Assembly: GCF_900129385.1 (NCBI RefSeq)
Contig: NZ_FQVO01000004.1
Location: forward strand, 1 to 64,000
DNA from: Chryseobacterium takakiae
GTDB taxonomy: Bacteria; Bacteroidota; Bacteroidia; Flavobacteriales; Weeksellaceae
DNA length: 64,000 nt
Direction: 5' to 3'
Part shown: in pieces, positions 1-64,000 of the stretch
How positions within the stretch are numbered: position 1 is the stretch's first letter
Layout of the letters: every line of letters starts with the position of its first letter
Program-made: the position numbers and the translations under genes
The notes under the pieces: model-generated
What the model was told of the DNA's origin: nothing
The model's input: only the letters and a program-made list of their open reading frames with translations
The model's database searches: none

Positions 1-272
1 ATGACTGATTACCAGATAAATATACAAAATACTCGCTAATATTACAACTTTTTTTAATAAAAAAAACCGCCTCAGTTGTGAGACGGCTTCTTTTTTTGAA
101 ATTGATTTATTTTTTATTCATTGGATTTGCGTCCAATGTTGGTTTTCATTGGATTTGCATCCAATGCTGTTCTAGGTAGTCCCTTCGGGACTCTTTATTG
201 GATATTATGTTTTAACATTATTTTCATTGGACTTACGTCCAATGCTGGTTTAGGTCGTCCCTTCGGGACTCT
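1..272. other. Leading intergenic stretch with possible gene tail, terminator and repeats
   Basis: No complete gene lies here. From base 1 a + frame is open and stops at 37-39 (last residues ...QNTR), which could be the tail of a gene left of the window, but twelve codons are too few to judge. A terminator hairpin follows at 67-98, then three copies of a palindromic repeat between 119 and 278. Confidence 0.3.
67..98. terminator. Rho-independent terminator
   Basis: The stem CCGCCTCA/TGAGACGG closes over a GTTG loop with one mismatch. It is followed by a T-rich run on + and has an A/T run on the other side, so it could act in both directions. It separates whatever lies to the left from the repeat cluster. 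Confidence 0.6.
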
Positions 273-278
273 TTACTG
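119..278. repeat. Cluster of three REP-like palindromic repeats
   Basis: Three copies of a 20-bp palindromic unit (CATTGG, then about 8 bases, then CCAATG) lie at 119-138, 147-166 and 225-244. Copies two and three are each followed about 13 bases later by the hairpin GTCCCTTCGGGAC (179-191 and 257-269) and by CTCTTTA. A two-part palindrome in several near-identical copies within 160 bp is typical of REP/BIME-type elements. They differ from the repeats around the RAYT gene at 20.7-21.2 kb. Confidence 0.7.
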
Positions 279-3011
279 AATGATTAATTTTAAAGTAAAC
301 AGTTTTCTTGTATGTACTTTTACGAAATAGACGCCTTTCGGAAGATTTTCATTTACTAAAGAGAAGCGCTGGTTGTTGATATTCTTTGATTCGTAAAGAA
401 GGTCTCCGTTTGCTGAAAGCAATTCTATTTTTTCTATGGGATAATCACTCTTTATAAAGGTAGGTTCTCCCGGTTTTGTAGGATTCGGATACAAGATTAC
501 ATTTTTCTCAGTACTTTTTGCTTCTCCCATTCCCAAAGTTGGGCCGGTCACCTGAAACTGTACCCTGTTGGATACTTCGGTATAAGAATCATTGGTAAAC
601 ATCACCATATAATAATTTCCGGGTGTTGCCGGAACTGCCGTTCCCTGAATAGTTTTTGTACCCTGCGTTATTCCGTCGAAATAAGTATAAGAAATAAAAT
701 TATCATCCGGAACCGAAACACTCTGCGGATAAATTCCCAGCCAGTCTTTGATGATTCCGGGGGAATCCGTCCATGAAGCAGTGATACTTTCACCTAATGT
801 ATAAACCGGTTTGTTCGTCCACAGCTCGGTTACAATATCCCCAACTTTAAAGAAAACTTTTTCTCCTACCGTCGTATAACCATCTTCCAGGAAATACTGT
901 GCGTAATAATATCCTTTGGCAAGACCTGTAAAATTAAGAGTTCCTGAAGCCGTTGTAACATAGCTCCATTGGGTAGAATTTATATTTCCCGGAGTGTGTC
1001 CCATTTTGTAGATCCCAATCCAGTCTTTAGTTAAATTCGGTCCATTGGAGAAATTAACGGTTACCGTTCCACCAACCGGATAGATATCTGAAGTTGTGCT
1101 TAAATTAACTTTCGGACCCACATAGAAATTTTTTCTCGGGGTAATTTCCGTGTAGCCATTATTGGCAAAAAAGGCTGCGAAATACTGGCCTTTGGTAGCA
1201 ATTCCGTTTGGAAAATTAGCTGTTCCTGCGGTTTGTCCGTTGGTATAAACGTAAGCTTGTGAAGTTACGGCAGAAGGGTTCTGTCCTTTTTTATAAATAC
1301 CCACCCAGTCCTGGTTATTTCCGGGACCATCTGTAAAATTAGCAATGATCGGTTCGTTTTGAAGATATTCGGTTTTGTTTAAAGTAAACGTAGGATTAGA
1401 AACTACACTTCCGGTTACCGTAAATTGTTTCACATCGCTCCAATCGCTCCATTCCATATTTCGGTCTCTATAACGAACTTTTACATAATAATTTCCGTTG
1501 GTGATGGAGTTTGCGGTAATGGTGGCTTTTGTAATATCAATACCCGCATTCAGGTTTTTCGTAATATCAGGAGTTCCGTTTCCATCTTTTCCGAACCAAT
1601 TTTCATAATCTCTGTAAAATTCTTTTTCAATAATGGAAAAGTCGGCAGCTTTACTGATTAGAAACTGAGTTGTGTTCAGCAATTCTCCGTTCGAACTTGA
1701 CAAAGCAGAGCCATTTAAAGTTATCGGTAAAGTAACCGGTGTGGTAAATATATTTGAAATAGAAGGTTTGGCCGGTTTCGGCTGATTTTTATAGCGGTGG
1801 AAAGTATCAATTAATTCATTGTATTTTTTATGATAAACCCCTCCGATGGAATAAGATTCCACATCCACTTTTCCTGAGTTTACATCCACTTCTACGATCT
1901 GGTACGTCCAGTCCGTAAGGGTCTTCTGCACATCATCAAAATCCTGTTCGGTAGACATTCCCCAATATTGGTCCCATGCCACACCACCGGAAATAATCTG
2001 GTAATTAGGTGTATTTTTAAGCTGTCCTCTGTGGTATAAATGATGGTGTGCTCCAACATGCATCAGATATTTTGAAGAAGTCGTTAAAAGCGGAACGGCA
2101 CTATTTCTTACCCAGGTGGAAATGTCGCCCACATATTGCTCTGCCTGATAAGGTCTGTGGCTTAGAGAAATGATCCAGTCTACGGTAGAATCATTATTGG
2201 CTTCGTTAAGAATCTGCTGAAGCCAGGTCATCTGTGCAGAACCTGTGTGCTCAGAGCTTAAGCTGATGAATAAAACGTTTCCGGCCTGTTGGGCATAATA
2301 ATTTTCATTTCCGGATGAGATGTTTTTATATTTTATTTCATCAATATAAAAGTGGGCGTAATAAGAATTCATTCCTAAACTTCCGTAGGTCTCATGATTT
2401 CCCACCGTAGTTTGGATCGGAAGATAAGGCGATAAATTAATATTCTTTTTAAAATGTACATTTTCGTAATGATCTAATGTTCCTACGTCCACCTGGTCTC
2501 CGACCATGAAAGTGAGCGCAACATTATCGGAAGGATCTGAATTGGGGCCAAACTTTTCCTTTAATTTTTTATAGGCATTCAGCGTTAAGGTATCGTATCT
2601 CGGTTCTGCCTTGATCTGGTTGTCTCCCATGATCAGGAAACGTATTTTTCCGTTGGCAGTAGCGGCCTGTCCCGGCAAAGGCAGAGTTCTGAAATTATAA
2701 ACCGCAGATTCGCTGTTTCCGGTTTTAATTTTATAATAATATTTGGTGTTCGGCTGCAGATTGGTAATCTTGGCCGTGTGATAATAGTAATTATTATTGT
2801 ATCCCGTATCCGAAAAAATATTGGTGGTTCCGGTAAAGGTAACATTAAGATTGGACGGGTTTGTTCCGTAAAAAACGGTTGTTTCATTATTTGATGATGT
2901 TTTCCAGCTAACAATCATCGATGTCGGCGTAGGGTTCTGTAAATAAGGATACAGCGCCTGTCCAAAAGCCATCTGGACGGCAAAACATAAAAAGAATAGC
3001 AATTGTTTCAT
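273..3011 (-). CDS. Secreted purple-acid-phosphatase-like metallophosphoesterase, T9SS cargo
   Basis: This is a predicted secreted phosphoesterase. I place the start at the ATG ending at 3011, because it puts a signal peptide (MKQLLFFLCFAVQ..FGQ) at the N terminus; an upstream ATG at 3026 would add five charged or polar residues. A fibronectin-III-like domain typical of purple acid phosphatases (about 20-110) is followed by a calcineurin-like metallophosphoesterase domain with the metal motifs MGDNQ, GDQVD, GNHE, SHRP and GAHHH. Next come another FN3-like domain and then three tandem repeats of about 95 residues, each carrying DW(V/I/L)GIY. The last ~75 residues (NVILYPNPTKPGEP.. to KVHTRKLFTLKLIIQ) are a type A T9SS sorting domain. 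It is probably exported, cleaved and anchored or released at the surface. The substrate is unknown. Confidence 0.85.
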   Translation of the reverse strand: MKQLLFFLCFAVQMAFGQALYPYLQNPTPTSMIVSWKTSSNNETTVFYGTNPSNLNVTFTGTTNIFSDTGYNNNYYYHTAKITNLQPNTKYYYKIKTGNSESAVYNFRTLPLPGQAATANGKIRFLIMGDNQIKAEPRYDTLTLNAYKKLKEKFGPNSDPSDNVALTFMVGDQVDVGTLDHYENVHFKKNINLSPYLPIQTTVGNHETYGSLGMNSYYAHFYIDEIKYKNISSGNENYYAQQAGNVLFISLSSEHTGSAQMTWLQQILNEANNDSTVDWIISLSHRPYQAEQYVGDISTWVRNSAVPLLTTSSKYLMHVGAHHHLYHRGQLKNTPNYQIISGGVAWDQYWGMSTEQDFDDVQKTLTDWTYQIVEVDVNSGKVDVESYSIGGVYHKKYNELIDTFHRYKNQPKPAKPSISNIFTTPVTLPITLNGSALSSSNGELLNTTQFLISKAADFSIIEKEFYRDYENWFGKDGNGTPDITKNLNAGIDITKATITANSITNGNYYVKVRYRDRNMEWSDWSDVKQFTVTGSVVSNPTFTLNKTEYLQNEPIIANFTDGPGNNQDWVGIYKKGQNPSAVTSQAYVYTNGQTAGTANFPNGIATKGQYFAAFFANNGYTEITPRKNFYVGPKVNLSTTSDIYPVGGTVTVNFSNGPNLTKDWIGIYKMGHTPGNINSTQWSYVTTASGTLNFTGLAKGYYYAQYFLEDGYTTVGEKVFFKVGDIVTELWTNKPVYTLGESITASWTDSPGIIKDWLGIYPQSVSVPDDNFISYTYFDGITQGTKTIQGTAVPATPGNYYMVMFTNDSYTEVSNRVQFQVTGPTLGMGEAKSTEKNVILYPNPTKPGEPTFIKSDYPIEKIELLSANGDLLYESKNINNQRFSLVNENLPKGVYFVKVHTRKLFTLKLIIQ

Positions 3012-3186
3012 GTGAGTGTATATCATGTTTTAAAAATTACGCTGATGATAAAGCCTGAAAGACCTTTTTATCATCGGGCAAAAGTAAAATACACATGTAA
3101 ACTGTAGCTGATGCCAACTTCAAGGAAATATTAATTTTAGCGAAGAATTTTTTTAAAAATTTCATTATATTTTAATAGAAATCTGT

Positions 3187-3218
3187 TTGGAATATTTGAA
3201 AAAAGATTTGTATATTTG
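3187..3218 (+). promoter_or_regulatory. rplS promoter
   Basis: A Bacteroidota-type -7 box TATATTTG lies at 3211-3218 and a -33 TTG at 3187-3189, 21 bases apart. Transcription would start near 3225, giving a leader of about 60 bases before rplS. Confidence 0.55.
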
Positions 3219-3287
3219 CCACCTGTTATTCAACCTCTGACGAAGTCCGTGTAAGTTGCTTAGCTTTAACATTTTATTTTATTAATA

Positions 3288-3644
3288 ATGGATTTATTAA
3301 AGTACGTACAAGACAAGTACATTACAAAAAAAGAATTCCCTGAATTCAAAGCGGGTGATACGATCACTGTGTATTACGAGATTAAAGAAGGTCAGAAAAC
3401 AAGAACTCAGTTCTTTAAAGGAACAGTTATCCAATTAAGAGGTACCGGTTCTACAAAAACGTTTACGATCAGAAAAATGTCTGGTGATGTAGGTGTAGAA
3501 AGAGTATTCCCAATCAACATGCCTGCTCTTCAAAAAATTGAAGTTGACAGAAGAGGTAGAGTTAGAAGATCAAGAATCTACTACTTCAGAGACCTTAGAG
3601 GTAAAAAAGCGAGAATTAAAGACGCTGCTTACAAGAAGAAATAA
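3288..3644 (+). CDS. rplS: 50S ribosomal protein L19
   Basis: L19 sits at the 30S-50S interface of the ribosome. The 118 residues match the usual length. The protein starts MDLLKYVQDKY and contains the family core FKAGDTITV, FKGTVIQLRG and ERVFPINMPAL, followed by the basic tail GRVRRSRIYYFRDLRGKKARIKD. It stands alone here, without trmD, rimM or rpsP, behind its own promoter and followed at once by a terminator, so it is probably monocistronic. It is codon-biased, as expected for a highly expressed gene. Confidence 0.98.
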   Translation: MDLLKYVQDKYITKKEFPEFKAGDTITVYYEIKEGQKTRTQFFKGTVIQLRGTGSTKTFTIRKMSGDVGVERVFPINMPALQKIEVDRRGRVRRSRIYYFRDLRGKKARIKDAAYKKK

Positions 3645-3665
3645 TTCAGACAACAATACATACGA

Positions 3666-3698
3666 AAAGAGACTGCTAATTTTAGCGGTCTCTTTTTA
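3666..3698 (+). terminator. rplS terminator
   Basis: The stem AGAGACTGCTA/TAGCGGTCTCT is followed by TTTTT, about 22 bases after the rplS stop codon. Confidence 0.8.
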
Positions 3699-3729
3699 TT
3701 TAAGTCTGAATCTCATATTGCAGAGCTAT

Positions 3730-3762
3730 TTGGTTTTTATTCAATAAATTTAAATATATTTG
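3730..3762 (+). promoter_or_regulatory. Promoter of the GH5 gene
   Basis: A -7 box TATATTTG lies at 3755-3762 with a TTG at 3730-3732 (22-base spacer). The predicted start of transcription is about 50 bases before the GH5 start codon. Confidence 0.5.
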
Positions 3763-3820
3763 TGATGATCAAATAATCATTCTTAAAAATACCCCATAAT
3801 ATTTAATAATTAAAACAACT

Positions 3821-5542
3821 ATGAAACGAGCCCTTCTATTATCCGCTTTTTTATTGTCTCAATTTGGGACATCGCAGCTTTTAAAAACCAACGGTCAGAA
3901 AATCGTTAACGACAAAGGTGAAAACATACAACTGAGAGGTTTGGGTATTGGAGGATGGATGCTTCAGGAAGGATACATGCTGAAAACTGCAGATTTTGCC
4001 GGGCCTCAATACAAAATCAAAGAAAAAATTGCCGAACTGATTGGAGAAAATGGGATGAATGATTTTTATAAAGCATACCTTAAAAACGGTATTACAAAAC
4101 AGGATATTGATTTTCTGAAAAAAGCAGGATTCAACTCGATCAGGCTTCCGATGCATTACAATCTCTACACTTTGCCTATTGAAAAAGAACCTAAAAAAGG
4201 ACAAAATACCTGGCTGGAAGAAGGCTTTAAAATGACCGATGATCTATTAAAATGGTGTGCCGACAATAAAATGTACCTGATCCTGGATCTTCATGCTGCT
4301 CCGGGCGGACAGGGAAATGATGTTAATATTTCCGATAACGACAAATCGAAGCCGTCACTTTGGGAAAGCGAAGAAAATCAGAAGAAGACCATTGCACTGT
4401 GGAAAAAACTGGCAGAACGATATAAGGATGAACCGTGGATTGGAGGATATGATTTAATCAATGAACCCAATATCAATTTTACCGGAAAAAATCCGAACGG
4501 AACCGATGAAATGTCGAATGCACCGCTCTGGAAACTGCAGAAAGACATTACGGAAGCCATCCGTTCGGTTGATAAAAAACACATCATTATTATTGAAGGA
4601 AACGGCTGGGGAAATAATTACAATGGACTTACGCCGCTTTGGGACAATAATATGGCTTTCAGCTTCCATAAATACTGGAATTACACGGATGATGCTACCA
4701 TTAAATTTGCCCTGGATCTTCGTGAAAAGCATAATATCCCGATCTGGCTGGGAGAAACCGGAGAAAACTCCAATGTATGGTTTACGGAGCTGATTCAGCT
4801 TTTGGATAAACATAATATCGGCTATGCGTTCTGGCCGATGAAAAAAATCGACAATATCGCAGGGGTTACCAATGTAAAGATTACTCCGGAATATCAGAAA
4901 CTATTAGATTACTGGCAAAACGGCGGCGAAAAGCCCTCCAAAGAATTTGCCCGAAAAGCGCTGATGCAGATTGCTGAAAACTATAAATTCAGTAATGTTG
5001 AAATTAAAAATGACGTGATTGATGCCATGTTCAGACAGACTACCGATGCTTCTACAAAACCTTTTAAAAACCTTCAGGCTCCCGGTAAAATCTTTGCCAC
5101 CGATTATGATCTGGGAAGAATGGGTTCTGCATATTTAGATAAAGACTACGTGAATCTTTGGGTAAGCGATCCGGCGAAAAGATCCGAATGGAATTCCGGG
5201 AATCAGCTGAGAAACGACGGTGTTGATATTTACAAAACCAAGAGCAATCAATATTACGTCGGAAAGACGGAAAGCGGAGAATGGCTTCAGTATACGATTA
5301 ACGCGAAAGCGGATAAAGCCTATACTTTTGACATCAATTATGCAAGCAACAATCCAGCAAAAATCAGGATTGAAGATGCTTCGGGAAAACAGTTATCCAC
5401 CGTTTCACTCGCTTCTACGGGTGGTAATGAAAACTGGAAAACTGTTTCTGTGAAAGGCATCAGCCTTAAAAAAGGAGACAATAAAATCCGGATTTATTTC
5501 GAGAATGACGGTGTAAACCTGAATTATTTTGATCTGAAATAA
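3821..5542 (+). CDS. Secreted GH5 family glucanase with C-terminal CBM6-like domain
   Basis: This is a retaining beta-glycosidase of family GH5 (endoglucanase, exo-beta-1,3-glucanase or similar). A signal peptide (MKRALLLSAFLLSQFGTSQ) precedes a (beta/alpha)8 domain of about 370 residues that opens with the typical LRGLGIGGW. The motif LINEPN supplies the acid/base Glu (E215) and WLGETGEN the nucleophile (E312); RLPMHYN and SFHKYW are further GH5 motifs. After a helical linker, residues about 435-573 look like a CBM6/CBM35-type beta-sandwich (GVDIYK, GEWLQYTI, ending NLNYFDLK). There is no T9SS tail, so it is probably periplasmic or released by another route. It is transcribed alone, with a terminator at 5561-5596. 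Substrate specificity cannot be read from the sequence. Confidence 0.88.
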   Translation: MKRALLLSAFLLSQFGTSQLLKTNGQKIVNDKGENIQLRGLGIGGWMLQEGYMLKTADFAGPQYKIKEKIAELIGENGMNDFYKAYLKNGITKQDIDFLKKAGFNSIRLPMHYNLYTLPIEKEPKKGQNTWLEEGFKMTDDLLKWCADNKMYLILDLHAAPGGQGNDVNISDNDKSKPSLWESEENQKKTIALWKKLAERYKDEPWIGGYDLINEPNINFTGKNPNGTDEMSNAPLWKLQKDITEAIRSVDKKHIIIIEGNGWGNNYNGLTPLWDNNMAFSFHKYWNYTDDATIKFALDLREKHNIPIWLGETGENSNVWFTELIQLLDKHNIGYAFWPMKKIDNIAGVTNVKITPEYQKLLDYWQNGGEKPSKEFARKALMQIAENYKFSNVEIKNDVIDAMFRQTTDASTKPFKNLQAPGKIFATDYDLGRMGSAYLDKDYVNLWVSDPAKRSEWNSGNQLRNDGVDIYKTKSNQYYVGKTESGEWLQYTINAKADKAYTFDINYASNNPAKIRIEDASGKQLSTVSLASTGGNENWKTVSVKGISLKKGDNKIRIYFENDGVNLNYFDLK

Positions 5543-5560
5543 GAAAAAATCTTAAATTGC

Positions 5561-5597
5561 AAATCCCTTTTAGTTTCTAAGAGGGATTTATTTTTGA
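5561..5597 (+). terminator. Terminator after the GH5 gene
   Basis: The hairpin AAATCCC/GGGATTT has a 13-base loop and is followed by TATTTTT. Confidence 0.6.
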
Positions 5598-5946
5598 ATT
5601 TAATTTAACCAAAGAAATTTATTTATTTTACACAGATTTACTTAATTCTCTAAACTAAAATAAACTTTGTTTATTTCTTTTTAACATTAAGAATTTTAGT
5701 AGATTAAGTAATACAAATTAAGAATCAATAAATTGATTTTATTAAGTTTTTTAAGACAGCCATCTTAACTTCTTAATCATAAAAATTTAAATTAAATAAT
5801 AATTATTGTTAGTTATCTGAAGTTTAAACTTTAATACAAAAAAAAGAATACACTAGCTAAAATTCCTAAATTTATTATTTTGTAGACTTTATTAACATTA
5901 TAAACAATCTTTTGCTTCTTTTGCGGTAAACAGCAAACAAAATATT
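5598..5946. other. AT-rich intergenic stretch upstream of the beta-lactamase
   Basis: About 350 bases of very AT-rich sequence with no plausible reading frame and no clear hairpin. The nearest thing to a promoter for the beta-lactamase is TATTATTTTG around 5873-5882, one base short of the TAnnTTTG consensus. Confidence 0.4.
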
Positions 5947-6825
5947 ATGAAAAAAATCGGGTTATTATTTCTTTTGATTTCGGCATTTGTTTTTGGGCAG
6001 CAATCTGCTTTAGAACAGAAAATCAATTCAATTATTAAAGATAAAAATGCTACGGTAGGAATTTCCGTTCTGGGTTTTGAAAATGGTTTTAAATACAATA
6101 AAAACGCCGACAAGAAACTTCCAATGCAGAGTGTTTTCAAGTTTCATATTGCTGCAGCTGTTCTGGATTATGTTGATAAGGGAAAATTGTCTTTGGATCA
6201 GAAAATTCTTTTAGACAAAACCAATTTACATGAAAATACATGGTCGCCGCTTCGCGACAAATATCCGCAGGGAAATGTGAAAGTTCCTTTAAGTGAAATC
6301 CTTGAATATACGGTTGCCAAAAGCGACAACAACGGTTGTGATATTCTTCTTACATTAATAGGAGGAACGCAAACCGTACAAAAATTTATGAATTCTAAAG
6401 GTGTGAAAGGCTTCCAGATCAAATTCAATGAAGAAGAAATGCATAAAGACTGGAACGCGCAGTATGAGAACTACAGCACGGCCGTTTCTGCAACAGATGT
6501 CCTGAAAAAATTCTATGACGGAAAATTGCTTTCCAAAAAGTCGACGGATTATCTGATGAAAGTAATGCTCTCTACTTCCACCGGAAAAAACAAACTGATT
6601 GAACAGCTTCCCGAAAATACGCCCGCAGCAAGAAAAACGGGAGCTTCCGGAAAGAATAATGCGGGCTTAACAGGTGCTGAAAATGAAATTGCCATCATTA
6701 CTTTACCGAATGGCAAACATTATGCACTCGCTGTATTTGTCAGTAACTCAACGGAAACGGATGTGGTCAACTGCAAAATGATTTCGGATATATCAAAGTC
6801 GGTCTGGGATTATTTTAATAAGTAA
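5947..6825 (+). CDS. bla: Class A beta-lactamase, CGA/CIA/CME/PER-like branch
   Basis: This serine beta-lactamase hydrolyses beta-lactams in the periplasm. A signal peptide (MKKIGLLFLLISAFVFGQ) precedes 274 residues of mature enzyme. The active-site motifs are SVFK (62-65, Ser70 and Lys73 in Ambler numbering), SDN (126-128), the omega-loop stretch NEEEMHKDW (161-169) and KTG (230-232). In the omega loop the Glu of NEEEMH aligns with Glu166, and the residue aligned with Asn170 is His. That is a mark of the PER/CGA/CME group, which includes extended-spectrum enzymes intrinsic to Chryseobacterium and Elizabethkingia. No regulator and no mobile element lie next to it, so it looks resident. A small secreted-protein gene starts 30 bases downstream. 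Confidence 0.95.
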   Translation: MKKIGLLFLLISAFVFGQQSALEQKINSIIKDKNATVGISVLGFENGFKYNKNADKKLPMQSVFKFHIAAAVLDYVDKGKLSLDQKILLDKTNLHENTWSPLRDKYPQGNVKVPLSEILEYTVAKSDNNGCDILLTLIGGTQTVQKFMNSKGVKGFQIKFNEEEMHKDWNAQYENYSTAVSATDVLKKFYDGKLLSKKSTDYLMKVMLSTSTGKNKLIEQLPENTPAARKTGASGKNNAGLTGAENEIAIITLPNGKHYALAVFVSNSTETDVVNCKMISDISKSVWDYFNK

Positions 6826-6855
6826 AAATTTAAGCTTAATTTTAAAACCATTAAA

Positions 6856-7263
6856 ATGAAAAAGATATTATTAACAATAGGGCTATTCAGCACCGTTTTA
6901 TTCTTTGCCCAAAAAAATGAAAATTATTTTGTGGTAGGTTATCACAGCATTTGCTGCGGTACCCCTTCCGATAAGCCGGTGATGGACTTTATCAATACAT
7001 TCAGAACAAAAAACAAAATAAAAAATTTCGAGGTGTACCGACAAAACGGTTTGGGAAGAGAAGGTGAATTCAATCTGTATATAGGAACCGATACATTTTC
7101 CAAAACCCAGAAAACCCAGTTTGTAAATGGCCTGAAAGCAGTAATTGAGGCTCAGAACAGAATGAAAAAACCTAACAGAGACGGAGATGTAAGCTTTAAC
7201 GAGACTGAAATCATAAAAAAAGCGGATCTTTCAAATGCGAGAAATTTAACCCTAATCAAATAA
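6856..7263 (+). CDS. Small secreted protein of unknown function
   Basis: I do not recognise this family. The 135-residue product starts with a signal peptide (MKKILLTIGLFSTVLFFAQ), giving a mature protein of about 116 residues. Two adjacent cysteines lie in SICCGTPSD and a basic middle follows (FRTKNKIKNFEVYRQ). It sits 30 bases after the beta-lactamase and 25 bases before hbd on the same strand, so it may be co-transcribed with either. Nothing shows a link to resistance. Confidence 0.7.
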   Translation: MKKILLTIGLFSTVLFFAQKNENYFVVGYHSICCGTPSDKPVMDFINTFRTKNKIKNFEVYRQNGLGREGEFNLYIGTDTFSKTQKTQFVNGLKAVIEAQNRMKKPNRDGDVSFNETEIIKKADLSNARNLTLIK

Positions 7264-7288
7264 AAATAATTTAACTAAATAAGGAAAA

Positions 7289-8182
7289 ATGATCAGAAAC
7301 ATTGTCGTTATCGGAGCCGGAACCATGGGAAATGGTATTGCACACACTTTTGCACAAAGCGGTTTTAAAGTAAATCTGGTAGACGTATCCCAGGAAGCTT
7401 TGGACAGAGGACTGAAAACCATTACCACCAATCTCGACAGAATAATTGCAAAGGGAAACCTTACGGAAGAACAAAAAGCAGAAACGTTAGGAAATATCAC
7501 CACCTTTACTGCGCTTCAGGATGCGGTAACCTCAGCAGACCTTGTTGTAGAAGCTGCTACGGAAAATCAGGAATTAAAACTGAAAATTTTCGGCCAGATG
7601 GATGAATTTGCACCGGAAAACTGCATTCTGGCAACCAATACTTCCTCTATTTCCATCACGAAAATTGCGGCTGCTACCAAAAGAGCAGATAAAGTGATCG
7701 GAATGCACTTTATGAATCCGGTTCCTATTATGAAACTTGTGGAGATTATCAAAGGATATTCTACTTCTAAAGAGACTTTCGATGCGATCTACGAAATGAG
7801 CAAAACGTTAGGGAAAGTTCCTGTAGAAGTAAACGATTATCCCGGTTTTGTGGCCAACAGAATTTTAATGCCGATGATCAACGAATCTATTGAAACATTG
7901 TACAACGGTGTTGCCGGAGTTGAGGAAATTGATACGGTGATGAAATTAGGAATGGCTCATCCAATGGGACCACTTCAGCTGGCAGATTTCATAGGTCTGG
8001 ACGTTTGTCTTGCCATCTTAAACGTAATGTACGACGGCTTTAAAAATCCTAAATATGCACCGAATCCATTATTGGTAAATATGGTGATGGCAGGAAAATT
8101 AGGCGTAAAATCCGGAGAAGGTTTCTATGATTACTCTGAAAGCAAGAAGGCAGAAAAAGTAGCAAAAATGTTTTCGAAATAA
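7289..8182 (+). CDS. hbd: 3-hydroxybutyryl-CoA dehydrogenase
   Basis: This enzyme oxidises (S)-3-hydroxyacyl-CoA to 3-ketoacyl-CoA with NAD(P)+, in fatty-acid, butyrate or phenylacetate catabolism. The N-terminal Rossmann domain begins IVVIGAGTMGNGIAHTFAQ with the dinucleotide-binding GxGxxG. The family signature follows (ATNTSSISITKIA, GMHFMNPVPIMKLVEII), and the C-terminal helical dimerisation domain contains HPMGPLQLADFIGLD. The 297 residues match single-domain HBD/PaaH proteins. No other beta-oxidation or paa gene is nearby, so the pathway cannot be fixed. Confidence 0.93.
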   Translation: MIRNIVVIGAGTMGNGIAHTFAQSGFKVNLVDVSQEALDRGLKTITTNLDRIIAKGNLTEEQKAETLGNITTFTALQDAVTSADLVVEAATENQELKLKIFGQMDEFAPENCILATNTSSISITKIAAATKRADKVIGMHFMNPVPIMKLVEIIKGYSTSKETFDAIYEMSKTLGKVPVEVNDYPGFVANRILMPMINESIETLYNGVAGVEEIDTVMKLGMAHPMGPLQLADFIGLDVCLAILNVMYDGFKNPKYAPNPLLVNMVMAGKLGVKSGEGFYDYSESKKAEKVAKMFSK

Positions 8183-8255
8183 GAAATATAAATGGTGAAT
8201 ATTCACTATGAATTTTAATTGATTTTCTTTCTAAAATTGATTAATTTCACCATCC

Positions 8256-9572
8256 ATGAAATTTAAAGAACGAAATATTCAGATAACAATGATCATCATT
8301 ACCTTTATGATGATCATTTTGCGTTTTTTACTCAACGAAAAAGGCAGAACCAACCCGGATTCTATCCGCTACATGAGATTTGCCCATGTTTTCCCTACTG
8401 TTGATAATACCACTACTCCATTGGGTTATCCTTTGAGCATTAAATTTTTTACATTTTTTGGGCCGGATGAATTCTGGAGCAGTAAAATTGTAGGAATTTC
8501 ATCATTTCTGTTCATTCTTTTTTTCACCTGGAAAAAGAAATTTTTCTTTAAAGAATCTGTGGTTCTGTGTGCACTGTTCAGTTTTTTATCGATTTACTCC
8601 TATACGATGAGTGAGGCGCTGATATTACCTTTCGTACTGTTATTTCTTTACACCTGTTCATTAATTATTGAAGGCAAACTGGAAAAAGGAAAAGCTGTTT
8701 TTTATCTTTCGTTATCACTCATTGCACTCTATAATATTCGGTACAGCTCACTTTTCATTATGGCCGGAACCGGGCTTTTCGGCTTGATTTTTCTGAAAAG
8801 AAAGTATTCAAAACCTTTTATCCTTTCAGGGTTAATTGGTGGAATTTTCGTTGTTCTGTATAAATTTTTGTTCATTGATTATTTTAATGAAAACTATGTG
8901 AATGAATTTCTGGAAATCGGGCTTCATCCTACATCAAAGCTTTTGGCTGAACTGTTTCAGGGATTGTGTACCACTTTCAATCCTTTCATTCATATTGCAA
9001 ATCCGGGAGGAGGAATCATCAATTATGCAATCTATGGGATCGGACTTCTGAATATTCTTTTGATCTGCTGGTTATTTATCAGATATAAACTTTCCGAAAC
9101 AGAATTTTTCTTTATATTCATCAGTATTTCGGGAATTTTCTGTTCTTTTTTTATACAATATTTTTATTCTGTTAATCCTATCGACTACCGTCTAATGGCT
9201 CCGTTCAGCTTTCCGGTATGGCTGGTGTATTTCAGAAAACTTTTCCTGCTGTTTGACCTCAAAGTATATGCAATCGGCTTTTTGAGTATTGCTTCAGGGA
9301 TGCTGTTCACATGGCTATCCAAAGGAAACTACCTCGAAAACAGAAAAGAAATGAAACAGTTTTTGCAATCAGAAAAACTGGATAAAGTACCTTTGAAATT
9401 CTATCTGGAAACGGCTGAAGATTTGGACAAGATACAGGTAGCCGAACTGATCAGCACCGTAAATCCGAATATTACGCTTAGTTTTAAGCCGAAAGACACT
9501 TTGAGTAAAACCACATTAACGAGGTATAAAGTTTTGCAAAAAATAAAGATAGACAAGAACAAATACCAATAA
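8256..9572 (+). CDS. Polytopic membrane protein, possibly a GT-C-type glycosyltransferase
   Basis: A 438-residue protein with about ten hydrophobic segments (the first near residues 10-28) and a soluble C-terminal tail of roughly 90 residues. The short periplasmic loop after the first helix holds TNPDSIRYMRFA; an acidic residue in the first loop is a feature of the GT-C fold (dolichyl-phosphate-mannose or ArnT-like transferases). This is a weak fold-level resemblance, not a family match. It is transcribed alone, with 73 bases before it. The precise function is unknown. Confidence 0.6.
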   Translation: MKFKERNIQITMIIITFMMIILRFLLNEKGRTNPDSIRYMRFAHVFPTVDNTTTPLGYPLSIKFFTFFGPDEFWSSKIVGISSFLFILFFTWKKKFFFKESVVLCALFSFLSIYSYTMSEALILPFVLLFLYTCSLIIEGKLEKGKAVFYLSLSLIALYNIRYSSLFIMAGTGLFGLIFLKRKYSKPFILSGLIGGIFVVLYKFLFIDYFNENYVNEFLEIGLHPTSKLLAELFQGLCTTFNPFIHIANPGGGIINYAIYGIGLLNILLICWLFIRYKLSETEFFFIFISISGIFCSFFIQYFYSVNPIDYRLMAPFSFPVWLVYFRKLFLLFDLKVYAIGFLSIASGMLFTWLSKGNYLENRKEMKQFLQSEKLDKVPLKFYLETAEDLDKIQVAELISTVNPNITLSFKPKDTLSKTTLTRYKVLQKIKIDKNKYQ

Positions 9573-9610
9573 TTTTATTATCTTTGGTTTAAAGTTAAAA
9601 CATTAAAAAA

Positions 9611-9850
9611 ATGAAATTACCAAAGTTTTTATTAGCAGATAATTCGGAATTTCCAGAAGATTTGTTCGTAGTTCATACAGAATATCCGAGATTCATCCTG
9701 AATGTTGAGGAGGAAGAAGTGGAATGGCTGGATGATCTTGAAGGCGATGATGAGGAGACTATGGCAGATGAAGCTACAAAAGTGGTAGAAGCTGCGTTTA
9801 AATGGTGTGATGAAGAGTTGGCTAAGTACGACGAAGAAGAGGAAGATTAA
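9611..9850 (+). CDS. Small, very acidic conserved-type protein
   Basis: A 79-residue protein in which about one third of residues are Asp or Glu, with several acidic clusters (NVEEEEVEW, GDDEETMADEA, DEEEED at the C terminus). It has no signal peptide and no membrane segment. The N-terminal half (PKFLLADNSEFPEDLFVVHTEYPRF) looks structured. I believe similar small proteins occur widely in Flavobacteriia, but no function is known to me. A terminator follows the stop codon by 15 bases. Confidence 0.7.
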   Translation: MKLPKFLLADNSEFPEDLFVVHTEYPRFILNVEEEEVEWLDDLEGDDEETMADEATKVVEAAFKWCDEELAKYDEEEED

Positions 9851-9865
9851 TAACAATCTAAACAT

Positions 9866-9899
9866 AAAAAAGGAACTCAGACGAGTTCCTTTTCTTTTT
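9866..9899. terminator. Bidirectional terminator
   Basis: AAAAAGGAACTC/GAGTTCCTTTT hairpin with an AGAC loop. The T-run on + serves the acidic protein gene, and the A-run on the left makes it usable for the converging META gene. Confidence 0.75.
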
Positions 9900-9904
9900 A
9901 TCTA

Positions 9905-10312
9905 TTATTCAGCTTTATTGAATTTTAACAGAAGGAGATTATCCTGATACAGTTCGAGAACATTTCCTGTGATGACATATTTATTGGCTTTTGACATCAT
10001 ATCCATAAAATTCTTTTCTACGCTCATATTTTCACAAGCCATTTTGGTAGAACCCATTTGCCCGGCAGAGAAATTGCCTGTGGAAGGCTCTACTTTAGCG
10101 GTTCCGAAATAGTTGTTGCATCCCGTATTTCCATTGATCTTTTCACCGTCAATATTCAGGGTAGGAGTTTTCCCCTTCACATTGTCAGCCAAAGCCCATT
10201 TCGTGCCGGAAAGTGAAGGCTGAGCTTTCCCTACTTTTGAAGCTGATCCCGCCATTGCTCCGCAGGAAACCAAAACCACTGCAGTACATAAACTTAAAAA
10301 AAGATTTTTCAT
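9905..10312 (-). CDS. META-domain (HslJ-like) lipoprotein
   Basis: A predicted outer-membrane or periplasmic lipoprotein. I choose the ATG ending at 10312, because it gives a clean lipoprotein signal MKNLFLSLCTAVVLVSC with the lipobox Cys at 17; the longer start at 10336 adds a lysine-rich stretch. Residues about 40-135 form a META/HslJ domain, with the signature LSGTKWALADN, a central GNTGCNNYFGT and MGSTKMACEN. META domains are linked to heat-shock or novobiocin resistance in E. coli HslJ and to secretion or motility in others; the role here is unknown. Confidence 0.85.
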   Translation of the reverse strand: MKNLFLSLCTAVVLVSCGAMAGSASKVGKAQPSLSGTKWALADNVKGKTPTLNIDGEKINGNTGCNNYFGTAKVEPSTGNFSAGQMGSTKMACENMSVEKNFMDMMSKANKYVITGNVLELYQDNLLLLKFNKAE

Positions 10313-10511
10313 TTTTTTCTTTTTGATTGAAATCAAATTTACGGAAATATTATTATTTAAATGGTATCACATGGATTTTATTATTCTTTTAACGGCTGTT
10401 TTTAGTGAATTTTTTTTAGAAAACAGACTTAAAATTTCGTTCCTGTGTGTCGGACCCCCAGTAAAAAATCTCTTTTTATTCCTGAAAAATATTGATGTTT
10501 TTGTTTAAGTT

Positions 10512-10562
10512 TTGGCTAAAGCCAATCTGATATGGTCATCAAAAAAGCGGGCTTAGCCCGCT
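10512..10562 (-). terminator. pheT terminator inside a two-hairpin palindromic element
   Basis: Two hairpins lie here. TTGGC-TAAA-GCCAA is at 10512-10525. AGCGGGC-TTA-GCCCGCT is at 10546-10562, and on the - strand it runs into TTTTTTG. The second is a textbook intrinsic terminator for pheT, whose stop codon is about 40 bases away. The pair may also be a dispersed repeat. Confidence 0.75.
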
Positions 10563-10602
10563 CTATTAAATAATATTTGATTTTTCTATTAGTGCAAAAA
10601 AA

Positions 10603-13005
10603 TTACCCTCTCAATTCCGCATTGAATTCTTTCTGGAAAGATTTAATTAAGGAATCCATTACTGCCGTAATTTCTTTGTCTTCCAGCGTTTTTTCCTCAT
10701 TCAGAAGCTCAAAACTCAGGGCATAGGATTTTTTGCCTTCCGGAAGATTTTTCCCCTCATATACATCAAACAGATTGATATTTTTGATATATGGAGATTT
10801 ATTCTTTTTAGCGGTCTGATAAAGATCTTCGTAATTCACACTTTTATCAATCAGTAAAGCCAAATCTCTTCGGATCTTGTTGAACTTAGGAATATCCTTA
10901 AATTTCAAATCATTTCCGGTGCGCAGTTTCTGAGCAAATTCCAACTCGATTTCTGCGTAGAAACATTCCTGATCGATATCAAAATCTTTCAGCATCTGAG
11001 TGGAAACCTTTCCTATTCTTACCAAAGCTTTACCATCAACTTCATAAGCTAAAGCATCGGAAAATCTTTCATCTGAAAGCGCAACTTCTTTATAATCAAT
11101 TGCTAATTTTTCTAATAAAACTTTAACATACGCTTTTAAATTATAGAAACTGGTTGCAGATTTTGGCTGAAGCCAGTTTTCCGCAACTTCCCTTCCTGAA
11201 ACAAGAATTCCAAGCTGCTTTCTTTCTTCGTATTTGTCTCTTTTATGATAGATTTTCCCAAATTCGAAGAATTTAATATCCTGATTTTTCCTGTTGATAT
11301 TGTAGATCGCGTTCTGTAAAAGACCTTCCAGTAAAGACTTTCTCATGAATGCAAGATCACTGCTCAAAGGATTTAATAGTTTTACAGCGTGTGTTTCATC
11401 TTTTACGGAAGTGAGTGAATTGTTCATCACTTCGTTGAAGCCAAGGCTTTGCAAAGTTCTTGCCCAACTGTTTTCCAACTCATCCTGATCTTTTGCATGG
11501 AGTTTCACCGGTGTAAAAGATATTTTTTGAGGAGCATCAATTTTATTGTACCCGTAAATTCTTAAAATCTCTTCGATAACGTCAATTTCTCTCGTCACAT
11601 CTGCTCTGTAAGCCGGTACGGAAATCTCATAACCGTTCTGAATTTCATTTAAAACCTGAATATCAAGTGCCTTTAAAATTTCTTTTACTTTTTCACGGTG
11701 AATTTTTGTTCCTAAAATCTGCTCAATTTTTGAAAACCTGATAATGACATAATTGTCTTCGATTTTCTTAGGATATTCTTCCAGCAAATCGCCAACTAAT
11801 TTTCCTTCCGCTAATTCCTGAATCAATTTAACAGCATGGGTGATGGCTGTTCTGGTAATATTAGGATCTACTCCTCTTTCAAACCTGAAAGAAGCATCCG
11901 TATTCAGTCCGTGGAATTTTGCTCCTTTTCTTACTGCTACAGGATTGAAATAAGCACTTTCCAGGAAAATGGTTTTTGTATCAGCGGAAACTCCTGATTC
12001 TGCACCACCGAAAACTCCGGCAATACACATCGGGTTGTCTTTTCCATCTTTGATCATGATTTCAGAGCCATTCAAAGTTCTTTCCACACCATCTAAAGTT
12101 GTGAATTTCGTTCCTTCTTTTACGGTTCCTACTTTTACGGTTTTATCAGCAATTTTATCAGCATCGAAAGCGTGAAGCGGCTGACCGAACCCGTGAAGAA
12201 TATAGTTGGTAATATCCACCACATTGTTGATCGGGCTTAGTCCGATGGCTTTGAGTCTGTCTTTCAGCCATGCCGGAGATTCTGCTACGTTTACGCCTTC
12301 AATCACTGCTCCGATATATCTCGGACATAATTCCGCATCTTCCACTACCAGTTTAAAATCGTGAGTCCCCTCATTGCTAAGTACAACAGAAGAAACTTTT
12401 TCAAAATCAGATTTTTGTTTGTTTGTAGAAAGATAAGCGTGAAGGTCCCTTGCTACGCCATAATGAGACATAGCATCGGTTCTGTTTGGCGTTAAACCAA
12501 TTTCCAGAACTTCGTCATTAGTTATTTCAAAATAATCAGCGAATTTTTTTCCTACTTCAAACTTTTCTTCATTAAGAACCATAATGCCTCCGTGGTCATC
12601 GCTTAATCCCAATTCATCTTCCGCACAGATCATGCCTTGGGAAACTTCTCCACGAATTTTCGCTTCTTTAATTTCAAAAAAGTTTCCGGATTTATCATAA
12701 ATTTTTGTTCCGACTACTGCTACTGGAACCGTTTGTCCGGCTTCCACATTCGGAGCACCGCAAACAATATTTAATATTTTCCCGTTCCCAACGTCTACCG
12801 TTGTTTTTTTGAGCTTATCTGCATTTGGGTGCTTTTCGCAGGTTAATACTTTACCTACAACAATTCCTTCCAGGCTGCCTTTAATACTTTCAAATTTTTC
12901 TATCCCTTCAACTTCAAGACCGATATCTGTAAGGAACTCACCGATTCTTTCAGTTTTCAATTCCGTTTTGATAAAGTCTTTAAGCCAGTTATTCGATATT
13001 TTCAT
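10603..13005 (-). CDS. pheT: Phenylalanine--tRNA ligase beta subunit
   Basis: The beta chain of the cytoplasmic alpha2beta2 phenylalanyl-tRNA synthetase, which charges tRNA-Phe. The 800 residues start MKISNNWLKDFI. A tRNA-binding (OB-fold) domain at about 40-155 (VVGKVLTCEKHPNADKLK) is followed by the B3/B4 editing domain (about 215-390), the B5 domain (about 405-475), the catalytic-like core, and the C-terminal ferredoxin-fold anticodon-binding domain (about 705-800: FKDIPKFNKIRRDLALL). All domains are present and full length. pheS is not adjacent, which is common in Bacteroidota. Confidence 0.97.
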   Translation of the reverse strand: MKISNNWLKDFIKTELKTERIGEFLTDIGLEVEGIEKFESIKGSLEGIVVGKVLTCEKHPNADKLKKTTVDVGNGKILNIVCGAPNVEAGQTVPVAVVGTKIYDKSGNFFEIKEAKIRGEVSQGMICAEDELGLSDDHGGIMVLNEEKFEVGKKFADYFEITNDEVLEIGLTPNRTDAMSHYGVARDLHAYLSTNKQKSDFEKVSSVVLSNEGTHDFKLVVEDAELCPRYIGAVIEGVNVAESPAWLKDRLKAIGLSPINNVVDITNYILHGFGQPLHAFDADKIADKTVKVGTVKEGTKFTTLDGVERTLNGSEIMIKDGKDNPMCIAGVFGGAESGVSADTKTIFLESAYFNPVAVRKGAKFHGLNTDASFRFERGVDPNITRTAITHAVKLIQELAEGKLVGDLLEEYPKKIEDNYVIIRFSKIEQILGTKIHREKVKEILKALDIQVLNEIQNGYEISVPAYRADVTREIDVIEEILRIYGYNKIDAPQKISFTPVKLHAKDQDELENSWARTLQSLGFNEVMNNSLTSVKDETHAVKLLNPLSSDLAFMRKSLLEGLLQNAIYNINRKNQDIKFFEFGKIYHKRDKYEERKQLGILVSGREVAENWLQPKSATSFYNLKAYVKVLLEKLAIDYKEVALSDERFSDALAYEVDGKALVRIGKVSTQMLKDFDIDQECFYAEIELEFAQKLRTGNDLKFKDIPKFNKIRRDLALLIDKSVNYEDLYQTAKKNKSPYIKNINLFDVYEGKNLPEGKKSYALSFELLNEEKTLEDKEITAVMDSLIKSFQKEFNAELRG

Positions 13006-13192
13006 CTGATAATTTTTATTTTTTCTAAGCCAGATGCAACCTTACGATTTCATCTGATATATTTGAAAATTGAGTTGAATTTAAGTTTACAAATGTCGTG
13101 TTTTTTTGAGAAACAGGGAAATTTATAACAAACTTTAAAGGTATAATTTCTATACAAATTTTAATGTGCCTGCGAAATATTATCCAAGTTTA

Positions 13193-14023
13193 TCAGTAGT
13201 TTTTTGAATAGGTCTTTTTTTCTGCAAGATATTCTGCCTTCGTTCCATTACCTGTTTTAAAAAGAGTTTTTACGGTTTTCATAAGCTTATCAGCGGTAGT
13301 GCTGGAAAGATAAGTTACAAAATGTAAATGCGGTCCTTTACTCCATCCCGTATTTCCGCTCAAACCAATCACGCTGCCCTTCTTTACCTGATCTCCTATA
13401 TTGACTTTCACTCCATTTTGTTTTAAGTGATAATACTGGGCAAATGTTCCGTCCGGATGCAAAATCGTTATATAATTGGCTTTATCTGCACAGCTTCTCG
13501 TAGGACAGGAAAAATTGTTATTGCTTACCAAATCTACTACTATTCCTTCCCGTGCTGCTACAATTTCTGTTCCCTCAGGCATGGTAAAATCCAAAGAATT
13601 TTCATTCTGGTGAGAAAATGAGCCATTATATCCCTGATAAACCGTAAAAGATTTACCGGTCTTAAAAGGAAGATCATACTGATAGTCTGAATCAAAATTT
13701 TTAATGGTTACATCTCCAATATACGTCATGTATCCGGGCATCTTTTTTATACTCCATTTTTTGGAATCATCAATTATAATAAAACTTGCCACTTTATTTT
13801 TAACTGATTTTGGAGGAAAAACCTGAGTCATTTTAAAAGGTTCAGGACTTTTCATATTTTCTACTTCCGGTTGGTGAACAAAAACAAATGATACAGGATA
13901 GATCTCCTGATTATCTGTGTAATACGTGATGGTGTCTCCTTTTTTCTGATGGTAAATTTTAATATTTTGCGAAAATGCGATAATAAACTGTAATAAAAAG
14001 ATTATTGTTAAAATGTTTTTCAT
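13193..14023 (-). CDS. Secreted M23-family (LytM) peptidase
   Basis: A probable peptidoglycan-directed or related zinc endopeptidase. I take the ATG ending at 14023, giving the signal peptide MKNILTIIFLLQFIIAFSQ. The N-terminal half is beta-rich and has no obvious name. Residues about 140-265 are the M23 fold: NSLDFTMPEGTEIVAAREG holds the first metal-site Asp and GPHLHFVTY the HxH motif. The first ligand position reads NSLDF where typical M23 proteins have NAxDF with an upstream His (here SHQNENSLDF), so the site looks intact. It sits between pheT and dnaN on the same strand, separated from dnaN by a terminator. Confidence 0.85.
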   Translation of the reverse strand: MKNILTIIFLLQFIIAFSQNIKIYHQKKGDTITYYTDNQEIYPVSFVFVHQPEVENMKSPEPFKMTQVFPPKSVKNKVASFIIIDDSKKWSIKKMPGYMTYIGDVTIKNFDSDYQYDLPFKTGKSFTVYQGYNGSFSHQNENSLDFTMPEGTEIVAAREGIVVDLVSNNNFSCPTRSCADKANYITILHPDGTFAQYYHLKQNGVKVNIGDQVKKGSVIGLSGNTGWSKGPHLHFVTYLSSTTADKLMKTVKTLFKTGNGTKAEYLAEKKTYSKNY

Positions 14024-14052
14024 GGTTAAAAATTGATTATTCATTCACTAAA

Positions 14053-14082
14053 AAAGAGGTTTTGAAAAAATTCAAAACCTCT
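14053..14082 (-). terminator. dnaN terminator
   Basis: The 13-bp perfect stem AAGAGGTTTTGAA/TTCAAAACCTCTT is followed by TTTTT on the - strand, 22 bases after the dnaN stop codon. Confidence 0.85.
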
Positions 14083-14103
14083 TATATTTTATTTAAATTA
14101 ATA

Positions 14104-15234
14104 CTACAACCCGATTACCGGCATTGATAACATTAAGATACTTTCGTTTTCTTCGAGACCATCAAGAGGCTCGATGATTCCCGGTCTGTTAGGCTGGGAC
14201 ATTTTCATGGTGATATCGTCTGATCCCAGAATCGTTAACATTTCAGTTAAGAATTTTGAGCTGAACCCGATATTGATATCTTCACCGTTATAATCGCAAG
14301 GAATCTGCATGTCTGCCTTATTTGCATACTCGGTATCTTCCGCATGAAGGTGAAGAATGTTTGCAGACAATTTGAATCGCACCTGGTTGGTCGATTTGTT
14401 TGACATGATGGAAGCTCTTTTGATGGCTCCTAACAAGAGATTTCTGTTGATGGTTAATACATTCGGGTTTTCTTTCGGAATTACCGCTGTATAGTTAGGG
14501 TATTTCCCATCGATCAGTCTACAGATCCATGTGTGTTTTCCGAAGGTGAATCTTGCCATATTTTCATTGAAATCGATTGTTACATCTTCATTTGAGCTTG
14601 CAAGAATATTTTTGAAAATGTTCAGCGGTTTTTTCGGCATGATGAATTCCATAGGTTCGGCGTTCATCAGGTCATTTCTTTTGTATACGACCAGTCTGTG
14701 AGAATCGGTGGAAACAAAGTTGGTTTCATTTTCCCCGAACTGGAATAAAACTCCCGTCATCACCGGACGAAGAGAGTCATTACTGGTAGCAAAAAGCGTG
14801 TTGGTAAGTGCTTCAGATAAAACGCCTGCAGACATGGTAACGCTTTGTGCGGCATCAAATTCCGGAAGCTCCGGATAGTCGTCTGCATTATCCAATGCTA
14901 CGGCAAAGTTATCTTTTTCATCTAAAATCTCAAGCTGACTTCCGGTACCTTCAGCATTATCTTTTACAACAAGCGTTAATGGCTGTTCTCCGTAAGTCTT
15001 GATAAAATCCTGAAAAATCTTTGCAGGAACGGCAAATTTACCGGTATCGTCAGACTTCACTTCCAGAGAGGTAACAAGAGTTGTCTCCCCATCGGATGCT
15101 GTAATGGTAACCTGAGTTCCGTCTAATTCAAAAAGATAATTTTCTAAAATCGGTCTCGACTGAGAGCTTGATATTACGCCACTTACAGTTTGCAAAGCTT
15201 TCTGCAGTTCACCACTTGAAATAATAAATTTCAT
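14104..15234 (-). CDS. dnaN: DNA polymerase III beta subunit (sliding clamp)
   Basis: DnaN forms the dimeric ring that tethers DNA polymerase III and many repair proteins to DNA. The 376 residues contain the three repeated clamp domains. The N terminus MKFIISSGELQKALQTVSGVISSR-like stretch and the C terminus LMLSMPVIGL, where the family usually ends in PM(R/-)L-type residues, are typical. No dnaA is adjacent, so this is not a classic oriC neighbourhood. A -7 box on the - strand (TATATTTG, 15256-15263) lies about 22 bases upstream. Confidence 0.97.
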   Translation of the reverse strand: MKFIISSGELQKALQTVSGVISSSQSRPILENYLFELDGTQVTITASDGETTLVTSLEVKSDDTGKFAVPAKIFQDFIKTYGEQPLTLVVKDNAEGTGSQLEILDEKDNFAVALDNADDYPELPEFDAAQSVTMSAGVLSEALTNTLFATSNDSLRPVMTGVLFQFGENETNFVSTDSHRLVVYKRNDLMNAEPMEFIMPKKPLNIFKNILASSNEDVTIDFNENMARFTFGKHTWICRLIDGKYPNYTAVIPKENPNVLTINRNLLLGAIKRASIMSNKSTNQVRFKLSANILHLHAEDTEYANKADMQIPCDYNGEDINIGFSSKFLTEMLTILGSDDITMKMSQPNRPGIIEPLDGLEENESILMLSMPVIGL

Positions 15235-15255
15235 AGATTCAAAAATAAATTTTTA

Positions 15256-15263
15256 CAAATATA
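15256..15263 (-). promoter_or_regulatory. dnaN promoter -7 box
   Basis: TATATTTG on the - strand, 22 bases before the dnaN start codon. No convincing -33 TTG was found. Confidence 0.4.
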
Positions 15264-15408
15264 ATAAATAGAAAACAGATGGAAAAGAATAATCCTGAGA
15301 GTTATTAACAACCATCAAAAGATTCAGATTGTTTCTGCTTCATTTTCCGAAGTCAACACTATCAAATTGATAATGACTAAAGATAAGCATTTTCTTGACG
15401 CAAATAAT

Positions 15409-15416
15409 TATATTTG
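15409..15416 (+). promoter_or_regulatory. dgkA promoter -7 box
   Basis: TATATTTG on +. Transcription would start near 15423, just upstream of the ATG at 15434. This argues against the longer reading frame that starts at 15395. Confidence 0.45.
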
Positions 15417-15433
15417 TAAATATCTTTTTCACT

Positions 15434-15784
15434 ATGCGAAAACCGCTTCTCTATAAAAGTTTTTTTAATGCTTTCCGCGGCGTTTTGATGATGTTGAAAA
15501 GCGAAAGGAATTTCCAAATAGAAACCGCTGCATTTTTTATTAATCTTTTTTTGATTTTTTACCTAAAACTTACTACAACTGACGCGGTTATGGTTATCAT
15601 TATTTCTTCGGCTGTTTTAGCTGCTGAAATTTTTAATACGGCTATTGAAAGGATTTGCGATATGATTCAGCCTGAATTTGACAGGAGAATCGGTTTTATC
15701 AAAGATATTTCTGCCGGAGCAGTACTTCTGCTGGCCGTGGCATCGGTCATCATAGGAATTTTAATTTACTGGAAATACATTTAA
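15434..15784 (+). CDS. dgkA: Diacylglycerol kinase family protein (DgkA-type)
   Basis: A small integral membrane kinase that phosphorylates diacylglycerol or undecaprenol for lipid recycling. The 116 residues hold three membrane segments. The N terminus MRKPLLYKSFFNAFRGV and the family signature AAEIFNTAIERICDMIQPEFD (E and N residues of the active site) are followed by IKDISAGAVLLLA. The ATG at 15434 is preferred over 15395, because the promoter -7 box lies between them and family members start with this charged helix. Confidence 0.92.
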   Translation: MRKPLLYKSFFNAFRGVLMMLKSERNFQIETAAFFINLFLIFYLKLTTTDAVMVIIISSAVLAAEIFNTAIERICDMIQPEFDRRIGFIKDISAGAVLLLAVASVIIGILIYWKYI

Positions 15785-15858
15785 CCTCTACTTTTTAATT
15801 AACATCTCTTTTATAACAGATTTACTCAGAGGTTGTTTTTATTATTGTTGTAAAAAGA

Positions 15859-16191
15859 TTATTTTCCGACATAAATGAAGCCGGATTTTCCGGATTTAAA
15901 AACACCTTCTACCCTTTTATAATCATCCACTTCATATTTATCGGCTTGTAGAATTTCTTCATCGGTAACTGCAAATAATACCCCTTCCACTTCATCTTCC
16001 GGATTTCCTGAAAATTCCAGAATCGGATGATATTTCTGGTTGCTTTTCCGTAAAACTTCAGGATCTTTAATTTCCAGCATTTTAAGCTTATAGCCTGTGA
16101 GAATGTCTTTTTGTCCTTGCAAAATTCTACCGAAAGTTTCAATCTGAACTTTTTCGTTTTGCAGGGTTCCGTAAGAAAATAGCTTGGGCAT
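15859..16191 (-). CDS. Gamma-glutamylcyclotransferase-like (AIG2 family) protein
   Basis: A 110-residue cytoplasmic protein of the AIG2/GGACT fold. The N-terminal FSYGTLQNEKVQ is the substrate-binding YGTL motif; the central EVEGVLFAV supplies the putative catalytic Glu. Members cyclise gamma-glutamyl amines or peptides. The actual substrate cannot be told. It stands alone, downstream of a barstar-like gene. Confidence 0.88.
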   Translation of the reverse strand: MPKLFSYGTLQNEKVQIETFGRILQGQKDILTGYKLKMLEIKDPEVLRKSNQKYHPILEFSGNPEDEVEGVLFAVTDEEILQADKYEVDDYKRVEGVFKSGKSGFIYVGK

Positions 16192-16249
16192 GAGAATGAA
16201 TAAAATTTTGAACTATTAAGGTTTTTTATATAGCAGACTAATTGTGAAA

Positions 16250-16290
16250 ATGCTTCGACAGGCTCAGCATGACAGCGCTAATACTATGTA
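16250..16290. repeat. Possible dispersed palindromic element
   Basis: The GC-richer stretch CTTCGACAGGCTCAGCATGA, in otherwise AT-rich spacer, has the form of a short dispersed repeat seen in many Bacteroidota genomes. Only one copy is present in the window. Confidence 0.35.
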
Positions 16291-16316
16291 TCAAAATTAT
16301 AAAATTTAACCGTGTA

Positions 16317-16697
16317 TTAATTCAAAATAAGCTGAATATTTTTGTGTGACTTGATGATTTCAATTAAAATTTCAAATAAGGTCTGCCCGTTTCCGACGGT
16401 CAATTCATCTAATTTTTGCTGAAGCAGTTTAATATTGAACGGCTTTCCTTGTAAGATTTTATTTTCGTAAAATTTAATAGTTGCCTCAAAGCCTAAGTCT
16501 TCTTTTGATTTTTGAGAATCTTTCCAGGTAATTGCACCCTGAAATCCGTATAAAATGTCATCAAAACCATCCAACGTCCCGACCTTCCAATCTTCATCCT
16601 TCATAAAAAGCTGGGAAATCTCTTCATAGAAACCTTCCAGATTTGAAAAATGACTGCCATTGATGACAGTCATTTGTTTATTTGAATTATTATTCAT
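16317..16697 (-). CDS. Barstar-like ribonuclease inhibitor family protein
   Basis: A 126-residue protein resembling barstar, the inhibitor of secreted barnase-type RNases. The N-terminal part (VINGSHFSNLEGFYEEISQLF) matches the barstar first strand and helix, and WKVGTLDGFDDILYG matches the segment that carries the barnase-contacting acidic residues. No barnase-like or polymorphic-toxin gene is next to it, so it may be an orphan immunity protein or have a housekeeping role. It lies 49 bases after the purL stop codon in the direction opposite to reading, that is, downstream of purL on the same strand. Confidence 0.8.
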   Translation of the reverse strand: MNNNSNKQMTVINGSHFSNLEGFYEEISQLFMKDEDWKVGTLDGFDDILYGFQGAITWKDSQKSKEDLGFEATIKFYENKILQGKPFNIKLLQQKLDELTVGNGQTLFEILIEIIKSHKNIQLILN

Positions 16698-16746
16698 TTA
16701 TTTTTAACATTTTAAAGCCAAAAGCTAATTGCTAAAAGCCAGCAGC

Positions 16747-19700
16747 CTACTTAAAATATTCCACTCCATTTTTAAAGATGTTGTGATAATTCGCGGTAGG
16801 AATATTCTTCATCAGGCCTTCTGCAAAACGTTCCGGGTGCCCCATTCTTCCGAAAATTTTCCCGTCCGGACTTGTTATTCCTTCAATTCCGAAGAGTGAA
16901 TTGTTTGGATTGAATGGCATTCCGTGTGCGATATTTCCTTCTAAATCTAAATATTGAGTAGCAATCTGTCCATTTTCATATAACTTCTGAATTTCCTCCT
17001 CTGAAGCCATAAATCTACCTTCACCATGAGAAATCGGGATGGTAAAGATCTGATCTTTCATTCCTTTTAACCAAGGCGATTCGTCATTCACTACTTTTAC
17101 GTTCACCATCTGGGAAATATGTCTTCTGATGGCATTGTGAGCCAATGTCGGCGAATTCTCATCCAGATCCTTGATTCTTCCGTAAGGCAGTAATCCCGAT
17201 TTAACCAACGCCTGGAAACCGTTACAGATTCCGATAATCATTCCGTCTCTGTCTAACAGTTCATGAACGGCGTTTCTCATTTTCTCGTTTTTCAAAACAT
17301 TCACTATGAATTTTGCAGAACCGTCCGGCTCGTCACCCGCAGAGAAACCTCCTGAGAAAGCCAGAATCTGAGACGTTTTGATTTCCTCCACCCAGGCATC
17401 AATGCTTTCATCCAATAACTGGTGATTGATATTGATTAAAGGTAAACTGCTGATTGCTGCTCCTTCTTTAGCGAAAGCATTCAGCGTATCATATTCACAG
17501 TTGGTTCCCGGGAAAACCGGTGCGAATACTTTTGGCTGAGCGATTCCGTGCTTTTTAATGATGATATTTCTTGGATTGACTGAATTTAATTTTTCATCCA
17601 GTTCAACCGTAATTTTTCCTTTTTCAATCGTTGGAAAAAGATTTTCAAATGTATTGGTATTAGCTGCTAATAATTTCTCAATCGCAAATTCAGCATCGTT
17701 AATTTTAATAACATTTGAATCTTTAACTTCTCCGATTAAATGGAGGTTTACAGAGCCTAATTCTTCTTTAGATTCGATGATTAAGCTTCCGATATTTTTA
17801 GCTAATAAAGAATTTGTCACATTGAGCGGAGTCGAAATGTCGGCACCCAATCTGTTTCCGAAGCTCATCTTTGCCAAAGCAACAGCCACTCCGCCTTCTT
17901 TTACCGTTTTTACAGAAACAATTTTTCCTGCTTTAATGTTTTCAAAAATGAATTCATAAATAGCTTTTAAAGCATCATAATCCGGCAATCCGTTTTCCTG
18001 AGCAACATGATTGAAGAAGTATATTTTATTTCCTGCGCTTTTAAATTCAGGGGAAATAATATTTTTCTTTTCTCCGTTGGCGCAAGCAAAAGAAATCAAC
18101 GTTGGCGGTACATTAAGATCCTGATACGTTCCGCTCATGGAATCTTTGCCTCCAATTGCTGCCAAACCGAGGTTCATCTGTGCATCATAAGCTCCCAATA
18201 AAGAAGCCAGCGGCTTGCCCCATTTTTCAGGATTTTGTCCTAATTTTTCAAAATATTCCTGGAAACTTAATCTGATATTTTTATAATCGCCACCCATGGC
18301 AACGATTTTCGCCACACTTTCCACTACTGCGTAAGACGCTCCCAATAAAGAATTTTGTTTTGAAATTTCAGCATCAAATCCCCAGCTTGCCAAAGAAACT
18401 GTTTCGATATCTTTTGCTCCGATAATTGGCAACGTCTGAACACTTCCTTCCATTAAAGTCTGCTGATATTTCCCACCTAAAGGCATCGCTACCGTAGTCG
18501 CACCAATTGATGAGTCGAACATTTCCAGCAATCCTTTTTGAGAAGCTACATTCTTGTCGCCTAATATTTTTAAGAAATTCTCTTCATTGAATGTCTGAGT
18601 GTCTTCCTTTACTTCATTAAGATGAGCAATTTTAACTTCCTGACTTTTTGAACAGCCGTTCGTATCAAGAAATGCTCTTGAAAGATCAACAATTTTATCA
18701 CCTTTCCAGAACATCTGCATTCTTCCGGAATCTGTCACTTTTGCAACCTCCACAGCAACAATATTTTCAGCTTCACAGAACCTGATGAATTTTTCTTTAT
18801 CTTTTGGTTCAACAACAACCGCCATTCTCTCCTGAGATTCAGAAATAGCAAGTTCGGTTCCGTTTAATCCTTCATATTTCAAAGGTAAAACATCCAAATT
18901 AACTTCCAAAGAATCAGCAATTTCGCCTATTGCAACCGAAACACCTCCGGCTCCGAAGTCATTCGATTTTTTGATCAATTTCGTTACCTCGGGATTTCTG
19001 AATAATCTCTGGATTTTACGTTCTTCAACGGCATTTCCTTTCTGAACTTCAGAACTCATTGTGTGGATAGACGTTTCGTCCTGTTCTTTTGAACTTCCGC
19101 TGGCTCCTCCTACTCCGTCACGGCCTGTTGCGCCTCCTAAAATAATGACAGAGTCTCCTGCTTCAGGTTTTTCACGTCTTACCCAATCCACAGGAACCGC
19201 ACCGGCAACAAAGCCTACTTCCATTCTTTTGGCTTTATAGCCTTCATCATAAATTTCCGAAACCATGGTTGTTGCCAGACCGATCTGGTTACCGTATGAA
19301 GAATATCCGTTCGCTGCCTGCTTCGTGATGGTTTTCTGAGGCAGTTTTCCCGGCAAGGTTTTATCCACAGGTTCCAATACATCCGCTGCACCTGTTAATC
19401 TCATTGCCTGGAAAACAAAAGAACGTCCGGACAAAGGATCTCTGATAGCACCGCCCAAACAGGTTGAGGCTCCACCAAAAGGTTCAATTTCCGTCGGGTG
19501 ATTATGGGTTTCATTTTTGAATAACAGATACCACGGTTCTTTTTTACCGTCATATTCCGCTTCAATCTGAATCGTACAGGCGTTGATTTCATCGGAAACC
19601 ACTAAGTTTTCCAGATTCCCGGTTTTATGGAAATATCTTGCGCAAACAGTAGCGAGATCCATCAAGGAAATTGGCTTCAGTTCGCGTCCCAGGAATTTTC

Positions 19701-20451
19701 TTTTTTCGATATAATCGTTGAAAATAGCTTCCAGGGTATGTTTAAACTGTCCTTCAAATTCGATATTGGAAAGTTCGGTTTCAAAAGTTGTGTGACGGCA
19801 GTGGTCGCTCCAATAGGTATCTAAAACCTTCAGTTCAGTTTCCGTAGGGTTTCTTTGTTCTGATTTAAAATATTCCTGAATAAATTTTAAATCGTCCAGC
19901 CCCAATGCAAATCCGTGATTATTATAGAACGCTTCCAGTTGCGCATCATCGAAATTGATAAAATTTTCGTGAATAATTACTTTTGACGGTGTTTCTTCCG
20001 CAGGAATATCTAAAATGGTTAAATCTTTTTCCTGTGATTCAACCTTATTAATCAGAAGTTCTTTAATTTTAACCAAATCCGATTCTGAAATTCCTTCAAA
20101 TTCTATTAATTTACCGCTTCTTACTTTAGACTTTTCATTCTCCGTTAGCAAAGCAATACACTGCTGTGCAGAATCTGCACGCTGATCGTATTGACCAGGT
20201 AAAAATTCCATTCCGAAATAAACTCCTTTTGCAGGATTTTCTTCGTGCAGGATATCTGTAACCGGATCTACGAAGGTACTGTTGACTACTTTTTCAAATT
20301 CTCCGTCATTCAATCCGAAGATATCGTACACATTGTACACTTTTATCTGCTGTACTGCGGGCACAATCGCTTTTACTTCATCAAAAATTTTTGGACTTTC
20401 CACATCGAAAATTCCTCTTTTTTCTACGAAAATTCTTTTGTTTTGAGACAT
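16747..20451 (-). CDS. purL: Phosphoribosylformylglycinamidine synthase (large single-chain form)
   Basis: Converts FGAR, glutamine and ATP to FGAM in purine synthesis. The 1234 residues are the long single-chain type, with a PurS-like N-terminal domain, linker, two AIRS-type ATP-binding halves (signature NHPTEIEPFGGASTCLGG) and a C-terminal class I glutamine amidotransferase. In that last domain GICNGFQAL carries the nucleophile (C1076) and the His/Glu of the triad lie in the GRMGHPERFAEG region. Separate purS and purQ genes are not needed. A -7 box TATCTTTG (20520-20527, -) lies about 70 bases upstream, inside a repeat shared with the RAYT gene. purB is about 2 kb upstream, with unrelated genes between. 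Confidence 0.97.
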   Translation of the reverse strand: MSQNKRIFVEKRGIFDVESPKIFDEVKAIVPAVQQIKVYNVYDIFGLNDGEFEKVVNSTFVDPVTDILHEENPAKGVYFGMEFLPGQYDQRADSAQQCIALLTENEKSKVRSGKLIEFEGISESDLVKIKELLINKVESQEKDLTILDIPAEETPSKVIIHENFINFDDAQLEAFYNNHGFALGLDDLKFIQEYFKSEQRNPTETELKVLDTYWSDHCRHTTFETELSNIEFEGQFKHTLEAIFNDYIEKRKFLGRELKPISLMDLATVCARYFHKTGNLENLVVSDEINACTIQIEAEYDGKKEPWYLLFKNETHNHPTEIEPFGGASTCLGGAIRDPLSGRSFVFQAMRLTGAADVLEPVDKTLPGKLPQKTITKQAANGYSSYGNQIGLATTMVSEIYDEGYKAKRMEVGFVAGAVPVDWVRREKPEAGDSVIILGGATGRDGVGGASGSSKEQDETSIHTMSSEVQKGNAVEERKIQRLFRNPEVTKLIKKSNDFGAGGVSVAIGEIADSLEVNLDVLPLKYEGLNGTELAISESQERMAVVVEPKDKEKFIRFCEAENIVAVEVAKVTDSGRMQMFWKGDKIVDLSRAFLDTNGCSKSQEVKIAHLNEVKEDTQTFNEENFLKILGDKNVASQKGLLEMFDSSIGATTVAMPLGGKYQQTLMEGSVQTLPIIGAKDIETVSLASWGFDAEISKQNSLLGASYAVVESVAKIVAMGGDYKNIRLSFQEYFEKLGQNPEKWGKPLASLLGAYDAQMNLGLAAIGGKDSMSGTYQDLNVPPTLISFACANGEKKNIISPEFKSAGNKIYFFNHVAQENGLPDYDALKAIYEFIFENIKAGKIVSVKTVKEGGVAVALAKMSFGNRLGADISTPLNVTNSLLAKNIGSLIIESKEELGSVNLHLIGEVKDSNVIKINDAEFAIEKLLAANTNTFENLFPTIEKGKITVELDEKLNSVNPRNIIIKKHGIAQPKVFAPVFPGTNCEYDTLNAFAKEGAAISSLPLININHQLLDESIDAWVEEIKTSQILAFSGGFSAGDEPDGSAKFIVNVLKNEKMRNAVHELLDRDGMIIGICNGFQALVKSGLLPYGRIKDLDENSPTLAHNAIRRHISQMVNVKVVNDESPWLKGMKDQIFTIPISHGEGRFMASEEEIQKLYENGQIATQYLDLEGNIAHGMPFNPNNSLFGIEGITSPDGKIFGRMGHPERFAEGLMKNIPTANYHNIFKNGVEYFK

Positions 20452-20517
20452 TAGATGTCAGATTTTATTAGATTTATTTTTATTTTAAATTTATTTGGCT
20501 GCACTGCCTTTTTGCCT

Positions 20518-20544
20518 TGCAAAGATAGCATTCCTACGGAATGC
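20518..20544. repeat. RAYT-associated repeat, unit A copy 1
   Basis: A 27-bp sequence identical to 21218-21244: TGCAAAGATAGCA followed by the palindrome ATTCCTACGGAAT. The two copies are exactly 700 bp apart in the same orientation and bracket the RAYT gene. The CAAAGATA part reads TATCTTTG on the - strand, a -7 promoter box for purL. Confidence 0.8.
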
Positions 20545-20564
20545 ATGTTGTATTTACATCATAT

Positions 20565-20592
20565 TTCTACACAGATGTTATTCCTCCGGAAT
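20565..20592 (+). repeat. RAYT-associated palindromic unit B
   Basis: TTCTACACAGAT followed by a short spacer and the palindrome ATTCCTCCGGAAT. Further copies lie at 20611-20638 (inverted) and 21263-21291 (same orientation). Confidence 0.75.
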
Positions 20593-20610
20593 GTTATTTT
20601 TCTAATGGTG

Positions 20611-20638
20611 ATTCCGTAGGAATCATAGCTGTGTAGAA
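20611..20638 (-). repeat. RAYT-associated palindromic unit B, inverted copy
   Basis: ATTCCGTAGGAATC followed by ATAGCTGTGTAGAA. This is the reverse complement of unit B with two or three changes. With 20565-20592 it forms an inverted pair, the BIME-like arrangement typical of REP elements. Confidence 0.75.
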
Positions 20639-20660
20639 GGAGCCTGCTTGGATTAAAGGC

Positions 20661-20677
20661 GCAGTCTGTAGGACTGC
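20661..20677. repeat. Short hairpin near the RAYT gene
   Basis: GCAGTC-TGTAG-GACTGC, a perfect 6-bp stem between the inverted unit-B pair and the RAYT stop codon. Confidence 0.5.
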
Positions 20678-20725
20678 TATTTTATTTTCATTAAAATTGC
20701 AAGAAATGATAGGGCAATCAAAATA

Positions 20726-21199
20726 TTATTTTTCATCATCATAGAATTCAAACAAATATTCATTCCTAAATTCAATTTCAAAAGCATTCAGCATTTCCAT
20801 ATACTCTTCTCTGAAACTCTTTTTTGAATGATGTTTCTCTTGATTTAGCACATAATTTACAACTTTGTCCTTCTGACTTTTTGCATAAGAAAAAGCTCCG
20901 TACCCTTCTTGCCAGGAAAATTTACCAAAACACAACTTCTTTTCATTAATAAAATTTGTAGATTCAATTTTAACCGTTTTAATTAATTCCGGAATCGTTA
21001 TCTGCAAATTCTTATAGCTAAAGAAAATATGAAGATGATCAGGATTTGCATAAATCGCTAAAACCTTTTGTTTTTTATTACTAAATATTCCGCAAATATA
21101 TTTCTCAATTTCAGCTCTTGCTTCAGATCTGATTTTAATATCTCTTCCTTTTGTTGCAACAACTACCTGAATATAAATCTGTGTGTAGGTATTCGGCAT
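20726..21199 (-). CDS. REP-associated tyrosine transposase (RAYT, IS200/Y1-type)
   Basis: A 157-residue HUH-superfamily DNA nuclease/transposase (Y1_Tnp domain). Visible motifs are the N-terminal YIQVVVATKGR strand, the metal-binding HUH motif in NPDHLHIFF (HLH), and the C-terminal helix FSWQEGYGAFSYAKSQKDKVVNYVLNQ, which carries the candidate catalytic Tyr. It lacks a TnpB partner and IS200/605-type ends, and is instead bracketed by short palindromes (units A and B). That is the RAYT/REP arrangement of domesticated single-copy transposases thought to spread REP sequences. A -7 box lies at 21220-21227 in repeat unit A. Confidence 0.9.
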   Translation of the reverse strand: MPNTYTQIYIQVVVATKGRDIKIRSEARAEIEKYICGIFSNKKQKVLAIYANPDHLHIFFSYKNLQITIPELIKTVKIESTNFINEKKLCFGKFSWQEGYGAFSYAKSQKDKVVNYVLNQEKHHSKKSFREEYMEMLNAFEIEFRNEYLFEFYDDEK

Positions 21200-21217
21200 A
21201 TTTTATTTTCATCATTT

Positions 21218-21244
21218 TGCAAAGATAGCATTCCTACGGAATGC
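21218..21244. repeat. RAYT-associated repeat, unit A copy 2
   Basis: Identical to 20518-20544. It includes TATCTTTG on the - strand (21220-21227), correctly placed as the -7 box of the RAYT gene, about 20 bases before its start codon. Confidence 0.8.
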
Positions 21245-21262
21245 GTGCATTATTTAATTGTA

Positions 21263-21291
21263 TTCCTACACAGATTGTATTCCTACGGAAT
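21263..21291 (+). repeat. RAYT-associated palindromic unit B, upstream copy
   Basis: TTCCTACACAGAT followed by a 4-base spacer and ATTCCTACGGAAT. It closes the repeat set on the upstream side of the RAYT gene. Confidence 0.75.
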
Positions 21292-21308
21292 AATCATTTT
21301 CACTATTT

Positions 21309-22268
21309 TCATTTACTCAGTTTATTCGGGTTATCCGGATGTTCTTTCTGAAACTTTTCAGCATTTTTTCTTTCTTCTTTCAGCCATTTTTCAAAAGGAA
21401 TTTTTTCATCATCAAATTCCAGTGTTAAAACTTTTTTACCGTCCTCTGAAACCAGGAATTTATATCCTGACAATCCTGCTTCCGCTTTCCTGTAGTCATA
21501 GGCATTTACCTGATAAAAAGGAAAATTTCCTTTTGGTCTTTCTACAATTTCAAAGAAAAGTTTCTTTTCGTCTTTAGACAATGTATTGTAATGGTTAACA
21601 TAATATATCTCCGAAAGCATTTTATTTTGTTTCTCGAAAAATCCGAGAATATTCTTTTCCTTTTTATTATATGAAAAAGGATAGGGATAATAGTTCCCGT
21701 TGATTTCAATAGTAGTATCCGATTTTGCAACAGGCTGAACAGTTTCTCCTTTAAAATTCATGACACCCCAGGTTCCGCCTACGATTGCTTTATGTTCTTC
21801 TTCTGTTTTTTCCCAGTCGCAGCTATCGCAATAAGCGCTATATCCGTAATGAAAAGATGATGCGAAATCATGTTCCGGTTTGATAACGATGGCTCCGTTT
21901 CTGTCTGCAAAGCCAACTTTTCCATTTTTAACAAATCTCCTTGTGCCTTCCGAGAAATAATCAGCTCCGTTGTCATAAAAGAATGGTCTGTACAAGAAAT
22001 TTCCTTTTCTGTCATAGACATATCCCCATGCATTTTTTTCAGCAGTTTCATTCTGTTTGGGACCATCAAAATAAATGGTTTCTCCTTCTACTAAATCACC
22101 GTCTTTTATGTAAGAGAAAATCTTAAATTGTGCCGGAACGATAATCTTACCTTCGTTGTTCTTTACTCCAAACAATGAATCGTTTGATTTGAAATACTTT
22201 AAAATTTCATTCTCCTGCGAAAAAGAAATTATTGGAATCAATGATATGATTAAAAGTATTTTTTTCAT
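21309..22268 (-). CDS. Secreted WG-repeat protein
   Basis: A 319-residue exported protein (signal MKKILLIISLIPIISFSQ). Residues about 35-190 contain WG/KWG-type repeats: GVKNNEGKIIVPAQF, AWGYVYDRKGNFLY, KVGFADRNGAIVIKPEHDF and TWGVMNFKGETVQPVA. Each is a strand-turn-strand unit found in many bacterial surface and periplasmic proteins of unknown role. Two Cys (CDSC) may form a disulphide. The C-terminal 110 residues have no recognised domain and end in a Lys/Glu-rich helix. It has no T9SS tail. Confidence 0.8.
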   Translation of the reverse strand: MKKILLIISLIPIISFSQENEILKYFKSNDSLFGVKNNEGKIIVPAQFKIFSYIKDGDLVEGETIYFDGPKQNETAEKNAWGYVYDRKGNFLYRPFFYDNGADYFSEGTRRFVKNGKVGFADRNGAIVIKPEHDFASSFHYGYSAYCDSCDWEKTEEEHKAIVGGTWGVMNFKGETVQPVAKSDTTIEINGNYYPYPFSYNKKEKNILGFFEKQNKMLSEIYYVNHYNTLSKDEKKLFFEIVERPKGNFPFYQVNAYDYRKAEAGLSGYKFLVSEDGKKVLTLEFDDEKIPFEKWLKEERKNAEKFQKEHPDNPNKLSK

Positions 22269-22326
22269 TTAAGCTGAAATCCTGGATTCTTTCCTAAATC
22301 ATTATAGTTATGGGTTATTTTTTTAA

Positions 22327-22382
22327 ACTTTGTCAAAGATTGAAACTTTGACAAAGTAAATATGCAGCCCAAAAGACTGCAT
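22327..22382 (-). terminator. Double-hairpin terminator after purB
   Basis: Just after the purB stop codon, the - strand forms ATGCAG/CTGCAT (22362-22382). A second 12-bp stem, ACTTTGTCAAAG/CTTTGACAAAGT (22327-22357), follows and is trailed by an AT-rich tract. Confidence 0.6.
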
Positions 22383-22388
22383 ACTGTG

Positions 22389-23816
22389 TTATACTTTAAG
22401 ATCAGCCTCGAGCCCGATCAGATCTTTGTTCTGATCGATAATCGGCTGTACTTCGTTTTTGATAAATTCTTCCGTCTGGATCGGGGCAAAACCGATGAAG
22501 TTCTTAGGATCGAGCACTTCTTTCAGTTTGGATTTATCCAGCTTTAATGAATGATCATTCAAAATTCTTTCGATAAGATCGTTTTCTTTCCCTTCCACTT
22601 TCACCTGCTTGGAAGCTTCCATGGAATGAACCCTGATTACTTCATGAATTTCCTGACGGTCTCCACCTGCTTTCACCTCTTCCATGATGATGTATTCCGT
22701 CGCCATGAAAGGAAGCTCTTCCATAATATGCTTGTTGATTCTATTCGGGTATACTACGATTCCGTTCATGATATTATTCCATATCAACAGGATTGCATCA
22801 ACCGCCAAGAAAGCTTGGGGAATTGTTAATCTCTTATTGGCAGAATCATCCAAAGTTCTTTCAAACCACTGTGTTGAAGCAACCATTGCAGAACTTGTCG
22901 TTAAAGACATTACATATTTTGCCAATGCTCCGATTCTTTCACTTCTCATTGGGTTACGCTTGTAAGCCATTGCCGATGAACCGATCTGGTTTTTCTCAAA
23001 CGGTTCTTCAATTTCTTTCAGATTTTGAAGCAAACGTAAATCGTTGGTGAATTTATGGGCAGATTGCGCAATATTTCCTAATAAAGCAACCACTTTAGCA
23101 TCTATTTTTCTGTCGTAGGTCTGTCCGGAAACCCCGAAAACTTTTTCGAATCCGAATCTTTTGGATAATTCTTTATCCAAGTTTTTAACTTTAGAATAAT
23201 CTCCGTTGAAAAGCTCCAGGAAACTTGCTGCTGTTCCGGTGGTTCCTTTCACTCCTCTGAATCTTAGTGTTTCCAGGAAGAAATCAAGCTCTTCAATATC
23301 CAATACTAAACTTTGTAACCAAAGGGTTGCTCTCTTCCCGACAGTTGTTAATTGGGCCGGCTGGAAGTGTGTAAAACCTAAAGTTGGAAGATCTTTATAT
23401 TCAATAGCAAAATCCGCTAAATTTTTGATAACGTTAACGAGTTTTTTCTTCAAAATTAAAAGTCCGTCGCGGATCTGAATCAAATCCGTATTATCTCCTA
23501 CAAATGCTGAAGTTGCTCCGAGGTGAATGATTCCTTTGGCTGAAGGAGCCACGTCTCCATAGGTATGAACGTGCGCCATTACATCATGACGGAACTTTTT
23601 TTCATATTCTGTTGCTTTATCATAATCAATATTTTCGGCATTGGCTTTCAGTTCTGCAATTTGTTCATCACTGATTTCAAGGCCTAAGTCTTTTTCGATT
23701 TCAGCAAGCGCGATCCAAAGTTTTCTCCAGGTGCGGAATTTGTTATTATGTGAGAAGTTAAATAACATTTCTTCACTGGAGTAGCGCTCTTCCAATGGAT
23801 TTTTGTAGGAATTCAT
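22389..23816 (-). CDS. purB: Adenylosuccinate lyase
   Basis: Cleaves SAICAR and adenylosuccinate with release of fumarate, in purine synthesis. The 475 residues belong to the fumarase/aspartase superfamily. The signature GSSAMAYKRNPMRSERI (mobile loop with the catalytic Ser) and the motifs AHVHTYGD, HLGATSAFVGDNTD and THFQPAQLTTVGKR are all present. A -7 box TATTTTTG (23841-23848, -) lies 25 bases upstream. It is transcribed alone and divergently from the sensor kinase. Confidence 0.96.
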   Translation of the reverse strand: MNSYKNPLEERYSSEEMLFNFSHNNKFRTWRKLWIALAEIEKDLGLEISDEQIAELKANAENIDYDKATEYEKKFRHDVMAHVHTYGDVAPSAKGIIHLGATSAFVGDNTDLIQIRDGLLILKKKLVNVIKNLADFAIEYKDLPTLGFTHFQPAQLTTVGKRATLWLQSLVLDIEELDFFLETLRFRGVKGTTGTAASFLELFNGDYSKVKNLDKELSKRFGFEKVFGVSGQTYDRKIDAKVVALLGNIAQSAHKFTNDLRLLQNLKEIEEPFEKNQIGSSAMAYKRNPMRSERIGALAKYVMSLTTSSAMVASTQWFERTLDDSANKRLTIPQAFLAVDAILLIWNNIMNGIVVYPNRINKHIMEELPFMATEYIIMEEVKAGGDRQEIHEVIRVHSMEASKQVKVEGKENDLIERILNDHSLKLDKSKLKEVLDPKNFIGFAPIQTEEFIKNEVQPIIDQNKDLIGLEADLKV

Positions 23817-23840
23817 TCTTTCTTTTACTTTTTAGCTATG

Positions 23841-23848
23841 CAAAAATA
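23841..23848 (-). promoter_or_regulatory. purB promoter -7 box
   Basis: TATTTTTG on the - strand, 25 bases from the purB start codon. Confidence 0.4.
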
Positions 23849-23989
23849 CGATTTTCCGGCGAGAGATGAAAATTGTTTAAATGGCATATTTCAATTAATC
23901 TTCAATTCGTTTTTATATTATTCATTTTCAAATTCTCATTGAAAATTAGATTTCACTCATTTGGAGTAGTATCATTTTAAGGTTTGTAT

Positions 23990-23997
23990 TACATTTG
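23990..23997 (+). promoter_or_regulatory. Promoter -7 box of the sensor-kinase operon
   Basis: TACATTTG on +, with a TTG at 23961-23963. Transcription would begin near 24004, between the two candidate start codons of the kinase, which rules in favour of the ATG at 24014. Confidence 0.45.
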
Positions 23998-24013
23998 CAT
24001 CAACACACAACTG

Positions 24014-25933
24014 ATGAAAAAAAATTATTGCCTTGTCTTTTTAATGTTCCTGTGTTTTATTTATTCCCAGAATATAACACAGGATTCATTGCATCTGTTA
24101 TTGCGCCGTACGAGCGATATTGCCAAACAAACGTCATTACTCAACCAGTTATCTGAGTCTTATAAATCTTCAGATCCTTATGCTATGCAAAATTTTGCTA
24201 AACAGGCTTTGCAGCTGGCGAAAAAAAACAATAATGTAAAGGAAGAAGCAATTGCCTATCAAAATTTAGGTACTTCGGAAATTATATTGGGCAATTATGA
24301 TCAGGCGCTGAGGTATTTTAATTTCGGTGAAAAAAAACTTCTAAATCTTAACAGTAACAACAGCGAAATTCAGGAAGTCTTGGCCAAAACACTGGGCAGT
24401 AAAGGAATTGTATTTTCCGAGCAAAACAAATATGCGCTGGCTCTGGCTCATGATTTTAAAGCCTTAAAAATTTATGAAAAGTATAACAGAGAAATACCTT
24501 TATCTAAAATTTATAATAATATAGGTGTAATTTATCGTTCGATTGACGACCAGGACAAAGCATTATCCTATTTTATAAAATCCTACAGGCTTCAGAAAAA
24601 ATTACAATCTCCTTCTCTTGGTGCTACCTGCTCTAATATCGGATTAATTTATTTAAAACAAAATGCCCCTGAAAAAGCAAAAAAATTCTTCGATGAGGGT
24701 TTAAAGGAATTTGAAAAAAATCCCAATGCAAGGGATCTTGGTGAGCTTTATAATAATATTTCACAATATTATATTGCACAGAAACAGCCTGTGACAGCTA
24801 AGGTGTACCTTCATAAAGCAGAGGAATCTTTTAAAAGCATTGATGATCAGTTTGGTCTGTCTGACACTTATTTGTATCTGGCCGAAATTTATTTCAATGA
24901 AAATAATCCTGACAAATCTTTTAAGGCTGTCAAAAAAAGTCTGGAAATATCAAAAAAACTGGATCTTCCGGAAACGTATATGAAATCCGAGGCATTGCTT
25001 TCAAGGATTTTTGATCAGAAAGGTGATAAAGAGAATGCTCTTATCCATCTAAAAAATTACAACTTAGGCAAAGATAAACTCGCCAAAATAGAAAATGCCA
25101 AAGAGCGCATAAAAACCGAGTTGCATTTCGAATCTGAAAAACAGCAAATGGAGCAAAAAGAAAAAGCCGATAACGAAAGACTGAAATGGTTTTTGGGTTT
25201 TTCGCTTCTGGGATTTATTTTAACAGGCATATTTTTCTTTTACCGGAACCGGGAAAAGGAGAAAACGATTCTGCTGCAGAAACAGCTTACGGAGTTTCAG
25301 CATAAAGCACTTCATTTACAGATGAATCCTCATTTTGTTTTCAACTGTCTTGCAGCAATTTCTTCATTTATTATGCAGAATGATAAAGAGGATGCTGTGA
25401 GATATTTAGCCAAGTTTTCAAAACTGATGCGTCTTACTTTAGACTTTTCCAAGGAATCGCTTATTACGATTGATAAAGAAATAGAAGCGCTGAAAAATTA
25501 TCTGGAACTCGAGCAATTAAGATTCAATAAAAAATTTGATTTTGAGATTATTAAAGATCCTCTGATAGAAGACGATACTGCCCTGCCTTCTCTTCTGCTG
25601 CAACCTTATGTGGAAAATGCGGTGATACACGGCGTTGTTCCAACAACCGGAAAGGGATTTATCAAGATAACATTCAGACAGACAGATGATGTTTTGGTTT
25701 GTGAAATAGAAGATAATGGTGTGGGAATAGAAACATCCAGAAAATTAAAAGAAAACTCGGTAAAGATTCATAAATCCATGGCGCTGGAAATTTCAAAAAA
25801 AAGACTGGAAACCCTGGAAGAGCTTATAAAGAAGAAGATTCACCTTAGGATAGAGGAAATTAAGACTGAAACAAACGGTTCAGAGGGCACGAAAGTAACC
25901 CTGGAACTTCCATTAAAATATATAAAAGATTGA
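24014..25933 (+). CDS. TPR sensor histidine kinase (LytS/YehU-type His_kinase domain)
   Basis: The sensor of a two-component system. A signal peptide (MKKNYCLVFLMFLCFIYSQ) exports about 370 residues of tetratricopeptide repeats (DPYAMQNFAKQALQLAKK, EEAIAYQNLGTSEIILGNYDQAL and so on). A single membrane helix at about 391-411 (WFLGFSLLGFILTGIFFFY) and a short coiled coil follow. The cytoplasmic kinase is of the PF06580 class: LQMNPHFVFNCL carries the phospho-accepting His (H440), PSLLLQPYVENAVIHG is the N box and IEDNGVGIE the G box. The response regulator starts one base after the stop codon, so the two are co-translated. The ligand is unknown. Confidence 0.93.
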   Translation: MKKNYCLVFLMFLCFIYSQNITQDSLHLLLRRTSDIAKQTSLLNQLSESYKSSDPYAMQNFAKQALQLAKKNNNVKEEAIAYQNLGTSEIILGNYDQALRYFNFGEKKLLNLNSNNSEIQEVLAKTLGSKGIVFSEQNKYALALAHDFKALKIYEKYNREIPLSKIYNNIGVIYRSIDDQDKALSYFIKSYRLQKKLQSPSLGATCSNIGLIYLKQNAPEKAKKFFDEGLKEFEKNPNARDLGELYNNISQYYIAQKQPVTAKVYLHKAEESFKSIDDQFGLSDTYLYLAEIYFNENNPDKSFKAVKKSLEISKKLDLPETYMKSEALLSRIFDQKGDKENALIHLKNYNLGKDKLAKIENAKERIKTELHFESEKQQMEQKEKADNERLKWFLGFSLLGFILTGIFFFYRNREKEKTILLQKQLTEFQHKALHLQMNPHFVFNCLAAISSFIMQNDKEDAVRYLAKFSKLMRLTLDFSKESLITIDKEIEALKNYLELEQLRFNKKFDFEIIKDPLIEDDTALPSLLLQPYVENAVIHGVVPTTGKGFIKITFRQTDDVLVCEIEDNGVGIETSRKLKENSVKIHKSMALEISKKRLETLEELIKKKIHLRIEEIKTETNGSEGTKVTLELPLKYIKD

Positions 25934-25934
25934 T

Positions 25935-26696
25935 ATGATAAACTCAGTAATAATAGATGACGACAGCAACCTTCGCGAGGGAATGAAAGCCATGCTGACG
26001 ATGTATGCTCCCGAAATCCGTATTGCAGGAGAAGCGGAAAGTGTGGTAACCGGTATAGAACTTATAGAAAAGCTAAATCCCGAGATTATATTTCTTGATA
26101 TTTTAATGAATGACGGAACAGGTTTTGACATTCTTGAACGCCTGAACCAAAAGTACGGAAAAATTTCTGCGCATATTATTTTCATCACAGCACATGAGAA
26201 GTTTGCGATCAAAGCATTCAGATTTAGCGCATTAGATTTTTTATTAAAACCGGTAGACCCTGATGAACTGAAAAACGTCATTGTTAAAATAAAAGCTATA
26301 CAGCACCAAAATAATAACTATAAACATATCGAACTGCTTCTGGATAATATTAGCAGACAAACGGAAAATTTCAAAAAAATAGCCCTTTCTACTTCCGAAG
26401 GAATTCATCTGTTTGAAATAAAAGATATTATCCGCTGTGAAAGTGAGGACAATTATACGATGTTTTACATTAAAAACCACAAGCCCGTTGTTATTTCAAA
26501 AACACTGAAAGAATATGAAGAATTGCTTACAGAACATGGTTTTGAGCGTATTCATCAATCCCATCTAATCAATCTTAATGAACTGAAGTCATATATAAAA
26601 AAGGACGGCGGTTTCGTGATTATGTCGGATGCTTCGCAGCTGCCCGTATCCCAGCGGAAAAAGGAGCGACTGCAGGAATTAATTAATAACCTTTAA
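25935..26696 (+). CDS. LytTR-family response regulator
   Basis: The partner of the upstream kinase. Residues 1-125 are a receiver domain: VIIDDDSNLREG holds the acidic pocket, IIFLDILMNDGTG the phospho-acceptor Asp (D55), and LDFLLKPVDPDEL the conserved Lys. Residues about 150-250 form a LytTR DNA-binding domain (IIRCESEDNYTMFYI, FERIHQSHLINLNELKSY, LPVSQRKKERL). Such regulators bind paired direct repeats upstream of target genes. The LRR/T9SS gene 80 bases downstream on the same strand is an obvious candidate target or operon member. Confidence 0.93.
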   Translation: MINSVIIDDDSNLREGMKAMLTMYAPEIRIAGEAESVVTGIELIEKLNPEIIFLDILMNDGTGFDILERLNQKYGKISAHIIFITAHEKFAIKAFRFSALDFLLKPVDPDELKNVIVKIKAIQHQNNNYKHIELLLDNISRQTENFKKIALSTSEGIHLFEIKDIIRCESEDNYTMFYIKNHKPVVISKTLKEYEELLTEHGFERIHQSHLINLNELKSYIKKDGGFVIMSDASQLPVSQRKKERLQELINNL

Positions 26697-26776
26697 ATTC
26701 TAAATAATAACAGACAAATTCTAAATCAGCAGGAGTTACCCCCGATCCTGTACCTATCTTTATAAAAAATACCCTT

Positions 26777-29218
26777 ATGAAAAAAAAATTATCCTTACTT
26801 TTTCTGTTGCTGGCCATTGTGACAAAAGCACAGATTATTAATATTCCCGATGCCAACTTTAAGGCCAAGCTGCTCTCTTCTTCGCCTGCCAATACGGTAG
26901 CGAAAAATTTATCCGGAAACTATTTTGCCATTGATGCCAATGGTGATGGTGAGATACAGCAAACGGAAGCTGAACAAGTAAAATATCTTGACATATTCTC
27001 TTCAAATATTTACTCTTTAATAGGTATAATAAGTTTTATAAATCTTCAATATTTGTCTTGCTCCTCAAATCTGCTTTCTTCATTGGATGTACACGGGCTG
27101 ATTAACCTCCAATTCTTAGATTGTACCGGTAATCAACTTACTTTATTAAATGTACAGGGACTTACAAATCTACTATATTTATACTGTCCGTATAATCAAC
27201 TTACCTCACTGAATGCACAAGGGCTTACGAATCTTCAATTTTTAGATTGTGAAGGCAATCAACTTACTTCATTGAATGTACAGAGTACAAATCTTGTAGA
27301 ATTATTGTGTAATGATAATCAACTTACTTCATTAAATATACAGGGACTTACAAATCTTCAATTGTTGGGTTGTCATTCTAATCAACTTACCTCATTAAAT
27401 TTACAGGGAATTACAAATCTTCAAGTGCTCTTTGGCATGGGTAATCAACTTACCTCATTGAATGTACAAGGATGTATAAATCTTTTAAAATTATATTGTA
27501 ATGGTAATCAGCTGACCTCATTGAATGTACAAGGATTAACAAATCTTGTAGAATTGTATTGCGATGAAAATCAAATTAATTCATTGAATACACAAGGATG
27601 TATTGCTTTAAAATATTTAGGTTGTCATAATAATCAGCTTACCTCGCTGAATGTAGAAGGATGTATTGCTCTTCAAAATTTATGGTGTATGAATAACCAA
27701 CTTAGTTCATTATTTTTAAAAAATGGATCTGGTGAAATTGTAGATTTCAATAATAATCCTTCCTTACAGTATGTTTGCGCAGATGATTCGCAGATTCCGG
27801 CGATACAGAGTTCATTAGCATCACAGGGTCTAACCAACGTAAACATCAACACCTATTGTTCCTTCGTTCCCGGCGGAAGCTACAACACCATCACCGGCCT
27901 GGTACGTTTTGATGAAAATAACAACGGCTGCGATACTAATGATGAAATTTTTGAGCATATGAAGCTAAAGATCAGCGACGGAACAACCGGGGAAACCTTC
28001 GTGAAAAACAATGGAAAGTACGATTTTTATACCCAGGCAGGAAACTTTACGGTGACTGCTGAACCCGAAAATCCTGCGCTTTTTACCGTAACACCGGCAA
28101 CATTCAGCACGAGTTTCCCGAATAATAACAATAATATTTTCACCCAGGATCTCTGTGTCACGAAAAACGGAAACGCCAACGACTTGGAAGTGGTGATCGC
28201 TCCTCTAACCAATGCCGTTCCCGGATTTGATGCGAAATATAAAGTGATGTGGAGAAATAAAGGGAATACTATCCTTTCCGGCAATGTAACCTTTACTTTT
28301 AATGCTTCTAAAATGGATTTTGTGTCTTCGGCGTTGCCGTCTGCTGTTTCAGGAAACCAGATTACTTTTAATTTTACCAATCTTAAACCGTATGCCAATA
28401 CTGCTTCGGAGGTGACATTCAATATCCATCCTCCGACTCATCCTACCAATCCGGCCAATGCGGGAGACCAGCTTAATTTCGTAGCTTCGTTAGGTGTTGT
28501 GCCGGGAGATATCAATCCTGCCGATAATACTTTTAATTATCAGCAAACCGTCATCAATTCATTCGACCCCAATGATATTGTGTGCCTTCAGGGAAATACA
28601 ATTCCTGCGGTAATGATCGGGAACTACCTGCATTATGTTGTCAATTTCGAAAATTTGGGGACTGCTCCTGCCACCAATATTGTGGTTGAAATGGATATAA
28701 ATCCTGCCGATTTTGATATTTCTTCTTTGCAGCTTCAGAATGCTTCCCATCAGGTGTATACAAAAGTTACCGGAAATAAAGCCGAGTTTATGATGAAATC
28801 TGCAAACCTCGGAAGCGGCGGACACGGAAATATCCTCCTGAAAATGAAATCAAAAGGTACTCTGAATCCTGGAGATCAGCTTATGAATAAAGCCAATATT
28901 TATTTTGATTACAACTTCCCGATCAAAACCAATGATGCCATAACCAATATTGCAGGGGTTTTGAAGGTTGAAGAGAATCTAAATACCACATCCACAGAAG
29001 TATATCCAAATCCTACAAAAGGGGAAGTGAATATCAACGCTGAATCAGAAATCAAGGCGGTGGAGGTATATGACAATGCCGGAAGAATTATCCAAAAGCA
29101 GATCGGAATCAACGCCCGTAAAACGACACTTACTATCCGTAATGAAAACACGGGAGTATTTTATCTTAAAATAGTTACCGATAAAGGTAGTATGGTGAAA
29201 AAAGTGATTAAAAATTAA
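26777..29218 (+). CDS. Leucine-rich-repeat surface protein with T9SS sorting domain
   Basis: An 813-residue exported protein (signal MKKKLSLLFLLLAIVTKAQ). After an EF-hand-like stretch (IDANGDGEIQQTEAEQV), residues about 85-330 hold about twelve copies of a 21-22-residue leucine-rich repeat of the form LTSLNVQGLTNLQFLDCEGNQ, with a near-invariant Cys in most. A SdrD/B-like or prealbumin-like segment (GLVRFDENNNGCDTNDEIFEHM), DUF11-type beta-sandwich domains (about 450-725) and a type A T9SS C-terminal domain (TEVYPNPTKGEVNI.. to GSMVKKVIKN) follow. It is likely an adhesin or other surface-binding protein. Repeat-to-repeat DNA similarity is high, so copy number could vary. Confidence 0.9.
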   Translation: MKKKLSLLFLLLAIVTKAQIINIPDANFKAKLLSSSPANTVAKNLSGNYFAIDANGDGEIQQTEAEQVKYLDIFSSNIYSLIGIISFINLQYLSCSSNLLSSLDVHGLINLQFLDCTGNQLTLLNVQGLTNLLYLYCPYNQLTSLNAQGLTNLQFLDCEGNQLTSLNVQSTNLVELLCNDNQLTSLNIQGLTNLQLLGCHSNQLTSLNLQGITNLQVLFGMGNQLTSLNVQGCINLLKLYCNGNQLTSLNVQGLTNLVELYCDENQINSLNTQGCIALKYLGCHNNQLTSLNVEGCIALQNLWCMNNQLSSLFLKNGSGEIVDFNNNPSLQYVCADDSQIPAIQSSLASQGLTNVNINTYCSFVPGGSYNTITGLVRFDENNNGCDTNDEIFEHMKLKISDGTTGETFVKNNGKYDFYTQAGNFTVTAEPENPALFTVTPATFSTSFPNNNNNIFTQDLCVTKNGNANDLEVVIAPLTNAVPGFDAKYKVMWRNKGNTILSGNVTFTFNASKMDFVSSALPSAVSGNQITFNFTNLKPYANTASEVTFNIHPPTHPTNPANAGDQLNFVASLGVVPGDINPADNTFNYQQTVINSFDPNDIVCLQGNTIPAVMIGNYLHYVVNFENLGTAPATNIVVEMDINPADFDISSLQLQNASHQVYTKVTGNKAEFMMKSANLGSGGHGNILLKMKSKGTLNPGDQLMNKANIYFDYNFPIKTNDAITNIAGVLKVEENLNTTSTEVYPNPTKGEVNINAESEIKAVEVYDNAGRIIQKQIGINARKTTLTIRNENTGVFYLKIVTDKGSMVKKVIKN

Positions 29219-29250
29219 GGTTGCTTTAAACAATACCGGTTCTTAAAATA

Positions 29251-29285
29251 AAGAGGCTGTCTCATTTTGAAACAGCCTCTTGTTA
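29251..29285. terminator. Bidirectional terminator between convergent genes
   Basis: The stem AAGAGGCTGT/ACAGCCTCTT has a 12-base loop and T-rich sequence on both strands. It separates the LRR gene (+) from bglX (-). Confidence 0.75.
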
Positions 29286-29286
29286 T

Positions 29287-31617
29287 TTATTTTGTCCAGT
29301 TGATTTTTGAATGTTTCACGTCTTCGGAACTGGTTCCGATCATGATATCAAATTCTCCCGGTTCCCAGTCGTATTTAAGATCTCCGTTATAGAATTTAAG
29401 GTTTTCAGGAGTAATGCTGAAGGTAACCTTTTTAGATTCTCCTTTTTTAAGCATTACTTTCTGGAAGCCTTTCAGTTCCTTTACAGGTCTTGTGATACTT
29501 CCCACCATGTCTCTGATGTAAAGCTGTACAACTTCTGCTCCATCATAATTTCCGGAATTCGTTACCGTTACCGAAGCCTGAATGGTTTGATTTCCTTTTG
29601 GATTGGCGTTGGATACCGTAACATCAGAATAGTTGAATTTGGTATAGCTTAAACCATATCCAAACGGATAAAGAGGCGTATTACACTCATCCATATAATT
29701 GGAACGGAATCTCTGGTATTCGCATTTATCAACAAGTTTCTGATCCAAAGGTCTTCCCGTATTTTTTGCATTATAATAAATTGGCACCTGTCCTAAGCTT
29801 CTCGGGAAAGTCATCGGCAGTTTTCCTGAAGGATTTACTTTTCCGAAAAGAACGTCTGCGATAGCATTTCCGGCTTCAGAACCCGGGAACCACGCATTAA
29901 GAATAGCGTCCGGAGCGTCTTTAACATTGGTAAGTGCCAACGGACGACCTGTGAACAATACCATAGCGATCGGTTTTCCCGTTTTTTTCAATTCGTTTAA
30001 TAAATCTACCTGAGACTGCGGAATGGTAATTTCCGTTCTTGAAGAAGATTCTCCGCTCATTTCAGCGGATTCTCCGATGGCAAGAACAATAACATCTGCC
30101 TTGTTGGCTACGTCAACCGCTTCTTTCAAAAGAGCTTCTTTCGAACGGCTGTCCCTGTCTGTTTTTTTTCCGTGGGCTGCATAGATTTCTTCCAGTTTGG
30201 CATCCTCATCAATATTGGCTCCTTTTGCAGAAATGAATTTTACATTCTTACCATAGTTCGCCTGAAGTCCCTGCACGAGATTAACCGACTTGTCATGTTT
30301 TGCTGCCACACTCCATGTTCCGGTCATATTAATGGCGTTATTCACCAGCGGTCCAATTACCGCAACGGTTCCTGTCGCCTTTAAAGGCAGTGTCTGGTTT
30401 TCATTTTTTAATAAAACCATAGACTGAGCGGCAGCATTTCTTGCAATATTTCTGTTTTCCTGACTAAACACTTCCTTAGCTGCTAATTTCGCATCTCCAT
30501 GTTTATAAGGATTATCGAACAATCCGAGATCATATTTAGATTCAAGAACTCTTCTGGCTGCCATATCGATTTCTGACTGGGTAACTTTTCCTTCAGACAA
30601 AGACTTTTTAAGTGTCGTTAAAAACCCTTCCCCTACCATATCCATATCTACACCCGCTTTCAGAGCCAGCGCAGAAACCTGTTGAAGATCTCCCATTCCG
30701 TGATCCACCATTTCGTTGATCCCGGTGTAGTCGGTTACCACAAAACCTTTGAATTTCCACTGATTTCTCAATACTTCCGTCTGAAGCCATCTGTTTCCTG
30801 TGGCCGGCACACCATCCACTTCATTGAAAGAAGCCATTACAGAAGCTACTCCTGCATCTACTGCTGCTTTGTAAGGCGGAAAATATTCGTTGAACATTCT
30901 AACGTGGCTCATATCAACGGTATTGTAATCTCTTCCCGCTTCTCCGGCTCCATATAATGCGAAGTGCTTTACACAGGCCAAAATTGTATTTCCACTAGCA
31001 AGATCTTTTCCCTGATATCCGTACACCATATTTTTAGCAATTTCGCTTCCTAAATACGGATCTTCTCCTGAACCTTCGGATACTCTTCCCCATCTCGGTT
31101 CGCGGGAAATATCCACCATTGGAGAGAATGTCCAGTTGATTCCGTCTGATGAAGCTTCTTTCGCTGCAACTCTTGCAGATTGCTGAACGAGGTTCATATC
31201 CCATGAAGAGGCAAGTCCTAAAGGAATCGGGAACGTAGTTTCATAACCGTGGATTACATCCATTCCGAAGATCAAAGGAATTTTAAGTCGGCTGTTTTCA
31301 ACGGCTACTTTCTGAACAGCTTTGATTTTATCCGCTCCTTTAATATTGAATAGTCCTCCGACCAATCCCTGCTCGATTTTCTTACCGATATCCGAGCTTT
31401 TCGCCAGACCTGTGGTAAAATCACCTGAACTTGGCAAATTAAGCTGTCCGATTTTTTCATCCAGGGTCATTTTCGACAAAAGATTGTCTACGAAAGCTTT
31501 CTTTTTAGCCTGATACTGAGCCGTCTGATAAGACTGGACAGGCTGCGATATCATTTCCTGTGCAGAAAATACCGGAGCCAGGGCCAACATGGCGATTACA
31601 ATTAACTTTTTTCTCAT
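29287..31617 (-). CDS. bglX: GH3 family beta-glucosidase (BglX-like)
   Basis: A periplasmic exo-acting beta-glucosidase that releases glucose from beta-glucosides. The signal peptide MRKKLIVIAMLALAPVFSAQ precedes the GH3 N-terminal TIM barrel, where GFVVTDYTG carries the nucleophile Asp (D296) and CVKHFALYG the family KHF motif. The GH3 C-terminal alpha/beta sandwich with GESAEMSGESSSR (general acid/base region) and a fibronectin-III-like C-terminal domain follow. The 776 residues match E. coli BglX. It is the last gene of the susCD locus and would finish the oligosaccharides made by the upstream glucanase. A 203-base gap precedes it, so it may have its own promoter. Confidence 0.95.
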   Translation of the reverse strand: MRKKLIVIAMLALAPVFSAQEMISQPVQSYQTAQYQAKKKAFVDNLLSKMTLDEKIGQLNLPSSGDFTTGLAKSSDIGKKIEQGLVGGLFNIKGADKIKAVQKVAVENSRLKIPLIFGMDVIHGYETTFPIPLGLASSWDMNLVQQSARVAAKEASSDGINWTFSPMVDISREPRWGRVSEGSGEDPYLGSEIAKNMVYGYQGKDLASGNTILACVKHFALYGAGEAGRDYNTVDMSHVRMFNEYFPPYKAAVDAGVASVMASFNEVDGVPATGNRWLQTEVLRNQWKFKGFVVTDYTGINEMVDHGMGDLQQVSALALKAGVDMDMVGEGFLTTLKKSLSEGKVTQSEIDMAARRVLESKYDLGLFDNPYKHGDAKLAAKEVFSQENRNIARNAAAQSMVLLKNENQTLPLKATGTVAVIGPLVNNAINMTGTWSVAAKHDKSVNLVQGLQANYGKNVKFISAKGANIDEDAKLEEIYAAHGKKTDRDSRSKEALLKEAVDVANKADVIVLAIGESAEMSGESSSRTEITIPQSQVDLLNELKKTGKPIAMVLFTGRPLALTNVKDAPDAILNAWFPGSEAGNAIADVLFGKVNPSGKLPMTFPRSLGQVPIYYNAKNTGRPLDQKLVDKCEYQRFRSNYMDECNTPLYPFGYGLSYTKFNYSDVTVSNANPKGNQTIQASVTVTNSGNYDGAEVVQLYIRDMVGSITRPVKELKGFQKVMLKKGESKKVTFSITPENLKFYNGDLKYDWEPGEFDIMIGTSSEDVKHSKINWTK

Positions 31618-31820
31618 AACTTCTTCATTATTTTAAGGAATTCGTGAATCTTCGATTTCATAAGTCTATCTTCTTTATTATAGTTTCTTTTTACTTTTGT
31701 TAGTTAAACCAAGGCACAGAATTGTTTTTACAACGTCATAATTTTAAGATGCAAGGACACTTTGAAGAGCTTAGCATAAGCTATTCACTCAGCAAATGAT
31801 AGCTGCCCATGTATCAATAT

Positions 31821-32522
31821 TTATTTTCTTTTTGACAGCATCCACTCATACAACTTAGGATTTGAATAAGTTGAATCCCAAGAATTATGGTTATCATTCG
31901 GAAAGATGGTTAATTCTGCAGATGGATTTACCGGGTGGAGTTTTTGGTAAAAATTAAATGCATTTTCCGGTAATACCACATCATCCATTCCGCCATGAAA
32001 TATTTTCATATTTAAATTTTTGTACTGCTGGATGTTGGCATACATCACCCTGTCGGTAGGTGCACAAACGGAAACTACTGCTGCAAATATTTCGGGATGC
32101 TCCATTGCTAATTTCAGTGTTCCCCAGCCACCCATGGAAAGTCCGGTAAGATAAATTCTGGAGGAATCGACCTTATATTTTGCCTGAATTTCTTTGATCA
32201 AAGCATAAAGGGTAACCGTATCCCACCATGTGTTTTCAGGACATTGAGGAGCTAAGATTGCTACCGGTTCCTTGATCAGGTTTTTGTAGGTGAACGGACT
32301 GTGCGCTTTTACTTTTTCCAGGTCATTGCCTCTTTCGCCGGACCCATGTAAAAATACAATTAGCGGAACATTTCCTTTTATTTTCTGGGGATAATCAAGA
32401 ATGTAGGAAATTTTTTCCTGTCTTTTAATTTCTTTATTTAATTCTGCCTTGATTTCCTGAGCATTTGCTTTTGTAGAAAATAAAAACGGCAGTAATAAAG
32501 CGTATTTTAATTTACATTTCAT
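31821..32522 (-). CDS. Secreted alpha/beta-hydrolase (esterase or peptidase-like)
   Basis: A 233-residue exported serine hydrolase (signal MKCKLKYALLLPFLFSTKANAQ). The oxyanion-hole motif is FLHGSGERGND, the nucleophile elbow GLSMGGWG, the acid lies in HGGMDDVV and the catalytic His in NDNHNSWD. It resembles the predicted peptidase/phospholipase/carboxylesterase group often found in polysaccharide loci next to GH3 enzymes, where it may remove acyl decorations. The substrate is unknown. It lies inside the susCD locus on the same strand. Confidence 0.85.
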   Translation of the reverse strand: MKCKLKYALLLPFLFSTKANAQEIKAELNKEIKRQEKISYILDYPQKIKGNVPLIVFLHGSGERGNDLEKVKAHSPFTYKNLIKEPVAILAPQCPENTWWDTVTLYALIKEIQAKYKVDSSRIYLTGLSMGGWGTLKLAMEHPEIFAAVVSVCAPTDRVMYANIQQYKNLNMKIFHGGMDDVVLPENAFNFYQKLHPVNPSAELTIFPNDNHNSWDSTYSNPKLYEWMLSKRK

Positions 32523-32591
32523 CTGAAATTTCTATTTTGGTCCTTCAATTTAACTATTCTTTTTTAATTAGCCCCGATTGAAGCATTTGTT

Positions 32592-32673
32592 TGAGCTCAT
32601 TTTTTTGGATTCTGCGCGGCTTCGCCGCGCAGAATCCAAAAAAATAGCGAGTGCGGAAAGCGGGAAAAAGCTC
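32592..32673. repeat. Very strong 20-bp-stem palindrome inside the glucan locus
   Basis: A perfect hairpin (32601-32643): a T run, then GGATTCTGCGCGGC, a TTC loop, the exact complement GCCGCGCAGAATCC, and an A run. GAGCT (32592) and AGCTC (32669) give a further outer pairing. On both strands the hairpin is followed by A rather than T, so it is not a normal intrinsic terminator. The GC-rich core stands out from the AT-rich surroundings and looks like an inserted repeat. Confidence 0.7.
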
Positions 32674-32680
32674 CTAAGAA

Positions 32681-34066
32681 TTATTTAATATTATATTTTT
32701 CTGACTTGAAGCTTAATTTCTTTAATCCCTGTTGAATTTCAGGAGCATTCATGAATAATTTCCATAAAAATCCGGTTCTGTAATTTTCAATCATTGGAGC
32801 GATGGTTCCCTGGTCGATGGCAAGATATCTTGGAGTAAACCAATTATCATAATTGATGGAGGTCGCATCGTAAGGTCCTGCAGCGCCAATAAATTCAGGC
32901 TTTTGTGTATAGATAAATCTCAAAAAATCCATAGATTCTTTTGGCGTGTACGGAAAGCTGCTCAATGCTGCGGTAGGCGTAATCACTCCTCTGTCATTTT
33001 TTGGGAAGTGAGCGTCATATCCTGTTGTTCCGTCGCTGTTTCTGGAGTAACTTGCGGTCAGTCCCCAATAGTTCGGCCCGTAACCTTTCCAGTTTTTAGG
33101 ATTTTCAACGCAATATTTATAATCAATCAGTACCTGATTTTTGTTTAAGTCAAAATAATTGTTGATTAATTTATCTGAAAGATTGGTAGGATCTAACCCG
33201 ATATAGGAATAATGTGCCCAGAATAAAGGGCCTCCATATTCTTCGGCACCGTTGTGCTTTACATATAAGGGAAGTCCGTATTTTGTTTTATCTGAAAGAT
33301 AGGTTCCGTTTCTTGTCCAGCCTTTGTAGTAGGTTTCGGCATCAATGGGATACGTTGGGGATGATGCTGCTAAAATATAAGTAATCAGACATTCGTTATA
33401 GCCTTCCAGCGGAAAATTCATTTCCCAGCCGTAATTGGGCGACCAATGCCAATACAATACCTTCTCTCCGCCTTTAGTATACCAATTCCACTGGATTCCT
33501 TTCCAGAGTTCATCACATTTTTGAGCCAGCGCTTTTTCTTCGGCATTTCCGTTTTTAAAATACTCGCGCACCATTAAAATCCCTGAAGTTAAAAACGCCG
33601 TTTCTACCAAGTCTCCGCCATTGTCTTTTTTTCCAAAAGGGACGGTTTTCCCGGTTTCCCCATTGATCCAATGCGACCATGCTCCTTTGTGGCGATCTGC
33701 TTTTTTGAGAAAATCCATCATTACAGTTAGTCTTTTCACTGCTTCCTTTCTTGGGACAAAACCTCTTTCAACTCCCACCAAAACGGTAGCCAGACCAAAT
33801 CCCGAACCACCGGTGGTAATGACATGTTTGTCATTATCGGGGTAAATATTGTCTTCATGATACCGCTCGCGTCCCAGTTTAGAGTTGGGTTCTGCGTAAT
33901 CCCAGAAATATTTTAATGCATCTTTCTGCACCCTGTCCATTAATTGTTCATCTGTGATATCATTTTTCACGATTTGAGGTTTCGCAGATTGCTTTTGCGG
34001 CGACTGCGAATTTTTACATGAAACCGTGAATAGAGCTATTAAAGCGATTGATGCTATCCTTTTCAT
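32681..34066 (-). CDS. GH144-like (glucoamylase-fold) lipoprotein, putative endo-beta-1,2-glucanase
   Basis: A 461-residue lipoprotein (MKRIASIALIALFTVSC, lipobox Cys 17) with an (alpha/alpha)6 barrel of the PF10091 glucoamylase-like family. Typical stretches are VQKDALKYFWDYAEP near the N terminus, GGSGFGLATVLVGVERG, AFLTSGILMVREYF, WSPNYGWEMNFPLEGYNEC and GPLFWAHYSYIGLDP. The characterised Bacteroidota members define family GH144, endo-beta-1,2-glucanases, so that activity is the best guess. Position downstream of susCD and upstream of a GH3 fits a periplasmic or surface endo-enzyme. Specificity has not been shown for this protein. Confidence 0.82.
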   Translation of the reverse strand: MKRIASIALIALFTVSCKNSQSPQKQSAKPQIVKNDITDEQLMDRVQKDALKYFWDYAEPNSKLGRERYHEDNIYPDNDKHVITTGGSGFGLATVLVGVERGFVPRKEAVKRLTVMMDFLKKADRHKGAWSHWINGETGKTVPFGKKDNGGDLVETAFLTSGILMVREYFKNGNAEEKALAQKCDELWKGIQWNWYTKGGEKVLYWHWSPNYGWEMNFPLEGYNECLITYILAASSPTYPIDAETYYKGWTRNGTYLSDKTKYGLPLYVKHNGAEEYGGPLFWAHYSYIGLDPTNLSDKLINNYFDLNKNQVLIDYKYCVENPKNWKGYGPNYWGLTASYSRNSDGTTGYDAHFPKNDRGVITPTAALSSFPYTPKESMDFLRFIYTQKPEFIGAAGPYDATSINYDNWFTPRYLAIDQGTIAPMIENYRTGFLWKLFMNAPEIQQGLKKLSFKSEKYNIK

Positions 34067-34096
34067 TTATTAAAGTTAAGGGTTATATATACTAAA

Positions 34097-34125
34097 AGAA
34101 GAGGAGAACTTTCATTCTCCTCTTA
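34097..34125 (-). terminator. Intra-operon hairpin (attenuator) after susD
   Basis: The 10-bp stem AAGAGGAGAA/TTCTCCTCTT is followed on the - strand by TCTTTTAG, about 17 bases after the susD stop codon and 30 before the GH144-like gene. As a leaky terminator it would keep susCD transcripts in excess over the enzyme genes. Confidence 0.65.
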
Positions 34126-34141
34126 AGTTTATATTTAAATT

Positions 34142-35560
34142 TTAATAACCAGGGTTTTGGGTTAAGACACCATTACTCTGATTGATTGAATTCAATGGAA
34201 TTGGGAAAACTTCATTTTTACCAGCCTTATAACCGTATGAAGCTAGAACAGTTGTTGCCTGTCCCGTTCTCACTAAGTCCACAAAACGATCTCCTTCCAT
34301 AGCCAGCTCTACTCTTCGTTCACGCCAAATAGCTGTCCTTAAAGCCGACTGCGTAGTAGCAGTAGTTCCAGCTAATTGCGCTCTTGTTCTCACTTTGTTA
34401 AGATTGGTGATCGCGGCTGTAGTATTTCCTAATTCATTAGCTGCTTCAGCATTGATTAACAGAACTTCTGCAAATCTCAAGATTCTGATGTTTTGTATAG
34501 ATCCATATCCACAAGCATTATTATTCAGAGATTTTGGTACATATACTTTTTGATTCCAAACATTTCCTGCCTGCGGGTCTCCTTTTTGTATCAAATCTCC
34601 TTCAGGAGTGATCTCACCATTTCTTAAAATTGTTAATTCTTTACGAATATCTCCAGCTTCAAACGCTGATTCCAAAGCTGCTGTCGGTGTGAAAAAGCCC
34701 CATCCAAATTGATTTCTAACACCTTGAACTTCCGCATACTGGCTTCCTCCAAATTCTGTAGAACATTGACAGTTTACTTCAATAACCGATTCCGGTCCGA
34801 ATTCTCCTGCAGGACGGAATAAGTGATTAAAATCAGGATCCAGATTATACCCCATGGCAATAACCTGATTAGAAGCATCATACGCTTTTTGCCAGTCTTT
34901 TTTGTATAAATATACTTTTGATAAAAGTCCAAGTGCTCCTCCTTTGGTCATTCTGCCCAAATCTGAAGCAGGATAAGATTGAGGTAAAACGGCTGCAGCG
35001 CTTGTGAGATCTGAGATAATGAAATTATATACCTCATCAACAGAGTTTCGTGGAATATTATAATTGTTTTGTACTCCATCAAAAATAGGAACTCCACCAT
35101 AAATCCTCACCAGATTGAAATAAAAATATGCTCTTAGCATTTTAGCTTCAGCCACTAGTCGGTTTTTAAGTGTTGCATCCATATCAATATTCGGAACGTT
35201 TGTAATCACCTGATTACATCTGTTTACGAATTGCCATTGGCCAATCCAATACCCCTCTACACCAGAATCACTTGCAGTATAAGTGAACTGATCATAAGCA
35301 TTAATAAAAGAAGCATCTCCTGGATTTGATCCTTTTTCAACATCATCTGCAGGAACTCCAAAAACATATTGAGCAGGAAATGCAGAATTTTCCCAGCTTC
35401 TTAATGCAACATAAATTGCATTCGTAGCCTGCATGGCATCTTCCTGAGTTTTGAAAAATGAGGAAGCATCTGTTGCCCCTACTCTTTCCGTATCTAAATA
35501 ATCGTCTTTACAACTAACGACCAAGGAAAATAAAACGGCTGATATAAGTATTTTTTTCAT
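34142..35560 (-). CDS. SusD/RagB family glycan-binding lipoprotein
   Basis: The outer-membrane lipoprotein that caps the SusC transporter and binds the glycan. A lipoprotein signal (MKKILISAVLFSLVVSC, Cys 17) is followed directly by KDDYLDTERVGA, as in other SusD proteins. TPR-like helices and the typical C-terminal half with LRFAEVLLINAEAANELGN, VELAMEGDRFVDLVRTGQ and the end NQSNGVLTQNPGY are present. The 472 residues are normal in length. It starts 10 bases after susC. Confidence 0.94.
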   Translation of the reverse strand: MKKILISAVLFSLVVSCKDDYLDTERVGATDASSFFKTQEDAMQATNAIYVALRSWENSAFPAQYVFGVPADDVEKGSNPGDASFINAYDQFTYTASDSGVEGYWIGQWQFVNRCNQVITNVPNIDMDATLKNRLVAEAKMLRAYFYFNLVRIYGGVPIFDGVQNNYNIPRNSVDEVYNFIISDLTSAAAVLPQSYPASDLGRMTKGGALGLLSKVYLYKKDWQKAYDASNQVIAMGYNLDPDFNHLFRPAGEFGPESVIEVNCQCSTEFGGSQYAEVQGVRNQFGWGFFTPTAALESAFEAGDIRKELTILRNGEITPEGDLIQKGDPQAGNVWNQKVYVPKSLNNNACGYGSIQNIRILRFAEVLLINAEAANELGNTTAAITNLNKVRTRAQLAGTTATTQSALRTAIWRERRVELAMEGDRFVDLVRTGQATTVLASYGYKAGKNEVFPIPLNSINQSNGVLTQNPGY

Positions 35561-35570
35561 GATTTTCTAA

Positions 35571-38381
35571 TTAAAAAGTTATGTTTGTACCGAATGTATA
35601 AATTGCAGACAACGGATAAATGTTGTTATCAATACCCATCTGCACTCTATCGGTATTGTTGATTTCAGGTGAGAAACCGTGGTATTTAAATGTAGTCCAA
35701 GGGTTCTGTGCACTTAAGTAAATTCTTACTCTATTGAAGTTTGGCAATTTTGCAAAACCTTTTGGTAATGTATATCCTATCTGAATATTTCTGATTCTGA
35801 AATAACCACCATTTTCTACATAGAAACTACTTGGTAAAATAACTGATTGGTTATTAGTAACCATAGAATATGAATTAGAGGTACCGGCTCCGTTCCATCT
35901 ATTTTCATAAAAATCTAAATCCCAGCTTTCATTACCAAATCTCTGTTCACGATTGTAATTGTATATTTTATTACCAAACACTCCCTGGAAGTCTATTGCA
36001 AAATCAAAATTGGATACATTCATATTAAAGCCGAAACCATAAGTTCCTTTAGGTACAGGGCTTCCCAAAAATGTTTTATCTCTTTCATCGATTACTCCGT
36101 TTCCATCCTGATCTACAAATTTAAACCAGCCGGCTTTTGCACCAGTCTGACCAGAAGCTGCAGCTTCAGCGTTGGTCTGGAATACCCCTGCAACTTCATA
36201 ACCGTAATATGAACCAACCGCTTGACCTGCCTGTAACCTAACAATTGAATTTCCGAATAAACTTGCTCCTGTATTTAGGTAAGAATTTCCGTACACTGAA
36301 GTAATTTCATTTTTTAATGAAGTAAAATTACCATAGAATCCTATTCTTACTTTTTCTGATAATTTTGTGTCATAATTTACAGAAAATTCCAGACCCCTGT
36401 TATTGAATGAAAATGCATTGGTAACATAATTATTCCAGTTGCTTGCTCCTGAAACAGTTCCTTGTACAATTCCGTATACAACATCTTTTGTATCTTTATC
36501 AAAATAGGTAGCTTCAACCTTTAGTTTATTATTGAGAAATGCCATTTCAAGCCCAACATCTTTTCCGGTGGTAATCTCCCATCCAATTGTAGGGTCAATA
36601 AGCAAGTCTATCGTTTGCCCAGGATATCCGGTATTTCCATAATATGCTCCTGAACCCAGTATACTTGTGATATTATCATAAGACCTTACCACATTCGGAT
36701 TACCTGTTCTCCCCCAACTTCCCCTTAACTTTAACAGATCAAAAATGTTCTGGTTACTCATAAACCCTTCTTTCGAGATTACCCAACCTGCACTTACTGA
36801 AGGGAATATTTCGACTCTGTCATCAGAAGAAAAGTTAGAAGATCCATCTCTACGAATAGAAGCATTCACTAAATATTTTCCCGCATAATCATAATTAACT
36901 CTTCCAAAGAAAGATTCAATCCTGTTTTTATAAGGGACAACATTTAAACTGGGTCTATACTCATATCCGAAAACATCTGTGCCATTAGCAATTTCCAGCG
37001 AACTATTTGATCCGTTATACATTACATTGGTAGCATTCCAATACGATTGTGTATAATAATTCTGAGTTCTGGAAAAACCTCCTAGTATGTCTAAGTTATG
37101 ACTACCAAAAGTTTTTTTCCATGTCAAAGTATTATCCCACACATAATCTCTATTACGGGAATCTCTTGTCACTAAAGAAGACTTACCCGGCTGAGGCACA
37201 TATTGCATTACCGGTGTATATTCATAAAGACTGGTATTAAGATTATCATTTGTTAAGCTACTTCTGAAAGTAAAATCATTTAAAAACTTAACTTCCGCCC
37301 AAACATTATTAAGCATTCTTTGCTGTCTGTTTTGCGATCTGAATAAATCAAGCTGCGCTCTTGGATTGTTTACCGTAACCAAAGTAAAATACTGATAATC
37401 ACCAGTTGACGGATTTATTGGAAAATATACGGGTGGTGCATTATAAGCATTTAGAAGTGGATTACTTGCAATATTGGTAAGCATCTTGGAGAATGTGAAA
37501 TTATCTCCAATTGTAATATTATCTGTAATTTTATAACTCAGATTTGCTTTAGCAGTAAATCTTTTAAAATTACTTCCTGAATTAATTCCTTTTCCTGCAT
37601 CTAAATTACCTTCATCTTCAATATATCCTACACTGCCATAATAAGAAAGTTTCCCTAAAGAACCTGAAGCTGAAAAATCATTAGAATTAATTGTACTTGG
37701 TCTTAAAACCTCTTTAAACCAATTGGTGTCTGCTGGAAAATTAGTTCTAGATATAGATCCCGCTGAAGATCCGTTATCATTGATTAACTTTTCATTATAT
37801 AGTTCGATATATTGATCGGAATTAACCATTTTAGGAACATTAGTAACTGTTTTTATTCCTAAATATGAGCTTACATTAAAAGTAGGCTTTTTACCTCTCC
37901 CGCTTTTTGTCTTGATAATAACAGCACCGTTTCCTGCCTGTGCACCAAAGATCGCTAAACTCGCAGGATCTTTCAAAATACTCATCGATTCTATATCCTG
38001 TGGATTAAGATAAGATATGTCGGTAGTAATTGAACCGTCAACAATATAAACTGTATTTCCTGTAAGAGAACCGATACCACGTATATCCACTCTTGGAGAA
38101 CTTCCTGGAGTAGCAGAGTTAAAAATCTGAACACCAGAAGCCTTTCCCTGCACAGAACTTAAGGGATTGGCATTCGGCCTGTCAGCAAGATCTTTTGCAG
38201 AAATTATACCAATACTCCCTGTAACATTTTCTTTTTTCTGAGATCCATACCCAATCATCACCACTTCCTCAATCTTCTGTTCTTTGGAAACAGTATCGTT
38301 TGGTGTGGTTTGTGCATTGACATTCATACCGAAGTATAAAACAGCAATGAGACATGAATACTTTAAATCACGTTGTTTCAT
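35571..38381 (-). CDS. SusC/RagA family TonB-dependent outer-membrane transporter
   Basis: The energy-coupled porin that imports oligosaccharides captured by SusD. I take the ATG ending at 38381 (MKQRDLKYSCLIAVLYFGMNVNA, signal peptide) rather than 38468, whose extra 29 residues do not look like a signal. The mature protein goes almost straight into the TonB box and plug (EEVVMIGYGSQKKENVTGSI, DIRGIGSLTGNTVYIVDG) and a 22-strand barrel. The carboxypeptidase-regulatory-like domain that usually precedes the plug in SusC proteins is missing. At 936 residues it is correspondingly short. It is first in the glucan locus. Confidence 0.94.
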   Translation of the reverse strand: MKQRDLKYSCLIAVLYFGMNVNAQTTPNDTVSKEQKIEEVVMIGYGSQKKENVTGSIGIISAKDLADRPNANPLSSVQGKASGVQIFNSATPGSSPRVDIRGIGSLTGNTVYIVDGSITTDISYLNPQDIESMSILKDPASLAIFGAQAGNGAVIIKTKSGRGKKPTFNVSSYLGIKTVTNVPKMVNSDQYIELYNEKLINDNGSSAGSISRTNFPADTNWFKEVLRPSTINSNDFSASGSLGKLSYYGSVGYIEDEGNLDAGKGINSGSNFKRFTAKANLSYKITDNITIGDNFTFSKMLTNIASNPLLNAYNAPPVYFPINPSTGDYQYFTLVTVNNPRAQLDLFRSQNRQQRMLNNVWAEVKFLNDFTFRSSLTNDNLNTSLYEYTPVMQYVPQPGKSSLVTRDSRNRDYVWDNTLTWKKTFGSHNLDILGGFSRTQNYYTQSYWNATNVMYNGSNSSLEIANGTDVFGYEYRPSLNVVPYKNRIESFFGRVNYDYAGKYLVNASIRRDGSSNFSSDDRVEIFPSVSAGWVISKEGFMSNQNIFDLLKLRGSWGRTGNPNVVRSYDNITSILGSGAYYGNTGYPGQTIDLLIDPTIGWEITTGKDVGLEMAFLNNKLKVEATYFDKDTKDVVYGIVQGTVSGASNWNNYVTNAFSFNNRGLEFSVNYDTKLSEKVRIGFYGNFTSLKNEITSVYGNSYLNTGASLFGNSIVRLQAGQAVGSYYGYEVAGVFQTNAEAAASGQTGAKAGWFKFVDQDGNGVIDERDKTFLGSPVPKGTYGFGFNMNVSNFDFAIDFQGVFGNKIYNYNREQRFGNESWDLDFYENRWNGAGTSNSYSMVTNNQSVILPSSFYVENGGYFRIRNIQIGYTLPKGFAKLPNFNRVRIYLSAQNPWTTFKYHGFSPEINNTDRVQMGIDNNIYPLSAIYTFGTNITF

Positions 38382-38812
38382 ATAGTTATTTTTTATTCGT
38401 ACAATCATAATGATGGAAAAAATGCCTGATTTTTTCCTGCTTATCATGAAAATATTGCATATTCTCACAAAAAGACATTAGTCAAAATTATAAAAATATC
38501 TTGAACAATGTTAATTTTACTTAATGTTTTTATATTTTAGTTAAATCTTGAATTTGTATAAAATAGAGTTAATATTTATATTTTGAAAAAGATATTCAAT
38601 TTTTGGCTCAAAACAGCTATTACCTTTAAGTACAGAATCTATTTTTAACAAAAAAAATTTATTTTTAATATTTTAGACCCGATCAAGATATTTATACTTA
38701 ATACACATTTTTTAACATTCTGATTATCCATTATTATTATAAAATTTGTTAAAACAATATTTGTATTTAAATTTGGTTTATTATTTGAGCACATTTTTTT
38801 TTAATCATTACA
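38382..38812. other. Divergent regulatory region upstream of susC
   Basis: About 430 AT-rich bases between the divergent susC and DUF4197 genes. A candidate susC -7 box TAATTTTG lies on the - strand at 38483-38490. The leader that follows contains a hairpin GGAAAAAA/TTTTTTCC (38413-38435). No gene is visible. No sigma/anti-sigma pair, SusR-like or hybrid two-component regulator is present on either side of the locus. Confidence 0.4.
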
Positions 38813-39490
38813 ATGAAAAAATACATTATCGCTGCTGCCTTTGTTATTGCAACAGGAGCTGTCATCAATACAAGCCTACAATCTTGCACTACATTGGCAA
38901 CATCAGACCTCGGCTTGTCGGTTATTAAAAGATTACTTCTGAACGGAATAGATAAAGGGGTGAATATTTACAGTAACAGAGAGGCCTTTTTACAAAATAA
39001 TATGGTAGACAAGGCTCTTCCGAAACAGCTGAGAGAAATCAATTCCATGCTGGAAAAAGTAGCCCCATCTCTTGTAGCAAAGGAGAGAGAATATATTGCA
39101 GATGCTGCCGTTTATACCGTGAATATTTCAAAACCTATTCTGGTAAATGCTGTAAACAGCCTCAATGCCCAGGATGTCACGAGAATCATCCAGGGAGAAA
39201 AAGGAACTGCTACACTGATCCTGAAAGAAAAAACATCCCAACAGCTCATTGCTGCCATTACACCGAAAGTTGAAGAGCAATTGAATCAATACGGTATTAC
39301 AAGAAGCATCAATACAGCTCTATCAGGGAGCAATCTTCTGAATGGCCTGCTTGGAGGAAGCAAAACTACGGTAAATTCCGGAGGACTGAGTCAGCTGGCT
39401 TCTGAACAACTGGTAAATGGTCTGTTTAATATCATTGAAGATTACGAGGTTCAGAATTCCAGATCGCTTTTAGGGCCGCTTGGAAAATAG
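38813..39490 (+). CDS. DUF4197 family lipoprotein
   Basis: A 225-residue protein with a signal sequence ending SLQSC (Cys 25, likely lipidated). The body matches my memory of DUF4197: VIKRLLLNGIDKGVNIYSNREAFLQNNMVDKALPKQLR, IADAAVYTVNISKPILVNAVN and the LGPLGK C terminus. It is helical and widespread in Bacteroidota and Proteobacteria; the function is not known. It is followed 40 bases later by a DUF493 gene on the same strand. Confidence 0.85.
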   Translation: MKKYIIAAAFVIATGAVINTSLQSCTTLATSDLGLSVIKRLLLNGIDKGVNIYSNREAFLQNNMVDKALPKQLREINSMLEKVAPSLVAKEREYIADAAVYTVNISKPILVNAVNSLNAQDVTRIIQGEKGTATLILKEKTSQQLIAAITPKVEEQLNQYGITRSINTALSGSNLLNGLLGGSKTTVNSGGLSQLASEQLVNGLFNIIEDYEVQNSRSLLGPLGK

Positions 39491-39530
39491 AAGAATTTTC
39501 GGTATCTTTATATATTATTTATAATTGGAG

Positions 39531-39836
39531 ATGGATATTTTACAAGGAAATCAACATGCAAGCCCGGATGATTTTTATAATTCATTAAGGACAAAACTGG
39601 AAGATCATCATGATTTTCCGGAAGATTATTTATTCAAATTTATTATTCCGACAGATCAGGCAAAACTTACCGAAATTTACCGGGTTTTTGACGGGATTAA
39701 ATTTACTTTAGGAAACAGGGAAAGTAAAAACGGAAAATATACAGCCTGCAACATCAATGCATTTGTGCTGGACGCCAATCAGGTAGTTACTATTTATAAG
39801 GAAGTAGCCAAGATAGAAGGCGTTATTCTGCTATAA
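39531..39836 (+). CDS. DUF493 (YbeD-like) family protein
   Basis: A 101-residue cytoplasmic protein with the small alpha/beta (ferredoxin-like) fold of DUF493: FPEDYLFKFIIPTDQAKLTEIYRVFDG, then NGKYTACNINAFVLDANQVVTIYKEVAKIEGVILL. I use the ATG at 39531; a TTG two codons upstream (39525) is possible but unneeded. YbeD-like proteins are thought to be regulatory (lipoate or allosteric); nothing here shows the partner. Confidence 0.88.
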   Translation: MDILQGNQHASPDDFYNSLRTKLEDHHDFPEDYLFKFIIPTDQAKLTEIYRVFDGIKFTLGNRESKNGKYTACNINAFVLDANQVVTIYKEVAKIEGVILL

Positions 39837-39841
39837 AAATT

Positions 39842-39868
39842 AAAGTCAGCTTTTTGAGCTGACTTTTT
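39842..39868. terminator. Bidirectional terminator between convergent genes
   Basis: AAAGTCAGC/GCTGACTTTTT hairpin with a 7-base loop, immediately after the DUF493 gene and before the end of the converging ArsC-like gene. Confidence 0.8.
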
Positions 39869-39871
39869 AGT

Positions 39872-40222
39872 TTATTTGTCTATAAAGTATTTTACATTTT
39901 CAACAGGCCTTCCCAACATGGCTACAGATCCTTTAATCAAAATAGGTCTCTGAATGAGAGAAGGGTTTTCGGATAAAATCTGTATCCACTCTTCTTCTGA
40001 AAGATTTTTCCCGGCATATTTTTCAAGATAAAGCTTTTCATTTTTTCTGATGATATGAAAGACACTTTGGTTGAGCTTTTTAAGAACGGTCTTAATTTCC
40101 TGCACACTCAGTGGTTCCTCAACAATATTAATCATTTCAAACGGAACCCCATTTTCATCAAGATACTCCAAAACCGCATTGGATTTTGAGCAATTTCCGT
40201 TATGTAAAACTTTCACTACCAT
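39872..40222 (-). CDS. ArsC/Spx-family arsenate-reductase-like protein
   Basis: A 116-residue thioredoxin-fold protein. VLHNGNCSKSN has the single active-site Cys (C11) at the position used by glutaredoxin-linked ArsC, and RPILIKGSVAMLGRP gives the conserved RPI loop. No ars operon is nearby, so the physiological substrate may not be arsenate; many such single genes (YfgD-like) have other or unknown roles. The neighbours are DUF493 and a deoxynucleoside kinase. Confidence 0.88.
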   Translation of the reverse strand: MVVKVLHNGNCSKSNAVLEYLDENGVPFEMINIVEEPLSVQEIKTVLKKLNQSVFHIIRKNEKLYLEKYAGKNLSEEEWIQILSENPSLIQRPILIKGSVAMLGRPVENVKYFIDK

Positions 40223-40305
40223 ATTAATGGATTTAAATATATTCTGGATATAATGAGTGTAGCAAGAATACTACCAGAACCATGTTATTGATAATAAAAT
40301 CTTTG

Positions 40306-40920
40306 CTAAAAAAGCCCATAAAGTTCCGCTTCAATTTTCTCAAGAATAAATCCGAAGTCTTCAGGCTTTTCTACGAAATCAAGATCATCTACTTCAATAA
40401 TAAGCAGCTTTCCTTCCGTATAATTGGAAATCCATTTTTCGTATTTCTGGTTGAGCTTTGAAAGATATTCTATACTGATTGATGCTTCGTACTCCCTTCC
40501 TCTCTTATAAATCTTTTTTACCAGATTAGGTACATCAGATTTTAGGTAAATTAAAAGATCGGGTGCAGAAACAAAAGATTTCATCAGATTAAATAAAGAT
40601 GAATAATTATTAAAATCCCTATCCGAAAGTAAATTCATATCGTTCAGGTTTTCTGCAAAAATATGGGCATCTTCATAAATCGTACGATCCTGAATGATAT
40701 TTTTCCCACTTTCCCTTATTTCTTTCACCTGCTGAAAACGACTTCCTAAAAAATAGATCTGCAGCGCAAAACTCCACTTGCTCATGTCCGCATAGAAATC
40801 TTCAAGGTATGGATTGTGATCTACATCTTCAAACTGGGCATCCCATCCATAATGTTTAGAAAGCATGGTTGTTAAAGTAGTTTTACCTGCTCCGATATTT
40901 CCTGTAACTGCAATATGCAT
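40306..40920 (-). CDS. Deoxynucleoside kinase
   Basis: Phosphorylates deoxynucleosides in the salvage pathway. The 204 residues start with MHIAVTGNIGAGKTTL, a P-loop. They contain the dNK motif QDRTIYEDAHIFA (catalytic Glu/Asp-Arg region) and the LID-type arginines YKRGREYE. It belongs to the deoxyadenosine/deoxyguanosine kinase group; base preference cannot be read. It starts 32 bases after the next upstream gene on the same strand, possibly one transcript. Confidence 0.92.
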   Translation of the reverse strand: MHIAVTGNIGAGKTTLTTMLSKHYGWDAQFEDVDHNPYLEDFYADMSKWSFALQIYFLGSRFQQVKEIRESGKNIIQDRTIYEDAHIFAENLNDMNLLSDRDFNNYSSLFNLMKSFVSAPDLLIYLKSDVPNLVKKIYKRGREYEASISIEYLSKLNQKYEKWISNYTEGKLLIIEVDDLDFVEKPEDFGFILEKIEAELYGLF

Positions 40921-40952
40921 ATTTTCTCCTTAATATTTTTGATTTTACCCGA

Positions 40953-41930
40953 TTAATTACCGCCTGATTCCAGCGTTGAGATATCTTCTATCAACTTTTG
41001 CAAAGAGCTTTCGGAAGGATTTTTATCTTCAATTTCCTGAGTTTTTTTCTCTAGTTTTTCTTCCGGACTTCCGGATTCTGCCGGTTTTTCTTCAGGCTGT
41101 TTTACCTCCTGTTCCGGTTCTTTCTGCTTCTCATCAGGTTCCTTCTGCGGCTCTGCCTTTTTGTTTTTTTCGAGGCTGTAAAGATAAAGTTTGTTGGCCT
41201 TGATTTCAAAATAAGAAAGGGTATTTTTATCCACAATCCGCGCTTCGGGATCCTGAAAAATTTTAACCATTTCTTTTTCCTGAATATATTTTAAAATAAT
41301 GTTATTGGTAATTACTAAAATATTTTCATTTTCCCTTCTGAAACGCTTTCCGTTTTCTACCGGTGCTTCAAAGATTTTTTCAAACTTAAAAGTATAAACC
41401 CGAAAAGCCTGTCTTGTTAATATGTAAATCTTATTTTCATACACCAGAAGATCCATAAGATCATCGAAACTTGCATCAAAAGGATAAGAATTAATAATCG
41501 TTTCGTTTCTGAAATTATACTGGATAAGTCTTTTGGTACTTTCATCCAACAGCCAGAGCTGCTGAAGGTCTTCTGCATAGGCCATTTTAATAAACCCGAA
41601 TTTTTGTTTAAAATCCACGCGCTGGATCTCATTCATATTCTGATCAACAAATTTAAGTTCCTGTGCATTTTCAGAGAAAAGCGGTACACTCAGCGGATTT
41701 TGTACATTCTGAACTTTGAACGGTACCGTAAGCATCATCTGACCTATCTGTTTTCCCAGCGAATCATATTTGGTGAGACTGAAATCTTTGTTTTTGTAGA
41801 TATAAAGGTTTCCGTAATCATCGGCAAGCATATCTTTAGCTTCCTTCAGTTTCAGGGTATCCAAAGGAAGAGATTTCTGCGCTGAAAAAGGACAGAAGAT
41901 GAACACCAATATTACATATAATATTCTCAA
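40953..41930 (-). CDS. Secreted protein with acidic/proline-rich C-terminal tail
   Basis: A 325-residue exported protein (signal MRILYVILVFIFCPFSAQ) that I do not recognise. Residues about 20-235 are beta-rich and may form a propeller-like repeat domain (DLLVYENKIYILTRQAFRVYTF and similar strands). Residues about 250-325 are a low-complexity tail rich in Lys, Glu and Pro (EPQKEPDEKQKEPEQEVKQP), probably disordered. It is probably co-transcribed with the deoxynucleoside kinase, 32 bases downstream. Confidence 0.7.
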   Translation of the reverse strand: MRILYVILVFIFCPFSAQKSLPLDTLKLKEAKDMLADDYGNLYIYKNKDFSLTKYDSLGKQIGQMMLTVPFKVQNVQNPLSVPLFSENAQELKFVDQNMNEIQRVDFKQKFGFIKMAYAEDLQQLWLLDESTKRLIQYNFRNETIINSYPFDASFDDLMDLLVYENKIYILTRQAFRVYTFKFEKIFEAPVENGKRFRRENENILVITNNIILKYIQEKEMVKIFQDPEARIVDKNTLSYFEIKANKLYLYSLEKNKKAEPQKEPDEKQKEPEQEVKQPEEKPAESGSPEEKLEKKTQEIEDKNPSESSLQKLIEDISTLESGGN

Positions 41931-42042
41931 ATTTTTTTACTGAAGTAGCGCCCCAAAAGGAACGCTACCAATTTACTATTTTATTCTATTATTTTAAATA
42001 ATTACCTTAAATTTTAACTGTGACGGTTTTTATATCAAATTA

Positions 42043-43068
42043 TTACTTAATTGCCACTTCATAAATTTTCGGCCAGTTTTTACCTGTTACCAGCATATTT
42101 TCACCTTTAAAAGCAATTCCGTTCAGTACGTGCTCTTTATCATCTTTTGTATTTTCTTCCGTAATTTTTGTAAAGTCAAGCTTACCTACTGCTTCCCCAG
42201 TTTTCGGATTAATTTTAAGAATATAAGGCTGATGCCAGATATTTGAATAAATAAAACCGTTGTGATATTCCAGTTCGTTAAGCTGGGTATGAATATCATT
42301 ATAACCTCCTACCGCAAGTTCACGGACTACTTTGGAGGGATTGTTAACATCAAGAAAATACAATTTGTTGGAGCCATCTGTAGCAACCAGGTTTTTACCA
42401 TCAAAAGTAAGTCCCCATCCTTCACCGATTTCGTTGGGCAAAGGAAATTCAGAAAGCTTTTTCAATGTATTTTTATCATAAATAAATCCCAGTTTATTCT
42501 GATAGGTAAGCTGATAAATTTTATCACCTGCAATAGCACATCCTTCTGAAAAAATATGTGCAGGCTGCTTTTCTGTGATAATCGGGGTTATGCTTCCTAA
42601 AGTATATTTGATAAGTTGTGAAGAGTTTTTAAGGCCGTCACTTTCATAGACCATATTTCCTTCGAGCAGAAATCCTTCCAGAAAATTATTCGGATCATGC
42701 GGATATTCTGCTACAATTTCGTAAGAAATATTTTGTTCCCTATTTTTTGAAAAGACATTGATAGTTGCATCCTGATTGAGGGTTTCACCATTTTTTGTTT
42801 TGATACTGAATGTTATTTTATTTTCTCCGTATTCAAAGAATTTCGGATCAACAGTCATATTCGAAGTTTCCTTATCTCCGAAACTGATCGTTACAGCATC
42901 TGCATTATCCATAACCTCTTCCGGAAGATTAATACGATCACCGAAACGATAGCCTTTTTCTTCCATTGAATGATTGTAATTAGCCAGAACATCAAGCATT
43001 TTTTGATCATTCCTGCATGAAGTCAGCACAAACAATAATGAAAGAACGGAAATTAGTCTTTTCTTCAA
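42043..43068 (-). CDS. Glutaminyl-peptide cyclotransferase-like lipoprotein, copy 2
   Basis: A 341-residue lipoprotein (MKKRLISVLSLLFVLTSC, Cys 18). An Ig-like N-terminal domain of about 90 residues is followed by a five-bladed beta-propeller of the plant-type glutamine cyclotransferase family (PF05096): YEIVAEYPHDPNNFLEGF, SEGCAIAGDKIYQLTYQN, GEGWGLTFDGKNLVATDGSNKLYFLD and LNELEYHNGFIYSNIW. Such enzymes convert N-terminal Gln to pyroglutamate, and signal-peptidase-processed Bacteroidota exports often begin with Gln. It lies 16 bases after its tandem paralogue on the same strand. Confidence 0.88.
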   Translation of the reverse strand: MKKRLISVLSLLFVLTSCRNDQKMLDVLANYNHSMEEKGYRFGDRINLPEEVMDNADAVTISFGDKETSNMTVDPKFFEYGENKITFSIKTKNGETLNQDATINVFSKNREQNISYEIVAEYPHDPNNFLEGFLLEGNMVYESDGLKNSSQLIKYTLGSITPIITEKQPAHIFSEGCAIAGDKIYQLTYQNKLGFIYDKNTLKKLSEFPLPNEIGEGWGLTFDGKNLVATDGSNKLYFLDVNNPSKVVRELAVGGYNDIHTQLNELEYHNGFIYSNIWHQPYILKINPKTGEAVGKLDFTKITEENTKDDKEHVLNGIAFKGENMLVTGKNWPKIYEVAIK

Positions 43069-43084
43069 TGTATTCAGATCTTAA

Positions 43085-44107
43085 TTACTTAATTGCCACT
43101 TCATAAATTTTCGGCCAGTTTTTACCTGTTACCAGCATATTTTCACCTTTAAAAGCAATTCCGTTCAGTACATCATCACTTCCTTTGGTATTTTGTTTTG
43201 CAATATCCGTAAAATCGAATGTTCCTACAACTTCTCCATTCTGAGGATTAATCTTTAAAACAATCGGTTTCTGCCAGACATTGGCGTAGATAAATCCGTT
43301 GTGGTATTCCAGCTCGTTCAGCTGATCGTATGCCTGTGCGCTTCCTGCAACGGCGATATATTTTACCAGCTTTGAAGGATTGGCAGGATCAAGGAAATAG
43401 AGAAGTTTGCTTCCGTCTGATGCAATAAGGTTCTTACCGTCATAAGTAAGTCCCCAACCTTCACCCAGAACGTTCGGATAAGCAAATTCAGATAATAACT
43501 TCAGGGAATTTTTATCGTAAATATATCCTTTTTTACTTTGCCATGTAAGCTGGTATACTTTATCTCCTACAATTGTGCTTCCTTCTGAAAAATCTTCCTG
43601 TGGCTGCTTTGTAGAAGCCAGTGGTGTTGTAGTTCCCAGGGTGTATTTTAAAATCTGTGAAGAACCGTTTTGTCCATCACTTTCATAAACGGTGTTTCCT
43701 TCAATCTGGAATCCCTGAACGAAATTCTTCGAATCGTGAGGATATTCTGCTACGATTTCATAAGACATTTTTTCTTCGGGATTTTTAGCAAAAACATTAA
43801 TGGTTGCATCCTGAGTAAGCGTTTCTCCGCTTTTGGTTTTGATATTAAAGGTAACCGGATTATCGCCCAATGTGAAAAATTTCGGATCAATTGTTAAGCT
43901 GGATGTTTCTTTATCCCCGAAACTAATGGATATGCTTTCGGCCTCATCGGTAACTTCATTAGGGAGGATAAGTTTTTCTCCGAAGTGATATCCTTTCTGC
44001 TCCATGGAATTGTTGTAATCTGCCAGTGCATCCAACACTTTTCGATCATCCTTACAAGCTGACAACAATAAGATTGCCGCAAGACCGGCTATAATATTTT
44101 TCTTCAT
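43085..44107 (-). CDS. Glutaminyl-peptide cyclotransferase-like lipoprotein, copy 1
   Basis: A 340-residue paralogue of the next gene, with the same plan: lipoprotein signal (MKKNIIAGLAAILLLSAC, Cys 18), Ig-like domain, five-bladed propeller. The family landmarks are YEIVAEYPHDSKNFVQGF, SEGSTIVGDKVYQLTWQS, GEGWGLTYDGKNLIASDGSKLLYFLD and GIAFKGENMLVTGKNWPKIYEVAIK. The last 88 bases (43084-43171) are identical to those of the second copy, although the genes differ considerably elsewhere. The pair is probably one transcript. Confidence 0.88.
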   Translation of the reverse strand: MKKNIIAGLAAILLLSACKDDRKVLDALADYNNSMEQKGYHFGEKLILPNEVTDEAESISISFGDKETSSLTIDPKFFTLGDNPVTFNIKTKSGETLTQDATINVFAKNPEEKMSYEIVAEYPHDSKNFVQGFQIEGNTVYESDGQNGSSQILKYTLGTTTPLASTKQPQEDFSEGSTIVGDKVYQLTWQSKKGYIYDKNSLKLLSEFAYPNVLGEGWGLTYDGKNLIASDGSKLLYFLDPANPSKLVKYIAVAGSAQAYDQLNELEYHNGFIYANVWQKPIVLKINPQNGEVVGTFDFTDIAKQNTKGSDDVLNGIAFKGENMLVTGKNWPKIYEVAIK

Positions 44108-44203
44108 TGATTTCTAAAAATTTTTTCAAAATTAGCAAAATTTATGGCACCCTGCTAATTTAGTTATCAGGTTCACCAAATTGTAATATAATAAAATATA
44201 AGA

Positions 44204-44629
44204 TTAACTTTCAAGATACCTTTTCAGGCTTTGTTCTGTGAGTTGTGTCCAACCTTCCTTGAAAGCTTTTTCAGAAAAATTTTCGCCAAGATCATTAAAA
44301 CCGTCGATATTTTCATGAGTCAGTCGGATCCAAGTGCTTTCGCCTTGGGGTTCAAGTTCCCATGTTACGATTGTTTTCTGATCTGAAAATTCGGGATAAA
44401 ACCAGGTGTGTTTCAGTTTTTTTTCCGGAATAATCTCCAGAATTTCTGCCTGATGATGGTATTTCTTTTCATCTCCGGGCTCATAAAAATTAAAAACAGC
44501 CCCTTCTTCAGGGATAAAATCAGGGATATCAAAATACCATATTTTCATTTCATTTATGTCCGTTAATGCTTTCCAGATCTTTTCTGCAGACGCATTCACT
44601 TTCTGTTCTATGATGATCGGATGGCTCAT
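44204..44629 (-). CDS. SRPBCC/AHSA1 family protein
   Basis: A 141-residue helix-grip (START-like) protein of the activator-of-Hsp90 homology family: PIIIEQKVNASAEKIWKALTDINEMKIWYFD at the N terminus, VTWELEPQGESTWIRLTHENI in the middle, and FKEGWTQLTEQSLKRYLE at the C terminus. Members bind small hydrophobic ligands; no partner gene gives a clue here. It is transcribed alone. Confidence 0.88.
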   Translation of the reverse strand: MSHPIIIEQKVNASAEKIWKALTDINEMKIWYFDIPDFIPEEGAVFNFYEPGDEKKYHHQAEILEIIPEKKLKHTWFYPEFSDQKTIVTWELEPQGESTWIRLTHENIDGFNDLGENFSEKAFKEGWTQLTEQSLKRYLES

Positions 44630-44738
44630 ATATTTTGTTTATTGATTTTAATGCAACTTTCCTGACATTTTTATCTTTCTCCATTCTATTCAACATTAAA
44701 TGTAATGCTTTTTTCAAGAAAAAATGATAAGCTTTAAA

Positions 44739-45410
44739 TTATTTTGTGAAAGGAATATTGTTGTAAAAACCTATTTGAATTTGCCCTCGATTCCTGTTTT
44801 CCTGAATCTGGTTCATATATCCGGCTTCAATTCTCATATTTTTATTAATGACATATCCTAATGCTCCGTACACCCTGTTCCTGTCAAAAACCGGACTGTC
44901 AAAATGCAGAAAGATTTCGTTGTATGCAGATGCATAAAAGGTTTTCGGGACAAGCTCTTTGTTGTTGATGGGAATATTCAATCCCAAAAAATACCGGAAC
45001 CTCATCCTGAAGTCATCTTCCAGAAACCGTTGTTCCAGACGATAACGGTGCTGCAGGTAAAATCTTCCGAATTTTTGTTTCGTGATATATTGCTGGAAGA
45101 TGCGGTGCTCAATATTTTCAGTTTTTTCACCGTTAGCATAAGGCTGACTTAAAATAAATCCGTATCCTAATAAAATATTGTTGTTGTTTTCGGCAAGGTC
45201 ATACCCAATTCCCGTACGGATCAGAAGCTGTTCCAGGTCTCCGCCTGCATCAAAATTCCGGTACTGAATTTCATTATGCCAATTTAATTTTTTGCTGATT
45301 TTATTATTTCCAAAATACATATACCATGCACCGAGATCGCTTTTTTGTGCATGAAATGAAGAAATTCCAAATATAATGAGCCCTGCTGCAAGTGATCTTA
45401 AAATTTTCAT
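44739..45410 (-). CDS. DUF2490 family outer-membrane-type protein
   Basis: A 223-residue exported protein (signal MKILRSLAAGLIIFGISSFHA). It is predicted to be a small outer-membrane beta-barrel of DUF2490: the start SDLGAWYMYFGNNKISKKLNWHNEIQYR, the central RTGIGYDLAENNNNILLGYGF and HRYRLEQRFLEDDFRMRFRYFLGL alternate in the barrel pattern. The function is unknown. It is transcribed alone. Confidence 0.85.
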   Translation of the reverse strand: MKILRSLAAGLIIFGISSFHAQKSDLGAWYMYFGNNKISKKLNWHNEIQYRNFDAGGDLEQLLIRTGIGYDLAENNNNILLGYGFILSQPYANGEKTENIEHRIFQQYITKQKFGRFYLQHRYRLEQRFLEDDFRMRFRYFLGLNIPINNKELVPKTFYASAYNEIFLHFDSPVFDRNRVYGALGYVINKNMRIEAGYMNQIQENRNRGQIQIGFYNNIPFTK

Positions 45411-45529
45411 TCTTTATTGTTTATTACTAAAATCTATTAAAAATTTGAAGTTTAATATTATTTATCAATAATAAGCAAAATAATCAGTTTATGAAATGAT
45501 TTATATCTGGTTTAATTTAAAATAAAAAA

Positions 45530-45548
45530 ACCGGCTATTGATGCCGGT
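45530..45548 (-). terminator. Terminator of the VOC operon
   Basis: ACCGGC/GCCGGT hairpin followed on the - strand by TTTTTTT, 12 bases after the last gene of the five-gene operon. Confidence 0.8.
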
Positions 45549-45560
45549 ATTCTTTACTAT

Positions 45561-46010
45561 TTACGGATGCTGCTGTGTTTTGGCAGGATCGTCATAATTG
45601 ACCATCCAGCTGATTCCGAATTTATCAGTAAACATTCCGAAATACGCTCCCCAGAAAGTATCAGACATCGGCATGGTTACTTTTCCACCCTCAGAAAGTC
45701 CGTTGAATAGCTTGTCTGCTTCTTCTTTGGATTCTGCGTTGATGGAAATCGAAAAATTATTTCCTTCTTTGTAATGGGAAGCCCATTCTCCTCCCGTATC
45801 GCTTCCCATTAGGATTGTTTCCCGGGAAATCGGAAGGCTGATGTGCATAATTTTATCCTTGTCTTCTTCAGGAGTTTCTTTACCTTCCATTGGAGGCATT
45901 TCGCCAAAAGTTCCTACATAGGGAAATTCTCCCCCGAAAACAGATTTATAAAAATCGAAAGCCTGCATGCAGTTTCCGTTGAATGTTAAATAAACATTTA
46001 CTGTAGCCAT
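45561..46010 (-). CDS. VOC-superfamily (PhnB-like) protein
   Basis: A 149-residue protein of the PhnB/3-demethylubiquinone-9-like branch of the vicinal-oxygen-chelate fold: YLTFNGNCMQAFDFYKSVFG, HISLPISRETILMGSD, and the C-terminal DTFWGAYFGMFTDKFGISWMVNY. It is the last gene of a five-gene operon (DUF1569, secreted protein, membrane protein, VOC, VOC). Substrate unknown. Confidence 0.88.
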   Translation of the reverse strand: MATVNVYLTFNGNCMQAFDFYKSVFGGEFPYVGTFGEMPPMEGKETPEEDKDKIMHISLPISRETILMGSDTGGEWASHYKEGNNFSISINAESKEEADKLFNGLSEGGKVTMPMSDTFWGAYFGMFTDKFGISWMVNYDDPAKTQQHP

Positions 46011-46031
46011 AATATTATATCTTTTTAGTTT

Positions 46032-46403
46032 TTATCTGTGCTGATCAATCAGGATCATATTTCCATCGGGATCCTTGAGGTAAATATGTTCCGGGCCGGA
46101 AGTATTTTCGTCGGCTTCTTTCTGCAATTCGACCCCCTGTTCTTTTAAACGTTTCTGGATTTCGCGGACATCATCAAACGTTTCAAGGTTTTGGGCATTC
46201 TGATCCCATCCGGGATTGAACGTAAGCATATTTCCATCAAACATCGCCTGAAAAAGACCAATAATGTGATCTCCGTTTTTCAGGATCACATAATTATGCT
46301 CCATGTTTCCTCCCATCTGGCTGAATCCTAATTTTTCGTAAAAATCTTTAGACTTCTGAAGATCTTTTACACTTAAACTGATTGAAAAAGCTCCTAATTT
46401 CAT
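46032..46403 (-). CDS. VOC family glyoxalase/bleomycin-resistance-like protein
   Basis: A 123-residue single VOC module pair: the start FSISLSVKDLQKSKDFYEKLGF, the middle YVILKNGDHIIGLFQ, and the end EHIYLKDPDGNMILIDQH with the usual metal-site Glu/His positions. Its start codon overlaps the stop codon of the upstream membrane-protein gene (ATGA), which points to translational coupling. Substrate unknown. Confidence 0.88.
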   Translation of the reverse strand: MKLGAFSISLSVKDLQKSKDFYEKLGFSQMGGNMEHNYVILKNGDHIIGLFQAMFDGNMLTFNPGWDQNAQNLETFDDVREIQKRLKEQGVELQKEADENTSGPEHIYLKDPDGNMILIDQHR

Positions 46404-46800
46404 ATGTTGTTTTTATTTAAAGCCAGTCTGTATCCTATCAGAACCAATCCCCAAACGGCAATTCCCAACACCCAGAACCAGATCGGAGTAGGCAGCATGA
46501 CCATATTGTAAATGGTAAAAATGGTAAAAATAACGCCACAAATGATGGCAGCAGTCGGTTTCCCATTATTGGCAACCTTGGTGGATACAAAACCTGCAAG
46601 CAAGGCACCTAAAGCGTAGCCGAGAATAACAATGAATTTCCCATAAACGGCAGGTTTTCAACATAGGATTTGAAGCTTTCCAGGTCATCAGGCCTTAAGC
46701 CTGACGGAAAAGGATATAAGCTATGACCGAGTCTTTCCATCAGCCAGACTCCTATTGATCCTAAAATCATCCCCGCTATTACCGCTAAGATTCTTCTCAT
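46400..46800 (-). pseudogene. Small integral membrane protein, split by a one-base frameshift
   Basis: Two adjacent frames together make one protein of about 133 residues with four membrane segments. The first frame (start at 46800, MRRILAVIAGMILGSIGVWLM) stops at 46609. Reading the other frame from GGG AAA TTC onwards gives GKFIVILGYALGALLAGF, which joins smoothly and continues to the stop at 46400. Restoring one base in the short G/A run (46637-46642, TTTCCC on +) mends it. It is either a real recent frameshift or a sequencing error. The family is unknown. The ATGA overlap with the next gene suggests the full-length form is the ancestral one. Confidence 0.8.
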
Positions 46801-46804
46801 ATGA

Positions 46805-47275
46805 TTATTGATTTTTAATTGCTGTTTTATAATTCAGTGTACCATCATAACTTTTCCAGTCTCCTTTTAGTTCAATATTCTGCGCCTCGATTTTCTCGCT
46901 TTTTCTATTCCACCGGAACGTATATACAAATTTTCCTCTGAACATCCCGGAATGTTTTCCTTTGTATTCTTCGGCTAATTCATATTCTCCATACACAGTT
47001 CCTTTTTTACCGGAGTCTTTGTATTTTTTTATTTTAAGCTTGCCTTCGAGTTTGGTGTAATTGTTATCCACCTGCGTATACCCTGAGACAAAATATTCCT
47101 GATCATTTTTTCTGTCCTGTTCGGAAATTTCGATTTTAAGATTAATCTGTTGGCCTTTGTTGCCGATTGTTCCTGTGTAAACTTTACCATTATTTAGCCA
47201 GACGTTGGAGATATCGGGCATTTGTGAGAACAGGACATTGGAAATGAGAACGAGAAATAGTAATAATTTTTTCAT
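46805..47275 (-). CDS. Small secreted protein of unknown function
   Basis: A 156-residue exported protein. I use the ATG ending at 47275 (signal MKKLLLFLVLISNVLFSQ); the longer frame from 47353 overlaps the DUF1569 gene and begins with non-signal residues. The mature part is beta-rich with alternating strands (GKVYTGTIGNKGQQINLKIEI, KLEGKLKIKKYKDSGKKGTVYGEY), like a small lipocalin- or META-type barrel, but I cannot name the family. It lies 20 bases after DUF1569 and 4 before the membrane-protein gene. Confidence 0.75.
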   Translation of the reverse strand: MKKLLLFLVLISNVLFSQMPDISNVWLNNGKVYTGTIGNKGQQINLKIEISEQDRKNDQEYFVSGYTQVDNNYTKLEGKLKIKKYKDSGKKGTVYGEYELAEEYKGKHSGMFRGKFVYTFRWNRKSEKIEAQNIELKGDWKSYDGTLNYKTAIKNQ

Positions 47276-47295
47276 GTGTTTTAGTTTAATTTTAA

Positions 47296-47751
47296 TTATA
47301 CTCCGAATTGCGCCAGATGATGATTCAGGTGCTTGGCAAACATATTGTTCCATTCCTGAGCGTTCAGCTTACCGAATGAGAAGGATTCTTTACCGTCGAA
47401 AGCTGTTTCTCCCAGCTGCTGTGTTTTCTGGATAAAACCGATCAGTCTTTTCTTTTCCTCTTCGAAATTTTTCCTGTCGGCAATAATAAACTGAGGAGCT
47501 GTAGGGCTGTTTCTGGGATATCCTTTTTCACCTACAACTTTGGATTTCACGAATGTTTTTAAAATAAATTTTGCAATAGATCCCGGCTTTCTGTGTTTTT
47601 CCGGTTCGTAGACCATTTCATAAGAAACATTACAATGAGCGAGCATCTGGTCTACCGACATTTTACCCCATAACGGCTGTGTTTCAGGAGTAAGCGTATT
47701 GATCCTGTCAATGTAATTCTGTACCACCTTTACATCAAAAATGTTTTCCAT
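47296..47751 (-). CDS. DUF1569 (DinB-like) family protein
   Basis: A 151-residue four-helix-bundle protein of DUF1569 in the DinB/YfiT superfamily: LTPETQPLWGKMSVDQMLAHCNVSYEM carries one likely metal-binding His, and NNMFAKHLNHHLAQFGV carries the C-terminal HxxxH. These proteins are metal-dependent thiol transferases or of unknown role. It is the first gene of a five-gene operon. Confidence 0.87.
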   Translation of the reverse strand: MENIFDVKVVQNYIDRINTLTPETQPLWGKMSVDQMLAHCNVSYEMVYEPEKHRKPGSIAKFILKTFVKSKVVGEKGYPRNSPTAPQFIIADRKNFEEEKKRLIGFIQKTQQLGETAFDGKESFSFGKLNAQEWNNMFAKHLNHHLAQFGV

Positions 47752-48066
47752 AGTTTAATGAATGTTAAAGAACAAATATATCAGTTTTTTTCTGATCAGT
47801 TTTCATAAATAACAAAAAGCATCAAAGAATTAATTATCTAAAATAAAACCATGCTGTGGCTTACAATATTGATTTTTTGTTTCAGAATATATACTAGAAA
47901 AATTTCATTTAAATTAAATTTTATACCTTAAAATAGATTAATACTTTATTTTTTTCACAAATATTGAATAAAATATTAATTTATTTTCATATTTTCATCC
48001 ACAAATAATATGTACTATATTATTCAATCATCAAATGTAAACGCCAGGCAGGCTAATAACTATGAT
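47752..48066. other. AT-rich divergent intergenic region
   Basis: About 315 AT-rich bases between the divergent DUF1569 and SBBP/T9SS genes. I see no gene, no convincing hairpin and no clear TAnnTTTG box. Confidence 0.35.
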
Positions 48067-49863
48067 ATGAAAATCTATACTTTTATAATTTTTACGCTGT
48101 TTTCCAGTCAGTTTTTTTCTCAAAACAATTTTGAATATTCAAGAACATGGGGAACTTATTTTGGAGCAAACGGCGGTCAGACCGCAGGTGTATATACAAA
48201 CAAAGGAATTCTGTTCGACTCTCAAAGGAATATGCATATAAGAGGCAACATATGGAATATTTCCAATTACGGAAATGCATATTTCAATCAGTTTTTGGTA
48301 GGAGGTGGAAATTCATATGTAACCCACCCGGGCATACATCTTTTTGAAACCCGAATTACACCTGGGGGAATGCTATCATATTACGGATATTCCGATCATC
48401 AGTCTTCAACACTTTTGGAAAAAATCGACAGCCAAGACAACCGATATTATATTTCACACGGTGTTTCTCCTGCTATTCAGGCAACAGCAGGAGTATATCT
48501 GAGTAACGACCCACAACCTTCTTCACCTTCCAAAATTATCCTCGCCAAATATTCCCCTTCGGGAACACTTCTCTGGGCAAGTTATCTGCCTTCAACCGAA
48601 ACGGACATCAATATTGAAATTGACGAGGCCGATAATCTTTATATTTCCGGTACAACCACCTTAAGCACTAATCTGTCTACACCAGGTGTGTTGCAGGAAG
48701 ATTATGATTTTATACCTACTCCTACCGGGCAGTTTGCTGCAAATGGTTATTTGCTGAAAATCTCTCCGGGCGGACAAAGAATATGGGCAACCTATATGCC
48801 TTCCGGCGTGGCAACGGCTATGAAGTATCATAATGGTTCTTTATATATGATTTCCGGATCAAACACCAATCCTGCACTGAATACAATGGCTACTCCGGGA
48901 GCATTCCAAGGTTCTCCTTCATCAAACTCTATTACAAAAATGAATGCAGCTAACGGAACAAAGCAATGGGGAACCTATTATGGGCCTGCCTCATCTACAG
49001 GGTTGGCTGTTCTTGTAGATCTGGATGTTAATGAAACAGGCGTTTATATTGCCGGCACAGATTATAATTATGACGGCACAAGCTTCTTTGGGACCCCATC
49101 AAGCTATAAGCAGTATGTGACCGGAGGTTCGGATATCTTTCTCTCCAAATTTTCTTTGTCCGGAGATCGGGAATGGAGTACTTATTTCGGATCTTCAGCG
49201 GAAGATATGAATGAATTCGATAAGGTGATTGCGGTAAACGGAAATGACATCTACATTACTGGAAATACATATGGCATAGGGAATAATATTGCAACGCCCG
49301 GAGCTTACCAGGAAACACCCGAAATAAATGCCGCCAATTACTATAACTTTTATTTTGCAAAATTCAATTCTTCAGGCAATCTTGTTTGGAGCTCTTATTA
49401 TGGAGGCTCTACGATTTTAGCACAAATAGTTGTACCTATTAACGTAGCTTTTAATAATAATACCCTCTATCTGTACGGAAGCACAAATTCACACAACGGT
49501 TACAGTATGGAAGGGGCATGGCTGCAGCTGCCTAATCCGGCCAATACCAATGATCTTACCTGCTTTATTGCAAGATTCGACAACAAAAATCTGTCAATAT
49601 CTGAAAATGAAGTTTTATCAGATCTTGTTTTATTCAACAATCCTAATAATGGTAATTTCACACTCCGCGGAAAAGTTCTTGCAACAACAGATTGCATCAT
49701 GAAAATTTATGATATGTCCGGAAGAATGATCATCTCAAGAAAATTGAACAATGAAAATTCTCAATACTTTGAAATGCAGAATTTGCTGAGAAAAGGAAAT
49801 TATATTATTGAAATTTCTGCTCATCAAAAATCATTAAAAACATTTAAGATGACTGTACACTAA
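48067..49863 (+). CDS. SBBP-repeat-type T9SS cargo protein
   Basis: A 598-residue secreted protein. The ATG at 48067 is chosen because it gives the signal peptide MKIYTFIIFTLFSSQFFSQ; the upstream ATG at 48010 does not. The body is a series of propeller-like repeats with W(G/S/A)(T/S)Y(F/Y)G motifs (RTWGTYFGANGG, KQWGTYYGPAS, REWSTYFGSSAEDMNEF, VWSSYYGGS), as in beta-propeller SBBP-repeat proteins. The last ~75 residues (LFNNPNNGNFTLRGKV.. to SLKTFKMTVH) are a type A T9SS sorting domain. Function unknown; probably a surface or released adhesive protein. Confidence 0.87.
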   Translation: MKIYTFIIFTLFSSQFFSQNNFEYSRTWGTYFGANGGQTAGVYTNKGILFDSQRNMHIRGNIWNISNYGNAYFNQFLVGGGNSYVTHPGIHLFETRITPGGMLSYYGYSDHQSSTLLEKIDSQDNRYYISHGVSPAIQATAGVYLSNDPQPSSPSKIILAKYSPSGTLLWASYLPSTETDINIEIDEADNLYISGTTTLSTNLSTPGVLQEDYDFIPTPTGQFAANGYLLKISPGGQRIWATYMPSGVATAMKYHNGSLYMISGSNTNPALNTMATPGAFQGSPSSNSITKMNAANGTKQWGTYYGPASSTGLAVLVDLDVNETGVYIAGTDYNYDGTSFFGTPSSYKQYVTGGSDIFLSKFSLSGDREWSTYFGSSAEDMNEFDKVIAVNGNDIYITGNTYGIGNNIATPGAYQETPEINAANYYNFYFAKFNSSGNLVWSSYYGGSTILAQIVVPINVAFNNNTLYLYGSTNSHNGYSMEGAWLQLPNPANTNDLTCFIARFDNKNLSISENEVLSDLVLFNNPNNGNFTLRGKVLATTDCIMKIYDMSGRMIISRKLNNENSQYFEMQNLLRKGNYIIEISAHQKSLKTFKMTVH

Positions 49864-49886
49864 TGTGTTTATAGATTTAAAATTTA

Positions 49887-49921
49887 AAACTCCGCATATC
49901 TGTTGATTTGCGGAGTTTTTT
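49887..49921. terminator. Bidirectional terminator between convergent genes
   Basis: AAAACTCCGCA/TGCGGAGTTTT hairpin with a 12-base loop, followed by T-runs on both strands. Confidence 0.85.
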
Positions 49922-49941
49922 ATGTTATGATTTAAATTAAT

Positions 49942-52900
49942 TTATTCAGAAATACTAACATTGCTTCCTTTCGTATGCGCATTCATCTGCGGGGCATAAT
50001 AATTCTGGATGGTCGTAATTCCGTTCGAAAATGTTCCGGAAGCATTGGCTACATAATCATATTCAAATACATATTTTCCTTTCGGCATGTATTGAATATA
50101 GAAATTGGTGGAAGCATCTTTGGTCGACTGATAGTATCCTAAATTATTTTTCCACTGATACCCGGACAATACGTCAATAGGCTCAAAACCTGCGGCTCTC
50201 ATGTCTTTGATATGAATAAATTCCATCGCACGGTCTGTATTTAAAATCATTCGTACCGTAACTTTATCTCCTACTTTCAATGGAGTTTCCGGTGTGATTT
50301 TCTGTAATTCTTCACCGTTGACCGTTTTGATTTTTCTGTACAGTTCTTTCGTTATGGAAAGATAATTTTCAGAAGATTTTATTTTATCCAGATCTTCATA
50401 ATACTGCCAGAACAAACCTCCCTGAACAATTCCCGGTCCCGGCTTGGTAACGGTAACCTCAGCAAGATTTTTATTAAGAACATCCGTTTTTATTGCAGAT
50501 TTCACATAACCTGTCACCTGAGTCTCCGGCTTCAGTTCTTTTCCGCCCCAAATGATGGTTGCTTTATCGCTTTCAGGACTCGTCCATGATTTCCCTGAGT
50601 TTAAAATGGTGAAAATGACTTCCGCGGTTCCTCTGGAGCTTCCCCAGGAATTGACTTCCTTCTGTGTGATCAGCCAGATTTTCAAATCTTCTATAAATTT
50701 CTGATCGTTAGGTTTTAATCTATTAAATGCTTCCAAAGCTCCGGCATGGTTTACCACTTTTGAGCTGAACCAGCCCCAGTCGTCAAGATTCTGTTTCCAG
50801 TAAACGCCCTGATTTTTTGAGTCTGTAGAAGTTTCCTTTAAATAATTCATCAGTTTATCCGAAACCTCTTTCAATCCGAAATCATTCATCAGCAAAGCGG
50901 TACGATGCAGTCCGAAGAAGGTGAAATCAGTGATTTTTGCTGTTTTTGCTTTTTGTTTTACGAGTGATTTGATGGTTTCACCTTTTCCTTTTAAAGGATA
51001 TTGCTTTTCCCAGTAATTCCGGGCATCAAGATACTCCAGCGCCCAGTTGTTCAGGATGTTTTCTTTATTTGATTTGAGTGAAGCTGAGGTATCGTATTTT
51101 GCAACTTCTTTATCAACATACTGAACCAGCTTTGTCATCAGTTCATTTTGTCCTGAATTTTGATAATCACTTACATGATCTTTCAGCCATGAATTGATTT
51201 TTCCTAAATTTTTCAGGATATACAACGAAGTGGAATATGAACTCGGATATCCCGGATACCAGGAGAATCCGCCGTCAGGATTCTGTAGTTTTTTAAGATC
51301 ATCCCAATCTTGGTTGATTGAATTTTTCATTGTATTGACATCAAACAACAAGGTCAGTTTAGCCATTTGCTCTTTTTCATTATTGCTTTCCAGAACCCAC
51401 GGCGTTTCTTCCAGTAACAATTGTTTTAATTCCTGGTTTTTCTCAAGGTTTGAGTTTAATAATCCTTTATTCTGGTATTCTTCAAAAACAGCTTTTATTT
51501 TCGGATTGGCCCTGAAAATTTCGGAAGCCAAAACATCGGCAAACCATTTGTTAAATATAACATCGGCAGAATTATTCTGGTCATTTTTAAGGCTTGGAAG
51601 CGCAAACATAATTTCCCAGATCGGATTGGTCGTTAATTCCAGCGTATTGGAAACATTGGAAACTGTTGTTGATGTTGTATTTTTCAGATTGTCCAGGATA
51701 AATGTTTTGGTTTCACCTTCTTTTACAAAAACCGGAACCGCCTCGGTTACGAGCATTCTGTTTGGGAGAACAGCTACTGCCTTTTGCTCGCCATCGGAAA
51801 ACTGACCAGCTTTGGCAACCACTTTTAAAATAATCGAAGAAACATTTTTCGGAACCTTTACTTTCCAGGTTAACGCTGAATTTCCATTTTCATTCAGATC
51901 AAAATTCTGAGCACTTGACTGTAATCCGAATTGAGAAGAAATATCTTCATTGGTGAAAGCATCCAGGATTTGTAAGCTTGCAGAACCATTCAATTTTTTG
52001 TTTGTTAAATTGGATAGTTTTGACTGTAGATTCAGCTCATCACCTTCCCGTAAAAATCTTGGGTAATTTGGGGTTACCGAAAATTCTTTTTGGGTTACTA
52101 CTTCTTTTTGCAATGTTGCTGCTCTGGCATCTTTTGTGTGCGCAAGGAACATTAACTTCCATTTCGTCAAGGCTTCCGGAGAAGTAAACTCAAAGCTTAC
52201 ATTTCCTTCGGAATCGGTCTTTAAATCAGGATAAAAGAAAGCAGTTTCATTAAGGTTCTGGCGAACAGGAATATTTTCCAAAGGATTGTCATCTTTATCA
52301 AGAACTCCCTCATAACCAATATCTGTTAATTCTTTTTTCTCCTGTTCCGTTAATTGTCTGCCTGAATTAAGTATCTCCGTTGTCTTATCATCAACTCTTA
52401 CACTTACCAGTTTCATCTGTATATTTCCTGCAGAAGGTGGCGGAGGCGGTGGTGTATATGCCGCAGCTTTTACGCCTTCAACATTTACAAGATCTCCGCT
52501 CATCCATAATATGCTTTCGTCGAACCAGTTAAAAGCAGGAATATCAACCTGTTTTTCCTGAAAATATTCCTGTCTTTTCTGATAGTATTGCTGCTTAAGA
52601 TATTTTCTGATGTCATAAGAAGTAACAATAGAAACCGGAGTATATAAACTGTACCAATTGAATGTATGCATCACAAACTGATCCAGAGACATATCGTACA
52701 TATTGGCCAATACTTCCGCATTGATTTTCTCTTTTTCATTTCCTGATACTTTTACCGACCATTTTTCTTTTGAATTGGGCTGAATTTTATCTCTGAACGT
52801 AACGGTTTCAATTCTTAAAGGCTGTTCAGCATTTTTTATTGCGAGATTGACCGATTCCGTCTGAACATCATTAAATGCAACCACCTGGAACTGCAGATTG

Positions 52901-55854
52901 AGCATCTGTACATTTTTATCTTTCGGAATGTCTGCTGTGTACTCCACGATTCCGTTCCTAAATGGGCGGACTTCCGAAACTGTTTTTCCTGATCCGTCCT
53001 GGACAAAAATATTCAGTAAAGCATCAGGCACTGAAGAATAAACGGTAAACGCAGCCTTCTCGCCTCTGGCAAATTCTTTTTTAGGCTGTAAAACCGTAAG
53101 GAAGGTTTTCTGATGAAGTTTTAAGGATTTTTTATCCCAGACACTGAAATTCTGAATGGTTTTTATGGTGTCTTTTCCTTCAATATTGTAGAGCTCAAGT
53201 TTATAATCTCCGGCTTCCAGTTTTCCAAGATCAAGGGATTCTTCATTCCTTTTTACATCATTAACTATAACAGAAGCTGTTTTCCAGTTTTTCTTTTCAT
53301 CATTTTTGTCATACAGGTCATGCGGAAATTTGCTGATAAACTCTGCTTTTGAGTATTTCGGCAAATCCTGAACTTCAGATTTGAAATTATTCCTGAAAAT
53401 CCTGTCTGGTGCCTCCAGCCTTGATAATGTTACCTGATATGACTTTTTAAGGTTCTGTTCATTGTAATTTTTGGTTTCAACTTTCAGCTTTACGTTTTCG
53501 TCGGAAAAAATATTGTTAATTTCTTCTGCCTGGATGTAGTGAGAAACTGAAGCTACCTTCAATTGGGTATCCGCAGTCTGCGTTTCTCCGTTGATATCCG
53601 TAACGGAAGCATTGATTTCGTAATTATCAATCTGAATTCCTTCTATATTTTCATCTTTTTTAAGATCAAGTTTAATGATAAATTCTCCTTTCTCATTGGT
53701 TTTTGCCTCTCCTAAAACCGAATTCTCGTTATCATCATCCTGCGGATACCATGAAAAATACCTCCAGCGGATATTGCGTTTTTTTATTTCATACTGTACC
53801 GTTGTATTGCTTAAAGCAACTCCTGAAAACATCATGGCCTTCCCTTTCAGCTCGATGGCTTGTCCGTATTTATATTCGTCTTTTACAGGATCAAAGGTTA
53901 CTTCAAATTTTGGTCTTTTATATTCTTCAACGCTGAAATCTTTATACCCTTCATTAGTATCAGTCCTTAAATAAAAAACGCCGTTTAATTTGCCTTTAGG
54001 GAGCATAAAACTTCCGTGATAGGAACCGAATTCATTGGTCGTAAATGTTTGAGATGAAACTTCCTGACCGTTTGCATCCGTTAATGTGATCTTTTGCTGT
54101 AATCCCGCAATAACCGATTCAATTTCTTTGTTACTTTGTGTGTTGATTACTTTAAAATAAACGGTCTGTCCCGGCCTGTAGATTCCTCTGTCCGTAAAAA
54201 CCTGGGCTTTGCTGCGTTTCGTTTCTTTGTTCTGATCGATATTCTGAACTCTGCCTCCGTACACATCCATCAACTGAAAACTCTTTGTTTTCGGCTGCTG
54301 AATAAGGAACGTCCTGTAATACTCCTTATTGGTTGTCGCAGGAAATTTAAAACTTCCTTTATTGTCTGTTTTACCTTCTACTGTATTAAGATTTTTATTA
54401 GAAACAAATTCATAAAAAGTAAGATTTTCATTGGTAACAGGTTGCCCGTTTTCGCTGTTCACCAATTTTAATTCGTTTGATAAATGATCTCTGTCTGTCT
54501 TTGACTGGTAAATAATTCTGTTGTCCGAAACCAGAAAATAAAAATCTTTTTCAGCATCGGCATCTTTGTCGCTGATACCGTGAACAGTATATTCTGCAAG
54601 ATAAATTCCGGAAGGTAAAGGTTGTATTTCCAGAGATGTTTTGTGACTCCGGAAATCTTTAGGATCTTCAAGCTGATATGCCTCTTTTCTAGCAAGATTT
54701 TTTTTAACACTGCTGAATGTATTGGCATAAGGGTTTTTGGCATACTTTAAAAATGAGGTCAGATCTTCCTTTACTTCATAAATGTTGATGGAAAAAGACC
54801 TTACATTTTTATATTCTGCAACTAAATGAATCGGTTTATTGCTTTGGGTCTGTTGTTCATATTTAATATTCAGAAACGGATTTACAATCTGGTTTTCTAT
54901 ATTTTTAATATTCTCGATGAAAGGAGATTTCGGATATTGTTTTTTAGCCTGAGCAGCCATTTCCAGCGCTTCTTTTTCCTTTTTTTCAGAAATCAGCTGA
55001 TTCATTACATCTTCAATAATAAGGACTTTATAATCAGCTTCCCCCTCTGATTTCAGGAGACCCTGAAGCTGAGCCAGCCGGTCTTTGCACTGATTGAAAT
55101 TACAGTTTTGCTGCAACTTTTTGTGCATAAAATACAGTTTGGAATTGCCGGTATTCTGTGCAATTAATTCATCATAATTTGCATTAATTTTAATAAGGTT
55201 TTCTTCGAGTTCATTTTTGGTGAAAAAATCATTATTGGAAAGAAAATCGATCTTTTTGGCGGAATACCAGTCCCATAATGTAGGGAAATAGGAAATATAA
55301 TCGCTGTATGAAAAAGCCTTCTCATATTTTTTTAGCGAAATTTTTATCAATTTTTCTTTTTGCAGATCAAGAGTCTGATATTTTTTATTTAAATAATTTT
55401 TAAAATCCAGCCTGCTCCAGGTTTCTATCTGTGAAAGATCCTGCGAATTGATATTGGTACGCTCTCTTATCTGCCATGAATGTTCAATGTAATAATCAAG
55501 GAAAAAACCATTCAGCAAAACCTCAAATAAGATTTGATCATCACCTTTCAGCTGTTTTTCAACATCCGTAAGTTTTCTGAAGAACTGACTTGCCGTATCG
55601 TTTTTTTCATCATCCTGAGTACGGTTGATAATGCTGAATTCTGCCTTTAAAGATTGAATCAGCTGTACGATATTATTATCTCTCATCGCTTGTTTTTGTA
55701 GATCTGAAATAATGGGAAGATTCGATTTATAAGCTCCTTTCTGAGAATTTGCAGCTACTTTTTTCCACTGCTCATCATAATATTTCTGAGCAAAGACCGC
55801 TGAAAAATTCAGCAGGAGAAGCAAAAGCATAAAAATCTTGGAAAATCTTTTCAT
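49942..55854 (-). CDS. Large alpha-2-macroglobulin family protein without a thioester
   Basis: A 1970-residue exported protein (signal MKRFSKIFMLLLLLLNFSAVFAQ, no lipobox). An N-terminal ~320 residues of helices are followed by MG-type beta-sandwich domains, including an MG2 domain (about 560-650: KAQVFTDRGIYRPGQTVYFKV). A proline-rich linker (YTPPPPPPSAG, about 1130) precedes the A2M core domain (VRQNLNETAFFYPDLKTDSEGNVSF). A helical toroid follows (about 1430-1720) and a C-terminal receptor-domain-like part. Where thioester-containing members have GCxEQ, this protein reads LPSLKNDQ (about 1420-1426): the Cys is gone. It is thus unlikely to trap proteases covalently. No pbpC lies beside it, unlike the classical bacterial A2M pair. 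Confidence 0.9.
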   Translation of the reverse strand: MKRFSKIFMLLLLLLNFSAVFAQKYYDEQWKKVAANSQKGAYKSNLPIISDLQKQAMRDNNIVQLIQSLKAEFSIINRTQDDEKNDTASQFFRKLTDVEKQLKGDDQILFEVLLNGFFLDYYIEHSWQIRERTNINSQDLSQIETWSRLDFKNYLNKKYQTLDLQKEKLIKISLKKYEKAFSYSDYISYFPTLWDWYSAKKIDFLSNNDFFTKNELEENLIKINANYDELIAQNTGNSKLYFMHKKLQQNCNFNQCKDRLAQLQGLLKSEGEADYKVLIIEDVMNQLISEKKEKEALEMAAQAKKQYPKSPFIENIKNIENQIVNPFLNIKYEQQTQSNKPIHLVAEYKNVRSFSINIYEVKEDLTSFLKYAKNPYANTFSSVKKNLARKEAYQLEDPKDFRSHKTSLEIQPLPSGIYLAEYTVHGISDKDADAEKDFYFLVSDNRIIYQSKTDRDHLSNELKLVNSENGQPVTNENLTFYEFVSNKNLNTVEGKTDNKGSFKFPATTNKEYYRTFLIQQPKTKSFQLMDVYGGRVQNIDQNKETKRSKAQVFTDRGIYRPGQTVYFKVINTQSNKEIESVIAGLQQKITLTDANGQEVSSQTFTTNEFGSYHGSFMLPKGKLNGVFYLRTDTNEGYKDFSVEEYKRPKFEVTFDPVKDEYKYGQAIELKGKAMMFSGVALSNTTVQYEIKKRNIRWRYFSWYPQDDDNENSVLGEAKTNEKGEFIIKLDLKKDENIEGIQIDNYEINASVTDINGETQTADTQLKVASVSHYIQAEEINNIFSDENVKLKVETKNYNEQNLKKSYQVTLSRLEAPDRIFRNNFKSEVQDLPKYSKAEFISKFPHDLYDKNDEKKNWKTASVIVNDVKRNEESLDLGKLEAGDYKLELYNIEGKDTIKTIQNFSVWDKKSLKLHQKTFLTVLQPKKEFARGEKAAFTVYSSVPDALLNIFVQDGSGKTVSEVRPFRNGIVEYTADIPKDKNVQMLNLQFQVVAFNDVQTESVNLAIKNAEQPLRIETVTFRDKIQPNSKEKWSVKVSGNEKEKINAEVLANMYDMSLDQFVMHTFNWYSLYTPVSIVTSYDIRKYLKQQYYQKRQEYFQEKQVDIPAFNWFDESILWMSGDLVNVEGVKAAAYTPPPPPPSAGNIQMKLVSVRVDDKTTEILNSGRQLTEQEKKELTDIGYEGVLDKDDNPLENIPVRQNLNETAFFYPDLKTDSEGNVSFEFTSPEALTKWKLMFLAHTKDARAATLQKEVVTQKEFSVTPNYPRFLREGDELNLQSKLSNLTNKKLNGSASLQILDAFTNEDISSQFGLQSSAQNFDLNENGNSALTWKVKVPKNVSSIILKVVAKAGQFSDGEQKAVAVLPNRMLVTEAVPVFVKEGETKTFILDNLKNTTSTTVSNVSNTLELTTNPIWEIMFALPSLKNDQNNSADVIFNKWFADVLASEIFRANPKIKAVFEEYQNKGLLNSNLEKNQELKQLLLEETPWVLESNNEKEQMAKLTLLFDVNTMKNSINQDWDDLKKLQNPDGGFSWYPGYPSSYSTSLYILKNLGKINSWLKDHVSDYQNSGQNELMTKLVQYVDKEVAKYDTSASLKSNKENILNNWALEYLDARNYWEKQYPLKGKGETIKSLVKQKAKTAKITDFTFFGLHRTALLMNDFGLKEVSDKLMNYLKETSTDSKNQGVYWKQNLDDWGWFSSKVVNHAGALEAFNRLKPNDQKFIEDLKIWLITQKEVNSWGSSRGTAEVIFTILNSGKSWTSPESDKATIIWGGKELKPETQVTGYVKSAIKTDVLNKNLAEVTVTKPGPGIVQGGLFWQYYEDLDKIKSSENYLSITKELYRKIKTVNGEELQKITPETPLKVGDKVTVRMILNTDRAMEFIHIKDMRAAGFEPIDVLSGYQWKNNLGYYQSTKDASTNFYIQYMPKGKYVFEYDYVANASGTFSNGITTIQNYYAPQMNAHTKGSNVSISE

Positions 55855-55872
55855 ATATGTTATTTTTGATAA

Positions 55873-56628
55873 ATGAATTTTTTAAAAATACTGAAAAAAT
55901 CCGTTATAGACAGTCAATTATATGTTTCTTTAATGGGGACTCTTTTTGCAGTATTTTTCATGCTGGAGCAAAACACATTCCGTTATCCTACGGTTTTCCT
56001 GATTTTCATCACCTACTTCAGCGGTTATCTTTACACCAAATATCAGAAAACCAAACATTTTTTTAAAATTTTAGTACTAAATGCCGTTGCCGGAATTATC
56101 TGCTCACTTTTAATCATTCATAATCATAATGAAGTACGGTTGATAAAATGGTTCATCATCGTTATATTAGGTTTACTATACAACAGTTTTTTCCTGGATG
56201 TTTATATCCGTAAAATCCCTCTGCTGAAAGTTTTTTATGTGGGTATTGTGTGGGCATTGATGAACTGCTGGCTTACCCTTCCGGAATTTAATATCCCGAT
56301 CTTCCTGATCAGTTTTTTATTCATTACAGCGCTGGTTCTTCCCTTTGATATCCGGGATATGAAGGTAGATAAGGTAAAAACATTTCCTTCACTTATAGGC
56401 GTTCAGAACACCAAATACAGTGCTTATATTTTAATATTTTTAAGTATTATTATTGCTTCACAATATCTTACTTTCAATTATGCAGTTTCTTTTTTTCTTT
56501 CGGGTATTATTACGTTTGTTTTTATTTATTTCTCTGAGAACGAAAGAGATGATGTCTATTTTTCTTTCGGAGTGGAGACCTGCTCTGCACTTCCTTTTTT
56601 ATTTTCAGTAATAATGAAGTATTTTTGA
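55873..56628 (+). CDS. UbiA-superfamily-like membrane protein
   Basis: A 251-residue protein with about eight membrane segments. LPFDIRDMKVDKVKTFPSLIG matches the second Asp-rich motif of UbiA prenyltransferases (DxxDxxxD). The first motif (NxxxDxxxD) is not evident: the matching loop reads SGYLYTKYQKTKHFFK, without Asp. It may therefore be a divergent or inactive member, or act on another substrate. It starts 18 bases after the divergent A2M gene's start codon and ends 3 bases before recF, probably co-transcribed with recF. Confidence 0.75.
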   Translation: MNFLKILKKSVIDSQLYVSLMGTLFAVFFMLEQNTFRYPTVFLIFITYFSGYLYTKYQKTKHFFKILVLNAVAGIICSLLIIHNHNEVRLIKWFIIVILGLLYNSFFLDVYIRKIPLLKVFYVGIVWALMNCWLTLPEFNIPIFLISFLFITALVLPFDIRDMKVDKVKTFPSLIGVQNTKYSAYILIFLSIIIASQYLTFNYAVSFFLSGIITFVFIYFSENERDDVYFSFGVETCSALPFLFSVIMKYF

Positions 56629-56631
56629 AGA

Positions 56632-57711
56632 ATGATTATCAAGAAACTTTCGCTGTATAATTTTAAGAACCATTCTGAAAAAAAATTTGAGTTTTCACCG
56701 CAGATCAATTGTTTTGTGGGAAACAACGGTGTGGGAAAAACTAATATTCTGGATGCACTCCACTATCTTTCTGTAGGAAAAAGCTTTTTAGGAAATACTG
56801 ATCTCAATAACATCAGACACGAGGAAAATTTTTTCACCATCGATGCCGAAATCATGAATGAAGACAGTGAAGACGTCATTAAAATTTCACAACCGAAAGA
56901 AGCCAAAAAGATCATCAAAAAGAACGACAAAAGCTATGACCGGCTTGCGGATCATATCGGTTATCTGCCCAGTGTCATGATTTCACCTTACGATTCCAAC
57001 CTGATTTCAGATTCCGGAGAGAGCAGAAGGAGATTTCTGGATTCCATGATTTCACAGACTGATTCCGAATATCTGTTTGATCTCATCCAATACCAGAAAG
57101 CCATTCAGCAAAGAAATGCGTTGTTAAAATATTTCGCTAAAAACAGGATTTGGGATAAAGATTCCCTGGAAATCTATGATGATCCCATTACCAGAACCGG
57201 AACCAAGATTTTCATAAAACGCAGGGATTTTGTTGAAAAGCTCAATCCTATCGTTCAGAGTTTTTATCAGATTATTTCAGGAGGAATGGAACAGGTTTCG
57301 GTGATTTATGAATCCCATCTTTTGGAAAATTCGTTTGAAGATTTGTTAAAAGAAAGCCTGGAGCGTGACAGAATGCTTACCTATACTTCCAAAGGTATTC
57401 ATAAAGACGATCTTCTTTTTGAAATGGATTCAGTTTTAATCAAAAAAATCGGTTCTCAGGGACAGCAAAAATCTTTTCTTATTTCTTTAAAACTGGCACA
57501 GATGAGCCTCGTAAAAGAACTCACTAAAAAAACGCCGATTCTGCTGCTGGATGATATTTTTGATAAGCTTGATGACAACAGGGTTTCGCAGTTGATTGAG
57601 CTGGTAAACCAGGAAAATTTCGGACAGATTTTTATTACGGATACCCATCGGGAACGTACGGAAAATGTGGTGAAGAAAATTAATGAGGAAAGTATTATTT
57701 TCGAATTATAA
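56632..57711 (+). CDS. recF: DNA replication and repair protein RecF
   Basis: RecF is an SMC-like ATPase that loads RecA at single-strand gaps with RecO and RecR. The 359 residues contain the Walker A motif FVGNNGVGKTNILDAL, the RecF signature YLPSVMISPYDSNLISDSGESRRRFLD, the ABC signature region SQGQQKSFLISLKLAQ and Walker B ILLLDDIFDKLD. It starts 3 bases after the UbiA-like gene. A DciA-like gene starts 25 bases downstream. Confidence 0.97.
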   Translation: MIIKKLSLYNFKNHSEKKFEFSPQINCFVGNNGVGKTNILDALHYLSVGKSFLGNTDLNNIRHEENFFTIDAEIMNEDSEDVIKISQPKEAKKIIKKNDKSYDRLADHIGYLPSVMISPYDSNLISDSGESRRRFLDSMISQTDSEYLFDLIQYQKAIQQRNALLKYFAKNRIWDKDSLEIYDDPITRTGTKIFIKRRDFVEKLNPIVQSFYQIISGGMEQVSVIYESHLLENSFEDLLKESLERDRMLTYTSKGIHKDDLLFEMDSVLIKKIGSQGQQKSFLISLKLAQMSLVKELTKKTPILLLDDIFDKLDDNRVSQLIELVNQENFGQIFITDTHRERTENVVKKINEESIIFEL

Positions 57712-57736
57712 TTCGCTTGATTCAAGGAAATTTATC

Positions 57737-58033
57737 ATGAAAAAGAATAAAAAAAGAGAATATCAGTCATCCGAGCTTGTGAAGTCTTTTGCAAGAATCT
57801 ATGGTTTTGAAGATAAACTGATTGCTTTTGAAATTAAGGATTTCTTAGAGGAATATCTTGATGGAAGCCTTTTCCGGGAAATTAAAAGTGTAAATATTGA
57901 AGATAAAACAGTAATTATCAAAATCCACTCACCGCTATTGAAAAACGATTTTCAGATGCGTAAAAGCTTTTATCTGAAGAAATTCCAGGATAAGTTCGGT
58001 GCTGATAAATTTAATGATCTTCAGATTTCGTAG
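57737..58033 (+). CDS. DciA-like (DUF721) protein
   Basis: A 98-residue protein of the DUF721/DciA family, the ancestral loader of the replicative helicase DnaB in bacteria lacking DnaC/DnaI. The ATG at 57737 (MKKNKKREYQSSELVKSFARIYGF) is preferred over 57683, which lies inside recF. The KH-like fold region SVNIEDKTVIIKIHSPLLKNDFQMRK is clear. Pairing with recF on one transcript supports a replication/repair role. Its 3' end overlaps the converging recombinase-family gene by 23 bases. Confidence 0.82.
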   Translation: MKKNKKREYQSSELVKSFARIYGFEDKLIAFEIKDFLEEYLDGSLFREIKSVNIEDKTVIIKIHSPLLKNDFQMRKSFYLKKFQDKFGADKFNDLQIS

Positions 58034-60041
58034 CAATCCTGCTGTTCATAAGGTCGTCCGTTCTTTTATCAAGACCGGAGCGTAAAGGAATAAAAAACCT
58101 CAGCGGATTTTTCAGGAAATATTTGAAAATTCCTTTATAAATTTCACTTACCTGCCCGAAATTAAGCTTCCTTGATCGGAATGCCAGAAACATAGATAAA
58201 CTAAAGCTGACCGCAAAATTAAAAAAACCGATCAGGAAAACAGTAAATAGTGAGATGCAGAAGGTATAAGAATCTATGGTAAAATCTTTTCCATAGAGCC
58301 CCAGTGCAAAATTTCCCGCTGCGAAAGTAATATGCCTGATATCCAGGTCAAGTCCTAAAAACAATCCTACCGGAGCCGTTGCTCCCAGAAATACGCCGAA
58401 CCAGAAATTTGATACAATACCCGGCCAGTTTTTAGCATAATATTTTGATAAACCTTTTGCAAAGTTCTTTCCGAATACTCTTCTTATCGAAAGATTTTTC
58501 GCGATTCTCTCCGGTATCTGATAAAACACGGAATTGTTGCCGATGTTCCCTGAAATGATTCCTGAAATAAAAAGGTAAAATCCGGCAATACATGCATGCA
58601 GTACGGCTTTGGATTTAAAAGGATCAAGATCTTTCAGAAGCTTATCAGACCTTTCAACCGCGAGATTCTGTGAGAAAAAAACATCGAGGCCATAGATAAT
58701 AATTAATGCGATAGGGAAAGATAAAAGAACATTTCCTACAAAAGCAATAAACTGGCTTCGGAATAGTTTGGAAACCAGGTGGGCAAATTCTTTACTGTCC
58801 GTTTTAATATTTCCTTCTTCAGACAACACTTTCGTCATGGTAGCCGCCGTCATGGCCGGCTGTTTTGTAGCGAGCGTAAAGCCCATGAGATAAATCATCA
58901 CAAAACCCATCGCATAGTTCATGGAATACAGGAATGCGTGTGAAAAATCACTTCCCGGAACATATCCGTAAAGCATTTTCAATACACAGAGGGCTCCTAC
59001 AATAATTCCGCCGCCGCTGGCTTTGTAGAACATCGTCATATATTCTTTGCGGGTTGAGGTAATGTAGTGCGCACCTGTTTCAGCCGTATGATTGGTAATG
59101 AGATGCGAAATCAGCCTTGTGCTGTCATTAATGAGCTCTGAGATATTATTCCTGTGAGATTTATAGCTTAAAATATTAAAAACCAACTGCTTGGAATTGA
59201 TTAAAACATATTTCTCCTCATCAATTACCAAAAGCTGTATGGTTTCATAAATTCGTTGTACCTGCTGGCGGATCTTTAGCAAAGACTGGTTAATCTTTCC
59301 GGAAATTCCGTATTTCGATGAGTTTTTAAATGAAATATTTACAAATTCGAGACACTGTTCGATGTAAATTTTTATCTGCTTATACCTGCTGTCTTTAGAA
59401 TGCAGCTGCAATTCAGGATTTTTCTCAAACTCTGCCGCCAGCTCCTCAAGCTCATTCTGCAAAGCGAGAAAAGGGTTGTCAAAATTACGATATTGGGGAG
59501 CCATCCTTACTACTTCAACTTCCATTGCCGAACCTGTTACCCGCCATGAAAGAATATTCATAGAGAAAAGCAGCTCTTTTTTTACCTGTGGTTTTATGAT
59601 AAAATCCGATAATCCCAGTATTTTAAAGAGTTCATCAATCTCATTTTCCGGAAGATTCTGAAGAAATTCAAGATCTTTTTTCGGTGTGAAACTTACATTG
59701 TCGATCATGTACCAGATCGTCTGTTCATTCACGACCGGAGGGAGCACCTTATTAAGGATTCTTTTCTTAAGTTCAGGAATAAAAGCATTTTCAGAAAGAA
59801 TATTTGCTTCTGTTAAAGACAGATTAAAGGTTTTATCCCTGAAAATGTTATGAATATAGTTTTTGAAATTTTCTGCGATTGGCGTATTGTTTCTCAGAAA
59901 ATTGATAACATCTGTAAAATCCGCACTTTTAGTACTTTCCAGAAATTCCGAAAAGGGTTCAAGAGCAGTTGTCTCATTCTTAAAGGAAAAATATTTTTTA
60001 AGAACAGACTCGAAATTATTACCGGATTTAAAGAGTTTCAT
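58011..60041 (-). CDS. SpecificRecomb-family (Gcr-like) membrane protein
   Basis: A 676-residue protein of the family historically called site-specific recombinase (PF10136), though there is no sign of a nuclease. The first ~330 residues are soluble and helical; the rest has about seven membrane segments (SGGGIIVGALCVLKMLYGYVPG, GFVMIYLMGFTLATKQPAMTAATMTK, FWFGVFLGATAPVGLFLGLDLDIRHITFA). The conserved motif FTLATKQPAMTA is characteristic. Its real function is unknown; a transport or envelope role fits its topology better than recombination. It ends over the DUF721 stop region. Confidence 0.85.
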   Translation of the reverse strand: MKLFKSGNNFESVLKKYFSFKNETTALEPFSEFLESTKSADFTDVINFLRNNTPIAENFKNYIHNIFRDKTFNLSLTEANILSENAFIPELKKRILNKVLPPVVNEQTIWYMIDNVSFTPKKDLEFLQNLPENEIDELFKILGLSDFIIKPQVKKELLFSMNILSWRVTGSAMEVEVVRMAPQYRNFDNPFLALQNELEELAAEFEKNPELQLHSKDSRYKQIKIYIEQCLEFVNISFKNSSKYGISGKINQSLLKIRQQVQRIYETIQLLVIDEEKYVLINSKQLVFNILSYKSHRNNISELINDSTRLISHLITNHTAETGAHYITSTRKEYMTMFYKASGGGIIVGALCVLKMLYGYVPGSDFSHAFLYSMNYAMGFVMIYLMGFTLATKQPAMTAATMTKVLSEEGNIKTDSKEFAHLVSKLFRSQFIAFVGNVLLSFPIALIIIYGLDVFFSQNLAVERSDKLLKDLDPFKSKAVLHACIAGFYLFISGIISGNIGNNSVFYQIPERIAKNLSIRRVFGKNFAKGLSKYYAKNWPGIVSNFWFGVFLGATAPVGLFLGLDLDIRHITFAAGNFALGLYGKDFTIDSYTFCISLFTVFLIGFFNFAVSFSLSMFLAFRSRKLNFGQVSEIYKGIFKYFLKNPLRFFIPLRSGLDKRTDDLMNSRIATKSEDH

Positions 60042-60054
60042 TGGTGCAAAGATA

Positions 60055-60699
60055 CTATTTCAAACGCACATTCCTCATTTGTCTCATGATCCAATTGTGT
60101 TTCTTTCTTAAATAGGCTGAAGGATTTTTAGGATCATATTTTTTAGGATTGGGCAAAACAGCTGCTATCCAGGCCGCTTCGGATACCGTAAGGTCTTTTG
60201 AAGATTTCCCGAAATAGTATTGTGAAGCAGCCTCAACTCCGAAAACGCCCTGTCCCATTTCGATGGAATTAAGGTATCTTTCAAGGATAATGTCTTTGCT
60301 CCAGACTTTTTCGATAATAAAAGTATAAACAGCTTCAAGCCCCTTTCTAAACCAGCTTCTCCCCTGCCATAGAAATATATTTTTTGCGGTCTGCTGGGAA
60401 ATGGTACTTCCTCCCCTTATTTTTTTCCCTTTTTCATTGTGCTTCATTGCCTTTTCAATGGCAGTGTAATCGAAGCCGTTGTGAGAGAAAAATTTTTGGT
60501 CTTCGGAAGCAATAACCGCTTTTTTTACATTGTTTCCCATTTCTTCATAAGAAATGTAGTCCCGCTGCAGTTTTCCGTATTTCAATATTCCTCCTATCTG
60601 GGTAATGGTGATGGGAGGATTAAAAAATCTTCCCCAAACAATAAATACTACGTTCAGAATAAGGATGATAAATATGATGCGTTTGATTGTTTTCCACAT
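60055..60699 (-). CDS. mtgA: Monofunctional biosynthetic peptidoglycan glycosyltransferase
   Basis: A membrane-anchored GT51 enzyme that polymerises lipid II. The 214 residues hold one N-terminal membrane helix (IKRIIFIILILNVVFIVWG) and the GT51 motifs in order: ASEDQKFFSHNGFD (catalytic Glu), RGGSTISQQTAKN, RKGLEAVYTFIIEKVWSKDIILERYLN and AASQYYFGKSSKDLTVSEAAWIAAVLPNP. No transpeptidase domain. A TATTTTTG -7 box (60718-60725, -) is close upstream. It lies 13 bases before the SpecificRecomb gene, probably co-transcribed. Confidence 0.95.
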   Translation of the reverse strand: MWKTIKRIIFIILILNVVFIVWGRFFNPPITITQIGGILKYGKLQRDYISYEEMGNNVKKAVIASEDQKFFSHNGFDYTAIEKAMKHNEKGKKIRGGSTISQQTAKNIFLWQGRSWFRKGLEAVYTFIIEKVWSKDIILERYLNSIEMGQGVFGVEAASQYYFGKSSKDLTVSEAAWIAAVLPNPKKYDPKNPSAYLRKKHNWIMRQMRNVRLK

Positions 60700-60717
60700 A
60701 ATTTAAAAATGAAGAGT

Positions 60718-60725
60718 CAAAAATA
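60718..60725 (-). promoter_or_regulatory. mtgA promoter -7 box
   Basis: TATTTTTG on the - strand, 19 bases before the mtgA start codon. Confidence 0.35.
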
Positions 60726-60740
60726 AGCAAATAGTCTGAG

Positions 60741-61787
60741 TTATTGCAACTCTTTCATATAGGTAAGCTGATAATCCGGCAAAAGCTCAGGATGGAAAAT
60801 TTTAATATAATCTTTTAGGACAAGATCTGATCTTACCACGCCGCTTTCGAAAAAATCATTGGCTTTTGCTTTTTCTTTTCCGGTAATTACATATATTTTC
60901 CCATCATTAAAAACAGGTAATTTGCTGTAAACGGGATTCATCGTCAGCATTTCTTTTTTCGAAGGATGATTTCCTGCATTGATCCAGTACTGAACCTGAC
61001 CTGCTTTTGCAAAAACCTCTTCAAAACTCATGGTAACCGCTTTTTCTTCCGTATTATTTTTCAAAATATAATTGGCATTGGCATCTGAAATAAAATGTGC
61101 CAGTGATGTCTTTCCACCGGGAAGGTACCAGATGTCACCATACATTTCGTTTGCGAGAACTGTAGGTTTTTCTTTAGCTTTTGAAGCCAGCTGTTTTAAA
61201 TCCTTATAATTTTTAATAATTTCATCATATTTGGCAATTGCTTTGTCACTTTTCCCGAAAAGCTTCCCGAAAAGCTTGATATATGCCGTTTTCTCAAGCG
61301 GATTCTGCTCCAGGTATTCATCTAAGAAAATCACCTGTATCCCATTATCTTTTAGTAGTTTGTACGTATTATCGAAACTTGCGATATGATTGGTAAAAAT
61401 GGCATCCGGTTTTAAAGAAATGATTTTTTCCACGTCATATTTCTGCTCATTTCCTACGTTTTGTATTTTCCCGTCTTTCAATAATTTTTGAATATTTTCG
61501 GAATAGATATACTCCGGGCTTGCAGCGCCAACTATTAGATTTTCAGCACCGATTTCGGTGATGTATCCGGCCATACTAGCATTCAGCAGTATAATTTTTT
61601 TAAATGGGAGCTGGTTTTCTTTAAAAGTATAGCTAAAATTTCCCGACTGGATATTCAAAATTCCGTTTTCTTCGGTATACTGTACATGATTTGAAATTAA
61701 AACAGGTTCTGAAGCAGATTTTTTTTGTTCTCTTTTACAAGCCGTTAGCGTTAAAAAAGCGATTAATAGTAAAATTCTTGGTTTCAT
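60741..61787 (-). CDS. Periplasmic binding lipoprotein of a siderophore/cobalamin-type ABC importer
   Basis: A 348-residue class III substrate-binding protein (BtuF/FepB fold). The lipoprotein signal is MKPRILLLIAFLTLTAC (Cys 17). The N-terminal lobe holds KIILLNASMAGYITEIGAENLIVGA and KIISLKPDAIFTNH, the C-terminal lobe YGDIWYLPGGKTSLAHFISDANANYIL and the end GVVRSDLVLKDYIKIFHPELL. Ligands of this family are vitamin B12, haem or ferric siderophores; none can be chosen from the sequence. The permease and ATPase are not next to it. Confidence 0.88.
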   Translation of the reverse strand: MKPRILLLIAFLTLTACKREQKKSASEPVLISNHVQYTEENGILNIQSGNFSYTFKENQLPFKKIILLNASMAGYITEIGAENLIVGAASPEYIYSENIQKLLKDGKIQNVGNEQKYDVEKIISLKPDAIFTNHIASFDNTYKLLKDNGIQVIFLDEYLEQNPLEKTAYIKLFGKLFGKSDKAIAKYDEIIKNYKDLKQLASKAKEKPTVLANEMYGDIWYLPGGKTSLAHFISDANANYILKNNTEEKAVTMSFEEVFAKAGQVQYWINAGNHPSKKEMLTMNPVYSKLPVFNDGKIYVITGKEKAKANDFFESGVVRSDLVLKDYIKIFHPELLPDYQLTYMKELQ

Positions 61788-61811
61788 CTTTCAAAGAAAG
61801 CAAAAAAGTGT

Positions 61812-61819
61812 TATATTTG
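61812..61819 (+). promoter_or_regulatory. tRNA-Arg promoter -7 box
   Basis: TATATTTG on +, ending 16 bases before the mature tRNA 5' end. No clear -33 TTG at the right distance. Confidence 0.4.
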
Positions 61820-61835
61820 CAAACCATTAAACAAC

Positions 61836-61909
61836 GGCCTCGTGGCGCAACTGAATAGCGCATCTGATTACGGCTCAGAAGGTTACAGGTTTGAATCCTG
61901 TCGAGGTCA
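61836..61909 (+). tRNA. tRNA-Arg (ACG anticodon)
   Basis: Cloverleaf read by hand. Acceptor stem GGCCTCG/CGAGGTC with one G-T pair, D stem GCGC/GCGC, anticodon stem TCTGA/TCAGA enclosing TTACGGC (anticodon ACG, read as ICG for CGN Arg codons), T stem ACAGG/CCTGT with loop TTTGAAT, and discriminator A73. CCA is not encoded. It is followed directly by a terminator and then by recombinase remnants. Confidence 0.97.
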
Positions 61910-61912
61910 CAA

Positions 61913-61955
61913 GACCGACATTTGAAGATTTCACTCTTCGGTGTCGGTTTTTTTA
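61913..61955 (+). terminator. Terminator after tRNA-Arg
   Basis: ACCGACA...TGTCGGT with an inner GAAG/CTTC pairing is followed by TTTTTT, immediately downstream of the tRNA. Confidence 0.75.
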
Positions 61956-62218
61956 TTTCCTAATCCGTTGTTATATTGACAAATACACTGAGGAACAATA
62001 TTCATTTTAGGTGTTTGAAAACTTTTTCCGTCAAATTCGACTTTTTGGGGAAATACTAAACACCCAACCCTCCTTTTTGTTTGTAGATCGCCCTGCTGAT
62101 AATGGTTTGCAAGGGTTTCCATCCCGTCAAGTGCATTTCTATTTTTGTTCTAATGTCAAGTTCCTTGCTATCCGAAACCATTTGCTGAAGTTCCTGTTCC
62201 AATTGTTCAAATATCGCA
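61931..62218 (-). pseudogene. C-terminal remnant of a large serine recombinase
   Basis: The - strand encodes ELQQMVSDSKELDIRTKIE, then after a one-base shift near 62136 NALDGMETLANHYQQGDL, then TKRRVGCLVFPQKVEFDGKS, reaching a stop at 61931. A coiled coil followed by KRR.(I/V)G..FP(E/Q)K..FDGK...T is the usual C-terminal end of resolvase-type large serine recombinases. The catalytic and zinc-ribbon domains are gone, and the 5' end abuts the ABC-transporter remnant. It looks like the trace of an integrated element next to the tRNA gene. Identification is from motif memory, so moderately sure. Confidence 0.65.
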
Positions 62219-62644
62219 GTTGGTGAAGATTATGTAGATAAATCAAAACTTAGAAAAGCTGTAGAAATTGCCAATATCAAGAGTTTATTGAAGATTACCT
62301 TTAAGCTATAATACAAAAATAGGAAACGAGGGAGTCGGTGTAAGTGGTGGACAAAAACAAAGACTGTTCATCGCAAGAGCTGTTTATAAATCCCCAGAAT
62401 ATATTTTCTTTGATGAAGCAACTTCTGCTTTAGATGCAAATAATGAAAAGGTAATTATGGAAAATCTTGAACAGTTTTCCAGAGGAAAGACAGCCATTGT
62501 AATTGCTCACAGATTATCAACTGTAAAACATGCCGATAAAATTATTGTTCTTGATAAAGGGAAAGTTGTGGATGAAGGAAATGAATTGGTAGCTTTAAGG
62601 AGAATATTACAGACTCGTTAAAATCAACTGGATTAGGCAATTAA
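62210..62644 (+). pseudogene. C-terminal remnant of a peptide/bacteriocin ABC exporter (ATPase domain)
   Basis: The pieces in order are NIAVGEDYVDKSKLRKAVEI, then SFIEDLPLSYNTKIGNEG, then the ABC signature VSGGQKQRLFIARAVY, Walker B YIFFDEATSALDA, the H-loop IVIAHRLSTV and the tail LVKNQLELGN. Single bases are missing at about 62285 and 62295 (T runs), and again near 62600, 62622 and 62632 (A runs), so the frame is broken at least twice. All membrane and peptidase (C39) domains are absent. It begins in the middle of the ATPase domain at the junction with the recombinase remnant. In Bacteroidota this tail is typical of C39-type double-glycine peptide exporters, matching the small peptide gene just downstream. 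Confidence 0.85.
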
Positions 62645-62681
62645 ATGTGAAAAATAATTCATCAATGTCAGAATTACTTTT

Positions 62682-62689
62682 TATATTTG
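62682..62689 (+). promoter_or_regulatory. Promoter -7 box of the bacteriocin-like gene
   Basis: TATATTTG on +, about 68 bases before the start codon. The -33 region has no perfect TTG. Confidence 0.45.
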
Positions 62690-62757
62690 AATCTAATTAA
62701 AAGCGTTATCCGAAAAGCTATAAGAGAGTAGGAAAAAACCAAAAAAAAATAATTTTT

Positions 62758-62937
62758 ATGAAAAATTTAAAAAAACTATCAAGACAGAATTTAAGAACAA
62801 TTAAAGGGGGAGCTATGTGTCTTGGTTGTGGGTGTGCTACAAATGGTGCTACAGGTTTATGGAATGGCGCTTGTGTAGTATGTGAAAATAATATTGTTGT
62901 ATTATGCCCAATTCAGCCATGCGAGCTCTGCGGGTAG
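62758..62937 (+). CDS. Bacteriocin-like double-glycine precursor peptide, Cys-rich
   Basis: A 59-residue intact gene. The leader MKNLKKLSRQNLRTIKGG has the hydrophobic spacing and Gly-Gly end recognised by C39-type peptidase exporters. The 41-residue core contains eight Cys (CLGCGC, CVVC, and three near the C terminus, ending CELCG), no Lys or Arg, one Trp and several Gly. Leaders of this form mark a family of bacteriocin-like peptides that I recall as common in Chryseobacterium. No modifying enzyme (LanM, radical SAM, YcaO) is adjacent, and the adjacent exporter is a broken remnant. An AAAAAAAAATAA tract precedes the ATG. Activity (antimicrobial or signalling) is unproven. Confidence 0.85.
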   Translation: MKNLKKLSRQNLRTIKGGAMCLGCGCATNGATGLWNGACVVCENNIVVLCPIQPCELCG

Positions 62938-62957
62938 TAAAACAATTATTTAGGGTA

Positions 62958-62984
62958 AGAGGGTAATCTTTTTTGATTACCCTT
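62958..62984 (+). terminator. Possible terminator of the peptide gene
   Basis: GGGTAATC (62961-62968) pairs with GATTACCC (62975-62982) across a T6 loop. The trailing sequence is CTTCTG rather than a T-run, so termination would be weak or the hairpin may protect the 3' end. Confidence 0.5.
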
Positions 62985-63089
62985 CTGAACACTTATTGCT
63001 TCAATTGATCAACAGAATAAGATCATTAACATCAGTATAATTGCACAATAACTGTATTTAATAATCTGGTGTGACAAGCTAAATTCGTA

Positions 63090-63311
63090 TATATTTGCTA
63101 GAATAAAACATTGCAGATGTGTATCCGGTTTACCAAATTAGCAACCACTTAAAGAATCGGACAGAATCCGCTGAGAAAGTCGGCACATATTACGGACCGG
63201 CAGCACTTAAGTCTGCGACTTTTTTTGTTTCCAGCTCCTTATCTGGTTCATAAAACGCCACGAGGAGAATCCTGTTCTCGCTCTGCCGTAAGTCCGTTTA
63301 CAGGTATATAA
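63090..63311 (+). other. Promoter plus short ORF and interrupted frame of unknown nature
   Basis: A perfect -7 box TATATTTG (63090-63097) stands 20 bases before ATG at 63117. The ORF is MCIRFTKLATT followed by TAA. The same frame then stays open for 52 codons (RIGQNPLRKSAHITDRQHLS... ending SAVSPFTGI) to a TAA at 63309-63311. The segment is richer in G+C than its surroundings. It could be a leader-peptide type regulator, the end of a mobile element, or a chance reading. A stem AAGTC..GCA/TGC..GACTT followed by TTTTTTT lies at about 63178-63226. Confidence 0.35.
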
Positions 63312-63321
63312 TCTGATAAAG

Positions 63322-64000
63322 CTAATATCTGACAACTTGCTCAGTCCACGTAGGACCGCTGATATAGAACATACCATTTTCGTACTTGACGGGTTCGATA
63401 CCCATTTGCGGACCCAGTTCCCAAGCTTCGAAGGTTTGACTGTAAGGATATGGTCGTTTTTCGTACATAAAGTAATGACAGGAATTCCATAGATTTCCGT
63501 CCGGACCGATGAATAATGCATTGTGTCCCGTTTCCTGATAAGGATCTTCGGTATCGGTAAACTGCAGATTTTCATAGCCTCCATCTTTTGCCATTTGTTG
63601 TCTATAACCTTTCTTCCGGGTTCCAAAAATAGGTTCCGGAGAAGCGAGTTCCCAAGGTCCCAGAGGATTTTTTGATTTCAGCAAAGCCACTTCATACCCT
63701 CTTGTCCATGTAGAGAAGAACATAAAATAGGTTCCTTCTTTTTTAATGACGAAAGGACCTTCTATTCCCCCAACCATCCATTCCGGCCAGCCTGGCTGTT
63801 TTTTATCTAGGAATTTTTGAATAGGCGTGGTTAATTTTCCTGTTTTTAAATCAATTTTAGCCTGAAACAGTCCATTTCCGCTGCAATAGAGATAGACCTG
63901 TCCGTCCTCATCCTCGAACAAAGTGGCATCATTATTATATTGTGGAGTAAGCGGACCATTAAGCACTTTGTACGGGCCTGTCACTTTATCAGCCGAAAAT
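63322..64000 (-). CDS. GH43 family glycosidase, N terminus outside the window
   Basis: The C-terminal part (about 225 residues visible) of a five-bladed beta-propeller glycosidase, of the beta-xylosidase / alpha-L-arabinofuranosidase group. The frame stays open to the window edge (FSADKVTGPYK), so any GTG or ATG near 63984 is internal. Typical features are YNNDATLFEDEDGQVYLYCSG, with a conserved propeller Asp, VGGIEGPFVIKKEGTYFMFFS, which carries the candidate general-acid Glu in EGPF, and TGHNALFIGPDGNLW, with the family His. It ends SGPTWTEQVVRY. No T9SS tail. Specificity cannot be told from this half. Confidence 0.85.
   Translation of the reverse strand, partial: FSADKVTGPYKVLNGPLTPQYNNDATLFEDEDGQVYLYCSGNGLFQAKIDLKTGKLTTPIQKFLDKKQPGWPEWMVGGIEGPFVIKKEGTYFMFFSTWTRGYEVALLKSKNPLGPWELASPEPIFGTRKKGYRQQMAKDGGYENLQFTDTEDPYQETGHNALFIGPDGNLWNSCHYFMYEKRPYPYSQTFEAWELGPQMGIEPVKYENGMFYISGPTWTEQVVRY

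Follow-up and report, generated by a model that had tools for sequence, protein, structure and literature searches.

An intact eight-cysteine double-glycine peptide gene beside exporter relics in Chryseobacterium takakiae

The peptide gene and its locus

The window, i.e. the whole stretch of 64,000 nucleotides of Chryseobacterium takakiae DNA that was analysed, carries a plus-strand open reading frame of 59 codons (positions 62758–62937, ATG to TAG). Its translation consists of an 18-residue leader ending in Gly-Gly, MKNLKKLSRQNLRTIKGG (62758–62811, plus strand), and a 41-residue core, AMCLGCGCATNGATGLWNGACVVCENNIVVLCPIQPCELCG (62812–62934, plus strand), with C39 cleavage predicted after G18. 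The core contains eight Cys in the layout CxxCxC...CxxC...CxxC, two Glu and no Lys, Arg or His, which gives a net charge of −2. Residues 1–18 matched the NCBIfam model NF047798 (leader_Chryseo, 'bacteriocin-like protein') with 36.9 bits (cut-off 23.5). This score, together with orthologues in three other species that retain all eight Cys, puts the reading frame beyond chance. The original prediction of a double-glycine peptide with eight Cys and no basic residues was thus confirmed, and we regard the frame as a genuine small gene for a Cys-rich secreted peptide. The type of gene was already recognised, as the leader lies above the cut-off of a curated NCBI model that covers genes of this kind. 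The proposal of an undescribed system had to be dropped: NCBIfam already has a named domain for the leader, and published bacteroidetocin loci have a matching architecture.

Two other models fell short. The Pfam family PF10439 (Bacteriocin_IIc) scored 19.5 bits against a gathering score of 27.1, and TIGR04149 (rSAM-modified RiPP) scored 23.1 bits against a cut-off of 25; membership was rejected for both. A profile search of solved structures with the peptide gave no match (best E-value 0.97). AlphaFold2, run on two sequences, returned a model of low confidence (mean pLDDT 56, pTM 0.40).

The predicted TAnnTTTG box (TATATTTG, 62682–62689, plus strand) is present and matches the Bacteroidota box, but it is not conserved. 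In each of the three orthologues, the corresponding site has TTTA in place of the final TTTG, leaving the window as the only one with the box, and a conserved promoter was rejected. The box might be a gained promoter or a chance occurrence. Upstream of the family members, such boxes were only about twofold enriched (37 of 215, with 18.5 expected). Directly past the stop codon lies a hairpin (62958–62985, plus strand), which was found in all four orthologous loci (z = −3.84). It is a possible terminator or 3′ end; no U-tract terminator was found there. The hairpin is palindromic; its loop reads TTTTTT in the window but AAAAAA in each of the orthologues, as though it had been inverted.

Upstream of the peptide gene, a relic of a C39-peptidase ABC transporter was found (62213–62621, plus strand). 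It retains residues of about 583–714 of 729 and its frame is broken, so that the adjacent exporter is indeed dead, as had been claimed. The island is bordered by a tRNA-Arg (acg) gene (61836–61910, plus strand), its integration site. The C-terminal relic of a large serine recombinase (61931–62210, minus strand; 80% to a fragment in genome G147, E-value 1.8e-28) separates this gene from the transporter relic. G147 has the same site at tRNA-Arg (acg), also with large serine recombinase relics in this position. In another species (locus L164), an intact 545-residue relative of the recombinase, carrying the catalytic-domain motif LYIRVSTDEQ, lies by the same tRNA and shares the 348-residue neighbour gene. 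From the tRNA site, the recombinase relics and this intact relative, the locus is best interpreted as what is left of an integrated island after decay. In G020, the peptide unit occupies a different site, and a PF07508 recombinase fragment lies ~2.5 kb away. A plasmid search with the recombinase fragment of the window gave no match.

More generally, large serine recombinases of the genus use tRNA-Arg (acg) (region 61836–62210) for integration, and intact and worn copies lie next to it in several species. The end of the window (63322–64000) holds the 3′ end of a minus-strand gene resembling a glycoside hydrolase.

Orthologues and the state of the gene

The core of the peptide is rare within the family: in 321 family genomes searched, orthologues were found only in G020 (92% identical), G147 (90%) and G144 (86%). 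The query as a whole was matched in 121 of 173 genus genomes, mainly via the leader. Hence, the expected conservation in relatives was found both for the leader, which is widespread, and for the Cys pattern, which is complete in the three orthologues. The genome of C. takakiae itself (G000) contains 14 leader genes, 13 of them at E ≤ 0.001.

In G144 (locus L110), the peptide gene has an intact C39-ABC transporter of 729 residues on one side and an HlyD protein of 406 residues on the other. The other three loci (window, G147 and G020) lack HlyD. The exporter remnants comprise residues 665–722 in G147 and 710–729 in G020; all three relics are 3′ scraps with different breakpoints. The link between the double-glycine peptide and a C39-ABC exporter was therefore seen intact in G144, as a relic in the window and as an intact relative elsewhere in the own genome. 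These loci show that the peptide descends from one encoded between a C39-ABC transporter and the accompanying HlyD adaptor. In the own genome, this export cluster has eroded within an old island at tRNA-Arg, whereas the reading frame of the peptide stayed intact.

The DNA similarity of the locus to five further genomes (G142, G056, G010, G161 and G041) spans the 3′ end of the exporter, the spacer and the leader. For G142, G056 and G041, it ends at base 600 of the query; the Gly-Gly codons end at base 599. The identity with G142 was 0.82 for the exporter, 0.88 for the spacer and 0.82 for the leader, but 0.50 for the core. The slot behind the exporter thus holds differing cores after a common leader. 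No immunity gene was recognisable in the segment shared by the orthologous loci.

The evidence on whether the gene is alive is mixed. Among the four orthologues, 18 substitution events were counted, of which 12 were non-synonymous (14.0 expected, P = 0.17). The absence of both Cys loss and stop codons is less easily explained by chance (P = 0.04). The dN/dS ratio was ~0.5–0.6 with respect to G020 and G147 and ~1.5 with respect to G144. Purifying selection on the core, whose absence would have counted against the original prediction, is thus only weakly supported by these comparisons: the retained Cys and open frames suggest it, while the substitution bias does not reach significance.

The gene could instead be a decaying passenger, i.e. 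what remains of the eroded exporter locus, intact through shortness and recent loss, and not expressed or not exported. This would fit the loss of the exporter and HlyD beside the peptide in three of the four species, the non-significant synonymous bias and the non-conserved promoter box. Moreover, the flanking intergenic DNA is as similar to G020 and G147 (95%) as the reading frame itself. However, the frame and all eight Cys are intact in four species despite the differing breakpoints of the relics. Apart from a difference at the 3′ end in G144, the frame shows no indels in comparison with the three orthologues, whereas the intergenic DNA and the transporter relic show several. Finally, most family members lack a neighbouring exporter and are still intact. 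We consider a passenger unlikely, yet it is the strongest of the alternatives, and we lean towards a live gene that works as set out below.

Export in trans and pairing of the cysteines

Two C39 domains were found in the own genome, on contigs C6 and C20. The end of contig C31 and the start of C6 are joined by an exact 95-nt overlap, which makes them one cluster split by the assembly (C31:17803–20960 and C6:1–3700; loci L107 and L156). Its order is VKOR-thioredoxin, leader peptides, C39-ABC transporter, leader peptide and HlyD. The transporter is 92.3% identical to that of G144 over 729 aa. The own genome therefore still encodes an intact and closely related export cluster that includes VKOR-thioredoxin. 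A search for the leader and for C39-ABC/HlyD genes in the genome and its relatives had been suggested with the original prediction; it found both (the 14 own leaders, the C31/C6 cluster and the G144 locus). The predicted transporter encoded elsewhere now has candidates at C6 and C20, by which the peptide would be exported.

G000, G020, G147 and G144 contain 13–25 leader genes, yet only one or two C39 transporters per genome, so that a neighbouring exporter is lacking for most leaders. The leader gene was absent from nine of the ten genus genomes without exporter and VKOR. From the few transporters for many leaders, and the lack of leaders where the exporter is missing, we infer export in trans. 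Among the departures from the general pattern, G069 has four leaders without an orthologue of the exporter and without VKOR, and G030 has exporter and VKOR without leaders.

We collected 216 distinct precursors from loci matching the query leader; this sample is not a random draw. An even number of Cys was found in 209 of the 216 cores, nearly all with 4 or 6. The core counts were 6 Cys (140 cores), 4 (64), 5 (6), 8 (4), 10 (1) and 1 (1). The four eight-Cys cores are the same number as the window peptide and its three orthologues, and theirs was the only eight-Cys class seen. Redundancy did not account for the pattern. In a set of 95 cores below ~50% identity, 92 of the 94 with two or more Cys had an even number (P = 2e-25), and the parity of other residues showed nothing of this strength. 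After coarser clustering, the modal Cys count was 4 or 6 in 31 of 31 clusters.

VKOR (PF07884) was present in 161 of 173 genus genomes. Of 103 genomes compared, 94 had a VKOR-thioredoxin gene at most 5 kb from the exporter. Exporter and VKOR occurred together in 161 genomes and were both missing in 10; the exporter alone was found in two (G004 and G107) and VKOR alone in none (Fisher P = 1.3e-14, uncorrected for phylogeny, with exporter presence taken from E-values). Among the papers searched, none dealt with leader_Chryseo or with VKOR and bacteriocins in Chryseobacterium. The even-Cys rule and the VKOR-thioredoxin partner favour disulfides over thioethers or metal. Of the three types of link originally considered, disulfides are accordingly the one retained, and no specific support was found for the other two. 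The Cys of the window peptide are most likely paired as disulfides, and pairing by an exporter-linked oxidase is the simplest reading.

A peptide of the radical-SAM or graspetide type, with Cys thioethers or tailoring by the SPASM and ATP-grasp enzymes near the G144 orthologue, is very improbable. Such enzymes do occur upstream of the exporter in G144 (TIGR04193 with 317.9 bits, cut-off 175; a TIGR04192-like ATP-grasp with 183.5 bits, under the cut-off of 230), and the window peptide has the weak TIGR04149 match given above. They are not found beside the three other orthologous loci (window, G020 and G147), and G142 and G056 have a near-identical exporter with VKOR instead. The grasp-with-spasm locus of G144 also has its own, different precursor candidate (L110:15139–15381; enzyme pair at L110:11377–13563), and the even-Cys rule fits pairing. 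Thioethers or graspetide chemistry were rejected as the main reading on these grounds.

Equally doubtful is a metal-binding peptide whose acidic core would hold Cu, Zn or Fe and be exported for capture or detoxification: the CxxCxC...CxxC...CxxC layout and the lack of basic residues, unusual in the family (3% of cores lack Lys and Arg), would suit it, but no metal gene was recognised beside any orthologue, no similarity to solved metal proteins was found, and the leader and the exporter–VKOR setting indicate an oxidising route.

Our preferred reading (probability about 0.6) is that the peptide belongs to a large Chryseobacterium repertoire of disulfide-rich, bacteriocin-like secreted peptides, with export in trans and up to four disulfides. 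The leader would be recognised in trans by the own-genome C39-ABC exporter of the C31/C6 cluster. After cleavage behind Gly-Gly, the core of 41 residues would be exported, and the VKOR-thioredoxin protein would oxidise its eight Cys to up to four disulfides. The mature peptide would then act extracellularly, presumably as an antibacterial agent, with related bacteria as the most likely target.

A broader proposal, to which we give slightly less than even odds, is that one C39-ABC/HlyD/VKOR-thioredoxin machine exports and oxidises ~5–25 dispersed double-glycine peptides, most of them encoded far away. Cores would be swapped behind a fixed leader, and the acidic eight-Cys peptide would be an outlying class that outlasted the loss of its own exporter.

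The lone odd gene can now be read as part of a repertoire of secreted peptides that spans the genus. Of wider interest is the proposed sharing of one VKOR/C39 export machine by many dispersed cargo peptides. The near-absolute even-Cys rule and the near-constant VKOR-thioredoxin lead to a testable prediction, namely that disulfide maturation is coupled to C39 export. It concerns hundreds of peptides that are now labelled only 'bacteriocin-like'. With an intact orphan peptide next to a ruined exporter, the locus offers a natural test of whether export works in trans.

Comparison with known systems

The grasp-with-spasm graspetides and chryseoviridin-type loci (TIGR04192/TIGR04193; PMC8939145) adjoin the exporter cluster in G144, and C39-ABC and HlyD are common to both. 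They differ in that the window, G020 and G147 have no maturase and in that their precursor is a separate one; the maturase pair was seen only upstream of the exporter in G144, not beside the peptide. The resemblance to PF10439 is weak and concerns the leader region.

The closest known system is that of the bacteroidetocins (class IIf). These have a short double-glycine leader and a somewhat basic mature peptide of ~42 residues with four Cys (PMC6671954). Their loci encode a thiol oxidoreductase and a C39-peptidase ABC transporter, and also a five-TM protein (PMC6671954). Their migration is altered under reducing conditions, consistent with disulfides (PMC6671954). The window peptide shares the short double-glycine leader and the Cys-bearing core of about this length, and the logic of a thiol oxidoreductase with a C39-ABC transporter recurs in the C31/C6 cluster of its genome. 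Unlike the bacteroidetocins, it has eight Cys instead of four and is acidic (two Glu, no Lys, Arg or His), and it is a putative bacteriocin. Its own exporter is dead, and VKOR-thioredoxin and C39-ABC stand together at another locus (C31/C6), not next to the peptide gene.

Within leader_Chryseo (NF047798), the leader scores above the curated cut-off, and the peptide is of the same length class with a Cys-rich core; the other cores nearly always have 4 or 6 Cys. The window peptide is therefore ordinary in kind and unusual in detail, as a member of the sole eight-Cys class seen and of the few cores without basic residues.
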